Shown here piece by piece: positions 1-54,532 of a stretch of DNA of 54,532 nt. The notes beneath the pieces were generated by a model. That model was not told the DNA's origin. It saw only the letters and a list, made by a program, of their open reading frames with translations, and did no database searches. Origin of the DNA: Holophagaceae bacterium (GTDB lineage Bacteria > Acidobacteriota > Holophagae > Holophagales > Holophagaceae); the NCBI GenBank assembly GCA_025357545.1, contig JANXPB010000236.1:1-54532 (forward strand), read 5' to 3'. Position 1 is the stretch's first letter; every line of letters begins with the position of its first letter. A program made the translations under genes and the position numbers.

Positions 1-217
1 GCCTGGCTCCGGTCGGGCTCCGCCCTCCCTCCGCCAATCCCCGACGAGTTCATCGATCAACCTGCCTGGAGGCACTTACAGAAATTTGTGGACACAACTC
101 GCGGCTCCTTGACCAACCAGAAAGGTTTCCTGCAGACCCCGGGAAGAACGGGGGAAGGTGAATATGAATTCCTGGGTCTCGTGGATTTGCCGTGGCTTCT
201 GTCTCCAGCCATTGCCC
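1..217. other. Window edge, no gene recognised
   Basis: The first 217 bases lie downstream of the minus-strand M48 peptidase gene. The open frames here are short, are overlapped by others on both strands and show no recognisable motif, so I treat them as chance. No tRNA-like fold or clear terminator was seen. A gene ending just outside the window cannot be excluded. Confidence 0.5.
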
Positions 218-1048
218 TCAGCGCCGCCGCAAATTCGCGCCCATGGTCATGGAGGCGGGCACACCTGCGGGATAGCGTTTGGCGATTTCGCCACGAATCT
301 TCTGCTCGCGGTTCTCCGGATTCGGATGGCTCTGGAACCACTCCACCCCGCCGCCGCCCAAACTCTCGAGGATCTGCATGACCTCCACCATGGCATTGGG
401 GTTGAAGCCGGCCTCGGACATGAAGCGCACACCCAGCACGTCCGCCTGGGATTCGTCGTCCCGGGTGAACTTGAGGTTCACCAAATTACCGCCCAAGGCT
501 GCCAGGTTGGCGTTGCGCTGGCCTCTATCGGGATCATTGGGATTGCTGCTGGCCACGCCGATGATGCCCACCAGCACGTTGATGCCCATAGCTTCAGTCA
601 TGTGCTCAGCGCTGTGGCGACCTACCACGTGGCCGATCTCGTGGCCCAGCACGCTGGCCAATTGCGCCTCGTTCTCGAAGCGGTCCACCAGCGCCCGGGT
701 GATGAAGATCTCGCCCCCCGGCAAGGCGAAGGCGTTGATCACCTTCCGGTCCGCCAGCAGCCGGAATTCGAAGGGATACCCGCTCAACTTCGCAGCGCTG
801 TTCGCCACGACCCGCGCCCCGACGGCCTGCACCGCCGACTGCAAGCGCTGATCCGGGTCCAACCCTCCGCCCTGCTTGATCATGTCCGGCACCGCCTCGC
901 GGCCCAGCTTCACTTCCTCTTCCGGCGTGAGCGAGATGAACTGGCGCTTGCCGGTGATCGCATTCTCCGTCTGGGTCGGCACGCAAGCCAGGTGGGCCGC
1001 GAGCCCGAGCAGCAACGCGGTCAGAGCAGGGAGGAAGCGGCTTCGCAT
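218..1048 (-). CDS. M48 family zinc metallopeptidase, lipoprotein
   Basis: Predicted 276-residue periplasmic zinc peptidase of the M48 (HtpX/Ste24/BepA-like) family, probably acting in envelope protein quality control. The zinc motif HEIGH is at about residues 136-140, and the third ligand glutamate lies in ESQADVLG near residue 199. The N-terminus is a hydrophobic signal ending in a lipobox-like LAAHLAC with Cys22, so the mature protein is probably lipid anchored. I chose the ATG at 1048, ten codons inside the tracked ORF, because it has GGAG at good spacing and starts directly with the signal peptide. There is no C-terminal TPR region, so it is shorter than BepA. The family call is firm and the substrate is unknown. 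Confidence 0.9.
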   Translation of the reverse strand: MRSRFLPALTALLLGLAAHLACVPTQTENAITGKRQFISLTPEEEVKLGREAVPDMIKQGGGLDPDQRLQSAVQAVGARVVANSAAKLSGYPFEFRLLADRKVINAFALPGGEIFITRALVDRFENEAQLASVLGHEIGHVVGRHSAEHMTEAMGINVLVGIIGVASSNPNDPDRGQRNANLAALGGNLVNLKFTRDDESQADVLGVRFMSEAGFNPNAMVEVMQILESLGGGGVEWFQSHPNPENREQKIRGEIAKRYPAGVPASMTMGANLRRR

Positions 1049-1103
1049 AGGGGCTCCAGAGCGGAAAGGCAGCTGCATTCTACCCCTACCCGGAATCCAG
1101 CTT

Positions 1104-2336
1104 TCAGACGGATTCCCCCGCCCCGAATCCCGTGCTGAAGGCCGCCTGGAGGTTATATCCGCCCACGGGACCGTCGATGTCCAGCAGTTCGCCGCACACA
1201 GAAAGGTTTTCCCATCCCTTCACCCGCAGGGTGTGGGCATCCACCGCGCCAAGGGCCAGTCCCCCCCCTGCCACTTCCCCCCGCTCCAGGGACACCGGGC
1301 GCGGGGCCCCCAGGGGAAAGGCCGTCACGCTGGCCGCGAGGGACCGGCGGGCAATTTTCGTTAGGTCCTTCAAGCGCTGATCCTCCGCGATGCCTGCGCT
1401 GGCCAAGGTGGGCCCGCAGATCCGCTCCGGCAGCCAGGTTCCAAGCCAGGTGCGGGCCGCAAGGTGGGGCTTGGCGCCCTGGGCCTCCACCAGTACGCCC
1501 TCGAGGGTTTCAGCCGGACGCGGGTCGAAGGCGTAACTGAGAAAAGCCGCGCCACTGCGCCGGGCCGCTTCAACGGGGCCGCTCAGCTCCAGGGCTGCGG
1601 GGCCGCTGATGCCCACCTTGGTGAACACCAGGTCCCCCTGGAACTCCGCCAGGCGCCGCCCCGTAGGGCCCACGGCAAGGCGCAGCCAGCCCGCCCGGAA
1701 GGCCAGGCCCTCCCAGTCGGGACGGGCGGTGTTGAGCGGGATGGGCGCCAGGGCCGGGAACCAGGGTTTCACCGGAAGTCCCAGGGCTTTGAGCCAGCCC
1801 AGCACTTCGCCCCGGGTGCCGGTCTCCGGATAGCTGGCGCCACCCGTAGCCAGAATGATGTGATCCGCCGGCCGGCGTTCGGCGCCTTCCAGCAGCACCG
1901 CGTGGAGCCTCGGCGCGGCGCCTTCAAGCCCTGCCACTCGCACACCGCAGCGCACCTCGACGCCGCTGCGGCCGAGGATCGACTCGAAGGCCGCCACCAC
2001 CTGGGCGGCGCTGCCGGGGCGGTCCAAAGGGAAGACCCGGCCATTGTCCCGCTCATAGGTTTCCACCCCCTCCCGGCGCAGCAGCTCGACCACCTCCAGG
2101 TTGGTGAACCGATGCATGGAAGGCCGGAGGAAGCGGGCCTGGTCCTTGGAGAAGGCCGCCAGCACTGCCTTCACTGGGCCTCCGTGGGTGATGTTGCATT
2201 TGCCGCCTCCGCTGATGCGCAATTTCACGCCCAGGCGGCCATTGGCCTCCAGCAGGGTCGTCTGGTGACCCCCGCAGGCCGCCCGCCAGGCGGCCATGAT
2301 CCCGGCCGCGCCGCCGCCCACCACCAACACCCGCAT
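1104..2336 (-). CDS. HI0933/YhiN-family FAD-dependent oxidoreductase
   Basis: A 410-residue flavoprotein of the HI0933/YhiN (BaiN/RdsA) family. The N-terminus carries a Rossmann dinucleotide-binding motif (VVGGGAAGIMAA), followed by RISGGGKCNITH, which is characteristic of this family. ATGGASYPETG and the C-terminal GPVGGYNLQAAFSTG motif contribute to FAD binding. The physiological substrate is not established; family members have been linked to reductive reactions and RNA-related roles. The start codon overlaps the stop of the upstream kinase gene by one base (TGATG), so the two are probably translationally coupled. Length is normal for the family. Confidence 0.88.
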   Translation of the reverse strand: MRVLVVGGGAAGIMAAWRAACGGHQTTLLEANGRLGVKLRISGGGKCNITHGGPVKAVLAAFSKDQARFLRPSMHRFTNLEVVELLRREGVETYERDNGRVFPLDRPGSAAQVVAAFESILGRSGVEVRCGVRVAGLEGAAPRLHAVLLEGAERRPADHIILATGGASYPETGTRGEVLGWLKALGLPVKPWFPALAPIPLNTARPDWEGLAFRAGWLRLAVGPTGRRLAEFQGDLVFTKVGISGPAALELSGPVEAARRSGAAFLSYAFDPRPAETLEGVLVEAQGAKPHLAARTWLGTWLPERICGPTLASAGIAEDQRLKDLTKIARRSLAASVTAFPLGAPRPVSLERGEVAGGGLALGAVDAHTLRVKGWENLSVCGELLDIDGPVGGYNLQAAFSTGFGAGESV

Positions 2337-3970
2337 CAGGGCACCAAGGAGGATTCAGGATCCAGCGTGATGGGCCCCCGCGGCGGCCGCAGCGGATCCA
2401 ATTTGATGAGTTTCGTGGTGAACCCCTGCACGTGCAGCTGCAGGATATGTTCACCTTTGCCGGGCACGCGCTTGAGGACCGTGGGGCTGACCCCCGCCGG
2501 ATGGCCATCCAGCAGGATCTCGGCTCCGCTGGGGTCGGTCTCCACCTTCAAGTTGTAAGGCGCCAGTTCCATCACCAGGCTGATAAAGCCATCCTCGGGC
2601 GTGAGGCTGCGTTCCACCGAGCGGTAGTGCTTTTTCAATACCCGCAGCCGGCGACCCGCTGCGGGCAGCGTGACCCGGTCCAGGGGTGATTGGCCCAGGT
2701 ACTGCCCGTCCACATAGACCGAAGCCCCGGTGGGGTCCGTGTGGACCGTCAACTCTTCCAGGCCCGAGCGCGAGGCCAGCCAACCGTTCAAACCGAGGCT
2801 CGCCAGCACTAGCAGGGCCAGGCCCCCGCCGATCCAGGCCAACCAACGCACCCGGGTCTTGAGGGGGGGAAGGGCCGATAGGCTGGCTCGCGAAAGGGGC
2901 CGCGAGGTGGCTGGCATCGGTGTGGGTGCCTGGGTGGCGGGCTGCATCCCATGAGCGGCGTAGAGGTCCTGCATGAAGGCCTCCAGGTCCGGGTAGCGGT
3001 CCCGGGGCTGCTTCGCCAAGGCCCTTAGGAACACCCTCCGCAGCTTGAGGTCGACGCCGGCGGGGAATTCGATTTCCGCATCACGGATTTTCTCCAGGGT
3101 GTCGCGGGTGCCGCGGCCCTTGAAAGGCAGCTGCGCCAGCAGAGTCTGGTAGGCCGTCACGGCAAAGGCGAAATCGTCGGTCTGGGGGGAGGGATTGGCC
3201 CCCGTCATCAGCTCCGGCGCCGTGTACGAGGGAGTGCCGATCAGCGCGCCCACCTGGGTGAGGCCATCAGACTGGTGGTCTTCGGCAGCAAAGTCCGGTT
3301 CCTGTTCCTGCCCCTCGGGAGTGACCTGGCTCTCTTGGCTGCCATGGCTCGTCAGCACTTCCAGGTGCGGTTCGTCACTGCCCTGGGACCCGGTGACCGA
3401 CAGCAGCCCCCAGGCCGTGGCGTGCTTGTCCGCCAGCAGGTCCGCCTCGGGTTCGGGATCGGTGCTCCGTGCCGCCAGCGGCCCACCCATGACCTTGGCC
3501 ACGCCGAAGTCGATGAGCTTGGCTTGGCCGCTGCGGCTCACCAGGATGTTCGCGGGCTTCACGTCCCGATGGATGATGCCGCCCTCATGGGCGCAGCGCA
3601 GCGCCTTGGCCGCCTGCTGGAGCCAATCCAGCTTCTCGGCGATGGAGGCTGTGCCCTCCCGCAGGATCTCCAGCAGCTCCCGGCCGTCCACGTATTCCAT
3701 GACCAGGTAGGGGCCGTGGTTGGCATCCTGGCCCACATCGTAGATGGCGACGATGTTGGGGTGGCGGGTGCGCGCCCCGAGGGCCGCCTCGCGCCGGAAG
3801 CGGGCGAGGATCACCTCGTTTTCCAGCATGTTGTCGCGCTTGATGAACTTAATGGCCACCTTGATGCCCAGGCCTGGATCGTCCGCCAGATAGACCCGCC
3901 CCATGGAACCCTGCCCCAGGGTTCCCACGACACGGTAACGCCCGATGAATTCTGTGTGGACCAAGGCCAT
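2336..3970 (-). CDS. Membrane Ser/Thr protein kinase with two PEGA domains
   Basis: A 544-residue Hanks-type kinase. The glycine loop is GQGSMG (about 19-24), the ATP lysine is in VAIKF (Lys41), the catalytic loop is HRDVKPAN (134-141), DFG is at 154-156 and APE at about 251-253. All catalytic residues are present. The DFG-to-APE stretch is about 100 residues, far longer than usual, because of an acidic, Ser/Gln-rich insert. A single transmembrane helix (about 376-397) is followed by two PEGA repeats (about 406-460 and 473-526), which would lie outside the cytoplasm and may sense or anchor to the envelope. The ATG is followed by a kinase domain starting at once, supporting this start. It is coupled to the flavoprotein downstream. 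Confidence 0.93.
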   Translation of the reverse strand: MALVHTEFIGRYRVVGTLGQGSMGRVYLADDPGLGIKVAIKFIKRDNMLENEVILARFRREAALGARTRHPNIVAIYDVGQDANHGPYLVMEYVDGRELLEILREGTASIAEKLDWLQQAAKALRCAHEGGIIHRDVKPANILVSRSGQAKLIDFGVAKVMGGPLAARSTDPEPEADLLADKHATAWGLLSVTGSQGSDEPHLEVLTSHGSQESQVTPEGQEQEPDFAAEDHQSDGLTQVGALIGTPSYTAPELMTGANPSPQTDDFAFAVTAYQTLLAQLPFKGRGTRDTLEKIRDAEIEFPAGVDLKLRRVFLRALAKQPRDRYPDLEAFMQDLYAAHGMQPATQAPTPMPATSRPLSRASLSALPPLKTRVRWLAWIGGGLALLVLASLGLNGWLASRSGLEELTVHTDPTGASVYVDGQYLGQSPLDRVTLPAAGRRLRVLKKHYRSVERSLTPEDGFISLVMELAPYNLKVETDPSGAEILLDGHPAGVSPTVLKRVPGKGEHILQLHVQGFTTKLIKLDPLRPPRGPITLDPESSLVP

Positions 3971-4054
3971 GGCTCCATTGCGGCCCCCCGGCGCTCAAAA
4001 ATCAACCGCCAATGCGATGGGCCCGGGCCCGCCTGAAGCCCGCCACCCTCGACT

Positions 4055-4092
4055 CCATAGCCCATAACCCCCAGCCCCTAGGCCATAGCCCA
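4055..4092. repeat. Intergenic 10-bp direct repeat CCATAGCCCA
   Basis: The 150-base gap between the divergent kinase and purE genes holds two exact copies of CCATAGCCCA (4055-4064 and 4083-4092), separated by C-rich sequence. A one-mismatch form, CCACAGCCCA read on the minus strand, occurs as two overlapping copies between rnhB and smc near 49.3 kb. The function is unknown. The stretch must also contain the promoters of both divergent genes, but I see no convincing -10/-35 pair. Confidence 0.55.
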
Positions 4093-4120
4093 CCGCCCAA
4101 AGATGCGCCATCATCAAGCC

Positions 4121-4612
4121 ATGAACGACCATCCGCTCGTCTCGATCATCATGGGTAGCCGCTCCGACTGGGGCACCATGGAGGCCGCCGCCGAGTGCCT
4201 GAAGGCACTGCAGGTGCCCTTCGAGGCGGAAGTGGTGAGTGCCCACCGCACCCCGGACAAGCTTTTCCGCTATTGCGAAGCTGCCCATCTCCGGGGCCTC
4301 CAAGTGATCATTGCCGGAGCCGGCGGCGCCGCCCATCTCGCGGGCCTCGCGGCGGCCAAGACCCACCTGCCGGTGCTGGGCGTGCCGGTGCAGAGCAAGG
4401 CCCTCAACGGCCTGGATTCGCTACTGGCCATAGTGCAGATGCCTGCCGGGATCCCCGTGGGCACCCTGGCCATCGGCACGGCCGGGGCCACCAATGCCGC
4501 CCTTCTGGCGGTGGCTATCCTGGCCCTGTCGGACGAGGCCCTGCGGCAACGGCTACTGGCCTACCGCGAAGCCCAGACTCAGCGGGTGCTGGCGGATGAC
4601 AAGCTGATCTAG
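4121..4612 (+). CDS. purE: 5-(carboxyamino)imidazole ribonucleotide mutase PurE
   Basis: Class I PurE, converting N5-CAIR to CAIR in de novo purine synthesis. Family hallmarks are GSRSDW near the N-terminus (phosphate and nucleotide contacts), SAHRTP with the catalytic histidine, and [27 protein letters not shown] and [13 protein letters not shown] complete the octamer-type fold. The 163-residue length is normal. I prefer the ATG at 4121 to the ORF-track start at 4103 because homologues begin immediately before the VSIIMGS strand; neither start has a strong ribosome site. purK is not adjacent. The stop TAG overlaps the stop of the convergent gene within the same CTAG. Confidence 0.95.
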
Positions 4613-5070
4613 AGCGTCCCCTCAGCCACCCGCGCCCGCAGCAGGTCCAAGGTCTGCTTCAAGGCGGCGTCATAATTGGCCCGGGTCTCGTCGCCCAGCT
4701 GCTTTTCCTCCTCGGTGCCAGGCCAGACACCATGGAAATTCAGGGCCATCGTGTAGGTGATCAGGAAGCCAGTGGGTCCGTTGCTGAGGGTGTTCATGAT
4801 CCATCCGCTGTCCTCGCCCTGCACTCGGTCGAAGCGGATCTGCACAGGTGGCGTGAAGGTAAGGGCCTCACGGAAGGTCTTGCCACGCACCACCACTTCC
4901 CGCACAAAACCATCGTCCATGCGGTGCACCACCTGGCAGGACTCCATGCCCGGCACGAAGGGTACCGGGTCCTCGGCCTTGATCTCCAGACCGCGCCAGA
5001 GCTTGTCCAGCGTGAGCTGGGGAGAAACCCCGGAGGGATTCACTTCCACGGATTCAGAAATGGCGTACAC
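4609..5070 (-). CDS. SRPBCC (AtaL/DUF1857-like) protein
   Basis: A 153-residue protein resembling the AtaL/DUF1857 group of the START/SRPBCC (Bet v1-like) fold, expected to form a helix-grip hydrophobic cavity. The order of charged strands, a [12 protein letters not shown] segment and a final long helix fits this fold. The start is a GTG with GAGGAG upstream at good spacing. It is convergent with purE and shares the palindromic CTAG that encodes both stops. No ligand or catalytic residue can be named from sequence, so function is unassigned. Confidence 0.72.
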
Positions 5071-5352
5071 GATTGCTCCTCAGCAGATGGGTTGGCCTGT
5101 TTTGATTTCGCTGGGAATCCTAGCGGTTCTCCCGGGAAAAGAAAGTGCTCAGAAAAGGTTCGCGCCCTTTTCCTGTTCGGATCCCTGCCCTGCTGCTTCG
5201 GGGCATGCTCGCAGCATGATGAATTGCGCTGATAACCCGAACCGCCTGCTTTCAGGCCTCCTGACGCCTTAGCGCATGCAATTTGGGTTGCAGCCCACCC
5301 GGCTCGAACCGTGATCCCACCGACCGAATAACCTCCAAGCCCCGTTCCCGCC

Positions 5353-6273
5353 TCAAGCCTTGGCGTGGATCTCCATCACAGCGTGCAGCAGCTGGATGGC
5401 CTCGACCCGGGACCGCTGGAAGGCGTTGCGCCCCATGATGCTGCCGAAGGCTCCCCCTGCCGCGATCTCCCGCACCTCCCCCAGCACTTCCTCCGTGCCC
5501 TTGGCTTCGCCGCCACTGAAGATCACGATCCGTCGGCCGTTAAAGGCGCTGCGCAGCACTTCCCGCACGCGGTCCGCAAGGGTGTCGATGGGGATGGCCG
5601 CCTGCTCGAAGGCGGCGGCGGCTGCCTTCACTTCCAGGTGCTGCTTCGGCGGCTTGACTTTGATGATGTGCGCGCCCAGCTGGGCGGCGATCTGGGCCGC
5701 GTAGCCCGCCACGTCCACGGCGGTCTCGCCTTCCTTGCTGAGCCCCGAGCCGCGGGGGTAGGACCACACCACGCTCGGCAGCCCCACGGCCTTGGCCTCC
5801 AGGATGAGCTCCCGCAGGGTCTCGTACTGGATGTTGCGGTCGCCGCTGCCGGGGTAGATGGTATAGCCGATGGCGGCGCAGCCCAGGCGAAGGGCGTCCT
5901 CCACGGAACCCGTAATGGCGCTACAGGGCTCGATGCCCTTGGTGAGGGAATCTGAATTGTTGAGCTTGAGGATCAGCGGAATGTCCCCGGCGTAGTCCGA
6001 GGCCACATGCTCGATGAAACCCAAGGGCGCCGCGTAGGCATTGCAGCCCGCCTCGATGGCCAGCTCCACGTGGTAGCGCGGGTCGTAGCCTGCGGGGTTG
6101 GTCGCGAAGGAGCGCGCTGGTCCATGTTCGAAGCCCTGGTCCACCGGCAGGATCACGAACTTGCCGGTGCCCGCCAGCCGCCCATGGTTCATGAGCCGCG
6201 CCAGGTTCGCCTTCACGCCCGGATTCTCCGACGCATACCAGGACAGGATTTCCTTCACACGGGCCGCGACCAT
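5353..6273 (-). CDS. fbaB: Class I fructose-bisphosphate aldolase (DhnA/FbaB type)
   Basis: A 306-residue Schiff-base aldolase of the archaeal/DhnA type, cleaving or forming fructose 1,6-bisphosphate. Visible elements are LPVDQGFEHGP (Asp45), the IGYTIYPGS strand with Tyr140, HIIKVKPPK with the likely Schiff-base Lys205, and phosphate-binding FSGGEAKG and GGAFGSIMGRN. The start has ACAGGAG directly upstream. The gene stands alone between an SRPBCC gene and the divergent outer-membrane gene. A zinc-dependent class II aldolase, unrelated in fold chemistry, is encoded at about 19 kb, so the organism carries two aldolase types. In many bacteria the class I DhnA form serves gluconeogenic growth, which is inference here. 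Confidence 0.92.
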   Translation of the reverse strand: MVAARVKEILSWYASENPGVKANLARLMNHGRLAGTGKFVILPVDQGFEHGPARSFATNPAGYDPRYHVELAIEAGCNAYAAPLGFIEHVASDYAGDIPLILKLNNSDSLTKGIEPCSAITGSVEDALRLGCAAIGYTIYPGSGDRNIQYETLRELILEAKAVGLPSVVWSYPRGSGLSKEGETAVDVAGYAAQIAAQLGAHIIKVKPPKQHLEVKAAAAAFEQAAIPIDTLADRVREVLRSAFNGRRIVIFSGGEAKGTEEVLGEVREIAAGGAFGSIMGRNAFQRSRVEAIQLLHAVMEIHAKA

Positions 6274-6628
6274 TGGTACTCCTGTAAGGGCTTGAATGCG
6301 CTTATCTCACCGTGGCCGGTGCCCCAACGCAAGCCTGTAATCGTGGCACGTGATGAACGGCACGGTCTTCCATGCGGCCGAACCCTGCTTTGACGATTCA
6401 AGGCCGGCAGAGAGGCCAGATCCTTTCTGTCTCTAGCCCCTGGATTAGCTCCGGAGCAAAATCCTGCTCCATCCACATCACTCCGAGGCTGCACCGATTC
6501 CCCCACAATCCCCTTCGCCCCTTCGACAATCCGGTAGATTCCGCGGAAGGCAGCTCCGCGCAGGGTCGCGCGGTGGGATTGCGGATTGCTTCCGCAATAT
6601 TCGCCATACTCAAGGCGAGGGGGATTGC
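6274..6628. other. 355-base divergent intergenic region
   Basis: This separates the divergent class I aldolase and outer-membrane protein genes, so both promoters should be here. I see no protein-coding frame with plausible composition. The only clear structure is a perfect inverted repeat close to the plus-strand start codon, listed separately. No riboswitch class was recognised. Confidence 0.6.
6578..6598. promoter_or_regulatory. Perfect 8-bp inverted repeat upstream of OMP gene
   Basis: ATTGCGGA, a 5-base spacer, then TCCGCAAT form a perfect dyad that ends 30 bases before the ATG at 6629. The size and position suit a dimeric regulator operator overlapping the promoter or the 5' leader; it could alternatively form a small RNA hairpin. 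No T-run follows, so it is not a canonical terminator. No regulator gene is adjacent. Confidence 0.4.
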
Positions 6629-7768
6629 ATGAACACCGTGGCCTGGACCATCTCATTGCTCCTGGCAGCCCCGATTGGCGCTCAAGAAGTGGCGGCGCAG
6701 GCTGCAGCCCCCACCTACTTCAAAGAGGAACCCAAACCCTGGTGGCGGGCCGACGCGGCACTCAATGTCACCACCGAGCGCGTCCATCTGGGCGACGATG
6801 TCGCGTACCCCTACCAATTCACCCGCACCCGGAGCCGCCTGCAGTTGCGCTGGGGCCTGGGCACGGAAGACGAAGTGGTTCGCGCCGAGGCAGGCGTGAC
6901 GGGCTACCTGAGCAGCGAAAGCAATACGCTCAATCTTCCCTGGCAGGACAACGAGCGCAACAACGGTGGCATCCTCGATGTCGCGAATGTCCGCTTCCGC
7001 TGGCTGCGGGCCTTGGGCGGCGTGGAACTGCGCGGCGGCCTCATGGAGAACCCACTGCTCAGTTCAGAGAGCCTTTGGGACGCGGATCTGCGGGTCACAG
7101 GCGGATCCGGCCGGGCCTTCTACCGCAGCGAAGGCGGTCTGGTCCAGGAGGCGGGCCTCCGCGCCTTGGCCGGCGACGTGCGCCTTCTGGCTCATGGCCA
7201 GGTGCGCATCCAGGCGGCCCAGGCGGTGCTGCGACTGGAGACGGGACCATTCGAGTGGACTTTCCACGCGGGCCCTTGGCACTTGGAAGCGCGGAACCGG
7301 GACGCGGTAAATATCCTGCGGTCCAACCCAGGCCCCGGTGGCGTCATCGAGCCCGATGGCGGTACCGCCTATGAGAACCCCGTCTACGATCTCTTCGTGG
7401 TGGGCGCGGGGGTGAGTGTCACCGAGGGCCTGCCCTTCGAGATCAAGGTGCTGCGGCACGAGAACCGCGACCCCCGGGCCAGCGGCGGCCGCCGGGGCGA
7501 AGAACTCCAGCTCTGGCTCGGCCCCCGCCAGCGCACCTGGTGGCCCCAGCTGGGCTACATCCGCCAGCTCCTGGATGCGGCCGGGGCGCTGGCTTCGGTG
7601 AATGGCGACCAATGGTGGTTCCACGCCAATGCCGACGGCGAACGCTACGTCATCGCCCTCAGCCTGCCTAGCCGGTTCCGGGTGGAAGGCAGCTACGTGC
7701 ACCAGCGGCGACGCGACAGCCCCGGCCCGGTGGAACGCGCGGATTTCAGCGTCATCCGGCGGTTCTGA
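6629..7768 (+). CDS. Putative outer-membrane beta-barrel protein
   Basis: A 379-residue protein with a short N-terminal signal peptide (MNTVAWTISLLLAAPIGAQE, likely cleaved after GAQ). The remainder is rich in alternating hydrophobic/polar strands, aromatic residues (WW, YV, WY) and Arg/Glu, and ends in an aromatic residue after VIRRF. The terminal Phe is a common feature of outer-membrane barrels, and the overall pattern suggests a porin-like or DUF-type barrel. A GAGGGGG ribosome site precedes the ATG. I do not recognise a specific family. It is followed after about 210 bases by the glycosyltransferase gene, on the same strand, but an operon is not evident. Confidence 0.6.
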   Translation: MNTVAWTISLLLAAPIGAQEVAAQAAAPTYFKEEPKPWWRADAALNVTTERVHLGDDVAYPYQFTRTRSRLQLRWGLGTEDEVVRAEAGVTGYLSSESNTLNLPWQDNERNNGGILDVANVRFRWLRALGGVELRGGLMENPLLSSESLWDADLRVTGGSGRAFYRSEGGLVQEAGLRALAGDVRLLAHGQVRIQAAQAVLRLETGPFEWTFHAGPWHLEARNRDAVNILRSNPGPGGVIEPDGGTAYENPVYDLFVVGAGVSVTEGLPFEIKVLRHENRDPRASGGRRGEELQLWLGPRQRTWWPQLGYIRQLLDAAGALASVNGDQWWFHANADGERYVIALSLPSRFRVEGSYVHQRRRDSPGPVERADFSVIRRF

Positions 7769-7979
7769 CCAGGTCCTTGCTGAGAGCCGGGAGGGCCGGA
7801 AATCCGCCTCACGGCTTCACCGGCCCCAGGACGGCGCCCAGGCCTTTGGAGAGAATCTGGTGGGGAGTTGGGGCGTCGAAGGCGGTCTCCGCCTAGCTGC
7901 AACAGCCCGGGGTGGTAACCTCTGCTCTGCGCATCTGGGCGCGCTGCGACGTGTTGCAGTGAACGAGAGGAACATCTGG

Positions 7980-10262
7980 ATGGACTCCGCCTTGCCCGAA
8001 CGCATCGCCTTCCTGGGCGCCTACCTGCCTCGGCTTTGCGGCATCGCCACGTTCACCTCTGATCTCTGCGAGGCGGTGGCCGGCGCGGCGCCGGGGTCCC
8101 AATGCTACGCGGGCGCTGTGAACGACCGCATCGAGATCTATGGCTACCCTCCCCGGGTGCGCTTTGAGATTGACGAGAAGGATCTGGATTCCTACCGCCA
8201 CGCGGCGGACTTCCTGAACTTCAACAACGCGGATGTGCTCTGCGTGCAGCATGAGTTCGGCATCTATGGCGGGTCGGCCGGGAGCCATCTGCTGGCCCTG
8301 CTCAAGGAAGTGCGGATGCCGGTGGTGACCACGCTGCACACGGTGCTGCGGGAGCCGAATCCCGCCCAGCGCAAGGTCATGGAGGAACTCATCCGGCGCA
8401 GCGACCGGCTGGTGGTGATGGCCCAAAAAGGCGCGGAGATCCTGCGCGACACCTACGGCGCTGCAGCCGCCAAGGTGGACCTCATCCCCCATGGCATCCC
8501 TGATCTGCCCTTCGTGGACTCCAGTTGCTACAAGGCGCAGTTCGGGGTAGAAGGCCGCCAGGTGCTGCTCACCTTCGGGCTGTTGGGACCGGGCAAGGGC
8601 ATCGAGTACGTCATCGAAGCCCTGCCGGAAATAGTCAAGCGGCATCCGAACGTGGTGTACCTGGTGCTGGGGGCGACCCATCCCCACCTCGTTGCCCGGG
8701 ACGGCGAGAGCTACCGCCTGGGTCTGGAACGGCTGGCGGAGGATCGCGGCGTCAAGGAGCACGTGATCTTCTACAACCGTTTTGTGTCGTCGGACGACCT
8801 GAAGGAGTTCATCGGCGCCACGGATATCTACCTCACGCCCTATCTCAACCAAGCCCAGATAACTTCGGGCACGCTGGCCTATGTGTTCGGCGCGGGCAAG
8901 GCGGTGATCTCCACGCCGTATTGGCACGCCCAGGAACTGCTCGCGGACGAGCGCGGCATCCTGGTGCCCTTCCGGGACCCAGCCGCCATCGCCGAAGGGG
9001 TGGACGCCTACCTCGACGATCCCCCCCGCCTCCTGGCGACGCGCGAGAAGGCCTACCAGCTTGGCCGCGAGATGATCTGGTCAGCGGTGGCCGAGCGGTA
9101 CGTCGAGTGTTTCCAGCGGGCCCGCACGGAACGAAAGGCTGCGCCCCGGGCGGCCTTCGCCGGCTGGACGCTCGCCAGCCGGCCCTACGATGTGCCCCCG
9201 CTCCGGCTCGACCACATCGTCCGTATGACCGACGACACCGGCCTCATCCAGCACGCCACCTTCAACGTGCCGAACTTCCATGAGGGCTACTGCACCGACG
9301 ACAACGCCCGCGCCTTCATCCTGTGCAACCAGTTGGACGAGCTGGGCGGGCGCCCTCCGTCGGCCAACCTGGACCGCCTGGCCACGATTTACCTTGCCTT
9401 CCTGTTCGCGGCCATGAACCGCGACACCGGCCGCTTCCGCAACTTCATGAGCTACGGACGGCAATGGCTGGAGGAGTCCGGCAGCGAGGACAGCCATGCG
9501 CGGGCGCTCTGGGCCGCGGGCACCGGCGCGGCCCGTTCGCGCAACGATGGCCACCGGAAGCTGTCCACCCAACTCTTCGAGCGCGGGCTGGCGGTGGTGG
9601 AATCCTTTTCCTCGCCAAGGGCCTGGGCTTTCGCCTTGCTGGGGATCCACGAATTCCTGCGCCCCTATCCCGACCACGCCGGTGCCAAGGTCTTGCGGGA
9701 GGCGCTGACGCTCAAGCTCATCGGTTTATGGCGGGGCTACGCCAGCGAGAGCTGGCCCTGGTTCGAGCCCAGTGCCACCTACGAAAACGCGCGCCTCTGC
9801 CAGGCCCTGCTCCTCAGCGGCCAATGGCTGCCCCATCCGGAAGCCTTGGAGATCGGCCTCAAGTCCCTCCGATGGCTGGCCTCCGTTCAGAAGACCCCCG
9901 CTGGCCATCTGCGGCCCATCGGCAGCAACGGGTTCTACCAGCAGGATGGCGCCCATGCGCATTTCGATCAGCAGCCGGTGGAGGCGCAAGCGATGGTTGC
10001 CGCCTGCCTCGAAGCCTTCCGTGCCACCCAGGATGAAACCTGGTCGCGGGAGGCCAAGCGGGCCTTCGAATGGTTCCTCGGCCGCAACGATCTGGGCCTG
10101 GCCCTCTACGATTCCGGCAGCGGTGCATGCTGTGACGGCCTGCATGAGGACCGGTTGAACGAGAACCAGGGTGCGGAATCAACCCTGGCCTTCCACCTGT
10201 CCCTGGCCGAAATGAACTACGCCGAGCACCTGATCGCACCACCATCGAACGGGGCCCAATGA
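7980..10262 (+). CDS. GT4 glycosyltransferase fused to (alpha/alpha)6-like domain
   Basis: A 760-residue two-domain protein. Residues 1 to about 385 are a GT-B family 4 glycosyltransferase: an N-terminal half with VQHEFGIYGGSAG, a linker LIPHGIPDLPF, a nucleotide-sugar half with TFGLLGPGKGIEYVI, and LTPYLNQAQITSGTLAYVFGAG near the donor-phosphate site. Residues from about 400 onward (GYCTDDNARAFI onward, with many Trp/Tyr helices such as ESWPWFEPS) resemble a six-hairpin glycosidase-type toroid. I chose the ATG at 7980 (GAGAGG upstream); the longer ORF-track start reads back into the preceding gene. Its stop overlaps the GH130 start by ATGA, implying coupled synthesis. The sugar product is unknown; the GH130 partner hints at mannosides. 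Confidence 0.82.
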   Translation: MDSALPERIAFLGAYLPRLCGIATFTSDLCEAVAGAAPGSQCYAGAVNDRIEIYGYPPRVRFEIDEKDLDSYRHAADFLNFNNADVLCVQHEFGIYGGSAGSHLLALLKEVRMPVVTTLHTVLREPNPAQRKVMEELIRRSDRLVVMAQKGAEILRDTYGAAAAKVDLIPHGIPDLPFVDSSCYKAQFGVEGRQVLLTFGLLGPGKGIEYVIEALPEIVKRHPNVVYLVLGATHPHLVARDGESYRLGLERLAEDRGVKEHVIFYNRFVSSDDLKEFIGATDIYLTPYLNQAQITSGTLAYVFGAGKAVISTPYWHAQELLADERGILVPFRDPAAIAEGVDAYLDDPPRLLATREKAYQLGREMIWSAVAERYVECFQRARTERKAAPRAAFAGWTLASRPYDVPPLRLDHIVRMTDDTGLIQHATFNVPNFHEGYCTDDNARAFILCNQLDELGGRPPSANLDRLATIYLAFLFAAMNRDTGRFRNFMSYGRQWLEESGSEDSHARALWAAGTGAARSRNDGHRKLSTQLFERGLAVVESFSSPRAWAFALLGIHEFLRPYPDHAGAKVLREALTLKLIGLWRGYASESWPWFEPSATYENARLCQALLLSGQWLPHPEALEIGLKSLRWLASVQKTPAGHLRPIGSNGFYQQDGAHAHFDQQPVEAQAMVAACLEAFRATQDETWSREAKRAFEWFLGRNDLGLALYDSGSGACCDGLHEDRLNENQGAESTLAFHLSLAEMNYAEHLIAPPSNGAQ

Positions 10263-11716
10263 CCCACATCATGCTCTGCCGCCACGAGATGACCCTCCTT
10301 CCGGAGAGCGCCCGGGTCATCCTCCGCCCCTTCATCCCCTCCAGCGTCCACCGCATCACCACCATCCTCGGCCGTGCCCTGGCCCTGAGCGAGGAAGAAA
10401 CCACCCGCGACCTGGAGGCCGTGCTCCAGGATTTCGACGCGCGGCATTTCGATATCGAATCGTCCCTCCTGGCGAACTACGAACGCGTGGTGCCTCACCT
10501 GTTCACCCAGGCCACCCTCTCCCGCGCGCGCAAACTGCTGATCGGCGCGCTCTTTTCCGGGGAATACGCGCTGGAATCCGCCGCGCTGTTCAATCCATCC
10601 ATCGTCCCGCATCCGGTGCAGGAGGGCGTGCCCGAGGGCGCCTTGCGGTTCATCATGAGCCTGCGGGCCACCGGGGAAGGACATATCTCCTCCATCGAGT
10701 TCCGCACCGGCCTCATCGCCGCCGATGGCAACATCAGCCTGGACCCCGTCTCCCGCTTCGTCAGCGTTCCGGATATCGACCCCAATCCCAAGTACAAGAA
10801 AAGGCCGTTCCTCATCAAGCTGCATGAGATGGGCTTCGACAACTCGCATACCGCCGCCGTGATGGAATCCCTGGGGGAAGGATTCACCCGCACTGATCTG
10901 GACCGGAGCGTGGCCCACGTCCGGCGGGAGACCCGGCCCATTTCCCAGGACCTCACGAGCGCCCTGCGCTGCATCCAGTGGCTCGCCGACTCCAACTACG
11001 AGATCAATTTCTCGCCGAAGCTGGCCATGAGCGAACGCATCATCTTCCCGGTCTCGGCCAACGAGAGTAATGGCATCGAGGACGCTCGGTTCGTCCGCTT
11101 CACTGAAGACGACCGCTCCGTGGTGTATTACGCCACCTATACCGCCTATAACGGCCACGCCATCCTGCCCCAGCTCATCGAAACCAATGATTTCCTCAAC
11201 TTCCGGGTGCTCACCCTCACTGGCACGGCCGTGCAGAACAAGGGCATGGCGCTCTTCCCGCGGCGCATCGATGGCAATTACGCCATGCTGTCGCGGCAGG
11301 ACGACGAGAACCTCTCCATCATGTTCTCGGACAATCCCCATTACTGGAGCGACTCGAAGGTGCTCCTGCGGCCCGTGGAATTGTGGGAGTCCGTGAAGAT
11401 CGGGAACTGTGGGTCGCCCATCGAGACCGAGGCCGGCTGGCTGGTCCTCACCCACGGTGTCGGCCCCATGCGCAAGTACTGCATCGGAGCGGCACTGCTG
11501 GATCTGCACGACCCCACCAAGGTCATCGGCCGCCTGCGCGAACCGCTGCTGGTGCCCGAAGGCACCGCCCGGGAAGGCTATGTGCCCAACGTGGTCTATA
11601 GCTGCGGCTCGCTGCTCCTGGGCCGCGAACTCATCCTTCCCTACGCGGTGAGCGACCGGGCCACCTCCATCGCCAGCGTCAACCTGGATGAACTGCTGGC
11701 CGCGCTTCGGACTTGA
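10259..11716 (+). CDS. GH130-type glycosidase/phosphorylase
   Basis: A 485-residue five-bladed beta-propeller protein of the GH130 (PF04041-like) type, a family dominated by beta-mannoside phosphorylases and some hydrolases. Support comes from NGIEDARFVRF, matching the family EDxR segment, blade-like repeats such as MALFPRRIDGNYAML and LSIMFSDNPHYWSDS, and GYVPNVVYSCGSLL near the C-terminus. It has roughly 130 extra N-terminal residues compared with minimal GH130 proteins. The ATG lies inside the stop of the upstream GT4 fusion (ATGA overlap). Whether it phosphorolyses, hydrolyses or binds sugar cannot be decided by eye. A mannose-containing oligosaccharide made by one gene and degraded by the other is inference. 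Confidence 0.83.
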   Translation: MTHIMLCRHEMTLLPESARVILRPFIPSSVHRITTILGRALALSEEETTRDLEAVLQDFDARHFDIESSLLANYERVVPHLFTQATLSRARKLLIGALFSGEYALESAALFNPSIVPHPVQEGVPEGALRFIMSLRATGEGHISSIEFRTGLIAADGNISLDPVSRFVSVPDIDPNPKYKKRPFLIKLHEMGFDNSHTAAVMESLGEGFTRTDLDRSVAHVRRETRPISQDLTSALRCIQWLADSNYEINFSPKLAMSERIIFPVSANESNGIEDARFVRFTEDDRSVVYYATYTAYNGHAILPQLIETNDFLNFRVLTLTGTAVQNKGMALFPRRIDGNYAMLSRQDDENLSIMFSDNPHYWSDSKVLLRPVELWESVKIGNCGSPIETEAGWLVLTHGVGPMRKYCIGAALLDLHDPTKVIGRLREPLLVPEGTAREGYVPNVVYSCGSLLLGRELILPYAVSDRATSIASVNLDELLAALRT

Positions 11717-11757
11717 GACCAGCCGACTCTGCCGTCGCGGGCGAGGGTTCGCAGGGG

Positions 11758-13077
11758 CTATTGCAGCGAGGTCAATACCATCCCCGCGGCCGCCAGGAAC
11801 ATCACCACAGTGGCCACCCAGCCAACGGCCCGGAGCAGCCCCGAGTTCAGGGCGAACCTCCCCATGACTTTGGGGTTCCCCACCATCAACATCACCACGA
11901 CCATGATCGGCACCGCCACGACCCCGTTGATGATCGCGCAGACGAACAGGGCCTTGATGGGTGTGATGTTGAGATGCCGCTGCACCACGGGGAAATTGAT
12001 GGCGAGTCCGAGCACCGTCGCCAGGGAAAGCACCCCATAGAACCCCTTGGCATCCAGCGGTTTGCGGTCCAGGCCGGTGGGCCATTTGAGCGCCTCGCCG
12101 ATGGCATAGGCCGCTGAGCCCGCCAGCACCGGCACGGCCAGGAGCCCCGTGCCAATGATCCCCAAAGCGAACAGCGTGGCGGCGAAGCGGCCCGCGAGGG
12201 GACGGAGCGCTTCAGCGGCCTGCTCGGCGGATTGGATGTCGGTGATGCCATGCGGATGCAGCGTCGCGCCGGCCGCCAGAATAATGAAGAAGGCCACGAT
12301 ATTGGAGAAGAACATGCCAACCAGGGTGTCGATTCGGATGCGGCCGAACTGGAGCCGCGCCTGCCAAGGTTCTTTGCGCAGCGCCTCTTCATCGGGGTGG
12401 TCGCGGATTTCTTCAGTCTCCTGGGAGGCCTGCCAGAAGAAAAGATAGGGGCTGATGGTCGTGCCGAGAATGGCGATGAAGGTCGCCCAATAGTTGCCGC
12501 TGCGAGAGAAGGAAGGAATCAGTGTGCCCAGCGCGACCTCCTTCCACGGGACTTTCACGATGAACACGGTGGCCACGTAACTGAACAACACCACGGTCAT
12601 CCACTTGAGGTAATGGGCATAGCGCTGGTAGGTGATGAAGACCTCAAGGATGAGGCAGAGCGCTGCGAAACCCACGGCATAGAGCAGGGCCGGTCCGCCG
12701 ATCAAGAGTTGCAACGCCGACCCCATGGCGCCGATGTCGACGCCGAGATTGATGGTGTTCGCCAGAACCAGGAGGAACACCACGGGATACAGCAGCCAGG
12801 GGGAATAGTGCCGCCGGATGTTGCCGGCGATGCCCCGGCCCGTGACCCGGCCGATGCGGGCACAGAGCTCCTGGATCGCGCTCATCAGCGGGAAGGAGAA
12901 CCACATCGTCCAGAGCAGGGAAAAACCATAGGCCGCGCCCGCCTGGGAATAAGTGGCGATGCCGCTGGGATCGTCATCGGAGGCGCCCGTGACCAGACCG
13001 GGCCCCAGGCGATCAAGCAGCGAGTTCCCTTCGATGGGGGAATTCTGGGATTTCCGATGTTCGACGGGTGGGTTCAA
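11758..13077 (-). CDS. Divergent Nramp-family divalent metal transporter
   Basis: A 439-residue, about 11-helix membrane protein of the Nramp superfamily. Helix 1 reads SDDDPSGIATYSQAG, where canonical Mn/Fe transporters have DPGN, and helix 6 reads GTTISPYLFFWQ, where canonical proteins have a metal-coordinating Met-Pro-His segment. Loss of the methionine and the DPSG signature recall the Nramp-related magnesium transporters rather than MntH; specificity is therefore open. The start appears to be TTG at 13077, the only initiator before helix 1, with a weak purine stretch upstream. It lies 56 bases downstream of the AI-2E permease gene on the same strand and converges with GH130. Confidence 0.85.
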   Translation of the reverse strand: MNPPVEHRKSQNSPIEGNSLLDRLGPGLVTGASDDDPSGIATYSQAGAAYGFSLLWTMWFSFPLMSAIQELCARIGRVTGRGIAGNIRRHYSPWLLYPVVFLLVLANTINLGVDIGAMGSALQLLIGGPALLYAVGFAALCLILEVFITYQRYAHYLKWMTVVLFSYVATVFIVKVPWKEVALGTLIPSFSRSGNYWATFIAILGTTISPYLFFWQASQETEEIRDHPDEEALRKEPWQARLQFGRIRIDTLVGMFFSNIVAFFIILAAGATLHPHGITDIQSAEQAAEALRPLAGRFAATLFALGIIGTGLLAVPVLAGSAAYAIGEALKWPTGLDRKPLDAKGFYGVLSLATVLGLAINFPVVQRHLNITPIKALFVCAIINGVVAVPIMVVVMLMVGNPKVMGRFALNSGLLRAVGWVATVVMFLAAAGMVLTSLQ

Positions 13078-13133
13078 CGGTGCTCGTTTCTCTGAGGTGG
13101 TGGCTCGGTAGTTTCAGCGGGTTAGGCCGACGG

Positions 13134-14471
13134 CTACCCGGCCGCATTGGGAACCTCGGGGACGACTGGGACCTCCGGGGCCTCCGGGTCGGGTGGACGG
13201 CTCTCTTCCAATTTACGATCGACGGAGATTTCCACGGCGATGGCCGCGGCTTCAACCGCCGCCACACCCTCGGTCCGGCGCTCGTACTCCTCTTCCGCAA
13301 GGTCGTCCCGCGCCCGCAGCTCGGTGTCCGCCACCTGTCCTGTTTCGCCCGGCAGCTCGACCCGCAGTTCCTCGATGAGCATCATGACCGCCGCCGCGAC
13401 CGGAAGGGCTAGGAGCGCACCGAGGAGGCCCATCAGCGTTCCCCCCGCCAGGAGCGCGAAGAGGACGACTGAGGAGGGCAGGCGCAGCGCGCGGCCATAG
13501 ATGCGCGGTACGAGGATGCGGCTTTCGAACTCTTCATAGGCGAGCATCAATACGAGGACGAAAGCTGCGGTCCCAGGGCTGACACTGAGTGCGGCGAGGA
13601 CCGCCGGACCGACGGAGAGGAAGGCGCCGATGTAGGGCAGCACATCTGCCACCCCCGCGAAAACCGCCAGTGCGACCGCGTTCTCCACACCGCTGGCCGT
13701 CAGCAGGATGAAGGTGAAGGCCGCCATGAGCAGCGAGGTGATCAACTGCCCACGGATATAAGCGCCGACGATGGTCTCCAGGTTCAACATGACCCTTGAG
13801 AGGCGTATGTGATGGGAGCGCGGGACCACCGCGAAGAGCCCCCCTCGGAGGCGGTCCCGGTCGAGCATCATGTAGAGCGCAAGGAAGATGGCGCTGATCC
13901 CGTAGGCGGCGACCTCGAAAACACGCATCGAATAGGCGAAGGCCGTCGCACCTACCGTGCTGCCCGGCGCATCGTACTTGACGTTCCGGAGCCAATCCGC
14001 GAACGGCGCGCTCAAGTGGAAACGGCCAAGGTGATCCGCCAGGCCCGCGCGGAACGCAGGCTCCCGCTCCAGCAATGCCGCAGCCTGCCCCACCAGCGCC
14101 GGGAGCGTCAGCGTCAGGATGAGCACCGCCGCGATGAATACCACCGTGAACACGAATGCGATCCCCAGGCCGCGCCGGACGTTCCGTGCCTCCAGCCAGC
14201 TGACGGCAGGGCTCATGGTCCCCACGATGAGGAGCGCGACCACGAGCACCAGGAGCACCGGCGCGAGCCGGAATAGCAACCACAGGGAGGCCGCGACGAG
14301 GATCAAGGTAATCATCGTCGCGGGCGACACCTCGACCTGCACTGCCCGGACGACCGGCTCTGCGCCGACGGCACGCCGGCGCTCGATGAACGGTTGGGGC
14401 GGCACCCGTGGCGGCTGGGCCGCTGCCACGGGGCTGCTCTCCTTGCCTGGTTTGCTTTCACTCGGCACCAT
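13134..14471 (-). CDS. AI-2E family transporter (PerM/YdiK-like)
   Basis: A roughly 445-residue membrane protein of the AI-2E exporter superfamily. A proline-rich cytoplasmic N-terminus precedes two hydrophobic helices, a soluble loop, then paired helices including LALYMMLDRDRLRGG, GAYIRGQLITSLLMAAF and the family-typical VLPYIGAFLSVGPAV, ending with LLGALLALPVAAAVMMLIEEL. The C-terminal 90 residues are acidic and Glu/Pro-rich, an unusual tail. I chose the ATG at 14471 because AAGGAG is immediately upstream, although the adjacent in-frame GTG at 14468 has better spacing. The substrate is unknown; members export signals, organic acids or act in Na/H exchange. It is probably cotranscribed with the Nramp-like gene. 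Confidence 0.87.
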   Translation of the reverse strand: MVPSESKPGKESSPVAAAQPPRVPPQPFIERRRAVGAEPVVRAVQVEVSPATMITLILVAASLWLLFRLAPVLLVLVVALLIVGTMSPAVSWLEARNVRRGLGIAFVFTVVFIAAVLILTLTLPALVGQAAALLEREPAFRAGLADHLGRFHLSAPFADWLRNVKYDAPGSTVGATAFAYSMRVFEVAAYGISAIFLALYMMLDRDRLRGGLFAVVPRSHHIRLSRVMLNLETIVGAYIRGQLITSLLMAAFTFILLTASGVENAVALAVFAGVADVLPYIGAFLSVGPAVLAALSVSPGTAAFVLVLMLAYEEFESRILVPRIYGRALRLPSSVVLFALLAGGTLMGLLGALLALPVAAAVMMLIEELRVELPGETGQVADTELRARDDLAEEEYERRTEGVAAVEAAAIAVEISVDRKLEESRPPDPEAPEVPVVPEVPNAAG

Positions 14472-14552
14472 TCGCTCCTTCGGATGAAAAGTAGTTGCCG
14501 TGGCTTGACAACTGGTTTCCTGGGCGGGGAATTCAAAGTGCTGGGTGGTCAA

Positions 14553-15141
14553 TCAGTTTGCAAGATTAGCCGAAACTTCAGCGCACCGAGGGGATCGAAC
14601 CTTTGGGAGCCAAGCCGGGGCCCACTCCCTGGGAACGACCACTGATCTGGAGGCCGGGATTTCGATGCCAACTTTCGCGGTCCTGGTTCGCACATTCCGG
14701 ACCTCGGCGGCGAGCAGCCTCATCTGGACGTCGGTATTGTCTCCAGGAAGCCTCCCCCAACGTCCGCATCGTCCGCTCCGTACTGCCCCAGGTGCAATCA
14801 CCGCCCTTCGTGTTGAAAGAGTTGGTGGTTCATTATGATTGAATATCGCACGGTCCCACTACCTATTGCTGAGTATTAATCGTTAATATATTTAATTTTA
14901 AATATGTGGCTCGGAAGATGCCTATTGATGAATTCGGGCGCCTCGTCAAGGACTGGCCGCCCGCTGGACATTTCACTTCGGGAACCGCGGGGACAAGGCG
15001 ACAGATCATGAATTCGACATTCCACCTTTTGCAACCAGGGGCCAAATTTCTGTTGCTGTTCGCGTTCGCCGCACGCGGTGGGCAGCCCCCGAGGCCAGGG
15101 TCCAGCCAACTGTTGCCAGCCGGTCCCGGCGGAGAAGCAAA
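14553..15141. other. Low-coding region upstream of the encapsulin locus
   Basis: These 589 bases hold no frame I can support. Several 60-100 codon frames run through both strands with poor composition and no motif. The plus-strand frame from GTG 14906 to 15145 overlaps the next start by ATGA and includes a hydrophobic FLLLFAFAA stretch, so a small membrane peptide is possible but weak. An AT-rich patch is listed separately. The region probably contains the promoters for the divergent AI-2E and encapsulin-locus genes and may be remnant DNA from an integration. Confidence 0.45.
14868..14906. other. AT-rich patch in a GC-rich window
   Basis: Around 40 bases here are almost entirely A/T, with ATTAATCGTTAATATATTT and a following TTTAAATATG. 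Nothing else in the window has this composition. It sits about 240 bases before the hypothetical gene that leads the SOD/EncFtn/encapsulin set. It could be an UP-element-rich promoter, a binding site for a nucleoid protein, or a scar of acquired DNA. Confidence 0.5.
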
Positions 15142-15726
15142 ATGAACTGCGCAGCGATTCCAAAATTGACGCTTGCCCTCATGACTAGGGGCTTCGGCCT
15201 GGGGGCTGCAGCCACTGAATTCCAGAGTCGTCCAACCAGAAAAGCAATTCCGCCGACACCGCAAGCGTCAGCCAATGACACGATCGACCTGCAGCACGAT
15301 CCGCCGGTGGTTCTTGAGGAACAGCATCAGGTTCTGGCGATGGCCTTTCAGCAGAATCTGGCGATCTTCACCGGGACTCTGCTGGGATCCCTGGTCGATG
15401 CTGGTTCTGCCAACATCGAGTTCGTTCGCGCCGTGGTGGTGGAGCTGAGGCGGAGTTTCGACCAACTGGAGCTGCACCATCGGGCGCACAAGTTGACGAT
15501 GAGCCATGGCACCTCCATCAGGCTGAGCGGAATGATGCAGCCGATGGATGCGCACCTGGCCGCGTTGAACACCCTGCTGGTGGAGCTGGAGCGGGAAGTT
15601 CAGCTGTCCGTGCCCAGGGTGAAGCAGATTGCCACCCTGGCAGGCGCCATGGACGCGCACCTCGAGGCCATGACGCAAACGCAACACGCCGCCCTGGGAA
15701 GCCGGACGGTCGGCGCTCGATTTTGA
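15142..15726 (+). CDS. Hypothetical helical protein beside the encapsulin locus
   Basis: A 194-residue ORF of unknown family with GGAG eight bases before its ATG. The first 45 residues are low-complexity and poorly constrained; from about residue 55 the sequence is strongly helical with amphipathic heptads (VEFVRAVVVELRR-like and LAALNTLLVELEREV) and scattered His and Met. This could form a four-helix bundle, but I see no complete hemerythrin or ferritin motif. The extreme C-terminus, GSRTVGARF, loosely resembles encapsulin targeting peptides of the LTVGSLR type, which is weak evidence. It ends 25 bases before the SOD gene and is probably cotranscribed. The true start might be internal. Confidence 0.5.
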   Translation: MNCAAIPKLTLALMTRGFGLGAAATEFQSRPTRKAIPPTPQASANDTIDLQHDPPVVLEEQHQVLAMAFQQNLAIFTGTLLGSLVDAGSANIEFVRAVVVELRRSFDQLELHHRAHKLTMSHGTSIRLSGMMQPMDAHLAALNTLLVELEREVQLSVPRVKQIATLAGAMDAHLEAMTQTQHAALGSRTVGARF

Positions 15727-15751
15727 TCAATGGCATTAGCAGAGGGAAACC

Positions 15752-16357
15752 ATGGCTTACGATCCCAAGAACTACGATCACCTGAAGGGCGGCGCAGTGA
15801 AAGGCTTCAGCGATAGCCAGCTGGACCTGCACTTCACCCTCTATATGGGCTACGTGGCCAAGCTCAACGAGATCGAGGAAAAGCTGGCGGTCGCGAGCAA
15901 CGCCAAGCCCAACTATTCCTTCAACGAGTACAGCGAACTGAAGCGCCGAGAGGCCGTGGCCTTCAATGGCTCCTTTCTGCATGAGATCTACTTTGAGAAC
16001 CTTGGTGCCGACACGTCCATCAGCCCCGAATTGCAGCAAGCCCTGGACGCCCAGGGCGGCAAAGATAAAATCCTGGCGGATCTCAAGGCCACCGCCCTGT
16101 GCGGCCCCGGCTGGGCGCTTCTCACCCGCAACCGCCGGGATGGTCGGCTGCATACCTACTTCGTGGCCGAACATCACTTGGGCCTGCCTATCGAACAGGA
16201 TCTGCTGGTGGTGCTGGACAGCTGGGAGCATGCCTTCATGGTGGACTACGGCATCAGGCGCCCCGACTACATCAACGCCTTCATGGCCAACATCAAGTGG
16301 AGCGAAGTGTCGGCGCGCTTTGCGGATGTGAGCAGGAGCGCCAGGCGAGGCGGCTAG
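15752..16357 (+). CDS. Fe/Mn-family superoxide dismutase
   Basis: A 201-residue protein of the iron/manganese superoxide dismutase fold, converting superoxide to hydrogen peroxide and oxygen. The four metal ligands can be placed as His27 (DLHFTLYMGYVAKLN), His77 (GSFLHEIYFENLG), Asp156 and His160 (VLDSWEHAFMVDYG). The C-terminal RPDYINAFMANIKWSEVSARF is a family signature. The sequence is divergent from typical SodA/SodB (no HHxxY repeat). A GAGGGAAA ribosome site precedes the ATG. Only two bases separate its stop from the EncFtn start, so the two are one transcription unit. No obvious signal peptide or encapsulin-targeting tail is present. Confidence 0.88.
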   Translation: MAYDPKNYDHLKGGAVKGFSDSQLDLHFTLYMGYVAKLNEIEEKLAVASNAKPNYSFNEYSELKRREAVAFNGSFLHEIYFENLGADTSISPELQQALDAQGGKDKILADLKATALCGPGWALLTRNRRDGRLHTYFVAEHHLGLPIEQDLLVVLDSWEHAFMVDYGIRRPDYINAFMANIKWSEVSARFADVSRSARRGG

Positions 16358-16359
16358 CA

Positions 16360-16698
16360 ATGAGCAGCGCCTTGATCGAGGCTGGTCTTTCAAAGGAAGT
16401 TCACAACATCCACCGGGCCCTTGCCAGCCTGCAGGAGGAACTGGGAGCCATCGACTATTACCACCAGCGGGTGGATGTATCGGGCGACGAAGCCCTGAAG
16501 GCGGTCCTGGCCCATAACCGGGACGATGAGATGGAGCACGCGATGATGCTGTTGGAATGGTTGCGCCGCACCCTGCCGGAGTTCGACGTCCAGATGCGGA
16601 AGGTCCTGTTCACCACCGGCGACCTCGTCGCCCTCGCCAAGGGGACCAAGCACCCCGCCGCAATGGGCAAAGGGCTGGGATTGGGGAACCTGAAATGA
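16360..16698 (+). CDS. Encapsulated ferritin-like protein (EncFtn)
   Basis: A 112-residue two-helix ferritin-like protein that, in characterised relatives, forms an annular decamer inside an encapsulin shell and oxidises ferrous iron. The core motifs are EELGAIDYYHQRVD and LAHNRDDEMEHAMMLLEWLRR. Glu27, Glu57 and His60 align with the ferroxidase ligands of the Rhodospirillum rubrum protein as I recall it, whereas its outer-site Glu and Trp appear as Gly29 and Tyr33. The final residues GLGLGNLK resemble known encapsulation signals (LGIGSLK-like) and follow a flexible linker. It lies between the SOD gene and the encapsulin gene. Confidence 0.92.
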   Translation: MSSALIEAGLSKEVHNIHRALASLQEELGAIDYYHQRVDVSGDEALKAVLAHNRDDEMEHAMMLLEWLRRTLPEFDVQMRKVLFTTGDLVALAKGTKHPAAMGKGLGLGNLK

Positions 16699-16726
16699 GT
16701 GAGCGCTCAGCCCGGGAAAAACAGTC

Positions 16727-17541
16727 ATGACGGACCTGCTCAGGCGTGAAATGCCGCCCATCGCGGATGAGGCTTGGAAGCACATCGACCTGCAGAGTTC
16801 CCGCATCCTGAAGGGCAACCTCTCCGGCCGGAAACTGGTGGACTTCTGCGGGTCCTTCGGTGGGCAGTTCGCCGCCGTGAATCTCGGGAAACTGGACGTC
16901 GGCCCCGCAGGACCGGTGGAGGGAGTGGTTGGGGCCTGCACAAAGTCCTCCCCCTCGTGGAGATCCGCGTGCCCTTCACCCTGCGGATCTGGGAATTGGA
17001 TGATGTTGAGCGGGGAGCCAAGGCCCCTGACCTGGTGGCCTTGACGGAAGCCGCGCGCAAGGTGGCGACCTTCGAGGAGACGGCCATCTACCGGGGCTTC
17101 GACGGAGCCGGCATCCAGGGCCTGCTTTCAGCCTCCAGCCATCCACCGGTGCCGCTGAGTCCCGACCGAAGCAGACTTACCGAGTCCGTGGAGCAGGCCC
17201 TGCTGGCCATCCAGGAGGCGAAGATCGGCGGCCCTTTCGAATTGATGCTGGGCACGGAACCCTACAAGTGGCTGATGCTGGGAGAACCGGATGCCTACCC
17301 GCTGCGCCACCGGATCGAGGCTTTGGTCACGGGAGGTATCCACTGGAGCCCTGTGCTGGAGGGCGGCGCCGTCCTCTCGCGGCGGGGTGGGGACTTCGAG
17401 CTGACCGTCGGCCAGGATCTGTCCATCGGCTACAAGATCCACACCGCCCAGGATGTGGAGTTGTATTAAGCAGAATCCTTCACGTTCTGGGTCCTGGAAA
17501 CTGCGGCGGCCGTGGCATTGAAACTGCAGCCTTCCAAATGA
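16727..17541 (+). pseudogene. Encapsulin shell protein, frameshifted and with internal stop
   Basis: HK97-fold family 1 encapsulin coding region broken twice. Residues from ATG 16727 (LLRREMPPIADEAWKHID) match encapsulin N-termini until about 16928-16930; the next part (WGLHKVLPLVEIRVPFT) continues one frame over, consistent with loss of one base. That frame runs through GGDFELTVGQDLSIGY to TAA at 17467-17469, after which the same frame still encodes the expected final strand (AESFTFWVLE) before TGA at 17539-17541. Restored, the protein would be about 271 residues, normal for the family. A perfect TGAGCGCTCA palindrome lies in the gap after EncFtn. Two lesions of different kinds make a single read error unlikely. 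Confidence 0.9.
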
Positions 17542-17899
17542 CGGTTGGGTTCCCTCGCGATCCTGCCCACGCCAAGAAAGCGGCAGGCCACCTGAGCCGT
17601 CGGTCGCTCCCCATCAGCCATCGCCTAGTCAGGCCAAGCTCACAGGCCTCAACCCCCTCGTCGAGCTGGCCATGCGCAACGTCCTGAGGGGCATGCCCGC
17701 CGCCTCGGTCTTCCAGGCGCCGTCCTCCCCCAAGCCCGACTTTTTAGTCCAATCCGGAATTGCCGGCATTGCGATCGAAACTGATCCCGACCCTCTCCAC
17801 GGCGCCACTGGAATGATGGCGACCAGCTTTTCCATCCAAGCTGGCGATGAACATATGGATCGGCCGCAAGGCCGGTGACCCTGGACCAGCACCGCCAGC
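17542..17899. other. Non-coding or decayed stretch after encapsulin
   Basis: No convincing gene is present. One plus-strand frame (17672-17878) has plausible composition in its second half (LVQSGIAGIAIETDPDP) but no ribosome site and no family match, and may be a remnant of a decayed gene downstream of the broken encapsulin. No terminator hairpin with a T-run was seen. Confidence 0.4.
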
Positions 17900-18688
17900 C
17901 TAAAGGCCCGCGGAGTTCAGCCAATCCACCAGAGCCGCGTTGAAGGCATCGGCTTGCTCGAAGGCCACCAGGTGGCCCGCCTTGGGGATCACCTTCAACT
18001 GGGCGCCGGGGATGGCCTTCGCCATGGCTTCTGATTCGCTGGGCGGGATGATGGTGTCGTCCGCGCCAGCGATGACAAGGGTCGGAACCTGGAGCATCCC
18101 TAGCCAGGCCCCCGCGTCCTCCCGTTCAGCCATGCCCAGCAAGGCGCCGATGACCCCTTCGGGTTTGGAGGGCGCCATGAAGCCATGCACGGCGGCGGCC
18201 ATGGCCGCATCGGTATTGCTGGCCGCCAGCATCTTGGGCGCCATGGCGTCCACAACTACGGAGCTGCCCTCCGTCCGGACCTTTTCGGCGGTGGCCCGCC
18301 GGGCCGTGGCACCTTCTGGCGAATCCGCGCCGGCCTTTGTGCCCACCAGCACCAGTCCCTTGAGTGCCTCGGGGTAGGCCTTGGCAAAAGCCAGGGCCAC
18401 GTAGCCACCCATGGAGTGGCCGACGAGGGTGAGGGGACCTGTTTTCAGGTGCTGCATCAACCCATGGAGATCCTTCGCGAAGCGGCCCATGGGAATGGGT
18501 CCGGGTGACACCTCGCTGTCGCCCAGGCCGCGCAGGTCCGGTGCAATGACACGATGGCTCGCTTGGAAGGCAGCCACCTGTTTCGACCAGGTGCCGCGGC
18601 TCAGTGGAAAGCCGTGGACGAAGAGTAGCGGCCCTCCCGCTCCTTCATCCGTGTAGGCGATCTGGATGCCATTCACCGTCGCGAGCAT
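17900..18688 (-). CDS. Alpha/beta hydrolase
   Basis: A 262-residue alpha/beta-hydrolase of the 3-oxoadipate enol-lactonase/esterase-like type. The nucleophile serine is in GHSMGGYVA, the catalytic aspartate in GADDTIIPP, and the histidine in KAGHLVAFE. The oxyanion-hole region is LLFVHGFPLS. A helical cap lies between the serine and aspartate segments. No signal peptide is present, so it should be cytoplasmic. It is 63 bases downstream of the class II aldolase gene on the same strand and may be cotranscribed. The substrate cannot be assigned; the enzyme class is firm. Confidence 0.88.
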   Translation of the reverse strand: MLATVNGIQIAYTDEGAGGPLLFVHGFPLSRGTWSKQVAAFQASHRVIAPDLRGLGDSEVSPGPIPMGRFAKDLHGLMQHLKTGPLTLVGHSMGGYVALAFAKAYPEALKGLVLVGTKAGADSPEGATARRATAEKVRTEGSSVVVDAMAPKMLAASNTDAAMAAAVHGFMAPSKPEGVIGALLGMAEREDAGAWLGMLQVPTLVIAGADDTIIPPSESEAMAKAIPGAQLKVIPKAGHLVAFEQADAFNAALVDWLNSAGL

Positions 18689-18751
18689 AGGGCCTCCTGC
18701 ACCCTCAGCATGGCAGAGCGAGACCCGAACGCGCCGGTCCGCGCAAGCCCG

Positions 18752-19780
18752 CTAAAGGGTCCTTCCCGCGCTTTTTCCTGCACAGCGCAAATCCTGGCAG
18801 GCGCGGGTGACCCTGTCGGCCATGCTCTGTTCAGCTTTTTTCAGGTAGGGCCGCGGGTCGTAGGCCTTCTTGTTGCCCACGTCCCCATCCACTTTCAACA
18901 CCCCATCGTAGTGCTTGAACATGTGGTCGGCGATGGCGCGGGTGAAGGCGTACTGCGTGTCCGTGTCGATGTTCATTTTGACAACGCCATAGTCCAGGGT
19001 TTCGTGGATCTCTTCGAGGCTCGACCCGGACCCGCCGTGGAAGACCAGCATCGCCTTGGCCCCATGGCAAGCGGACCCCATGGCCGCCTGGCCATCCCGC
19101 AGGATGGTGGGCTTGAGCTGCACGTTGCCGGGCTTGTAGACGCCATGCACGTTGCCGAAAGTGGCCGCCAGCATGTAGGTGCCGATCGGCCCCAGGGCCC
19201 GTTGCACCGCGACCATGTCCGCAGGCGTTGTGTAGAGCTTCTCCTTGCCCACGACGCTGGTGTCATGGCCGTCTTCCTCGCCGCCCACCACGCCGATCTC
19301 CACTTCCAGGATCAGTTCCGACGCGGCGCAGCGCTTCAACAGCTCACTGGACCTGGCGATGTTCTCATCCAGGGGCAGTTCCGAGCCGTCGAACATGTGG
19401 GCGTTGAACAGGTTTCCCTGCCCCGCCGCCCGCCGCCGCTCCGTCTCCGCGATGAGGGGCAGGACAAAACTTTCCAGGTATTTCGGGTGGCAGTGGTCCG
19501 TGTGCAAGGCCACGTTCACGTCGTACTCCCGGGCCATCAGGTGAACATATTCCGCCATGGCGGTGGCGCCCTTGGCCATGTCCTTGATGCCCAGGCCACT
19601 GAAGAATTCCGCACCGCCGGTGGAAATCTGCACGATGCCATCGGCGTTGGCCTGCTTCAGGCCCAGCAACACCGCATTCACCGTTTCGGTGGAAGTCACA
19701 TTGAAGGCCGGGTAGGCGAAGTGCGCTTCTTTCGCCCGCTGCAGCATGCTCAGGTACTGACTTGGATTCACCACCGCCAT
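18752..19780 (-). CDS. fba: Class II fructose-bisphosphate aldolase
   Basis: A 342-residue zinc-dependent aldolase of the class IIA type. Metal and substrate motifs include LHTDHCHPK, the glutamate-rich EVEIGVVGGEEDG, FGNVHGVYKPGN, FHGGSGSS and VKMNIDTDTQYAF. I set the start at the ATG at 19780, which begins MAVVNPSQYLSML; the 39 extra residues of the ORF-track version are Gly/Arg-rich and not family-like. It is divergent from the PAP2 gene, with 143 bases between them, and is followed by an alpha/beta hydrolase. A class I DhnA-type aldolase is encoded at 5.4-6.3 kb, so this genome has both chemistries; pgk and tpiA lie at 36-38 kb. Confidence 0.94.
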   Translation of the reverse strand: MAVVNPSQYLSMLQRAKEAHFAYPAFNVTSTETVNAVLLGLKQANADGIVQISTGGAEFFSGLGIKDMAKGATAMAEYVHLMAREYDVNVALHTDHCHPKYLESFVLPLIAETERRRAAGQGNLFNAHMFDGSELPLDENIARSSELLKRCAASELILEVEIGVVGGEEDGHDTSVVGKEKLYTTPADMVAVQRALGPIGTYMLAATFGNVHGVYKPGNVQLKPTILRDGQAAMGSACHGAKAMLVFHGGSGSSLEEIHETLDYGVVKMNIDTDTQYAFTRAIADHMFKHYDGVLKVDGDVGNKKAYDPRPYLKKAEQSMADRVTRACQDLRCAGKSAGRTL

Positions 19781-19923
19781 AATCGGCCCCGTCAAATCCT
19801 CAAGGATAGCCCTCGCACCGCTATCCCCCAAAAACCTGGTTTCAGGGGCTAGCCGTGGGCGGCTGGCGAGTTCGCCAGAACCCGAACCGGTTATCATCGG
19901 GGTCCTCCCCTTCTGGAGTCCTC

Positions 19924-20778
19924 ATGGTTCTTGACCTGCGCGTTGCTTTGGCCGCCCTGGCCTTGTCCACCCTTCCAGTACGGAGCCAGGAGCCAAATCC
20001 ACCCGACCCCGAGGCGGGCCAAAGACCCATAGTAAATTCGCCAGGACCGGCCTGCGCAGTGCCCAAGCTCCTGTGGGACGATACGATTTTTGTGCTCAAG
20101 GCTCCTGCGCGCTGGGAGGCAAAGGAATGGGTGGTTGCGGGCGGTGCCCTGACCGCGGTGGTGGGCACCGCCCTGTTGCTGGACACCCACCTGCGCGACG
20201 AGTCCCAGCGCCACCGGAACTTAAGGACCGACAACATGGCCCGGGGAGTCCAGCTCTTCGGCGCCGGTTACGCCTTTGGGGTCATCGGCGGGTTCTGGGT
20301 CTACGGGAAGCTGGCCGGCGATTCAGAAGCCCTCCACACTGGCCTGGACGCCGCAGAGGCGAGCCTCATCGCCGGGGCCGTCCTCGGGCCCTTGCTCAAG
20401 TCGGCGGTGGGACGCAGCCGCCCTTCCCGGCAAGAAGGTGCTTTCCACTTCCAAGCCTTCGGTGGCGGCGTGTCCTTTCCCTCGGGCCACACCACCGAGG
20501 CCTTCACCGTGGCCACGGTCATCTCCGAGCACTACCCGCAAATTTGGGTGCGTTGCCTGGCCTACGGAACCGCAGCCCTGGTGGGGGCTGCCCGGATTCA
20601 ACAGAACGCGCACTTCGCCTCGGATGTGCTGGGTGGAGCCTTGCTCGGGACCCTGGTGGGCAGAATGGTGGTGACCCGCGAGGGGCAGCGACGTGGAGGG
20701 CCGGGAAAGCTGCAGGTGTCCTTGACCACGAGCATCGGCCCTGGTTACCAAGGGGCGGTCCTCTCCGTGCGCCTCTAA
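19924..20778 (+). CDS. PAP2 family phosphatase, exported or membrane
   Basis: A 284-residue PAP2-superfamily phosphatase. The tripartite active site is complete: KSAVGRSRP (KX6RP), FPSGHTTEAF (PSGH) and ARIQQNAHFASD (RX5HX3D). The N-terminus has a signal-like hydrophobic stretch followed by SQEPNPPDP, then hydrophobic helices. GGAG lies upstream of the ATG at 19924. The product probably dephosphorylates lipid phosphates such as undecaprenyl pyrophosphate or phosphatidic acid at the periplasmic face, though many PAP2 proteins act on other substrates. The ppx/gppA gene follows 79 bases downstream on the same strand. Confidence 0.88.
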   Translation: MVLDLRVALAALALSTLPVRSQEPNPPDPEAGQRPIVNSPGPACAVPKLLWDDTIFVLKAPARWEAKEWVVAGGALTAVVGTALLLDTHLRDESQRHRNLRTDNMARGVQLFGAGYAFGVIGGFWVYGKLAGDSEALHTGLDAAEASLIAGAVLGPLLKSAVGRSRPSRQEGAFHFQAFGGGVSFPSGHTTEAFTVATVISEHYPQIWVRCLAYGTAALVGAARIQQNAHFASDVLGGALLGTLVGRMVVTREGQRRGGPGKLQVSLTTSIGPGYQGAVLSVRL

Positions 20779-20857
20779 AGGTCTGCTGACTTCGCCTTGC
20801 CCGCTTTGTGTGAATTGTCTGCACCGTCCGCCCCGACTTAAGCACTACTCTGACTCC

Positions 20858-22372
20858 ATGCGCATCGCTGCCATTGACGTGGGTTCCAACTCCCTCCACC
20901 TGGTGGTTGTGGAGACCGACGGCATGGGCGGCCACCATGTCCTGGCGCGGGAAAAGGCCATGGTGCGTCTCGCCCGTGGCGAAGCCAAGAGCGGGCGCAT
21001 CAGCGCCGAGGCCTTTGCGGCGGGCTTGGAGACCCTCGCCCGGATGAAGGGGGTGATCGATTCCCTGGAATGCGAGACCGTTATGGCCTGCGGCACTGCC
21101 GCGCTGCGCAATGCCTCCAACGCACCGGAATTCCTGGCCGAGGCCGCGCGCATCGGCATCCCCATCCGCATCATTTCCGGCGAGGAGGAGGCCCGGCTCA
21201 TCCACCAGGCCGTGAGCCACGCCATCCCCTTTCCTGATGAGCCCGTGGTCTTGGTGGACATCGGCGGTGGCAGCACGGAGCTCACCTGGGTCGGCGAGGG
21301 CAGCGTCCTGGCCAGCATCTCCATTCCCTGGGGCCTGCAGCGCCTCGCGGACGCGGCTGCAACGGCGGACCCGCCCACCGCCAAGGACCTTAAGAACGTG
21401 AATGGACTCATGCGCAAGGCCCTCAAGAAGGCCCGCAAAGGCCTCCCGAAGCATTTGCCTGGGGGCCGATTGGTGCTTGGGACTTCCGGCACGCTGGAGG
21501 ACCTGGGCCGGGGGGCCAGCGGCAGCTACATTTTTTCAGCTGAGCAACTGCGCCCTTTCCGGCAGAAACTCTGGCGCACCAATGCGAAAGGGCGGGTGGA
21601 GCGGCTCGGCGTGGATCCCAAGCGCGCCGAGGTGCTGCACGTAGGCGCATCCTGGGCCTCGGCGCTGCTGGACTGGGTGGGCGCCCGGGAAGTCCGGGTG
21701 CTGCCGGTGGGGCTGCGGGAAGGCATGATCTGGGAAGCCCTGAAACATGGTGGCGTGGCCATCCCGCCCCTGGCGGAGCGGCGCCGGATTTCCGTGGAGC
21801 AGTTGGCCGCACGGCTGGACCCGGATCCCGGTCACAGCCTGCATGTGCAGCGCCTCGCGGACCAGTTGTTCGTGGCCCTGAGTCCCTATTTCGAATTGGG
21901 CGATCCGGAACGCGAATGGCTTTCCTACGCGGCGCGGCTCCATGACGTCGGGTTTTCGCTGTCCGAGAAAGGCCACCACAAGCACGGCGCCTACCTTATC
22001 CGCAACGCCAGCCTCAAGGGGTTCTGGCCAGAAGAAGTGGACATCATTTCCCAGGTGGTGCGTCACCATCGCGGCAAGGCCCCGGACCCCGCTAAACACG
22101 AGGCCTTCCGGCAACTGGAGCCCTGGCACCGCAATGTGGTAGAAAAGCTCTGCGCGATCCTGCGGGCTGCCGATGCCCTGGACCGGCGGCGGCGTCAGGC
22201 CGTGCGAGGCATCCGCGCCGAGGTCGAAGGAGACCGGTTGATCCTGTGGCTTGAAGCCGCCGGAGACCTTAAACCCGAGTCGGAAGCGCTGGAAGAAAAG
22301 GGCGATCTCCTCTTCCGCCTGCTTGAGGCGCCGGTGGAGATACGCGCGGAGAGCGGCGGCTCAAGGGTTTGA
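20858..22372 (+). CDS. Ppx/GppA family phosphatase with HD domain
   Basis: A 504-residue exopolyphosphatase/guanosine pentaphosphatase-type protein. The actin-like N-terminal fold shows IDVGSNSLHLVV (phosphate 1), ISGEEEARLI, DIGGGSTEL (phosphate 2) and LGTSGTLEDLG. The C-terminal half contains an HD-type metal domain (RLHDVGFSLSEKGHHKHGAYLI and VVRHHRGKAP). It may hydrolyse polyphosphate or pppGpp; the family is not separable by eye. I chose the ATG at 20858, which begins directly with the first strand, rather than the upstream ORF-track start. The ribosome site is weak. Confidence 0.9.
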   Translation: MRIAAIDVGSNSLHLVVVETDGMGGHHVLAREKAMVRLARGEAKSGRISAEAFAAGLETLARMKGVIDSLECETVMACGTAALRNASNAPEFLAEAARIGIPIRIISGEEEARLIHQAVSHAIPFPDEPVVLVDIGGGSTELTWVGEGSVLASISIPWGLQRLADAAATADPPTAKDLKNVNGLMRKALKKARKGLPKHLPGGRLVLGTSGTLEDLGRGASGSYIFSAEQLRPFRQKLWRTNAKGRVERLGVDPKRAEVLHVGASWASALLDWVGAREVRVLPVGLREGMIWEALKHGGVAIPPLAERRRISVEQLAARLDPDPGHSLHVQRLADQLFVALSPYFELGDPEREWLSYAARLHDVGFSLSEKGHHKHGAYLIRNASLKGFWPEEVDIISQVVRHHRGKAPDPAKHEAFRQLEPWHRNVVEKLCAILRAADALDRRRRQAVRGIRAEVEGDRLILWLEAAGDLKPESEALEEKGDLLFRLLEAPVEIRAESGGSRV

Positions 22373-22528
22373 GCCAGGTGCGGCGAGAATTGCCGGAGCG
22401 CTTGGCGGGCTGCGCCGGGGGGATTCAACGCTGACGTTCATCCACTGCCCTTACCGCATCCACGACCTTCCGCATGGTTTTTGTTTCCATACGCGCTCCA
22501 GTACCATGAAGCAAATCGGAGTTCATCG

Positions 22529-23821
22529 ATGTCCCTGCTCGTGAAGAACGCCCGGATCCTGGACCCAGCGCAACAACTGGATGTGCTTGGATCGCTCCTG
22601 GTGGTGGAGGGCACAGTCGCCGCCATCGGCGCCGGGGCCGACCAGGATCCCCGGGGCGCCGGAGCAGAGGTCGTGGACGCGGGCGGCAAGTTGCTGAGCC
22701 CGGGCTTCATCGACCTCCACGTGCACTTTCGCGAACCGGGGCAGACCCCCAAGGAATCCATCGAGACGGGCTCCCGGGCCGCCATCGCCGGAGGCTTCAC
22801 CACGGTGTGCGCCATGGCCAACACCCGGCCCGCCAACGACAGTGTGGCAGTCACGGAACTGATGCTGGCGCGGGCCAACGCCGCCAACCTTTGCCGCTAT
22901 TTTCCCCTGGGCGCCCTGACAGTGGGCATGGCCGGTGAGGAACTCTGTGATTTCGGCACCCTGAAGGCCAGCGGTTGCGTGGCCTTCAGCGACGACGGCC
23001 TGCCCGTGATGAACGCTGAAATCATGCGCCGGGCGCTGGAATACACGGCCTGGCTGAAGGTGCCCATCGTGGCCCACGAGGAGGACCAGCACCTGGCGGG
23101 CAAGGGCTACATGCATGAAGGCGCGGTGAGCGCCTCCCTGGGTTGCCTTGGCATCCCGAGCGCCGCAGAGGAGGCCATGGTGGCCCGGGACATCGTGCTG
23201 GCGGAGCACACTGGCGGCCATCTGCACTTGGCCCACATCAGCACCGCCGGCAGCCTGCGCATGATCCGCGAGGCCAAGGCGCGTGGCCTGAACGTCACCT
23301 GCGAGGTGACGCCGCACCACTTCGCCCTCACGGACAAGGAGCTAATGAAGTTCGATTCGGACTTCAAGATGAACCCGCCCCTGCGCACCGAGGCGGATCT
23401 CGATGCGGTGCTGGCGGCCCTGGCGGACGGCACCGTGGATGCCATCGCCACGGACCACGCTCCCCACGGCTGGGACGACAAGGAAGTGGAACTGCCCATC
23501 GCGGCCTTCGGCGTCATCGGTCTGGAAACCGCGTTTCCGCTTACGCTGCATCTCCTAGTGAACAAGGGCATCATCTCGCTGGGCAAAGCCATCAGCCTGC
23601 TCACCTGGGCACCCGCGAAGGTCTTCCACTTGGATGCGCAAGGCCTCGGCAGCCTGAAGGTTGGTGCCCCCGCTGACTTCACGCTCATCGACCTCAACGC
23701 CAGCATCAAGGTCGACCGGGCCTTCATCCAGAGCCGCAGCTACAACACGCCCTTCAAGGGCTGGGAACTGCCCGGCAGGGTGGTGGGCACTTGGCTGGGC
23801 GGAGTCAAGGTGTGGGGATAG
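22529..23821 (+). CDS. pyrC: Dihydroorotase PyrC (type I)
   Basis: A 430-residue amidohydrolase converting carbamoyl aspartate to dihydroorotate in pyrimidine synthesis. Zinc-site elements are FIDLHVHFREPG near residue 60, the strand with VAHEEDQ, LHLAHISTAG, and the final metal aspartate in ATDHAPHGWDDK. NMANTRPAND-like AMANTRPAND matches dihydroorotases rather than allantoinases. The ATG has GGAG upstream. A 155-base gap separates it from ppx. The downstream SDR gene begins five bases after the pyrC stop, so they are one unit. No pyrB is visible, so the pyrimidine genes are dispersed. Confidence 0.94.
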   Translation: MSLLVKNARILDPAQQLDVLGSLLVVEGTVAAIGAGADQDPRGAGAEVVDAGGKLLSPGFIDLHVHFREPGQTPKESIETGSRAAIAGGFTTVCAMANTRPANDSVAVTELMLARANAANLCRYFPLGALTVGMAGEELCDFGTLKASGCVAFSDDGLPVMNAEIMRRALEYTAWLKVPIVAHEEDQHLAGKGYMHEGAVSASLGCLGIPSAAEEAMVARDIVLAEHTGGHLHLAHISTAGSLRMIREAKARGLNVTCEVTPHHFALTDKELMKFDSDFKMNPPLRTEADLDAVLAALADGTVDAIATDHAPHGWDDKEVELPIAAFGVIGLETAFPLTLHLLVNKGIISLGKAISLLTWAPAKVFHLDAQGLGSLKVGAPADFTLIDLNASIKVDRAFIQSRSYNTPFKGWELPGRVVGTWLGGVKVWG

Positions 23822-23826
23822 CTCTG

Positions 23827-24621
23827 GTGCCCTCCTCCCTGCCCAGCAGGACCGTCCTTGTAACGGGCGCCGCGTCGGGCATCGGGCACGCCACGGCCTT
23901 GCGCTTCTCCGAGAGCGGAGCGGCTGTCGCCCTGGGGGATGTGGATTTTCCCGGGGTACAAGAACTCGCGGCGGGCATTGCGAAATCCGGCCGCCAAGCC
24001 CTGGACTTGGCCTTGGATGTGCGGGTCGAATCCCAGTGGGAAGAAGGACTCGCCCACACCCTGGACACCTTCGGTCGGCTGGACGTGCTGGTCTCCTGCG
24101 CAGGCATCTCGTTCGCCAAGCCTGTGGACGAGATGAGCCTTGAAGAATGGCGCGCCGTCATGGCGGTGAATCTGGAGGGCGCCTTCCTCGCCGTGAAGCA
24201 CGGCATCCGCGCGATGCGGGGCCCTAACAACGGAAGCGGCGGCAGCATCGTGCTCGTGTCCTCCGCATCGGGGCTGAAGGGTTCCCCCGGCGCCAGCGCC
24301 TACGCTGCCAGCAAGGCGGGGCTCAATATGCTGGCCCGGTCCGCCGCCCTGGAATGCGCGGCAGCCAAGGATGGCATCCGGATCAACGTCGTGGCGCCCG
24401 CAGGGGTCCGCACCCCCATGTGGACGTCCATGCCCTTCTTCCAACAACTCGCGGCGGCCCAGGGCGAAGCCGCCGCCTGGGCTGGCTTGGAAGCCTCCCA
24501 GCCCTTGGGACGATTCGCGACGCCCCAGGAAATCGCCGCGGCCATCCAGTTCCTCGCCTCCAAAGAAGCCGCAACGATTACCGGCAGCGAACTTGTGATC
24601 GACGGTGGCTACACGGCCTGA
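23827..24621 (+). CDS. Short-chain dehydrogenase/reductase
   Basis: A 264-residue classical SDR oxidoreductase using NAD(P). The cofactor motif is TGAASGIGHA, the NNAG position reads SCAG, catalytic Ser is in VSSASGLKG, and YAASK supplies Tyr and Lys. The C-terminal GRFATPQEIAAAIQFLASKEAATITGSELVIDGGYTA is typical of FabG-like members. I place the start at GTG 23827 because GGGGA is 8 bases upstream and residues before it (the ORF-track start at a TTG) lie within pyrC. It is probably cotranscribed with pyrC. Substrate unknown. Confidence 0.88.
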   Translation: MPSSLPSRTVLVTGAASGIGHATALRFSESGAAVALGDVDFPGVQELAAGIAKSGRQALDLALDVRVESQWEEGLAHTLDTFGRLDVLVSCAGISFAKPVDEMSLEEWRAVMAVNLEGAFLAVKHGIRAMRGPNNGSGGSIVLVSSASGLKGSPGASAYAASKAGLNMLARSAALECAAAKDGIRINVVAPAGVRTPMWTSMPFFQQLAAAQGEAAAWAGLEASQPLGRFATPQEIAAAIQFLASKEAATITGSELVIDGGYTA

Positions 24622-24670
24622 CTTCCGATCCACCGCGCCCGGGTGGTTCAAAAAATGGAATACTGATTCC

Positions 24671-25198
24671 ATGGCCATCTCCCCAAGCACTTGGCGTTGG
24701 ATTGCGATTTCGGCGCTTTGGACCCTCGTCGGGGGGATCGGATTCGTGGTGCTGGTGCAGGCTATGCTGGTGGTCTTCGCGCCCTTCGGCGACTGGCAGC
24801 TGCCAGGAGTGGCCAAGGTCGCCATCGTGAACGTCGAGCGGGATGAGCAGGGCCGCATCTCAGGAAAAGTGCTGGCCCGGCAAGGTGCGAAGGACCGGAT
24901 CCTGACCCTTTCGAAAGAGGAAGCCCTGGAGTTGGAGGACCTGGCAGAGGCCTGGATCCTCGATAACTACTACGCCGCAGGGGCCCGTCCAGACCAGTTT
25001 CTGTTGACCCCCCAACGTCTGTTGATGGAATATCCGGAGCCGCTGATCCTGTTGGCGCTCTGGGGGATCCACCGGCTTCGCCGGGCCCAGGTGAAGGCCG
25101 CTAAAGAGGTGCCCGATCGACCACGCACCGTGTGGCGGGATGAATTCCATGTGCGGGCCGAACGCTTTTCTTCCCCAAAGGGACCTGAAGAAATCTAA
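24671..25198 (+). CDS. Small single-pass membrane protein, unknown family
   Basis: A 175-residue protein with one N-terminal transmembrane helix (WIAISALWTLVGGIGFVVLV onward) followed by a soluble mixed-charge region with a short hydrophobic stretch (PLILLALWGIHRL) near residue 125. I do not recognise a family. The ATG at 24671 has no strong ribosome site. It follows the SDR gene by 49 bases and precedes the prepilin by 72 bases, but no functional link to pili is evident from the sequence itself. Confidence 0.6.
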   Translation: MAISPSTWRWIAISALWTLVGGIGFVVLVQAMLVVFAPFGDWQLPGVAKVAIVNVERDEQGRISGKVLARQGAKDRILTLSKEEALELEDLAEAWILDNYYAAGARPDQFLLTPQRLLMEYPEPLILLALWGIHRLRRAQVKAAKEVPDRPRTVWRDEFHVRAERFSSPKGPEEI

Positions 25199-25270
25199 TC
25201 CAGGCATGTTTTGCCCTTTGCTTGGCTCGAAAGTCGCCTTGGTTTTACCTGCGCGACATCGGGAGGCCCC

Positions 25271-25759
25271 ATGCGCCAATCAGGTTTCACTCTCATCGAG
25301 TTGCTATTGGTGTTGGCGATCATCGGCATCATCAGCGCCATCGCCATTCCCGCGCTGCTGTCCCAGCGGGCCCGGGCCCGGGACAAGGCCTGCATCACCA
25401 GCACGGTGGGTCACCTGGGTGACATTGTGGGTCAGTACGATATGGCCAAGGAAGACCAAGGCAACAATGCCGCTGGGATCACGAATGCCATCAGGAACTA
25501 CCTAACCAGAACGGTTACAGACAGGGATCCCTGGGATTCCACTGTTACTGCGTTGAACCCAAGCCCATTCCAGATCAGCGGCAACCTCACCAAATCCGAC
25601 TTCGAGGGCAACATGAATCCCAGCCCCTTCCTGGGCCGGGGCCGGGCCTACATCCAGTTCGCCTCCAGTGCCCAGCCGGGTTTCATCGGTGTGATCGTGC
25701 GGGTCCAGCTCCAGCAGAATGGTGACACTCTGGTCAAAAAAACCGCCGCGGTTGAATGA
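25271..25759 (+). CDS. Type IV prepilin-like protein
   Basis: A 162-residue class III/type IVa prepilin. The leader MRQSG is followed by the canonical FTLIELLLVLAIIGIISAIAIPAL helix, with prepilin peptidase expected to cut before Phe6, leaving N-methyl-Phe, and Glu at mature position 5. The rest is a small globular pilin head with no cysteines beyond the helix region except one. GGAGG lies just upstream of the ATG at 25271, which settles the start. It is a lone prepilin here; a PilM/PilN-like group begins at about 53 kb. It could be a pilus, pseudopilus or conductive-filament subunit; which one is not decidable. Confidence 0.9.
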   Translation: MRQSGFTLIELLLVLAIIGIISAIAIPALLSQRARARDKACITSTVGHLGDIVGQYDMAKEDQGNNAAGITNAIRNYLTRTVTDRDPWDSTVTALNPSPFQISGNLTKSDFEGNMNPSPFLGRGRAYIQFASSAQPGFIGVIVRVQLQQNGDTLVKKTAAVE

Positions 25760-25781
25760 GGACCAGGGCAGATCCCAGGAC

Positions 25782-27107
25782 TCAGCAATCGCAGGAACCA
25801 CAACAATCACCGCAATCGCCGCAGTCGCATGAGTCGCAGCAATCACCGCAGCCGTTTCCACCGGATTTTTTAGCCTGGTGCGCCACCTCCTGGGCGCCCT
25901 CCGAGAGGCCTTCCAGATCCTCGGGACCCTCGGCGGCAAAGCGGAAGGGCTTCACCAGTTGCCGTGCTGCCTGACCGGCGAACATCAGGTTCAGCAGGAG
26001 CCCGTAGGCTGCCCCCAGCTTGGTCTCAGGGCCCACCCACACCGGGAAGAAGAAGGCCAGGGGCAAGGCCAGCACCAGCACCACCGGGGCCAGCAGCACC
26101 CGCGCCCAGGCCGTGGACTGGGCCAAAGTGGCAGTGACGACAGCCTGGGCCCGGACCATGGCACGCCGCCTCTGGACCACAGGACTTTTCGCGGCTGTGG
26201 AGCAGCCCGCACCATGGCAGGCCGCGCCCAGGCGCGCGGAAAGGTTGGTCTGAAGTCGCGTGACGAAGAGGGTCAGGCGGTCCGCGGAGAGCGGCAAGGC
26301 CTCGAGGTGGGCCGCCACGTTCTGGCCAGCCTCGGCTACGCGGACCCCCATGGCCTCGACCTGGGCGGGGGTAGGGGTTGCAGTCACTCCAAGCGCGGTG
26401 CGGAAGGCGTTGAACTCGCCGAGCCGCGCATCCTTTGCTTCATCCTCGTAGGCGTCCAGCAAGTAGATCAGCTTGCCGAACTCCCGGCCCAGCGCCTCCA
26501 ACCTGGGCACTAAATCCGGTCGGCCTGCCAGCCGGGCCCCAGCCCCGAACAGAATGCCCGTCCCCTCGGCGGTGGGCGCGACCACCTGGCCCAACAATGC
26601 CTCCGCGGGGAGCCGCCCAGCCATGGCGGCAGCGCGGCGCTCGCGGCCCGTTTGCGAAGCCAGCAGCGCGCGTAATGCCTGCACCGGAACCCCCCAGGCC
26701 TCCAGGTCCTCGGAGGCCTTCCGGAAGGGGGTGCCCAAAAACCATGCGGCGGAATCAACAAACCGGGAGGGCGCATCGTCGCGACGGTCCGCCAGCTGGG
26801 CCTCGGAGATGAACAGGGTTGCGGCCGCCGCGAAGCGGAGGCGCATCGGCAGAGAACCATCCTCTTGCGGAAGGGCCAGGCAATTGTAGGACCGGAGGGC
26901 CCGGTTCAGGGACTGCGGCGGCGCGGCCTCCGGCTCCAAGGCCTCCAGCAGTTCCGCCAGAAACACCATGTCGTGGCTCAGGAGGAAGCGGCTGCGTTGG
27001 CCGTAGCGCGCGCCAAGGGTCTTGCAGACCCCGCAGTAGGCCAGCCGCCGCGCCTCCCGTACGCCCGCAGGCTGGGTGCAGATCTTCGCCTTCATCAGTC
27101 CGAACAT
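25782..27107 (-). CDS. DUF5685-like protein with cysteine-repeat tail
   Basis: A 441-residue protein resembling the DUF5685 family: an N-terminal FGLMKAKIC segment with a nearby YCGVCKTLG (CxxC), a long helical body with SHDMVFLAELLEAL and KLIYLLDAYEDEA motifs, then one or two hydrophobic helices (LLAPVVLVLALPLAFFF). The family function is unknown; the helical aspartate-rich body recalls isoprenoid-synthase-like folds. The last 24 residues hold ten cysteines in CGDCC/CDSCDC-type repeats, consistent with metal binding. The start ATG at 27107 has GCGAGG upstream. The gene converges with the prepilin gene, leaving a 22-base gap. Confidence 0.72.
   Translation of the reverse strand: MFGLMKAKICTQPAGVREARRLAYCGVCKTLGARYGQRSRFLLSHDMVFLAELLEALEPEAAPPQSLNRALRSYNCLALPQEDGSLPMRLRFAAAATLFISEAQLADRRDDAPSRFVDSAAWFLGTPFRKASEDLEAWGVPVQALRALLASQTGRERRAAAMAGRLPAEALLGQVVAPTAEGTGILFGAGARLAGRPDLVPRLEALGREFGKLIYLLDAYEDEAKDARLGEFNAFRTALGVTATPTPAQVEAMGVRVAEAGQNVAAHLEALPLSADRLTLFVTRLQTNLSARLGAACHGAGCSTAAKSPVVQRRRAMVRAQAVVTATLAQSTAWARVLLAPVVLVLALPLAFFFPVWVGPETKLGAAYGLLLNLMFAGQAARQLVKPFRFAAEGPEDLEGLSEGAQEVAHQAKKSGGNGCGDCCDSCDCGDCGDCCGSCDC
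25788..25850 (-). repeat. 27-bp imperfect repeats coding a Cys-rich tail
   Basis: Two imperfect 27-base units, 25824-25850 and 25788-25814, are separated by one 9-base TGC-GGC-GAT unit. Each encodes CGDCC-x-SCD. Third-position differences between the units suggest the duplication is not recent and the cysteine pattern is under selection. Confidence 0.7.
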
Positions 27108-27290
27108 GGCGGCCTCGCAAAAGGAAGAAAGTAGGGGCAGGTGGATGGAATTCTGCCCGCCACCGCCCGGCCCTGTCCACCTGGGGCCCACACCTTAAGC
27201 AACTCTAGACTCCGCCCCCCCCCCAAAAGTCCAGCGGGGCCTCAGGATCAGCGCTTCATCCAGCCCCTGCCTTCGCTGCATAATCCGCGT

Positions 27291-28232
27291 ATGGGCCTTC
27301 GCAAGCTACAGCGCCATCTCACGTGGCTGGAATCTTTTGTCACCGCCGTCGAGACGGGCACCCTCGACGGCGCGGCCCAGCATTTGGGCGTGGCACGCAG
27401 CGTGGTGAGCGAGCACTTGAAAGCACTCGAGGAGTCCGTGACCCACGGCGACGCGCTGCTGGAGCGGGGGCCGGGCAAGCGGCTGAAGCTTACGCCCCGG
27501 GGTGAACGGCTCTACGCCGCCGCCCAGGGCCCGCTGCACCAACTGGACCTGAAACGCCTTCAGGACTTCGCGAGCCTGGAGCCGAATCTCCGGCTGGGGC
27601 TCAATCCCACCCTTTCCACTGCGTTGCTGGATGGCATCACTGCGGAGATGGCCCGGCGGGACATCAAGCTGGAGACCAGTTTCGGCGGGGCCTTCGATTT
27701 GGTGCGCCAGGTGCAGACCCGACAGCTGGACCTGGCCCTGGGCTTCACACCCCTGCCCCCCCATCGCGGGGTGGAAAGCCAGGTGCTGGCCCACCTGCCC
27801 TTCGTGGTGCTGGCAGCTCCGGACTCCGAGGCAGCAAAGGCCTTCGGCACCCGGCTCCAAGTGAAGGTGGCGGATCTGGCTGCCTTGCCCTTTGTGGACT
27901 GGCTGCGGGACGATCCCTATGGCGGCGCCAATAGCCAGCGCTTTACCGAGGCCGGTATCACGGTGAAAGAGGTGGCGCGGGTTGAGAGTTTCCTCCAGCT
28001 CTACCCAGCGCTGCGGGCCTACGGAGCCTGCGCCATCGCGCCGGATCTGAGACCCCTGGCACCGTTTCCCGCAGATTTGGGGATCTGGAAGCTCAAGGAG
28101 CCGGTGGCCCAGTTCGTAGAGGTCGTGGCCCTGGAACCGGCCGGGGGCGCCCGGGCCGAAGCTCTGGCCTGCCTGGGCTTCCTCAAGGCCCACCTGGCTA
28201 AGTTTCACCAATTGTCGAAAAACAGACCATAA
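27291..28232 (+). CDS. LysR-family transcriptional regulator
   Basis: A 313-residue LysR-type regulator. The N-terminal winged helix-turn-helix reads FVTAVETGTLDGAAQHLGVARSVVSEHLKALEE, followed by an alternative sequence LLERGPGKRLKLTPRGE in place of the classical wing. The remainder is the periplasmic-binding-like effector domain. The start at ATG 27291 fits the HTH position; the ORF-track extension contains a C-run and is not family-like. No strong ribosome site is seen. It is followed after 62 bases by the aromatic hydroxylase gene and is a natural candidate to control that unit, although LysR genes more often lie divergently. Confidence 0.87.
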   Translation: MGLRKLQRHLTWLESFVTAVETGTLDGAAQHLGVARSVVSEHLKALEESVTHGDALLERGPGKRLKLTPRGERLYAAAQGPLHQLDLKRLQDFASLEPNLRLGLNPTLSTALLDGITAEMARRDIKLETSFGGAFDLVRQVQTRQLDLALGFTPLPPHRGVESQVLAHLPFVVLAAPDSEAAKAFGTRLQVKVADLAALPFVDWLRDDPYGGANSQRFTEAGITVKEVARVESFLQLYPALRAYGACAIAPDLRPLAPFPADLGIWKLKEPVAQFVEVVALEPAGGARAEALACLGFLKAHLAKFHQLSKNRP

Positions 28233-28294
28233 GGTCGAACTATTTTGGATTTTCGCCTAGAGTCCGGAGCCCCATAATGGGAGTTGGAGCCCCT

Positions 28295-29866
28295 ATGACC
28301 CCCACTGAGCGAGCCATCCGCGCCCTGCCCAAGCATCTGCAGCGCTACGTGGTGTCGCAGGACTACGCAGCCTATACCCCCCGGGACCAGGCGGTGTGGC
28401 GGCATATCCTGCGGCGGCTCACGGTACACCTGAAGGACAAGGCCCATCCGAGCTACCTCAAGGGCCTCGACGCCACCGGCATCGGCCTGGAGCGCATCCC
28501 CAGCCTGGACGAGATGAACGAAAAACTCCACTCCCTGGGGTGGAGCGCCGTGGCGGTGCGGGGCTTCATCCCCCCTTCGGTGTTCACGGAATTGCAGGCT
28601 CTCGGCGTCCTCGCCATCGCCGCAGACATCCGGGCCTACCAGCACGTGGACTACACGCCAGCGCCGGACATCATCCACGAAAGCGCGGGGCACGCGCCGA
28701 TCCTGGCGGACGCCCGCTACGCCGAGTATCTGAAGCGCTGCGGTGTCGCCGGCTTCAAGGCCATCGCATCCGTGGAGGACCAGGCGGTCTTCGAGGCCAT
28801 CCGCAACCTCAGTGTCGTCAAGGAGGATCCCACCGCCACGCCCGAGGACGTGGCGGTGGCCGGTGCCCGGCTGCGCGCGGCTTCCCAAAGCCGCCGCTAC
28901 GTCAGCGAGAACACGAAGGCCTCGCGGTTGTACTGGTGGACCGCAGAGTACGGCTTGGTGGGCGCCTTGGGCGAGCCAAAAATCTACGGTGCGGGCCTGC
29001 TCTCCTCCATCGGCGAAGCGGTCCATTGCCTCACGAGCGCCGTCAAGAAAGTGCCCTTGAGCCTGGTGTGCGCCGAGACCGAATACGACATCACCACCAT
29101 GCAGCCCCAGCTCTTCGTGGCCCGGGATTTCGACCATCTTTTCGAAGTGCTGGAGGAATTCGAGGCCACCACGGCCTGGAAGCGCGGCGGGGACTTCGGC
29201 CTGGAGGAAGCTCTGCGGGCACGCACCGTGAACCATCTTGTCCTCGCCGAGGGCCTGGAATTGAGCGGCAAGGTGGCTGAACTCGCCGCGGGCCGCCCGC
29301 TCTCGGCGATTCTCTGCACCGCGCTCGTTCGGCTGGATGGACCGATCCTCATCTCCCGCGAAGGCCAGGCCTTGCGGCGGCCCTGGTCCGGACCGGCCCT
29401 GGTGGCCTTTGGAAAAGCAGACCTGCCCCCGTCCGGCGCTTTCGAAGTGGAGCTGCTATCGGGGTTGTGCCTCTCGGGTTTTAAAGTGGGCGATCACGAA
29501 GTCATCAACCTGCGCGCCCACCTCCATGGCCAGCCCCTCGATGTCCCCTCCTGGGCCCTGCTCTTCGTCAGCGAGAGTCTGCCCTCGGTCGCCGGCGGCC
29601 CCGCGGATCCCGGCGCTTGGGACCACTGGTTCGGCGAGCAGAACGCCTTCGCCGAAGGCGACGCCGAAGCCCAGGCCCGGGCCCGGAAGGCTGATGCCTT
29701 GACCGCTGAATTGGGGGCCCTCTACACCGAAGTGCGTGCCCTGCGCGAGTCCGACGCCGGGCCCGGCCACCGCTTGCCGGCCATCCTGGCCACCCTGGAG
29801 CGCTTCCCCGAGGACTGGCTGCTCAGGGCCGAGGTGGCTGAATTGACGGAACACAGCCACGCCTGA
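28295..29866 (+). CDS. phhA: Pterin-dependent aromatic amino acid hydroxylase
   Basis: A 523-residue tetrahydropterin-dependent hydroxylase, probably phenylalanine 4-hydroxylase. The iron ligands are His128 and His133 (HESAGHAPIL) and Glu218 (LYWWTAEYGLVG). The body extends about 230 residues beyond short bacterial PhhA forms, with an insertion between the histidine and glutamate motifs and a C-terminal region containing LRAHLHGQPLDVPS; this resembles the long form known in several phyla. GGAG sits six bases before the ATG at 28295, so I prefer it to the ORF-track start at 28277. A carbinolamine dehydratase gene lies nearby and would recycle the pterin cofactor. Confidence 0.9.
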   Translation: MTPTERAIRALPKHLQRYVVSQDYAAYTPRDQAVWRHILRRLTVHLKDKAHPSYLKGLDATGIGLERIPSLDEMNEKLHSLGWSAVAVRGFIPPSVFTELQALGVLAIAADIRAYQHVDYTPAPDIIHESAGHAPILADARYAEYLKRCGVAGFKAIASVEDQAVFEAIRNLSVVKEDPTATPEDVAVAGARLRAASQSRRYVSENTKASRLYWWTAEYGLVGALGEPKIYGAGLLSSIGEAVHCLTSAVKKVPLSLVCAETEYDITTMQPQLFVARDFDHLFEVLEEFEATTAWKRGGDFGLEEALRARTVNHLVLAEGLELSGKVAELAAGRPLSAILCTALVRLDGPILISREGQALRRPWSGPALVAFGKADLPPSGAFEVELLSGLCLSGFKVGDHEVINLRAHLHGQPLDVPSWALLFVSESLPSVAGGPADPGAWDHWFGEQNAFAEGDAEAQARARKADALTAELGALYTEVRALRESDAGPGHRLPAILATLERFPEDWLLRAEVAELTEHSHA

Positions 29867-29906
29867 TGCAGGCTAGACTGACGGCTTTCCACCCACTGGA
29901 GGGCCC

Positions 29907-30956
29907 ATTCGAATCCAGCAACTGAACGACGGCGCCTGCAAAACCTACCTGGCCGAAGAAGGCGGCGAAGCCGCGCTGGTGGACCCCCTTCTGGGCCGGG
30001 AGGACCACTACCTGGCGGAGCTGAAAGGCCTTGGCCTTCGCTTGCGCTACGTGCTCGACACCCACACCCACGCGGACCACCTCTCGGCCTGCGCCCGGCT
30101 CCGGGACCTCACCGGGGCCGACTACGGGGTCCACGCGGATTCACAAATCCAAGAAGCCAATCTCCGCCTTCACAGCGGCCGCGACCTGCCCCTCGGGGAC
30201 TCGCGCATCGAAAGCCTGCATACCCCGGGGCACACCCGCGATAGCCAGAGCTTCCTGCTGGCGGGGCACCTGTTCACTGGAGATTTTCTTTTCCTAGGCG
30301 AAGGCGGGGCCGGACGCACGGACCTGCCCGGCGGCGACCCCGGCGCCCACTGGGACAGCCTGCAACTGCTCGCCGCTCTCGATGGCTCTCTCAAGGTGCT
30401 GCCCGGCCACGACTATCGGGCCTCCGGCCCTTCCACCCTGGCGGGGGAACGCCAGCGCAACCCGCGCCTGCAACCCCGCAGCCGGGAGGCCTACGTGGCC
30501 TGGCTCCAAGGCGCGACATTGCCGGCGGCGGATTGGATGGTGGACGTGGTGAAGGCCAACCTGCGCTGCACCCGGGATCCAAATTGCGTGGCCATTCCCC
30601 AAGAAGGCGCTTCCTGCGAAGTGGGCGGAGGCAGCGTGGACGTCCCCACCCTCACTTGCCGGGATCTGGCGAACTTGGCCCGGCGGCCCTTCCTGCTGGA
30701 TGTGCGGGAACCCGATGAATTCACGGGTTCCTTGGGACACATAGTTGGAGCCTGCCTTATACCTCTGGGAGACCTGCCCAGGCGGATCAAGGAACTGGCA
30801 GCCCTTCGGCAGGCTCCGGTAGTCACGATTTGCAAGGCCGGAGGCCGTTCGGCCCAAGCCCAGAAGATCCTTGAGGCGGCAGGCTTCGACCACGTGAAAT
30901 CGCTGGCCGGGGGCATGGAAACTTGGAATCTCCAGGGCCTACCGGTGGCCCGCTGA
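29907..30956 (+). CDS. MBL-fold hydrolase/persulfide dioxygenase-rhodanese fusion, ATT start
   Basis: A 349-residue fusion. Residues 1 to about 200 form a metallo-beta-lactamase domain of the ETHE1/glyoxalase II type: THTHADHL (His53, His55, Asp57, His58), GHTRDS (His109), TGDF (Asp126) and PGHDY (His168). Residues from about 235 form a rhodanese domain with the catalytic loop TICKAGGRS. The family is linked to persulfide and sulfide oxidation. The frame opens after TAG at 29874 and has no ATG, GTG or TTG before 29979; ATT at 29907 sits four bases after GGAGG and gives a natural N-terminus (IRIQQLNDGACKTYL). The ORF track starts late at GTG 29979 and loses the first strand. Confidence 0.85.
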   Translation: MRIQQLNDGACKTYLAEEGGEAALVDPLLGREDHYLAELKGLGLRLRYVLDTHTHADHLSACARLRDLTGADYGVHADSQIQEANLRLHSGRDLPLGDSRIESLHTPGHTRDSQSFLLAGHLFTGDFLFLGEGGAGRTDLPGGDPGAHWDSLQLLAALDGSLKVLPGHDYRASGPSTLAGERQRNPRLQPRSREAYVAWLQGATLPAADWMVDVVKANLRCTRDPNCVAIPQEGASCEVGGGSVDVPTLTCRDLANLARRPFLLDVREPDEFTGSLGHIVGACLIPLGDLPRRIKELAALRQAPVVTICKAGGRSAQAQKILEAAGFDHVKSLAGGMETWNLQGLPVAR

Positions 30957-31083
30957 AAGGGGCGCCTTCGCCGGCCAGGCCCCGCGAACCCAGGTTTGCC
31001 TCCATCCTGTCACCGTCGGTGCCTCCGGGGCGCAGTGGCGGCCTTGCGCTTGGGCCGGTAGGCTCAATCCAGAGGGAGTGCCC

Positions 31084-31329
31084 ATGAGCTGGATCGAACG
31101 CGACAAGGCCCTGCACCGGGAGATCAAGACACCCGATTTCATGACCGCCTTCAACATCGTCAGTGCCATCGCCGCGCCCGCCGAAGCCCTGCAGCACCAC
31201 CCTGACATCGAATTTGGCTGGGGCTACGTCCGCCTCACCCTCACCACCCATGACGCAGGTGGCGTCACCGAGAAGGATCGCAAGCTCGCGGCGAAGATCG
31301 ACGCAGCCATCGCACCCTTCGGCGTCTGA
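31084..31329 (+). CDS. phhB: Pterin-4a-carbinolamine dehydratase
   Basis: An 81-residue PCD/DCoH-type enzyme that dehydrates 4a-hydroxytetrahydropterin, the product of aromatic amino acid hydroxylases. The motif HHPDIEFGWGYVRLTLTTHDAGGVTEKD is diagnostic, including the His-His-Pro active site. The start at ATG 31084 has AGGGAG six bases upstream; the ORF-track start two codons earlier is a GTG within that region. It completes a pterin hydroxylase and recycling pair with the long hydroxylase, with an MBL-rhodanese gene between them. Its TGA is immediately followed by the convergent murD stop, forming TGATCA. Confidence 0.93.
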   Translation: MSWIERDKALHREIKTPDFMTAFNIVSAIAAPAEALQHHPDIEFGWGYVRLTLTTHDAGGVTEKDRKLAAKIDAAIAPFGV

Positions 31330-32685
31330 TCAGGCCCGGGCCCACACCTTCACCAAGGCCTCGAACCGCTCGCCGCGTTCCTCGAAATTCCTGAACTGGT
31401 CGAAGCTGGCACAGGCAGGGCTCAGCAGCACCTGGTCGCTGGGCTGGGCCAGGGACAAGGCATGCTGCACAGCGTCGTCAAAAGCAGTCACAACGTCATG
31501 GGGCAGGTCGCCTAGATCCCGTTGAAGCTGTGGCACGGCCTCACCGAGGAAGACCAACCGACGCAGCTTTCCGTTGAGCGCTGCCCGCAGCGGGCCATAG
31601 CTGGCGCCCTTGTCGGTGCCGCCGAGCAACAGGACGACCGGCCCAGGCAGGGCGCGGATGGCGATGAGCGTTGCATCCACATTGGTGCCTTTGGAATCGT
31701 TGTACGCCTTCACGCCCCCGCGCTCGCCGCAGAGGGCGATGCGGTGGGCCAAGCCAGGGTAGCTGCGCAGGCCTGCGCGGAGGGCTTCCAGAGGCGCTCC
31801 GCCGTGGCTGGCCAGCAGCAAAGCGGCCAAAGCGTTGTCCACGTTGTGGTCGCCGGGAAGCTTCAGTTCAGCGCGTTTGAGGACAGCGGTGAGGTGGCCG
31901 TCCCGGCCTTTGATGAAAAGCAGTCCGCGGGCATCGCAAAATGCGCTGGGACCGGCGGTCTCCTCCCATCCGAAAGTGGCCGTGGCGGCCATTCCGGGCG
32001 CATCGACCCACCATTCCGGGTGGGCGGCCGGCACCACGCGCAGGTCCTGCTCCGTCTGATGCTCGAAGATGCGCAGCTTGGCCTGGCGATAGGCTTCCAG
32101 CGTTCCGTGCCGGGCCAGATGGTCCGGCGACAAATTCAGGAAGGCCGCGCCGTCCGCGTGGAAATCCTTCACCGTCTCTAGCTGGTAACTGGACAATTCC
32201 AGCGCGTAGATGGAGCCAGGGCCGCCTTCCACGACCGCTTGCAGGAAGGGGGTCCCCAGATTGCCGCAGGCCACGGCGGACAGCCCGGCTGCCCGCAGCA
32301 GGTGGGCCAACAAATCCGTTGTGGTGCTCTTCCCGTTGGTGCCCGTGATGGCCAGGATGCGGGAGCCATCGGCTTTGGCCCGCAGCGCCCGGTGCGCCAA
32401 CTCCACTTCGCCGATGACCGGAATGCCCCGGGCGGCTGCCTGGGCAGCGAAGGGAACGCGTGGACTGATGCCCGGGCTCAGCACCACCTCTGCGCAATGC
32501 TCCAGCAGCGACAGGGGGTGATCGCCCCAGACGGCGGGAACTCCGGCCGAAAGGAGCACCTTCAGCTGGTCGGGACTTGGGTGGAACTCCTGGTCCGTGA
32601 GCACTGTCTCGACGCCCGATGACGCTAGGAAGGCCGCCGCCGCCAGCCCGGATTTTCCTGCTCCCAACACCACCGTCCGCCCCAT
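31330..32685 (-). CDS. murD: UDP-N-acetylmuramoyl-L-alanine--D-glutamate ligase MurD
   Basis: A 451-residue Mur ligase adding D-Glu to UDP-MurNAc-L-Ala in cytoplasmic peptidoglycan precursor synthesis. VVLGAGKSGLAAA starts the N-terminal Rossmann domain; the central ATPase domain has ITGTNGKSTTTDLL (P-loop) and LELSSYQLE; the C-terminal ADP domain has YNDSKGTNVDAT and LLLGGTDKG. Length is normal. GAGGT lies just upstream of the ATG. The gene is separate from the usual dcw cluster, at least in this window. It converges with phhB, whose stop is directly adjacent. Confidence 0.96.
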   Translation of the reverse strand: MGRTVVLGAGKSGLAAAAFLASSGVETVLTDQEFHPSPDQLKVLLSAGVPAVWGDHPLSLLEHCAEVVLSPGISPRVPFAAQAAARGIPVIGEVELAHRALRAKADGSRILAITGTNGKSTTTDLLAHLLRAAGLSAVACGNLGTPFLQAVVEGGPGSIYALELSSYQLETVKDFHADGAAFLNLSPDHLARHGTLEAYRQAKLRIFEHQTEQDLRVVPAAHPEWWVDAPGMAATATFGWEETAGPSAFCDARGLLFIKGRDGHLTAVLKRAELKLPGDHNVDNALAALLLASHGGAPLEALRAGLRSYPGLAHRIALCGERGGVKAYNDSKGTNVDATLIAIRALPGPVVLLLGGTDKGASYGPLRAALNGKLRRLVFLGEAVPQLQRDLGDLPHDVVTAFDDAVQHALSLAQPSDQVLLSPACASFDQFRNFEERGERFEALVKVWARA

Positions 32686-32831
32686 GCAACCTCCACTTCC
32701 AGCCTAGCTTAGAGTTCCAGAAGGCTTCTTCACATCACTTAACATTCGCAGAAGGTGGCAGACCTGGACAGGAGGTATAAGCTTGGCTCCACAACCCTGG
32801 CATAGCGTCATGGTCCGGTCCCGGAGCCTTC

Positions 32832-33623
32832 TTGAGCGCGGATATTCTCCAGAGCCTTCTCAGCCACCAACGGGCCCTGGTTCCCTATGCTCACCCGATC
32901 TACAGCGTGCGGAGCGCCCGGATCATGGCGCAGGAAATGTTGTTCCGCTTCAAGGGCGACGATGGCGAGATGCGAGCGGTGGGCACCATCTTCGCCAACC
33001 GCGACATCTCCTTCGACCACAAGGTGAGCCTCGACCTGCTGTGCCTGGATGCCGCCTTCAAGCTGCTGTCGGGCACGGTGCCCGTCGACCGGATGCACTT
33101 CATCAACCTGGAACCCAGCACCCTGGCCCACCCGGATTTCTGGGACCACCTGCCCCGCTGGGTGGGAGGCCTTGAAGTGAACCCAGGCCAGGTGGTGGTG
33201 GAATTCACCGAGAGCCACTCGCTCCATGACCTGGACGAGCTGCAGAAATATTCGAAGCGGCTGCGGGATCACGGCTTGAAGATCGCGGTGGACGACCTGG
33301 GCGCGGGGGTGGCGTCCCTGACGCACATGGCGCGGCTGGCCCCGGATTTCATCAAGGCCGACCGCAGCCTGGTGGAGCAGGTGCACCGGCGCCCGTATCA
33401 AGCGGCCTTGTTGAATGCCCTGGCACATTTCGCCGAGCGCATGCGCGTGGGCTTCATCGCCGAGGGCATCGAACTCTATGAGGAACTCACCGCCGTGATG
33501 GACGCCGACGTGCCCTGGGTGCAGGGCTATGTTTATGGGCGCCCCGAACCTATCCTGGACCTGGGCGCGGCCATCAGGGCCACTCAGCAGCAGGGGCAGA
33601 ACCAGGGCGAGAAAGTTTCATAG
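32832..33623 (+). CDS. EAL-domain protein, possible c-di-GMP phosphodiesterase
   Basis: A 263-residue stand-alone EAL domain. The signature is EML (Glu35) instead of EAL; other expected catalytic residues can be found as Asn92 (FINLEP), Glu124 or 127 (VEFTES), Asp154-Asp155 (AVDDLGAGV), Lys175 (FIKADRSLV), Glu211 (AEGIE) and Gln231 (QGYVYGRP). No GGDEF, membrane or sensory domain is seen. Activity is therefore plausible but the loop-6 sequence is altered from DDFGTG. The start appears to be TTG at 32832 with GGAG upstream. A stronger AGGAGG at about 32770 instead serves a TTG in another frame, so the N-terminus is uncertain. It overlaps truB convergently by six bases. Confidence 0.8.
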   Translation: MSADILQSLLSHQRALVPYAHPIYSVRSARIMAQEMLFRFKGDDGEMRAVGTIFANRDISFDHKVSLDLLCLDAAFKLLSGTVPVDRMHFINLEPSTLAHPDFWDHLPRWVGGLEVNPGQVVVEFTESHSLHDLDELQKYSKRLRDHGLKIAVDDLGAGVASLTHMARLAPDFIKADRSLVEQVHRRPYQAALLNALAHFAERMRVGFIAEGIELYEELTAVMDADVPWVQGYVYGRPEPILDLGAAIRATQQQGQNQGEKVS

Positions 33624-34511
33624 CCCGCCCCGCAGGTTCGCGAGGGTGCGCAGTCCCTCATCCTGTTCGCGCAACAGCGCCATCAGCCGCCCTTGATGCA
33701 AGGCCCGGATGGGCGCGGCCGGATCAGGAAAGCCGAAAGGTAAGCTCCAAGCCGGCGATTCCATGGCGGCCCGGACGATGCCACGCCCATGCGCCAGATC
33801 CAGAGCCTCGCCAGCCGTAATCCGCCGGGCGGAGCACCAAGGCACCAGGGCCTCGCCCTCGATGAGGACGCGCTGCCCGGGTCCAGGGTCCAACCAGGGT
33901 CCGATGGCCGTGCGCTGGAGGGCCGCCAGGTGGGCGCCGCAGCCCAGAAGCCGGCCCAGGTCCCGCGCCAGGGCACGCACGTAGAAACCGCCGCGGCAGG
34001 TGATCTGGAGGCGGCTCTGCCTGGGCAGATCGTGCTCCAGCCAGGCCGCCTCGTGAAGGTAGACCCGGGAGGGCGGCAGGATGACCTCCTCCCCGCGGTG
34101 GGCCTTCCGATAGGCGGCTTCGCCATCGATCTTCTTGGCGCTGGTGGCCGGCGGCACCTGGTCCTGCCAGCCAAGGAAGGAAAGCAACGCAGCATCCAGG
34201 CTGGCTGGCGTCAGATTGCCCGCATCAGAGCGGCTGACGGCCTGGCCCAACAGATCGCAGGTATCTGTTTCCACTCCCCATACAATGTCGGCCACGTAGG
34301 ACTTGGGCAGCGGATGCAGCAGCTCCATCAGGCGCGTGGCCTGGCCCGCAAGGATCAGGAGCAGGCCGTTGGCGAAGGGGTCCAGGGTGCCGCCATGGCC
34401 AATGGGATATTTCTTGAGCCCCGCCTCCCGGGCCTCGCGCGTGAAGCCCCGCACCACGTCGAAGCTCGTGCCGCCCACCGCCTTGTGGACCAGATAGATC
34501 CCGGGTTGCAT
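33618..34511 (-). CDS. truB: tRNA pseudouridine(55) synthase TruB
   Basis: A 297-residue pseudouridine synthase that modifies U55 in the T-loop of tRNAs. Motifs are GIYLVHKAVGGTSFD, GHGGTLDPFANGLL with the catalytic aspartate, VPPATSAKKIDGEAAY, and GGFYVRALARDLG. The C-terminal part has a PUA-like extension. Its ATG overlaps the rbfA stop by one base (TGATG), so the two are probably cotranslated, the usual ribosome-assembly arrangement without the infB portion being visible here. The 3' end overlaps the convergent EAL gene. Confidence 0.95.
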   Translation of the reverse strand: MQPGIYLVHKAVGGTSFDVVRGFTREAREAGLKKYPIGHGGTLDPFANGLLLILAGQATRLMELLHPLPKSYVADIVWGVETDTCDLLGQAVSRSDAGNLTPASLDAALLSFLGWQDQVPPATSAKKIDGEAAYRKAHRGEEVILPPSRVYLHEAAWLEHDLPRQSRLQITCRGGFYVRALARDLGRLLGCGAHLAALQRTAIGPWLDPGPGQRVLIEGEALVPWCSARRITAGEALDLAHGRGIVRAAMESPAWSLPFGFPDPAAPIRALHQGRLMALLREQDEGLRTLANLRGGL

Positions 34512-34912
34512 CAGGCTTCCGCAGAATCCGCAGGCGGAACTTCCACCGGCCTGGCCGCGCGCTCTTTCTCCAAATCCGCAAGGAGGCCTTCCATGCGGTT
34601 GCCTTCGGTGAGCGAGGCATCCGGGAAGAATTTAAGCTCCGGCACACGCTTCATATCCAGCGCCTTGGCCAGATGGGTGCGCAAAAAGCCCGCCGCGCGG
34701 CCCAGAGCTTTCCGGGACTGGGCGATCTGGTCCGCATCGCTGAGTCCTGCGGTGGGCAGGGCCGTGAAGTAGACCCGTGCCTGGCCACGATCCGGCGTCA
34801 GCCGGACGGCCGTGAGGGTGACGAAACCCAGTTCGGGATCCCGCAAGTCCCGCTGGACCACCGTGGACAGCAGGAATTGGATTTGGTCTTCGAGGCGTTC
34901 GGGGCGGATCAT
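34511..34912 (-). CDS. rbfA: 30S ribosome-binding factor RbfA
   Basis: A 133-residue KH-like cold-shock ribosome maturation factor acting on late 30S assembly. The motif pattern IQFLLSTVVQRDLRDPELGFVTLTAVRLTPDRGQARVYF, followed by ALGRAAGFLRTHLAKALDMKRVPELKFFPD, is typical of the family. I chose ATG 34912, preceded by GAAGGAAG, because the ORF-track extension at the N-terminus does not look like RbfA. A short acidic/Pro tail follows the conserved domain. It is directly upstream of truB with a one-base stop/start overlap. Confidence 0.93.
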   Translation of the reverse strand: MIRPERLEDQIQFLLSTVVQRDLRDPELGFVTLTAVRLTPDRGQARVYFTALPTAGLSDADQIAQSRKALGRAAGFLRTHLAKALDMKRVPELKFFPDASLTEGNRMEGLLADLEKERAARPVEVPPADSAEA

Positions 34913-35027
34913 GGCGCTTCCTTCAGGCTGACCAGTGTAGCGCCTGGTAGCCCGATGGGCGGGGAGTGGGGGTTGGGGGTCACCGCAAATCAATAAACCC
35001 ATCCGCCACTCCTGGTAGCTTCGAGAG

Positions 35028-35777
35028 ATGGCTGATTGGTTCAACGACTGGTTCGACGAGGACTATCTGGCCCTCTACGCCAACCGCGACGGAGCTGAGG
35101 CAGGGCAAGCCGTGGCCACGGCCTTGCGTCTCGCTCCGGAACTGGCCACGGGCCCCGTGCTGGACCTGGCCTGCGGCGCTGGCCGCCACCTGTGGCCCTT
35201 GCGGGAGGTGAATGGGGAAGCCTTCGGGCTGGACCTATCCGAAAGCCTGCTGAGGGCGGCGCCGGTGCGGCTGCGGGGCCACCTGCTGCGGGGCGACATG
35301 CGGCGCCTCCCCTTGCAGCCGGGCAGCCTGGCGGGTGCCTGCCTCTGGTTCACCCCCTTCGGCTATTTCAGCGATGCCGACAACCGCAGCCTGCTCCACG
35401 ATCTGGCGGCGTGCCTCAAACCCGGCGGCATCCTGCTCATGGATTACCTGCACGCCGCGCACCTGCGAAAAAACCTGGTGGTCGAGGACGTCGAGGAACA
35501 TGGCAGGTTGCGCGTGCATAGCCGGCGAACCCTTGAAGGCCAGCGCATCGTCAAGCGCATGAGCATCGAATACCTGGAGTCCGGCGCCACTCGGGAGGTG
35601 GTGGAATCGGTGCGGGTCTACGAACCGGTCGAACTCCTGGCGCTGGCGCAGGAGGCCGGATTCCAGCTCCGCACCGCTCTCGGCGACTATTCGGGAACGC
35701 CCTTCAACCTTGAGTCCCCGCGCTGGTTGGCCCTCTTTGAGAAATCATCCGTGGGCCAGCGGACCGATCCTGTTTGA
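35028..35777 (+). CDS. Class I SAM-dependent methyltransferase
   Basis: A 249-residue methyltransferase. The SAM-binding motif I is VLDLACGAGRHLWPL, followed by FGLDLSESLL (motif post I) and LRGDMRRLPL. The motif IV region reads LWFTPFGYFSD, and CLKPGGILLMDYL is motif VI-like. The start is ATG 35028 with GAGAG directly upstream. It is divergent from rbfA with 115 bases between them and 30 bases before pgk, with which it is probably cotranscribed. The substrate is unknown. Confidence 0.87.
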   Translation: MADWFNDWFDEDYLALYANRDGAEAGQAVATALRLAPELATGPVLDLACGAGRHLWPLREVNGEAFGLDLSESLLRAAPVRLRGHLLRGDMRRLPLQPGSLAGACLWFTPFGYFSDADNRSLLHDLAACLKPGGILLMDYLHAAHLRKNLVVEDVEEHGRLRVHSRRTLEGQRIVKRMSIEYLESGATREVVESVRVYEPVELLALAQEAGFQLRTALGDYSGTPFNLESPRWLALFEKSSVGQRTDPV

Positions 35778-35807
35778 CAATCACCAGTTGGATCGAGGAG
35801 GCATCGC

Positions 35808-37004
35808 ATGGGGTTTCGCACGCTGAAGGAGCTGGACGCCAAAGGCCTGCGGGTGTTCCTCAGGGCCGACCTGAACGTGCCGCTGAAGAATGGCGCCATC
35901 ACCGATCCCACTCGCATCCGGGAGACCCTCCCAACGTTGCAATTCCTGTTGGGCCAGGGGGCTTCGGTGGTGTTGGCCTCGCATCTGGGAAGGCCCAAGG
36001 GCGACGGCTTTGAAGCGGCCTTCAGCCTGGCGCCGGTGGCCACCTGGCTGAAGGGGGAGGGGTTCGACGTGAAGCTGGCTTCGGGCGTCGTGGGGGATGC
36101 GGTCGCGGCCGAAGCGAGGGCCCTGAAGCCTGGCCAGGTGCTGCTCCTGGAAAACCTGCGCTTCCAGAAGGGCGAGACGAAGAACAATCCGGAATTCGCA
36201 GCGGCCCTGGCAGGGCTGGCCGAGGCCTACGTCAACGACGCCTTCGGCGCGGCCCACCGGGGCCACGCCTCCGTCAGCGGCATGGTGGCGGATTTCCCCA
36301 AGAACCGCGTGGCTGCGGGTTTCCTCATGGCAAAAGAACTCGCCGCTCTGGGCCGTATCCTGGACCACCCCGAAAAACCGCTGATCGCCGTGATGGGCGG
36401 CGCCAAAGTCTCGGACAAGATCGAGCTCATCCACCACTTCATCGGCAAGGCCGACGCCATCCTCATTGGCGGCGCCATGAGCTACACGCTCCTGAAGGCC
36501 AAGGGCACCGCCATCGGCAAGAGCCTCTGCGAAGACGACAAGCTCGACCTGGCCCGGGACCTCATCCGCGAAGCGGAAGCCAAAGGCACGCGCCTACTGC
36601 TGCCCCTGGACCATCTGGTGGCGGACCGCATCGCCGAGGACGCGGACTGCGCGCTCACCAATGATGCGGACATTCCGGCGGACCGCATGGGCCTGGACAT
36701 CGGCCCCGAGACCGTGGCTGCCTACGTGCAGGAGATCCGCGCCGCCCTCACCATCCTTTGGAACGGGCCCATGGGCGTCTTCGAGCTGGACGTCTTCGCC
36801 AGCGGCACCCTGACCCTGGCCGAGGAGATGGCGGACGCCGCCGACCGTGGCGCCTTCGTGCTGGTGGGTGGGGGCGATAGCGTGGCCGCCGCCGCCAAGG
36901 CCGGGGTGATCTCCCGCATGAGCCACGTCTCCACCGGCGGCGGCGCCAGCCTTGAATTCCTGAGTGGGCTGGAATTGCCCGGCGTGGTCGCGCTGTCACG
37001 GTAG
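35808..37004 (+). CDS. pgk: Phosphoglycerate kinase
   Basis: A 398-residue glycolytic kinase interconverting 1,3-bisphosphoglycerate and 3-phosphoglycerate with ATP formation. Motifs are FLRADLNVPL near the N-terminus, LASHLGRPKGD, LLLENLRFQKGET, MGGAKVSDKIELI, a C-terminal LWNGPMGVFE, and VGGGDSVAAAAKAG with STGGGASLEFLSG. GAGGAG sits at ideal spacing before the ATG. tpiA follows after 141 bases, a common pairing, while gap is not nearby. No unusual residues were noted. Confidence 0.97.
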   Translation: MGFRTLKELDAKGLRVFLRADLNVPLKNGAITDPTRIRETLPTLQFLLGQGASVVLASHLGRPKGDGFEAAFSLAPVATWLKGEGFDVKLASGVVGDAVAAEARALKPGQVLLLENLRFQKGETKNNPEFAAALAGLAEAYVNDAFGAAHRGHASVSGMVADFPKNRVAAGFLMAKELAALGRILDHPEKPLIAVMGGAKVSDKIELIHHFIGKADAILIGGAMSYTLLKAKGTAIGKSLCEDDKLDLARDLIREAEAKGTRLLLPLDHLVADRIAEDADCALTNDADIPADRMGLDIGPETVAAYVQEIRAALTILWNGPMGVFELDVFASGTLTLAEEMADAADRGAFVLVGGGDSVAAAAKAGVISRMSHVSTGGGASLEFLSGLELPGVVALSR

Positions 37005-37145
37005 CCGGTTTTCCAGGGCCATTGCAGGGGTTCTTGGCATGGACGGCGGCAGGGTTCAGTGCAGCCTCCCGTCAAAGGTCGGGTAAAAAAGCGCTGCCCA
37101 TTCCGAAACGCCCTCTAAACTGTTTTCACACAACCCGGAGAGGCC

Positions 37146-37886
37146 ATGCGCTGTGTCGTGGCGAATTGGAAGATGAACCTCTTGTTTCCGGAGGCATCGA
37201 ATTTTTGCTCAACTTTCGCCGAGAACTACAACCCGGTGGAGGACGTGCGCGTGGCCATCGCTCCGCCCTCCATCCTGCTCTGGACCATCCATTCCCAATT
37301 GCGGGGACGGGGGATCACGACCTTCGCGCAAAACGGCCATTTCGAACCCAAGGGCGCTTTCACTGGGGAAGTATCCATGGCCCAGATCCGGGACGCGGGC
37401 TGCAGCGGTGTGATCCTCGGGCATAGTGAGCGGCGTCAGCAGTTCGGCGAGACCGACGAGGTCCTGGCAAAAAAGGTGGCGGCGGCGCAGAGCCACAAGC
37501 TGCTGCCCCTGCTCTGCATCGGCGAGACCTTGGTGGAGCGGGAGCGCGAGCAGACTTTCAGCGTGATCAAGACCCAGCTTTCAGTCCTGAAGGGGGTTTC
37601 CTCCGGACCCATCTGGGTGGCCTATGAGCCCATCTGGGCCATCGGCACCGGCCGCACCGCCGATGGCCGCCAGATCCACGAAGCCCATCATTTCATCCGC
37701 GAGGAACTGCGCGTGCTGCTGGGCGAGGCCGGCAGCTCGGTGCCGATCCTCTATGGCGGCAGCGTGAAGGCCTCGAATTTCGGGTCCATTCTGTCGGTGC
37801 CCCAGGTTTCGGGCGCTCTGGTGGGCGGCGCCAGCATGGATCCCCTGGCTTTCGCGGAGATGGTGAAGACCGCGCAGGAAGCCTAG
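37146..37886 (+). CDS. tpiA: Triosephosphate isomerase
   Basis: A 246-residue TIM-barrel isomerase interconverting dihydroxyacetone phosphate and glyceraldehyde 3-phosphate. Motifs are VVANWKMN (catalytic Lys), GHSERRQQFGE (catalytic His), AYEPIWAIGTG (catalytic Glu and loop 6), and YGGSVKASN with LVGGASM. GGAGAGG precedes the ATG. The gene follows pgk on the same strand and may have its own promoter in the 141-base gap. Its stop TAG is shared with the convergent zinc-ribbon gene via CTAG. Confidence 0.97.
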   Translation: MRCVVANWKMNLLFPEASNFCSTFAENYNPVEDVRVAIAPPSILLWTIHSQLRGRGITTFAQNGHFEPKGAFTGEVSMAQIRDAGCSGVILGHSERRQQFGETDEVLAKKVAAAQSHKLLPLLCIGETLVEREREQTFSVIKTQLSVLKGVSSGPIWVAYEPIWAIGTGRTADGRQIHEAHHFIREELRVLLGEAGSSVPILYGGSVKASNFGSILSVPQVSGALVGGASMDPLAFAEMVKTAQEA

Positions 37887-38623
37887 ACGATGAAGTGGTC
37901 CACCAGGCCATCCACCAGGGCTGACAGGATCCCTAACCCGCCGGACCGGCCCCATTGGGATTGGAATTCCGTGGAACTGGAAGGGTGCATGCCCAGATCC
38001 ATGCGGACCATCTGGGCCTTGGCCCGCTGCTCTTCATCCAGGCGCGCCACATCCCGCTCGTGGCTTTTATCGAGGCCGCCGCCCTGGATGAATTCCAGCA
38101 CCTGCCGCAACTCATCCTTGTCGAACCAGAGGCCGTGGCGCTTGCAGCCGTCCACCAGCACACCGGAAATCCGGGCGTAGTTGTAGCGGTTCATCATCTG
38201 GCTGCAGGCCGGACAAGGGCGGTAGATGACCTCGAGCCCCATGGTGGCCTGGGTGTGCGGAACCGTGGGCAGGGCGCCCAGGGCCCGCCCCCGGACCTCC
38301 TTGTCGCCCGCAACCTTGTCGAAAAGATCCTGCCGCAGCCAGACCCCGCCGCAGAGCAGGCATTGGTCGACTTCCACGCCCCCCAAGATGGAGCGGCTCA
38401 GCTTCGCTTTGCGGCATCCGGGACAGCCCAGCTCGGTGGGCAGCTCCTCCGTTGGGGTGATGGCGGCCCCGCAGTTTCCGCAGTGCTTCGCATGCACCGA
38501 CACCATGCCCATGCAGTTCGGGCAGGCCACCGTGGCCACCTGGGAGCCGCAGCTCCGGCAGACCATTTCGTCGGGGCCCACGGGCCCGCCGCAGGCTCCG
38601 CACTGAAGAACGCCAGTCTCCAT
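37883..38623 (-). CDS. Zinc-ribbon protein, zf-TFIIB type
   Basis: A 246-residue protein of metal-binding ribbons. The N-terminus has CGACGGPVGPDEMVCRSCG and CPNCMGMVSVHAKHCGNCG, two zinc-ribbon pairs, followed by a zf-TFIIB-like CPGCRKAKLSRSILGGVEVDQCLLCGGVWL and a second similar unit (CPACSQMMNRYNYARISGVLVDGCKRHGLWFD). The rest is charged. Nothing points to a specific reaction; such proteins often act as small regulatory or scaffold factors. The ATG at 38623 has GAGGT upstream and the ORF-track extension is out of family. It ends 7 bases after the upstream lipoprotein stop and shares CTAG with tpiA. Confidence 0.83.
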   Translation of the reverse strand: METGVLQCGACGGPVGPDEMVCRSCGSQVATVACPNCMGMVSVHAKHCGNCGAAITPTEELPTELGCPGCRKAKLSRSILGGVEVDQCLLCGGVWLRQDLFDKVAGDKEVRGRALGALPTVPHTQATMGLEVIYRPCPACSQMMNRYNYARISGVLVDGCKRHGLWFDKDELRQVLEFIQGGGLDKSHERDVARLDEEQRAKAQMVRMDLGMHPSSSTEFQSQWGRSGGLGILSALVDGLVDHFIV

Positions 38624-38630
38624 GCCCACC

Positions 38631-39410
38631 TCAGCGCTGGGGAGCGGGAGCCGTGGCAGGAACACTCTGCCCAGGCTTGGTTTCCGGAGGGGCGTCAGGC
38701 TCGACCCTGGGCCGGGGCGGCGCATAGAAAGTGGGCGAACCATGGGCGCTCCAGCCAAAGCGGTCCTGCAGCTTGGCCACCACCACCCGCGCGAAGGCCC
38801 GGGCCTCCTCTTCACGGATGCGGCCTTCATCGTCGGCTTCGCGCCGGCTGAGCGGGTCCATGGCGTCGATCACCTCGTCGCCGCCCACATCGAATTCCGC
38901 CAAGGGTGCGCCGGCAGCCTGGGCTCCAGGTTGGCGGAGGCGGATCGTGGCGCTCACATCTAGAGGCCGGTAACCCAGCCGGTCCAGCTCCGCACGCCGC
39001 GAGCCCGCGGCATGGCTGGCGGCGAAGAGGCCCCACCAGAATCCATCGAAAACGCTGTAGCGGTTCCCCGAGGCCGCCCCGATGAGGCCCACGGCTGCGC
39101 CGGTGATGACGCCCACCGCGGCGGGGCTGGGGCCCCCGCGATAGCGCTTCACATCGGTGATGGCCACCTCGAGGCCCGCGGTGTCCGCCGGCCCCTGCAC
39201 CCCTTCGGGTACCACCACCACCCGTGTGGCGAGCTTGGCCTGCAGGGCGGCGCTGTACTCCCGGCGGACCTCCTCGCCATGGGGTACGTCAGCTGGAATG
39301 GTCATGCGGACCGCGACGGGAGTGGGCCGCAGGCGGAAGGCCTCCACTTCCGGGCGGGTGCAGGCCAGAAGGCTTAGAGCAGCGGCGAGGAGGAAGACCT
39401 CTCGTTTCAT
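38631..39410 (-). CDS. Putative lipoprotein, unknown family
   Basis: A 259-residue protein with a signal peptide and lipobox LSLLAC, so it is probably membrane anchored. The body includes a Gly/Ala-rich hydrophobic stretch (AAVGVITGAAVGLIGAASG) that may be a membrane segment or a flexible insert, and a proline-rich C-terminus. The family is not recognised. It starts at ATG 39410 and ends 7 bases before the zinc-ribbon start, so the two may be cotranscribed. No enzymatic motif is visible. Confidence 0.65.
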   Translation of the reverse strand: MKREVFLLAAALSLLACTRPEVEAFRLRPTPVAVRMTIPADVPHGEEVRREYSAALQAKLATRVVVVPEGVQGPADTAGLEVAITDVKRYRGGPSPAAVGVITGAAVGLIGAASGNRYSVFDGFWWGLFAASHAAGSRRAELDRLGYRPLDVSATIRLRQPGAQAAGAPLAEFDVGGDEVIDAMDPLSRREADDEGRIREEEARAFARVVVAKLQDRFGWSAHGSPTFYAPPRPRVEPDAPPETKPGQSVPATAPAPQR

Positions 39411-39541
39411 GGCGGGCTCCGATAGTGATATTTCCGAGGAAAGGCCAGATGGGCAACCTTGGGTCTAAATGGGTTTCGATCAGCTGAATCAAGACACATG
39501 CCAGAAGCATGTGGCCCCGCGTAGCATAGTAGCTGGGGGAC

Positions 39542-40579
39542 GTGGTGCTGATCCTGATGGAATGCGGAGCCACCGCCGAACAGGTTCGGCAGGTGCTTGA
39601 AACGCTGGGAAGCGCCGGCGTGCGGGCGCAGGTGCAGGATGGTGCCGAGGCCCTGCACATCCTCGCGCCCCATGCGTCCAAGGCGCTCAAACCCGACCGA
39701 CTGGAAACCATGGGCGGGGTCCGCAAGGTCGTGCCCATCACCTCGCCCTTCAAGCTGGCCTCCAGCGATTCCGCGCCAGGGCGCACCATCGTGGACGTGC
39801 GAGGCGTTAAGGTCGGCGGGCCTGGACTGGCCCTGGTGGCCGGCCCCTGCGGCGTGGAGAGCCGGGACCAACTCTTCGCCACGGCCCGCTATGTGGCCGA
39901 GGCCGGCGTCAAGCTCCTGCGGGCCGGCGCCTTCAAGCCCCGCACCAGCCCCTACAGCTTCCAAGGCCTGGGCCTCGAGGGACTGAAATTGTTGGAGGAG
40001 GCCCGCGCCGAATTCGACCTGGGCATCGTCACCGAGGCCACTGAACTAGAAACCTTCGATGCTGTGGAACGGACCGCGGACCTCATCCAGATCGGGGCGC
40101 GGAACATGCAGAATTTCGCACTATTGAAGCGGGCGGGCCGCAGCGAAAAGCCGGTCCTCCTGAAACGGGGGCCCTCAGCGACTCTGGAGGAATGGCTTTA
40201 TGCCGCGGAGTACGTGCTGTCCGAGGGAAACCGCAACGTGATCCTTTGCGAACGGGGCATCCGCACTTGGAGCGACCACGCCCGCAATACCCTGGACGTG
40301 AGCGTAGTGCCCGCCGCCAAGGCCCTCACCCACCTGCCGATCATGGTGGATCCGAGCCACGCCACCGGACGGCGGGATCTGGTGATCCCCTGCGCCCGCG
40401 CCGGGGTCGCCGCGGGGGCTCACGGGCTCTTGGTGGAGACCCACTGCCAACCCGAGAAGGCCCTCAGCGACGGGCCCCAGGCGCTGCTGCCCTCGGACTT
40501 CCTGCAGCTGGTGCACCAGTGCCGGGCCATCCATGCCGTCCTGCGGGAGGCCACGGTCCCCACGGGATTGGCGTTCTAG
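39542..40579 (+). CDS. aroF: 3-deoxy-7-phosphoheptulonate synthase (type Ib)
   Basis: A 345-residue DAHP synthase condensing PEP and erythrose 4-phosphate at the head of the shikimate pathway. An N-terminal ferredoxin-like regulatory domain (LILMECGATAEQVRQVLETL) precedes the TIM barrel with VAGPCGVES, LRAGAFKPRTSPYSFQG, EATELETFD, IGARNMQNFALL, PVLLKRG, ILCERGIRT and MVDPSHATGRRD. This arrangement is that of the Thermotoga/Bacillus-type Ib enzyme, usually feedback controlled through the extra domain. The start is GTG 39542 or the next GTG at 39545; GGGGGA is just upstream. secG follows after 81 bases. Confidence 0.93.
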   Translation: MVLILMECGATAEQVRQVLETLGSAGVRAQVQDGAEALHILAPHASKALKPDRLETMGGVRKVVPITSPFKLASSDSAPGRTIVDVRGVKVGGPGLALVAGPCGVESRDQLFATARYVAEAGVKLLRAGAFKPRTSPYSFQGLGLEGLKLLEEARAEFDLGIVTEATELETFDAVERTADLIQIGARNMQNFALLKRAGRSEKPVLLKRGPSATLEEWLYAAEYVLSEGNRNVILCERGIRTWSDHARNTLDVSVVPAAKALTHLPIMVDPSHATGRRDLVIPCARAGVAAGAHGLLVETHCQPEKALSDGPQALLPSDFLQLVHQCRAIHAVLREATVPTGLAF

Positions 40580-40660
40580 GCCCATGCTCTGGCCCCCAAA
40601 GCCACACTAGGGCTTGGTCCAGACCCCAGCCCGCGCTAGAATCGAGGGTTCGGAGTATTC

Positions 40661-41041
40661 ATGAGCGGCTTTCTGCTGACCCTTCATATCGTCCTTAGCA
40701 TCGTGCTCGTTTCCATCGTCCTGCTGCAGCCCGGCGCCAAGGGTGGCGGCATGGGTTCGGCCTTCGGCGGCGGCGGTGCCAACACTGCCTTCGGCGCCCA
40801 GGGCGCGGCGCCAGTGCTCGCGAAGATCACCTACTACGTCGTGGCCTGCTTCCTGGCCACTTCCCTGATGATCGAATACGTGGTGGTGAAGCAGAACCGT
40901 TCGGTGCTGGACAAGCTGCCCGAAACCAAGCCTGCGGCTTCAGCTCCAGTCCTCCCGAAGGCCGCGCCGGCCGCACCGACCACACCTTCGACCCCCGCAC
41001 CAGCGGTTCCCGCAAGCGGATCCACTCCCGCCAAGAAATAA
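40661..41041 (+). CDS. secG: Preprotein translocase subunit SecG
   Basis: A 126-residue SecG with the usual two transmembrane helices (LTLHIVLSIVLVSIVLLQ and ITYYVVACFLATSLMIEYVVV) flanking the conserved GAKGGGMGSAFGGGGANTAFGA loop. The C-terminal 45 residues are an Ala/Pro/Thr-rich tail, longer than in the minimal protein. SecG associates with SecYE at the inner membrane to aid protein export. tRNA-Leu lies 87 bases downstream, a frequent arrangement of secG with tRNA-Leu. Confidence 0.95.
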   Translation: MSGFLLTLHIVLSIVLVSIVLLQPGAKGGGMGSAFGGGGANTAFGAQGAAPVLAKITYYVVACFLATSLMIEYVVVKQNRSVLDKLPETKPAASAPVLPKAAPAAPTTPSTPAPAVPASGSTPAKK

Positions 41042-41128
41042 GCAATTCCGCTGGACGGCGGCGGGGCCCGGAACGGTCTCTGACGTTGACGCCAACCACT
41101 CTGGCTGGCATCCTGGAAATTCACTCAT

Positions 41129-41214
41129 GCCCGCGTGGTGAAACTGGTAGACACGCCATCTTGAGGTGGTGGTGGCCAAAAGCCGTAGCAGTTCGAGTCT
41201 GCTCGCGGGCACCA
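41129..41214 (+). tRNA. tRNA-Leu (anticodon GAG)
   Basis: A complete class II tRNA. The acceptor stem GCCCGCG pairs with CGCGGGC, the anticodon arm CCATC-TTGAGGT-GGTGG gives anticodon GAG, a long variable arm (GGCCAAAAGCC) is present as expected for Leu, and the T-arm contains GTTCGAGTC. The 3' end ACCA is genomically encoded. It reads CUC and CUU leucine codons, which is appropriate to this GC-rich genome. It is followed by a terminator. Confidence 0.97.
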
Positions 41215-41221
41215 AACAAAA

Positions 41222-41243
41222 GAGCGCCGCAGGGCGCTCTTTT
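41222..41243 (+). terminator. Rho-independent terminator after tRNA-Leu
   Basis: GAGCGCC, a four-base loop (gcag), and GGCGCTC form a perfect 7-bp GC-rich stem followed by TTTT. It starts 7 bases after the tRNA and would end the secG/tRNA transcript, insulating mutY. Confidence 0.9.
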
Positions 41244-41342
41244 CAGGTATGAGATATGAGGTTTGAAGGACAAGGAACGAGGCCCGAGCTGCGAGGAAAT
41301 CCCATCACTTGGCCCACGATTTGGCCTGAATCGTCTCAGCTC

Positions 41343-42455
41343 ATGGCACCCCTCGGCCCCTGGTTCGAAGCCCACCGCCGGGCCATGCCTTGGCGCCACG
41401 AAGATCTGGACGCGCCCCATCCCGAGCCTTATGCGGTCCTGGTCTCGGAGATGATGCTCCAGCAAACCCAGGTGGCGACGGTCATCCCTTACTTTGAGCG
41501 CTGGATGGTGCGCTTCCCCGACGCCGCGTCCCTCGCCCAGGCGGCGCCGGATGCCGTGCACAAGGCCTGGGAAGGCTTGGGCTACTATCGGCGGGCGCGC
41601 CACCTGCAGGCTGCGGCACAGGCCATTGCGGAACACGGTTGGCCTACGGATCTGGCAGGCCTGATGCAGTTGCCGGGACTCGGCTCCTACACCGGAGCCG
41701 CGGTGGCTTCCATCGCCTTTCAATGGCCCGAACCAGCCTTGGATGGCAACGCCTTTCGCGTGCTGGCGAGGCTACTGGCCCTCGACGGGGATCCCAAATG
41801 CCAAGCCCCGGAGCTGCGGATCTGGCTAAGGGCGGCGCTGTCCGCCTTGGGTCCGTCACGCATCACCCAGGGCCTCATGGAACTGGGTGCGACGGTCTGC
41901 ACACCGACCCCGCGTTGCCCTTTGTGTCCACTCGCCGGTGCCTGTGAAGCCCGGCGCTTGGGTGCCACCGCGCGTATCCCACCCACGGTCACCCGCCAGA
42001 AGCCTTTGGAAACGGATATCTGGCTATTGGCCATCGCAGCCAAGGACTGCTGGCTGCTGCGTCCCCCCGCCGGAACGGGACTGCTCGCGGGCCTCTGGAC
42101 TTGGCCTGCGTTAAAGAACTTGGCCCAGGCAGTTGGCAGCGATCTCGCCGCGGATCCTCAGATTCTTTTTTCGGCCATCGAGGTGCGCGCCTGGACCGGG
42201 TGGACCCAGGTCTACACCCATCGCCGGGAGCGCGTGGAGCCATGGCGTCTGCGCTTCCCCGATACCGTCGGAGCGCCGGCGGCGCCCCTTGGCTTTCGTT
42301 GGGTCGAAACCGCAGACCTGCCCCTGCTGCCCTTCGGCAAACGCGACCAGCGTTTGCGGGACCTCCTGCAAACTCCCGCCGATGCCCCCCTTCTAGGCCC
42401 CGATCCGATCGAGGTATGGCGCCGGCTCAACAGCGATGCAGGCCCTGCGGCGTAA
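41343..42455 (+). CDS. mutY: A/G-specific adenine glycosylase MutY
   Basis: A roughly 370-residue base-excision glycosylase removing adenine opposite 8-oxoguanine. The N-terminal motif SEMMLQQTQV holds the catalytic Glu, the helix-hairpin-helix reads LPGLGSYTGAAVAS, and ALDGNAFRVLARLL holds the catalytic Asp. The [4Fe-4S] loop is CTPTPRCPLCPLAGAC, giving C-x5-C-x2-C-x5-C, one residue shorter at the first interval than the usual x6. The C-terminal NUDIX-like domain recognises 8-oxoG. I favour ATG 41343 by homology; ATG 41256 is the ORF-track start, and neither has a good ribosome site. The last 29 bases overlap the convergent GHMP kinase gene. Confidence 0.92.
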   Translation: MAPLGPWFEAHRRAMPWRHEDLDAPHPEPYAVLVSEMMLQQTQVATVIPYFERWMVRFPDAASLAQAAPDAVHKAWEGLGYYRRARHLQAAAQAIAEHGWPTDLAGLMQLPGLGSYTGAAVASIAFQWPEPALDGNAFRVLARLLALDGDPKCQAPELRIWLRAALSALGPSRITQGLMELGATVCTPTPRCPLCPLAGACEARRLGATARIPPTVTRQKPLETDIWLLAIAAKDCWLLRPPAGTGLLAGLWTWPALKNLAQAVGSDLAADPQILFSAIEVRAWTGWTQVYTHRRERVEPWRLRFPDTVGAPAAPLGFRWVETADLPLLPFGKRDQRLRDLLQTPADAPLLGPDPIEVWRRLNSDAGPAA

Positions 42456-43422
42456 AGCCCGCAGGCAGCACCGGCAGAGCCATGGCGCCCAGGGCCGCGC
42501 GGGCAGCCTCCGTCTTGCCCGGCTTCACCACCAGGATGCAGCAGCCGCCACCACCCGCGCCGCAGGGCTTCATGCCTGCGTACCAGCCCTCCAGCTGGCC
42601 ACGCTGGCGCACTGCGCGCATGGCATCCGTCTCCACCGCCGGCGACAAGCGCACCCGGGCCTTGCCTTCGCGCTCCAGCAGTTCGGCCACTTCACCTGGG
42701 TTGTTGGGTACCGCCAGCGCCATTGCCTCCGCGAGGGCGGCGATGTCGGTGAGCGCGGACCGCGTCGTGGCATCGCCTTCCATGAAGCGCTTGTAGGCTT
42801 CCCAGTTGGTGAGGCCCGAGTGATGGGGCGCACCGGTGTAGAAGACCAGCAGGTCCTGCAGCAGCTCGGGATGAGGCGTGAGCCGCTCCCAGCGCGGAGT
42901 GGGGCCCCAATGCAGGGCCAGGGCTCCGCCCAGGGCCGCTGGATAGTAGTCCTGCCACCCGGCGGGCGACTGCACCTCCCGGGCTTCCAGATCCCGCAAA
43001 AGGGGCACCTGGGCGGCCAGTGCTGCCCCTGCTTCGCAGCCCATGGCCGCACCGAGCAACCCCACCCCCAGACAACTCGAAACCCCCAGCCCCGAGCCCT
43101 TCGGAACTGGACTCTGGATCCGTAAACGGGCGGGCTTCCGGGGCGCGGCATCGAGCACTCGCCATACCCAGGAAAGCCCTGGCGGCGGCTGCGCCGGCCA
43201 GACCGGAACATCCATGGTGAGCCCCAGGTCCTCGCTTCTGAAGCGATGCCCGGCGCCGCCAAAGGTAGTCTCCAGCTCGATCCAAAGGTCGATGGCCGCG
43301 TTCACGGTGGAACCGCCGCCCATCAGGGCATAGATGGGCCACAGGTCCAGGGTCCCCCCCGCCAAGTCGATGCGAACGGGTACCCGCCAGCGCTCGATGG
43401 GCCCGATTGGTTCAGTAGCCAA
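42427..43422 (-). CDS. GHMP-family sugar kinase (heptose/fucose kinase-like)
   Basis: A 331-residue GHMP kinase. The N-terminal RIDLAGGTLDLWPIYAL resembles substrate-binding motif 1 in heptose-7-phosphate kinase and fucokinase-like members, PVPKGSGLGVSSCLGVGLL is the ATP-binding motif 2, and AGMKPCGAGGGGCCILVV is motif 3. HddA-type kinases act in GDP-heptose or lipopolysaccharide/S-layer glycan synthesis, but the sugar specificity is undecided. It starts ATG 43422, within the end of cpoB (11-base overlap), so it is cotranscribed with the tol-pal genes, an unusual companion. Confidence 0.83.
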   Translation of the reverse strand: MATEPIGPIERWRVPVRIDLAGGTLDLWPIYALMGGGSTVNAAIDLWIELETTFGGAGHRFRSEDLGLTMDVPVWPAQPPPGLSWVWRVLDAAPRKPARLRIQSPVPKGSGLGVSSCLGVGLLGAAMGCEAGAALAAQVPLLRDLEAREVQSPAGWQDYYPAALGGALALHWGPTPRWERLTPHPELLQDLLVFYTGAPHHSGLTNWEAYKRFMEGDATTRSALTDIAALAEAMALAVPNNPGEVAELLEREGKARVRLSPAVETDAMRAVRQRGQLEGWYAGMKPCGAGGGGCCILVVKPGKTEAARAALGAMALPVLPAGFTPQGLHRC

Positions 43423-44137
43423 GATCCGCCATTTCCTGTTGGGCGGTGCGGGCTTCAGGCGTGCCTGGAAAGCCGTCCACCAGCTCCTTGAAAACCCGCA
43501 GCGCCGCTGGCTTGAGGCCCTGCTTCAAGAGGCACTGGCCCCGTTTGAGTTTGGCCGGTAGGAACTGGGCGGAACTGGGGTGGTCCCGCAGGATGCGATC
43601 GAAGGCCGCCTGGGATTTTTCGTAGCTCTTCTGGTTGTAGAAGGACATGCCCAGGAAAAAAAGGGCGTCCGGCTTCCTGACACTGTTGGGATAGGTGCGG
43701 GTGAAGAGGTCGAGGCCCTCGGATGCAATGGCGTAATTGCCACGGTTGTAGTCCAGCACTGCGCTGCCAAAGGCTTTCTCGTCATCAGACGTGCTGGCGG
43801 GCGGCGTGGCGGATGTCGGCGAGGCCGGTGCGGCAGCTGTGCGGCTCATGTTGCCCATGCGGTTGTTGATGACCTTGGTGGCGTCCGTCAGCTGGCGCAG
43901 CGTCTCCTGGAGGTCGGCGCGGAACTGCCGGTCCTCGGCACGCCATTCGGTGGATTCGCGGCGGTCCGTATCGGCCTTGCGGCTGTTTTCCTCTTGCTGC
44001 TGCCGGAGTTTGAAGACTTCCACCTTCATTTCGCCAGCCTCCCGCTCCACGGACTTGAGCCGTTCGTCCGACTCGCAGCCGCTGAAGATGGCCACCCCGC
44101 TGAGGATGGCGATGAGAGCCATGTTGCGCTGATGCAT
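43412..44137 (-). CDS. cpoB: CpoB/YbgF-like lipoprotein with coiled coil and TPRs
   Basis: A 241-residue periplasmic protein resembling YbgF/CpoB, the tol-pal accessory protein that coordinates outer-membrane constriction with peptidoglycan synthesis. A signal peptide ends at a lipobox-like SGC (E. coli CpoB is not lipidated, so lipidation is a difference). Residues about 25-95 form a charged coiled coil; residues about 120-235 contain TPR-type repeats (AVLDYNRGNYAIASEGLDLFTRTYPNS, then similar). AGGAGG precedes the ATG at 44137. It is the third gene of tolB-pal-cpoB. Confidence 0.86.
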   Translation of the reverse strand: MHQRNMALIAILSGVAIFSGCESDERLKSVEREAGEMKVEVFKLRQQQEENSRKADTDRRESTEWRAEDRQFRADLQETLRQLTDATKVINNRMGNMSRTAAAPASPTSATPPASTSDDEKAFGSAVLDYNRGNYAIASEGLDLFTRTYPNSVRKPDALFFLGMSFYNQKSYEKSQAAFDRILRDHPSSAQFLPAKLKRGQCLLKQGLKPAALRVFKELVDGFPGTPEARTAQQEMADLGY

Positions 44138-44219
44138 GGAACCTCCTGGCGAAGTGGCTTCCCTTAAAATAGTCGGAGGACACCGCTGCTCCCCGCTGGA
44201 TCATGGATCCCAGGCGGGC

Positions 44220-44771
44220 CTAGTTCTGAAGCTTGAATTCACCCCGGCGGTTGGCGAAGAAACTCTCTTCGCTCTGGCCCGTGACCTTGGGCTTTTCCTT
44301 GCCGTAGCTGATGGTGCCCATGCGGTCCCGGTTGACCCCCAATCCCGACAGGTAGTTCTGGGCAGCCACGGCCCGGCGGTCGCCGAGGGCCAGGTTGTAT
44401 TCCACCGTGCCGCGCTCGTCGCAATGGCCTTCGATCATGATGCGCGCCGAGGCATAGGCTTTCATGAAGGACGCGACTGACTGCAGTTTCGGCTTGTCGG
44501 CATCGCGGATCTCGGAGCTGTCGAAATCGAAATTGATGTCTTTCAAGGCAGTGTTCGCGGCCTTCTGGAATTCCGCGTACTTCGCTGCGCTCATGTCCGT
44601 GGGCTTGGCGGTCTCGACCGGGGCCTTCGTGTCGGCGGGCGGCGGTTCCACTTTGGTGGTGGTCGTAGTCGGCGGCGGCGGCTCGGGTGTGGGCTCGGGC
44701 TTCTTGCAGGCCAAGCCTATGGCCATCCCCAGGGTGCCGCCTAGAACGAGAAGGGTTCGAACCGGTCGCAT
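44220..44771 (-). CDS. pal: Peptidoglycan-associated lipoprotein Pal
   Basis: A 183-residue lipoprotein with a signal and lipobox (GMAIGLAC), a Pro/Thr-rich linker (EPTPEPPPPTTTTTK), and an OmpA-like C-terminal domain. The OmpA-domain core is INFDFDSSEIRDADKPKLQSVASF, IMIEGHCDERGTVEYNLALGDRRA and a final basic segment. It binds peptidoglycan and TolB to link the outer membrane to the wall. I chose ATG 44771 because GGAGG lies 8 bases upstream; the ORF-track start at 44786 falls in that ribosome site. It follows tolB and precedes cpoB. Confidence 0.95.
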   Translation of the reverse strand: MRPVRTLLVLGGTLGMAIGLACKKPEPTPEPPPPTTTTTKVEPPPADTKAPVETAKPTDMSAAKYAEFQKAANTALKDINFDFDSSEIRDADKPKLQSVASFMKAYASARIMIEGHCDERGTVEYNLALGDRRAVAAQNYLSGLGVNRDRMGTISYGKEKPKVTGQSEESFFANRRGEFKLQN

Positions 44772-45019
44772 GAATGCTACCTCCATGTAGGCCCTTGGGA
44801 GAACGCGGACTCAGCTTAACAAGTCACGAAGGAAGGGCTAGTAAAAATTAGCGGGCGATGCGGAATGGGCGGAGCTTTACTGATTATTACGCTACAGCAG
44901 CTTAGGTGGGCCAAAGGTCGACCCGGCGGACGAACTGGTGGGTGTTGCCCTCCCCGACAGACGCACGAGGATCCCAGTCCCCGCGATGAATGCGAATCCG
45001 CAAGGACTTCGGACAGAAC

Positions 45020-46405
45020 TCACCTGCTTCGGGTCCATTTCGGGCTCTGGCAGAAGGTGAATTCCGTAAGCCGCTTGACGGAGTTGCCGGACAGGTCCGT
45101 GGTCCAGATCTGCATGTTGCCGCCACGGTTGCTGGAGAAGACCAGGCGGCGTTCGTCCGGAGCCCAAGCTGGCGATTCACTCGAAGCCACTCCGGTGGTG
45201 ATCTGATAGGCCTTTCCCATTTCCAGCTTGAAGACGAAGAGATCGAACTTGCCTTCAAAGCGTGAGACGTAGGCGATCATGGCCCCGTTGGGGCTCCAGG
45301 AGGGACTGGCGTTGTAGCTGCCTTCGCCCGAGAGACGGCGCACATTGGAACCATCCTCCTCCATCAGATAGACCTGGGGGCCGCCTTCCCGGTCGGAAGT
45401 GAAAGCGATCTGGGTGCCCGCGGGATTCCAACTGGGCTCGGTGTTGATGAAGCCACCATCCGTGAGTTTGCGCACCCGGCCGCTCTGGACATCCATCACC
45501 ACGATGTCGCTGTTACCCCGGCGGTCACTCTGGGTGAAGGCCAGGCGCTTGCCATCCGGGGACCAGATGGGCGCGTAGCAGCTGCCCTGCGAACCGGCAG
45601 CGGCGGCGGGGTAGAGCCGTTCGTGGGGTCCGCCGGACTTTTTCTGGCCCCAGATTTCGGGGGCACCGCCCTTGTAGGTCACGTAGGCCAGCCGGCCATC
45701 CGGCGCCACAGTGGGCGACAGGGTCAGGCTCCCGTAGCGGGTGAGCTGGATGGGATTCGCGCCATCGCGGTCCACCTGGAAGATCTCCTTGATGCCCGGC
45801 GCCATCTGCCGCACGAACACCACGCGGGTGTTGGCGATGCCGCGCTCGCCGGTGAGGCGATCCACCAAGTCGTCCGCCACCGTATGGGCGATGCGGCGCA
45901 GGAGGGCCACGTTGCCAGAATAGTTTTTATTGAACGCATAGCGCAGCTGCTTGCCGTCTCCCTGGGAGGTCGCCTTCACGTCCAGCACCTGGAGCACCAG
46001 CGTAACGGCCTCGCCGGCCTTGCTGAGCCGCATGGACAGCACCCATTCCGCGCCTGTATCGAGCCACGCCTTGGCCGTGGAGGCTTCCACGCTGGTGGGC
46101 AGCTTGTCTTTGAGCAATGAAAAAGGGCCCGCCTCCTCAAGATCGCGCCGCAGCGTATCCGTGAAGGCAGCGGTCACTTCAGTGGCATCGAGGCCCGTGA
46201 GCAACGGATTCGGCATCGCGATGCCCAGCTTGCCCTGGCGGGCATCCACGGTGACTTCCATTTGCGTACCCGGGGCTTGGACCCGAAGCTTGGCAGGGGT
46301 GCCTGGGTTCTTCGGCTGGGTCTGCGCGGACAGCAGCAGATGGCCTACCAGGATCCAGATCCCCATCGTCATCCGGGGCCATCTTTGGGGCATCATACGG
46401 CTCAT
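45020..46405 (-). CDS. tolB: Tol-Pal system protein TolB
   Basis: A 461-residue periplasmic protein with a signal peptide (GIWILVGHLLLSAQ), an N-terminal alpha/beta domain and a six-bladed beta-propeller. Propeller blades show repeated WSPDGKRLAF-type motifs such as APIWSPDGKRLAFTQSD, PSWNPAGTQIAFTSDR and PAWAPDERRLVFSSNR. It interacts with Pal through the propeller and with TolA near the N-terminus. The ORF track starts 217 residues upstream within the preceding permease gene; I chose ATG 46405 with GGAG upstream. tolQ, tolR and tolA are not in this cluster. Confidence 0.94.
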   Translation of the reverse strand: MSRMMPQRWPRMTMGIWILVGHLLLSAQTQPKNPGTPAKLRVQAPGTQMEVTVDARQGKLGIAMPNPLLTGLDATEVTAAFTDTLRRDLEEAGPFSLLKDKLPTSVEASTAKAWLDTGAEWVLSMRLSKAGEAVTLVLQVLDVKATSQGDGKQLRYAFNKNYSGNVALLRRIAHTVADDLVDRLTGERGIANTRVVFVRQMAPGIKEIFQVDRDGANPIQLTRYGSLTLSPTVAPDGRLAYVTYKGGAPEIWGQKKSGGPHERLYPAAAAGSQGSCYAPIWSPDGKRLAFTQSDRRGNSDIVVMDVQSGRVRKLTDGGFINTEPSWNPAGTQIAFTSDREGGPQVYLMEEDGSNVRRLSGEGSYNASPSWSPNGAMIAYVSRFEGKFDLFVFKLEMGKAYQITTGVASSESPAWAPDERRLVFSSNRGGNMQIWTTDLSGNSVKRLTEFTFCQSPKWTRSR

Positions 46406-46461
46406 CTGGGCTCCATATCCATTGGGTGCATAGAGTATCAAAAGAGTTTCCCACGCTTCGC

Positions 46462-47208
46462 TCAAGCTATCCTGCGGGGCCCTGCTTCCGTCCCCAGCAG
46501 CAGGCAAAAGAGGCCCAGAGAGGGCCAGATGAGTTGCCAGGGGCTCACCAGCAAAAAGGCGCGGCCTGCCGCCAACATGGCTCCCCACGAGGCCCGCTCC
46601 GGCGGAAGGCCCAGTCCCAGAAAGCTGAGCCCGCCTTCGGCCAGAACCACGGCCCCGATCCCCACGGCGGCCTGGGCCGCAAGGAGGGGCCAGAGCCGTG
46701 GCAGCAGGTGGCGGCTCCAGAGATGGGCCCGCTTCGCGCCCATAAGCCTGGCCTGTTGCAGGCTGCGATCCTCCCGCAAAGCATCCAGCTGGATCAGGGC
46801 CAGCCGCGCGTAGGGGATCCAACCGCCGATGGCCAGGGCCAGGATCAGCGCCCCATACCCAGGCCTCAGGAAGGCCAGAAGGAAGAGGCACAGCAGCAGC
46901 GAAGGGATGGACGCCAGGATATCGGCGAAAGCCAGCAAGCTGCGGCGGGCCATCGGGGAAGGATGAACCAGCAGGGCTCCGAGCAGCCCAGTGGCGAGGT
47001 GCAATGCCGTGAGTCCAAGGCCCAAGGCCAGCGCCCTCGCGCCCCCCAGCCACCACCGCGCGAAGAGATCACGACCCATCTCATCGGTACCGAAAATATG
47101 CTGGAATTGGGGCCGCTCGAGCCGGTGCAGCAGATCCACCCCGCCTTCACCTCCAAATACAAAGCCGAGCAAGAGGAAGGCCGAGGCTGCAATCCAGACA
47201 CGCCTCAT
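46462..47208 (-). CDS. ABC transporter permease, DppC/OppC type
   Basis: A 248-residue inner-membrane permease of the peptide/nickel (DppC/OppC) type. A short N-terminal helix is followed by a substrate-loop GTDEMGRDLFARWWLGG, then several helices and an EAA-like segment ARLMGAKRAHLWSRHLLPRLWP for coupling to an ATPase. The C-terminus (GLSFLGLGLPPERASWGAML) matches the family. The ATG lies inside the stop of the upstream DppB-like gene (ATGA overlap). No ATPase or substrate-binding gene lies in this window, so partner subunits must be encoded elsewhere, or the pair has another role. Confidence 0.85.
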   Translation of the reverse strand: MRRVWIAASAFLLLGFVFGGEGGVDLLHRLERPQFQHIFGTDEMGRDLFARWWLGGARALALGLGLTALHLATGLLGALLVHPSPMARRSLLAFADILASIPSLLLCLFLLAFLRPGYGALILALAIGGWIPYARLALIQLDALREDRSLQQARLMGAKRAHLWSRHLLPRLWPLLAAQAAVGIGAVVLAEGGLSFLGLGLPPERASWGAMLAAGRAFLLVSPWQLIWPSLGLFCLLLGTEAGPRRIA

Positions 47209-48098
47209 CCGAGCCTCGGATCCAGCAGAGCCCCGGCCCATTCCACCGCCAACTGCGTCGCCACATATAACAGGGCCCCCAATAGCACCGTTCCCTGCAG
47301 CAGCGGAAGGTCCCGGGCGGACAAGGCGTTGACCATTTGCAGCCCTATTCCCGGAATCGAGAAGATGGTCTCTGTGAGCACCGCCCCGCCCAGCAGCCCG
47401 CCGAGTTGCAAACCCACCACCGTGAACCAGGGGCCCGCCACCGCGGGCAGCAACCATTTCAGTGCGCGGGTGGGGCCGGGCACCCCAAGGGCCGTCCAGC
47501 AGCGCAGGCCCGGCGAGCCCCTCAACTCGCCCAACCGGGCTGCAAGGATTCTGGACTGGTGGCCCGCCAAGGGAATCGCCAGGGCCAAGGAAGGCAGGAT
47601 CCACGCGGCCCAGCCCTGGATGCCGGCCACGGGAATCCAACGCACGTGCTGGGCCACAGCCCACAGCAGCAGCGGCCCCGCCACGTAGACGGGCGAAGCC
47701 ACCGCCGCGGCCCGGGCCCAGGCCGCGGCTTTCGAGGTGCCCGCCAGCGCCCACGCCCAAGCCCCCGACAGCAGCACGGCCAAGAGGGCCAGCCGCAGGC
47801 TCACGGGAAAACCCTGCCTCAGCATTTCAGCCACAGGGCGGTGGTAGCGGAGGCTCACGCCCAGGGACCCATGCACCAGTTCATCCGCCGCGGCAAGAAG
47901 CGCCCGGCCCATAGGAAGGTCCAGCCGCAACAGGTGGCGGAGAGCCTCCACCTCGGCTTCGCTGGCCCACTCACCCGCGGCGATGCGGGCGGGGTCTTCC
48001 GGCAGCCAGCGGGGCAAGGCCTGGAGCAGAATCCACACGCCGCCCAGCGTGCCGAAAGCCCGCAACAGTGACCACCACCACCCGGGCCGGTGGCGCAT
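47205..48098 (-). CDS. ABC transporter permease, DppB/OppB type
   Basis: A 297-residue inner-membrane permease of the DppB/OppB type. The N-terminal helix is LLRAFGTLGGVWILLQALP; the region DLPMGRALLAAADELVHGSLGVSLRYHRPV matches the family periplasmic loop; EAA-like TALGVPGPTRALKWLLPA and TETIFSIPGIGLQM are characteristic. The start at ATG 48098 overlaps the NUDIX stop by one base. It is coupled to the DppC-like gene by a 4-base overlap, so the two permeases are made together. The substrate is unknown. Confidence 0.85.
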   Translation of the reverse strand: MRHRPGWWWSLLRAFGTLGGVWILLQALPRWLPEDPARIAAGEWASEAEVEALRHLLRLDLPMGRALLAAADELVHGSLGVSLRYHRPVAEMLRQGFPVSLRLALLAVLLSGAWAWALAGTSKAAAWARAAAVASPVYVAGPLLLWAVAQHVRWIPVAGIQGWAAWILPSLALAIPLAGHQSRILAARLGELRGSPGLRCWTALGVPGPTRALKWLLPAVAGPWFTVVGLQLGGLLGGAVLTETIFSIPGIGLQMVNALSARDLPLLQGTVLLGALLYVATQLAVEWAGALLDPRLG

Positions 48099-48472
48099 CA
48101 GACCAATAAATCCAGGAGGGGGTGGTTGGCCTCGGGAAGGCGCAGCCGGCGCAGCTCTGGCACCGTGAACCAACCCCAGGCCAGCGGCGTGCGAGGTTGC
48201 CCGGCGCAATCGCAGCGCACCGGATGCAGCCGCACTGCCGAGCCTTGGGCCATGCCTTCAAACACCTGCATTGGGATGAGCTCGACGGGCTCCCAGGCCA
48301 GTTCCTCCATGAGTTCCCGGACCAGGGCCGCCGTGATGCTTTCACCGCCGTGAACCTTGCCGCCTGGAAATTCCCAGTGGCCCGGCAGGATGGGGTTCGC
48401 CCTCGCACGGCGCTGGAGGAACCAGCGTCCCTCCCGTTGCACGAGGCCCAGAACCACGTCGAGGGCCGTCAC
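48098..48472 (-). CDS. NUDIX hydrolase, MutT-like
   Basis: A 124-residue NUDIX protein similar to MutT-type (d)GTP/8-oxo-dGTP hydrolases. The NUDIX box is GGKVHGGESITAALVRELMEEL, with all glutamates present and Ala where the usual Gly lies after EE. The N-terminus carries VVLGLVQREGRWFLQRRA, close to MutT. The start is GTG 48472, inside the rnhB stop (GTGA overlap). Sanitising the nucleotide pool is plausible given a mutY gene in the window, but substrate is inference. Confidence 0.85.
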   Translation of the reverse strand: MTALDVVLGLVQREGRWFLQRRARANPILPGHWEFPGGKVHGGESITAALVRELMEELAWEPVELIPMQVFEGMAQGSAVRLHPVRCDCAGQPRTPLAWGWFTVPELRRLRLPEANHPLLDLLV

Positions 48473-49281
48473 GCCAGGCCCTCTTCCCCGGCCACGATGC
48501 GGGCCAGCAGGTCCGCGTAGCGACGCCGCAGGGTCTCGACCCAGACGAGCTTGAGTTTTCCATAGGCAGGCCGCAGATGCACGTCCACCCAGCAGTGCAG
48601 CTCCACCACCGAATCACATTTTTCCAGGCTGTGGCGCAGCTCGTCCCGAACTTGTTCGTCCGGCTGCTGGGTGGCGCTCACCGGCGCGAAGCTGATGCGG
48701 TGGATAGCGCAGGGGCCTGCGGACTGAAGCGCCGCCCGGTGCTTTGCGGTGCCGTAGCCTTTGTGCTGCGCAAAGCCGAAGCCATCGTAGTGGTCGTCCG
48801 CACGGCGCATGAGCTCGTCCCGGTGGGTCTTGGCGAGGATGCTGGCACAGGCCACGGCGCAACTTATCCGGTCGCCGTCCACCAGCAGCCGCTCGGGAAG
48901 GCCGGTTTTGGGGGCCTGATTGCCATCCACAAAAAGGATGCGGGGCCGCAGGGCCAATTGGGCAACAGCCCCTCGCATGGCCATGAGCGTGGCTTCCAGA
49001 ATGTTTTCGCGATCGATGCCCAGGTTGTCCACCTCGCCAATGGCATAGGCCGGCAGGATGGTCTTCAATTCAGTGGCCAGCGACTCCCGGCGCTCGGGGC
49101 TCAACTGTTTGCTGTCCCGCACATCCTCCAGCACATGCCGCCACTTGTTCAGGGTGCCTTGGTCCAGCACCGCGCAGGCCGCCACCACGGGCCCGGCCCA
49201 AGCCCCCCGGCCGGCTTCGTCTACGCCCCCCCAGGCAATGCCTGGCGGCACATTGCCCAGGTCCCAATCAAGGAGGTTCAT
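48469..49281 (-). CDS. rnhB: Ribonuclease HII with C-terminal extension
   Basis: A 270-residue RNase HII removing ribonucleotides from DNA and RNA primers from hybrids. GVDEAGRGAWAGPVVAA carries the acidic catalytic residues (Asp21, Glu22), and the HKGYGTAKH motif is the family C-terminal signature, at about residue 172-180. The domain normally ends near 200 residues; here a further 65 residues (SATQQPDEQVRDELRHSL onward) follow, partly charged helices of unknown role. It starts at ATG 49281; no ribosome site is visible and the gap to smc carries a short tandem repeat. Confidence 0.9.
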   Translation of the reverse strand: MNLLDWDLGNVPPGIAWGGVDEAGRGAWAGPVVAACAVLDQGTLNKWRHVLEDVRDSKQLSPERRESLATELKTILPAYAIGEVDNLGIDRENILEATLMAMRGAVAQLALRPRILFVDGNQAPKTGLPERLLVDGDRISCAVACASILAKTHRDELMRRADDHYDGFGFAQHKGYGTAKHRAALQSAGPCAIHRISFAPVSATQQPDEQVRDELRHSLEKCDSVVELHCWVDVHLRPAYGKLKLVWVETLRRRYADLLARIVAGEEGLA

Positions 49282-49300
49282 GGGTTGAGGCTACCAGGGA

Positions 49301-49317
49301 TGGGCTGTGGGCTGTGG
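49301..49317. repeat. Two overlapping copies of TGGGCTGTGG
   Basis: TGGGCTGTGG occurs at 49301-49310 and 49308-49317, read on the minus strand as CCACAGCCCA, in the 46-base gap between smc and rnhB. It differs by one base from the CCATAGCCCA pair upstream of purE. Meaning unknown; it may be a widespread intergenic element of this genome. Confidence 0.5.
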
Positions 49318-49327
49318 GCCCCAGGCA

Positions 49328-52300
49328 TCACACGAGCTGTTCGGCTTCCCTGAGCTGGACGCTCACCAGTTTCGAGATGCCCTTTTCCTGCATGGTCACG
49401 CCGTACAGCGTGTCCGCGGCCACCATGGTGGGCTTCTGATGGGTGATCACGATGAATTGGGTATCGGCCTTCATCTTCTGGACCAGGGCGGCGAAGCGCC
49501 CCACGTTGGCCTCGTCGAGGGGCGCGTCCACCTCGTCCAGCACGCAGAAAGGCGAGGGCTTGTAGTGGAAGATGGCGAAGAGCAGCGAGATGGCCGTCAG
49601 CGCCTTCTCGCCGCCGCTGAGCAGGGTCAAGGCCTTGGCGGACTTGCCGGGAGGCTGGGCGGTGATCTCGATGCCGCACTCCAACAGATCTTTCGGATCA
49701 TCCAAGGAGAGGTGCGCGTGGCCGCCGCCGAAGGTCTCCTTGAAAACTTCGGTGAAGCGGGCGTTGATGAAATCGAAGGCTTCGCGGAAGCGCTCTTCGG
49801 AGGTGCCGTTGATTTCGGCGATGGTGGATTCCAGGTTCTGAATGGCCTCGAGCACATCCGCCTGCTGCTGGGACATGAAGTCCAGGCGTTCTTCTGCTTC
49901 CGCCAGTTCCTGGATGGCCAGCGCGTTGACCCCGCCCAGTTCCAGGCGCTTGCCTTGGGCTTCGTTGAGGCGGGTCTGGTGCACCAGCTCGCCCTCGTCC
50001 CAGGCTTCCCGTTCGAGGTCCGTGATGGAGGCCATGAAGGCGGGCACTTCCATTCCGAGAGCCAATTCCACTTCCTTGGCCAACGCATCGACTCCGCCCT
50101 GGACCTGGGCCGCGGCCACCTGATTCTCGTGGTGCAATTGCCGCGCGTTTTCAAGAGCCTCCTGGTACTCCCTCGCGGCCCTTTCCTGCATCCGCAGCGC
50201 TTCCGCCTGGCCGTCCAGCTGAGGCCGCAATTCCGTCAGCACATCCACGGCGGATAGCCGTTCCTTTAGTTTTTCCTGGGCCTCGGCTTCGAGTTCCTGG
50301 ATGCGCTTCAACGCTTCCGACCGTCGCTCGGCGGACTCCGCGAGGTCCGAGTCCATCCGCTTCAACTCCGCCTCCACGTCGAAGACGCCCCGCTGCTGGA
50401 GCTGGACCTGCCGCTGCAGCGCGTCCCGCTCCGCCCAGACGCCGTCCCGCAAGCGTGCAGCCTCCATGCGTACTTCCCGGCGCTCGTCCAGGGCCGACTG
50501 GGCCTCCTGGACCTTCACCTCCGCTCCGTGGATAGCCAGCTCCAGGGCCGCGTCCTCCGCATCCAGCGGGGCCTCCTCCAGGGCTCGCATCTGGGCCTGG
50601 TGGGTGCCGATCTCCGCTTCCAACTGCTCCCAAAGGGCATCGGCCCGCTCTGCGGCCTGGTGGATTTCCCGCAACTGGGCCTCCACCGACGCGAGCTGTC
50701 CCTTGAAGGTCTCCGCCCGCGCGCGACCTTCGCGGAAATCCTCCTCCATGCCCTCCAGGCGGCCCAGGGATTCCGATGCATCGGCCTGCAGGCGCTGCAG
50801 GCCTTCCTCGGCTGCTTCAGCGCCTTCCAATGCGGCTTCCCGGTCTTGGCGGGCGGCCTCCAATTCGGCTTGGAGTTTCAAGGGCGACGCGGCGGGCGCC
50901 GCCAACCCCAACTGCACCGGGCCGAAGGGAAGCTTGACGAAGCGCGGAGAGACCAACGCCAGTTCCGGGTAGTCGGCTGAGAGGCCAGGAAGGTCTTCGT
51001 CCGCGCAGCGGAAAGCACGCTGCACCAGACCTTCGAAAAGCCGCGGCGCGCCGGCTTTCCATGTGATCCCCACCGCGAGAGCCAAACATTTTTCGGGAGC
51101 CTGGGTTGGCTTTGAGGGCGCTGCGGCTGCCATCCAGATCTGGCCCGGCGCTTCAGCGGCCCGGGCCATGGTGGCGGCATCCAGCGCGATGGCCTGTTCC
51201 CAGGTCCCCAGTAGACGCTCGAGATCAGGGCGATGCGCTTCGTCCGTCTGGATGCACTCGGCCAGGCTCTTGAACGCGATGCCCTGATCCCGCAGCCAGG
51301 CCAGGCCCTTTTTCAATTCCGCCGAACCACTGGCCTGCTGCAGGAGGTCCGAAATCTGACGGATGCGCCGCTCGGCGGTCTCGCACCGGCCTTCGGCATC
51401 GTGCATGGCTTTGGCCGCGGCGCGGATGCCCTCCTGCTTTTCGCGCACCTCAGTGCGGAGGCTCCGCAGGGCGTCTTCAACGGCCTCCAGCCGCTCGGCG
51501 CTGCCCTCCAACTCCCGGCCCAGCCGCTGGGCTTCCTGCTGCAGGCCGTCGAGCCGCGGCGCGCGCATGGCTTCTTCATGGTTGAGGCTCTCCAGGCGGC
51601 CTTCCAGTTGCGCGATGAGCCCCTGCACGCCCAACTTGGCTTTGTGATGGGCCTGGACGGCCGCCTTCGCCTCGGTCCGCTTGTGCCGGAAGTCGCGGAG
51701 TTCGGCTTCGGTGCGCCGCAGGGCTCCGCCCGCCAGCACCACAGCCTCCTCAGCCTCGGTGAAAACGCCCTCGCGGAGGCTCAGTTGTGTGGCAGCAAGG
51801 GCCTCCTTCTCCTGCATCACGGCGATTCCAGCGGCCAGGGCCGACACCCGCTCGGCCAAGGCCTGGCGCCGGTCTTCCAGCCGCTCGGCGGCGGCCGTGG
51901 ACTCCTGCACGCGGCTCTCTTCGAAACCCTTTTCCTGCTCGATGAACCCCAGCCGCTGTTCGACGGCCATCACGGACCGCTGGCCGCGGTCCAGACTGCG
52001 CTGCAACTCATCCACGGAGAGGCGCAGGGTGCCGACCTCCGCGGCCCGCTCCGAAGCTTGCACGGTGAGCAGCGCGACCTGCCGGTCCAGCAGGTCCTGA
52101 GTCTCTGCGAGTCGGGCTTTGACCGCCTGGAATTCTTCGGTCTTGGCTGAGAGCAGGATGCGCTGGGTGGCTTTGATGGCCTCGTCCAGTTCTTGCGCCC
52201 GCTTGGCCTTGGTGGCTTGGCGCCGGAGGCTCTCCAGCTGCTTGTTCAGTTCAAAAAGGATGTCCTGCAGGCGGTCCAGGTTGGCCTTGGTCTCCACCAG

Positions 52301-52840
52301 TCTGCGCTCCGCTTCCGTGCGCCGCAGCTTGTACCGCGTGATGCCGGCGGCCTCTTCCAGCAGCACCCGGCGGTCCTTGGGCTTGGTGGACAGGATCAGG
52401 TCGATCTGGCCCTGTTGGATGAATGAATAGGCCCGGGTCCCCATGCCCGTGTCCATGAGCAGGTCCTGCACGTCCTTGAGGCGCGTCTCGCGCCCATTGA
52501 CGCGGTACTCGGAGCCCTGATCCCGATAGAGCCGGCGGGAGATGACCACCTCCTTCGTGGCGCCCGGCAGGGCGGGGTCCGCCATCTCGAGCGAGAGCTT
52601 CACCTCAGCCATGCCCGTGGCCCGGCGATCGGAGGTGCCGGAAAAAATCACATCCGCCATCTCGGCGCCGCGCAGCAGGCTCGCGCGCTGTTCCCCCAGG
52701 ACCCAGGCCAGGGCGTCGGTGATGTTCGATTTGCCGCAGCCGTTGGGCCCCACCACCGCCGTCATGCCGCTGGGAAACGTTAGTTTCTGCGGGTCCGCGA
52801 AGGACTTGAAGCCGTTGAGTTCGAGGGCGATGAGGCGCAC
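49328..52840 (-). CDS. smc: Chromosome segregation protein SMC
   Basis: A 1170-residue SMC ATPase. Walker A GPNGCGKSNITDALAWVLG is at about residues 32-50, followed by the N-terminal head with FIQQGQIDLILSTKPKDRR. Two long coiled-coil arms flank a hinge in the middle. The C-terminal head has the LLSGGEKALTAI signature and Walker B CVLDEVDAPLDEANV. The coiled-coil regions show the expected heptads with many Glu, Gln, Leu and Arg residues. The start is GTG 52840 with GGGAG upstream. It leads the co-directional set with rnhB and tolB. scpA and scpB are not in the window. Confidence 0.97.
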   Translation of the reverse strand: MRLIALELNGFKSFADPQKLTFPSGMTAVVGPNGCGKSNITDALAWVLGEQRASLLRGAEMADVIFSGTSDRRATGMAEVKLSLEMADPALPGATKEVVISRRLYRDQGSEYRVNGRETRLKDVQDLLMDTGMGTRAYSFIQQGQIDLILSTKPKDRRVLLEEAAGITRYKLRRTEAERRLVETKANLDRLQDILFELNKQLESLRRQATKAKRAQELDEAIKATQRILLSAKTEEFQAVKARLAETQDLLDRQVALLTVQASERAAEVGTLRLSVDELQRSLDRGQRSVMAVEQRLGFIEQEKGFEESRVQESTAAAERLEDRRQALAERVSALAAGIAVMQEKEALAATQLSLREGVFTEAEEAVVLAGGALRRTEAELRDFRHKRTEAKAAVQAHHKAKLGVQGLIAQLEGRLESLNHEEAMRAPRLDGLQQEAQRLGRELEGSAERLEAVEDALRSLRTEVREKQEGIRAAAKAMHDAEGRCETAERRIRQISDLLQQASGSAELKKGLAWLRDQGIAFKSLAECIQTDEAHRPDLERLLGTWEQAIALDAATMARAAEAPGQIWMAAAAPSKPTQAPEKCLALAVGITWKAGAPRLFEGLVQRAFRCADEDLPGLSADYPELALVSPRFVKLPFGPVQLGLAAPAASPLKLQAELEAARQDREAALEGAEAAEEGLQRLQADASESLGRLEGMEEDFREGRARAETFKGQLASVEAQLREIHQAAERADALWEQLEAEIGTHQAQMRALEEAPLDAEDAALELAIHGAEVKVQEAQSALDERREVRMEAARLRDGVWAERDALQRQVQLQQRGVFDVEAELKRMDSDLAESAERRSEALKRIQELEAEAQEKLKERLSAVDVLTELRPQLDGQAEALRMQERAAREYQEALENARQLHHENQVAAAQVQGGVDALAKEVELALGMEVPAFMASITDLEREAWDEGELVHQTRLNEAQGKRLELGGVNALAIQELAEAEERLDFMSQQQADVLEAIQNLESTIAEINGTSEERFREAFDFINARFTEVFKETFGGGHAHLSLDDPKDLLECGIEITAQPPGKSAKALTLLSGGEKALTAISLLFAIFHYKPSPFCVLDEVDAPLDEANVGRFAALVQKMKADTQFIVITHQKPTMVAADTLYGVTMQEKGISKLVSVQLREAEQLV

Positions 52841-52884
52841 TGCCGGAATGCTCCCTTCAGGGTTTGGCGGAACTTCCGCCCGGT

Positions 52885-53001
52885 TTACTCCATACCATGC
52901 TCAGCCACGCGCCCTAAAGGCCCAGGCTTGAAGCAAAGCCGACGTTGATCTTCCGCTGGATCCTTCCGGCACACAACGACACCCTTCTTCTGCGGCTCCA
53001 T
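52885..53001 (-). CDS. Possible 38-residue small protein upstream of smc
   Basis: A short frame with AAGGAG six bases before its ATG, on the same strand as smc and ending 44 bases before the smc start. The peptide (beginning MEPQKKGVVVCRKD) is charged, with two cysteines, no signal peptide or membrane stretch. It might be a small protein, a leader influencing smc, or chance. It is not recognised, and the surrounding bases carry overlapping frames on both strands, so evidence is limited to the ribosome site and position. Confidence 0.3.
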   Translation of the reverse strand: MEPQKKGVVVCRKDPAEDQRRLCFKPGPLGRVAEHGME

Positions 53002-53129
53002 CCGGGTCTCCTTCTGCGCTTGGGCTTCTGGGCCCCGGGCGATAGACTTAGGTCTTTGCCTCCATTCCACCATTCCTTCCTACCCTCCTTGTGATCGCTG
53101 GAGCCCCCTTGCCGCCCTTGCCCGATTCC

Positions 53130-53288
53130 ATGCGCTATCCCATGAGCGGCTGGTGGTGGCTCCATGCCTTCAGCGCCACTGTGCTTTTCTGCTGGGGCTG
53201 GTACCTCGGGCAGAACCGCGCCCAGGCCCGGTTCGCCAAGTACCTCAAGGACCGGCAGGACGCCACTGGCAGCGGGCAAGCCCAATGA
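53130..53288 (+). CDS. Small single-helix membrane protein
   Basis: A 52-residue peptide with one transmembrane helix (WWLHAFSATVLFCWGWYLG) and a basic/charged C-terminus. It starts at ATG 53130 (or ATG 53142) and its stop overlaps the start of the next gene by ATGA, which supports it as real and coupled. No family is recognised. It is divergent from smc and heads a plus-strand group that includes a PilN-like gene. Confidence 0.6.
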   Translation: MRYPMSGWWWLHAFSATVLFCWGWYLGQNRAQARFAKYLKDRQDATGSGQAQ

Positions 53289-54016
53289 GCCTGCTCGCCT
53301 TCGGCCCCAAGACGGCTTCAGTGCTGTGGATCGAACCGCATCGCATCCACACGGAGGGCGGCGATCGGGCCATCCAGGGCCTCCCCACCGAGGACCAGCT
53401 CGCGCAGGCTTTGACCAACCTCCCCTTGGGGCCCACCCAGTGGATCGTCGACGACCTCATGGCCCCGGCGGTGCTGCTGCGGGACATCGTGGAACTGCCG
53501 CAAGGCTCCGAAGCGCGGGATGCCTTTTTCAGATGGCGGTTCAACCAAGCCATGGCCCAGGACGGCCTCCATGCGGTGCAGGCTCTGGCCCTCGAGGATG
53601 GCGCCTGGCTGTTGGCGGGTATGCCCGAAGCGCAGCGCGATGCCTGGGTGCAGTTGGGCCTGAAGCTGGGCCGGTCCGTGCACAGCATCCTGCCCCGCTG
53701 GCTCTGGCTCTACAACCGGCTGGCCCCCAGCCGCTCCATGCCCGGCATGCTGCTGTCGCTCTGTCCCACCGCGGCCGGCAAGTACACCGGCACCCTGGTG
53801 GCCTGGGGCCGGGGGCTGGCGTTGTTGCGCCAATGGAACGAACCGCTGGATCCCGACGGCTGGATCAGCGAGCGGGTCCTTCCTTCCGCCGCCTACCTCC
53901 AGCGGGAAAACCGTTCGCCCCAGGAGCTCTGGGTCTGGGGGGCGCCGCATTTCCCGCCGACCTCCATTCCGATGCACCCGATCCAGCCTGAGATTCCCAG
54001 CAGCGAGACCCTCTGA
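53285..54016 (+). CDS. Unknown protein preceding a PilN-like gene
   Basis: A 243-residue protein starting at ATG 53285 with ATGA overlap with the small membrane protein, and ending in a TGATG overlap with the next gene. It has no signal peptide and no clear actin-like phosphate motif, so it is not a straightforward PilM, although its place directly before a PilN-like gene is where PilM or a GspL-like protein would be. Sequence features are mixed alpha/beta with many Trp and Pro. Function is unassigned; the coupling suggests a complex with its neighbours. Confidence 0.6.
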   Translation: MSLLAFGPKTASVLWIEPHRIHTEGGDRAIQGLPTEDQLAQALTNLPLGPTQWIVDDLMAPAVLLRDIVELPQGSEARDAFFRWRFNQAMAQDGLHAVQALALEDGAWLLAGMPEAQRDAWVQLGLKLGRSVHSILPRWLWLYNRLAPSRSMPGMLLSLCPTAAGKYTGTLVAWGRGLALLRQWNEPLDPDGWISERVLPSAAYLQRENRSPQELWVWGAPHFPPTSIPMHPIQPEIPSSETL

Positions 54017-54532
54017 TGCCCATTCCGGTTCTCAAGCTCAACCTTGCGCCGCCGCCGACTCTCTGGCGGCAGAAGCACGAGGTCCTCGGCTGGAGCGCGC
54101 TGGTCCTGGGCGCCCTCTGCCTCGCTGGAACCCTTGCCACCTGGGGCTACCAGGCCAACCAGGCCCGCAAGGCCGGCCGGGAGGCGGTGCGCATCAGCAA
54201 CAACGCCCAGGCCGCCGCCCGCAAACAGGACAAACTCGTGGAGCAGCTGCGCTCCATCGACGTCACCAAGGAACTGCCCCGGTGGAAGTTGGCAGAGCGC
54301 ATCTTCACCGAGCGCACCCTGCCCTGGTCCCGACTCACCGCCGAACTGGAGCGCAGCCTGGTGCAGGATGTGCGCCTCAAGGCCATCCAGAAAGTGCGCG
54401 GCTCCGACCAGCGCGTGGCCCTCAAGATCAAAGGCGAAGCCCGCACCCGCGAGGCCGAGGAAAAGTTTGTCGCCTCCCTCAAGCGGGATGACCTATTTGA
54501 ACAGGTAGTCCTGGAGCGCGAAGCGGAACGCA
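54016..54532 (+). CDS. PilN-like pilus/secretion assembly protein, partial
   Basis: The reading frame starts at ATG 54016 (TGATG overlap) and stays open for 172 codons to the window edge, so the ORF track omits it. The N-terminus has LKLNLAPPP, then a membrane helix (LGWSALVLGALCLAGTLATWG), a coiled-coil stretch (NQARKAGREAVRIS onward) and a ferredoxin-like region with LTAELERSLVQDVRLKAIQ. This bitopic layout and order match PilN/GspL C-terminal-type proteins of type IV pilus or type II secretion platforms. The C-terminus is not visible. Confidence 0.65.
   Translation, partial: MPIPVLKLNLAPPPTLWRQKHEVLGWSALVLGALCLAGTLATWGYQANQARKAGREAVRISNNAQAAARKQDKLVEQLRSIDVTKELPRWKLAERIFTERTLPWSRLTAELERSLVQDVRLKAIQKVRGSDQRVALKIKGEARTREAEEKFVASLKRDDLFEQVVLEREAER

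What the first reader, a model, noticed from the sequence alone, without database searches (positions are those of the whole stretch)
16727..17541. Encapsulin shell gene broken twice while cargo genes stay open
Reading frame 2 from 16727 encodes the expected encapsulin N-terminus, then the homologous sequence jumps to the next frame at about 16928-16930 (one base missing), and later meets TAA at 17467-17469 with the final encapsulin strand still recognisable beyond it. Two different kinds of lesion argue for real inactivation. SOD and EncFtn are intact, so their cargo may be shell-free, or the shell may be supplied by another locus.
Basis: partly seen in the sequence, partly recalled or inferred. 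Interest (0 to 1): 0.85.

Follow-up and report, generated by a model that had tools for sequence, protein, structure and literature searches.

The report
Recently broken encapsulin shell gene
In a bacterium of the Holophagaceae, the gene for a protein nanocage that stores iron appears to have been disabled recently by two mutations, while the iron-oxidising enzyme normally housed in the cage is intact and still carries its address tag for it; this is ordinary gene decay caught at an early, informative stage.

Summary
The frame at 16727 encodes 66 residues of a family 1 encapsulin, is one base short at 16925-16927 relative to intact relatives, and the homologous frame then meets TAA at 17467-17469, 23 residues before its natural end. 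It is the only encapsulin found in this draft genome (95.6% complete); two same-genus and 13 other family genomes have open copies. Among about 44 conserved genes (45 kb) on the contig, this alone has an internal frameshift or stop, which argues against a noisy assembly; raw reads were not available. dN/dS on the window branch (0.126) is not significantly above background (0.09) and far below 1, so if dead, the gene died recently. EncFtn is intact and keeps its shell-targeting tail, but has Gly where all 17 distinct family homologues have Glu at a proposed metal-entry site. SOD is a conserved operon neighbour without a targeting tail, so it is not shown to be cargo. In the phylum, EncFtn without a shell normally lacks the tail; only this genome and one other (G037, on a suspect palindromic contig) keep the tail without a shell. 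Best reading: recent shell pseudogene leaving an orphaned, soluble ferroxidase. Interesting but ordinary.

The parts
15752..16357 (+). Fe/Mn superoxide dismutase, open frame of 201 aa, conserved operon neighbour; no encapsulin targeting tail
   Evidence: Pfam Sod_Fe_C E 2.3e-17; adjacent to EncFtn in 13 of 17 family genomes that have EncFtn, one of them internally deleted; C-termini compared
16360..16698 (+). EncFtn, encapsulated-ferritin-type ferroxidase, open frame of 112 aa
   Evidence: PF22277 E 2.4e-34; PDB EncFtn matches without gaps
16444..16446 (+). EncFtn codon 29, Gly in the window, Glu in all 17 distinct family homologues; equivalent of Glu34 of R. rubrum EncFtn
   Evidence: role of Glu31/Glu34 from PMC5012862
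16672..16695 (+). EncFtn C-terminal targeting tail GLGLGNLK, retained
   Evidence: comparison with family homologues
16727..16924 (+). Encapsulin, first part, 66 native codons
   Evidence: Linocin_M18 E 1.1e-13; codon mapping
16925..16927 (+). Frameshift site: one base fewer than in relatives
   Evidence: nucleotide alignment with G001 and G004
16927..17466 (+). Encapsulin, second part, in the next frame
   Evidence: Linocin_M18 E 2.7e-53
17467..17469 (+). Premature TAA stop
17470..17541 (+). Last 23 codons of the homologous encapsulin frame plus its natural stop, beyond the premature stop

Best explanation
A family 1 encapsulin shell gene, last gene of a conserved Holophagaceae SOD-EncFtn-encapsulin operon, was recently inactivated by a one-base deletion at codon 67 and a nonsense mutation near the C-terminus. 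No shell is made. EncFtn keeps its targeting tail; without a shell it most likely acts as a soluble ferroxidase that oxidises Fe(II) but cannot store the mineral, with Dps-like proteins encoded elsewhere covering iron detoxification. Shown: the two lesions in the assembly, their absence from relatives, no second family 1 shell gene found, an intact EncFtn with its tail. Inferred: that the lesions are in the organism and not the assembly, that no shell forms, that EncFtn is expressed and active, and the substitution by Dps.
For: Both lesions read and aligned. Only family 1 encapsulin in the genome. Open copies in G001, G004 and 13 other family genomes, two of them running off a contig end. Encapsulin is the only gene with an internal frameshift or stop among about 44 genes (44.8 kb) compared with relatives; two random errors would fall in one gene about 3% of the time. 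Codon model: dN/dS on the window branch 0.126, background 0.09, and 1 is rejected at P 6e-14; the likelihood profile puts the unconstrained part of the branch at about 4% (0-13%) of dS 0.505, or about 0.02 neutral changes per site, which by my estimate is enough for about one stop and one or two indels in 813 bp. Six residues invariant in the other family copies are changed in the window, none in G001 or G004. R. rubrum EncFtn is a ferroxidase that cannot mineralise iron outside the shell (PMC5012862). Two Dps-like genes on C73 and C174.
Against: No raw reads and no second strain. The rise in dN/dS is not significant (P 0.21), so decay beyond the two lesions is not demonstrated. Assembly errors can mimic pseudogenes (PMC11017572). 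Changed invariant residues also reach 6-7 in two members of another genus with open genes.
Confidence: 0.75

Rival explanations
1. Assembly or sequencing artefact: one or both lesions are errors in a draft genome and the organism has a working encapsulin.
For: Draft genome of 239 contigs; dN/dS shows no significant relaxation, as expected for a live gene; the frameshift is in a short G-rich stretch; spurious pseudogenes from assembly are documented (PMC11017572).
Against: No other internal lesion in about 45 kb of compared genes; two lesions of different kinds in one gene; P about 0.03 for two random errors sharing a gene.
Confidence: 0.17
2. The gene is expressed by recoding: a ribosomal frameshift joins the frames and the stop is read through or tolerated.
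For: The two frames overlap around 16912-17044, and selection was strong until recently.
Against: No recognisable slippery heptamer at the site by eye; relatives encode the protein in one frame, so no ancestral recoding; TAA would have to be handled as well.
Confidence: 0.03
3. The shell is supplied by another locus, in the unassembled part of the genome or from a different shell family.
For: The EncFtn tail is retained; the genome is 95.6% complete.
Against: No other Linocin_M18 match in the genome. A SrpI-like (family 2) search found nothing, but its controls were also empty, so that search is inconclusive. No family genome was seen with two intact encapsulin loci.
Confidence: 0.04

Closest known systems
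Family 1 encapsulin shells (Haliangium ochraceum 7odw, Thermotoga maritima 3dkt)
   Same: The open same-genus orthologue (G004) aligns over residues 3-266 with 7odw, E 1e-70, and matches NCBIfam encap_f1 at 273.9 bits, cut-off 100.
   Different: The window copy is split between two frames and stops 23 residues early.
EncFtn / FLP-TP cargo (Rhodospirillum rubrum Rru_A0973, H. ochraceum Hoch_3836)
   Same: Same family; residues equivalent to Glu32, Tyr39, Glu62 and His65 are present and the C-terminal targeting tail is kept.
   Different: Gly at the Glu34 equivalent; no intact shell partner.
s-FLP / 'Non-EncFtn' proteins without a targeting tail (Nitrosomonas europaea NE0167, 3k6c)
   Same: EncFtn-type protein in a genome without an intact shell; best PDB sequence match is 3k6c.
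   Different: Those lack the tail; here it is retained.
Encapsulin remnants elsewhere in Acidobacteriota (G203, G342, G153, G210; second locus of G069; deletion in G037)
   Same: Broken, truncated or missing shell genes.
   Different: Different lesions; the first four are in another family and had no EncFtn match in the same survey.

Membership tests
Family 1 encapsulin (origin of the gene) | Linocin_M18 / encap_f1 homology | tested here: met
   Both parts match Linocin_M18; the open orthologue passes encap_f1.
Family 1 encapsulin (working gene) | One open frame of full length | tested here: not met
   Frameshift at 16925-16927 and TAA at 17467-17469.
Family 1 encapsulin (working gene) | Self-assembly into an icosahedral shell | not testable with these tools
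   Needs expression.
EncFtn (FLP-TP) | EncFtn domain with ferroxidase-centre residues | tested here: met
   PF22277 E 2.4e-34; Glu27, Tyr34, Glu57, His60 align with 32, 39, 62, 65. It scores under the TIGR04535 cut-off (114.6 vs 125), as do five of six family homologues tested.
EncFtn (FLP-TP) | C-terminal encapsulin targeting peptide | tested here: met
   GLGLGNLK, like family homologues with open shells.
EncFtn (FLP-TP) | Glu31/Glu34 metal site | tested here: not met
   Glu26 (31) kept, residue 29 (34) is Gly. Asp or Gln occur there in a few other Acidobacteriota, so this is not an absolute requirement.
SOD as encapsulin cargo | Targeting peptide | tested here: not met
   No LGLG/LGIG-type tail in any of the 13 operon SODs.
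Pseudogene | Disabling lesions absent from orthologues | tested here: met
Pseudogene | dN/dS raised towards 1 on the branch | tested here: inconclusive
   0.126 against 0.09, P 0.21; fits only a recent loss.
Pseudogene | Lesions confirmed in reads or in a second strain | not testable with these tools
   No reads and no same-species assembly were held.

The most novel reading that the evidence does not exclude
The window catches the passage from shell-housed to shell-free EncFtn: the shell has just been lost, the tail is still present, and the Glu-to-Gly change at the proposed entry site is an adaptation of the ferroxidase to working in the open cytoplasm.
Probability: 0.1. Interest if true: 0.6.

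Novelty: new member of a known kind. Interest (0 to 1): 0.35.

Why it matters
R. rubrum EncFtn needs its shell to store iron (PMC5012862). A natural genome that has lost the shell but kept the tailed enzyme, beside close relatives with open shell genes, would be a natural knockout: it could show what the shell contributes in vivo and how the tail-less, shell-free EncFtn proteins of the same phylum arise.

Tried and rejected
Apparent extra lesions on the contig were checked and dismissed as antisense shadow ORFs, overlapping gene starts, or a match near 41080-41240 upstream of an open adenine-glycosylase-like frame at 41256-42455. G037's two EncFtn copies are arms of a perfect 17.3-kb palindrome and are not counted as a duplication; its missing encapsulin may share that assembly problem. 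Recoding was considered and rejected as the main reading: no slippery site by eye and relatives use one frame. A family 2 (SrpI-like) search of the genome was empty, but so were its controls, so it shows nothing. No paper on encapsulin pseudogenes, encapsulin gene loss or Geothrix encapsulins turned up in the held library. The paper on EncFtn entry-site mutants is not held, so no effect of the Glu-to-Gly change is claimed. Promoter- and terminator-like sites were at chance level.

Full report
Observation. The sequence at 16727-17541 was read and aligned with the two same-genus open encapsulin genes. The first frame gives 66 native codons; one base is then missing relative to both relatives, and the homologous frame resumes at 16927. 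That frame meets TAA at 17467-17469; homology continues for 23 codons to the natural stop at 17539-17541. Pfam Linocin_M18 matches the two parts separately.

Genome and relatives. The window is the whole of contig C163 of a draft genome (239 contigs, 95.6% complete). Named relatives of the locus are Holophagaceae and Geothrix. No other family 1 encapsulin was found in the genome. In the same genus, G001 and G004 have open frames (G001 runs off its contig end), and G002 and G003 have neither encapsulin nor EncFtn. Of 77 family genomes, 17 have EncFtn. Encapsulin follows EncFtn in 16 of these (broken in the window, absent in G037), and SOD precedes it in 13 (internally deleted in G012; absent in G001, G004, G069 and G070). 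The window thus carries the usual operon with its last gene broken. G000, G001 and G004 have another SOD elsewhere; the window's operon SOD falls outside that well-supported second clade.

Artefact or real. Genes of five relatives were placed on the window. Of about 44 genes (44.8 kb), only encapsulin has an internal frameshift or stop; the other flags were shadow ORFs, overlapping starts or non-coding matches. If two errors had fallen at random, they would share one gene about 3% of the time. This favours real lesions but does not prove them; reads are needed, since assembly errors are a known source of false pseudogenes (PMC11017572).

Age of the loss. A codon model on seven sequences gives dN/dS 0.126 on the window branch against 0.09 elsewhere (P 0.21) and rejects 1 (P 6e-14). 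The likelihood profile allows 0-13% of the branch without constraint, best 4%; with branch dS 0.505 this is about 0.02 neutral changes per site. One stop and one indel in 813 bp fit such an age (my estimate). A live gene with two assembly errors would give the same dN/dS, so this test bears on the age, not on reality. Six residues invariant in the other family copies are changed in the window and none in G001 or G004; two members of another genus with open genes reach 6 and 7.

Cargo. EncFtn keeps its ferroxidase residues and its GLGLGNLK tail, but residue 29 is Gly where all 17 distinct family homologues have Glu. By alignment with the solved R. rubrum protein this is Glu34, which with Glu31 binds a metal at a proposed entry site (PMC5012862); a later review proposes another entry site (PMC11202242), and Asp or Gln occur at the position in a few other Acidobacteriota. 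EncFtn on the window branch is under purifying selection (dN/dS 0.16), as is SOD (0.06). SOD has no targeting tail in any operon, so its status as cargo is unsupported.

Wider pattern. Among 396 Acidobacteriota genomes of at least 90% completeness, 29 have a strong EncFtn match (E below 1e-25). Fourteen of these have an open encapsulin gene, and all 14 EncFtn proteins carry a tail; 13 have no encapsulin, and all 13 EncFtn proteins lack a tail. Only the window and G037 combine a tail with no open shell gene. Tail-less EncFtn are a described group (s-FLP, PMC11202242; Non-EncFtn, PMC5012862). In G037 the shell gene is cleanly absent between EncFtn and the following gene, but the contig is a perfect palindrome and may be misassembled. 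Encapsulin remnants also occur in four genomes of another family of the phylum, so shell loss recurs.

Mechanism. R. rubrum EncFtn alone oxidises iron but cannot mineralise it and must be inside the shell for storage (PMC5012862). The window organism therefore most likely has a soluble ferroxidase without shell storage, with Dps-like proteins as a probable substitute. These steps are inference. The retained tail fits a recent loss, since shell-free EncFtn elsewhere in the phylum has none.

Verdict. Observation confirmed; inactivation likely (0.75); SOD as cargo and a second shell locus not supported. A new case of a known kind (gene decay leaving orphaned cargo), of moderate interest as a natural shell knockout.

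Noticed in passing
L113, L114, L115, L116 (G203, G342, G153, G210): Encapsulin remnants with frameshifts or large deletions in a second Acidobacteriota family, in assemblies listed as 99% complete.
   Followed up: partly
L058 (G069 contig C93): Second EncFtn locus in which a frameshift removes the targeting tail and the encapsulin frame ends after 41 aa, 32 of them homologous. The genome has 8% contamination, so it may be foreign.
   Followed up: partly
L047 (G037 contig C40): The stretch is a perfect 17.3-kb inverted repeat; SOD and EncFtn are open, encapsulin is absent, and the following hydrolase has an internal deletion.
   Followed up: partly
L052 4907-5128 (G012): Operon SOD reduced to 75 aa by an internal deletion while EncFtn and encapsulin are open.
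   Followed up: no
L124 (G000 contig C73): Second SOD of the window's genome stands in an apparent oxidative-stress cluster with rubrerythrin-like, Dps-like and catalase-like frames (named by eye, except the ferritin-family match).
   Followed up: partly
L105 (G097): Tail-less EncFtn with an N-terminal hydrophobic segment that resembles a signal or membrane anchor.
   Followed up: no
window 15142-15726: 194-aa frame without a Pfam or NCBIfam match upstream of SOD; a 34-41% identical homologue stands upstream of EncFtn in G004.
   Followed up: no
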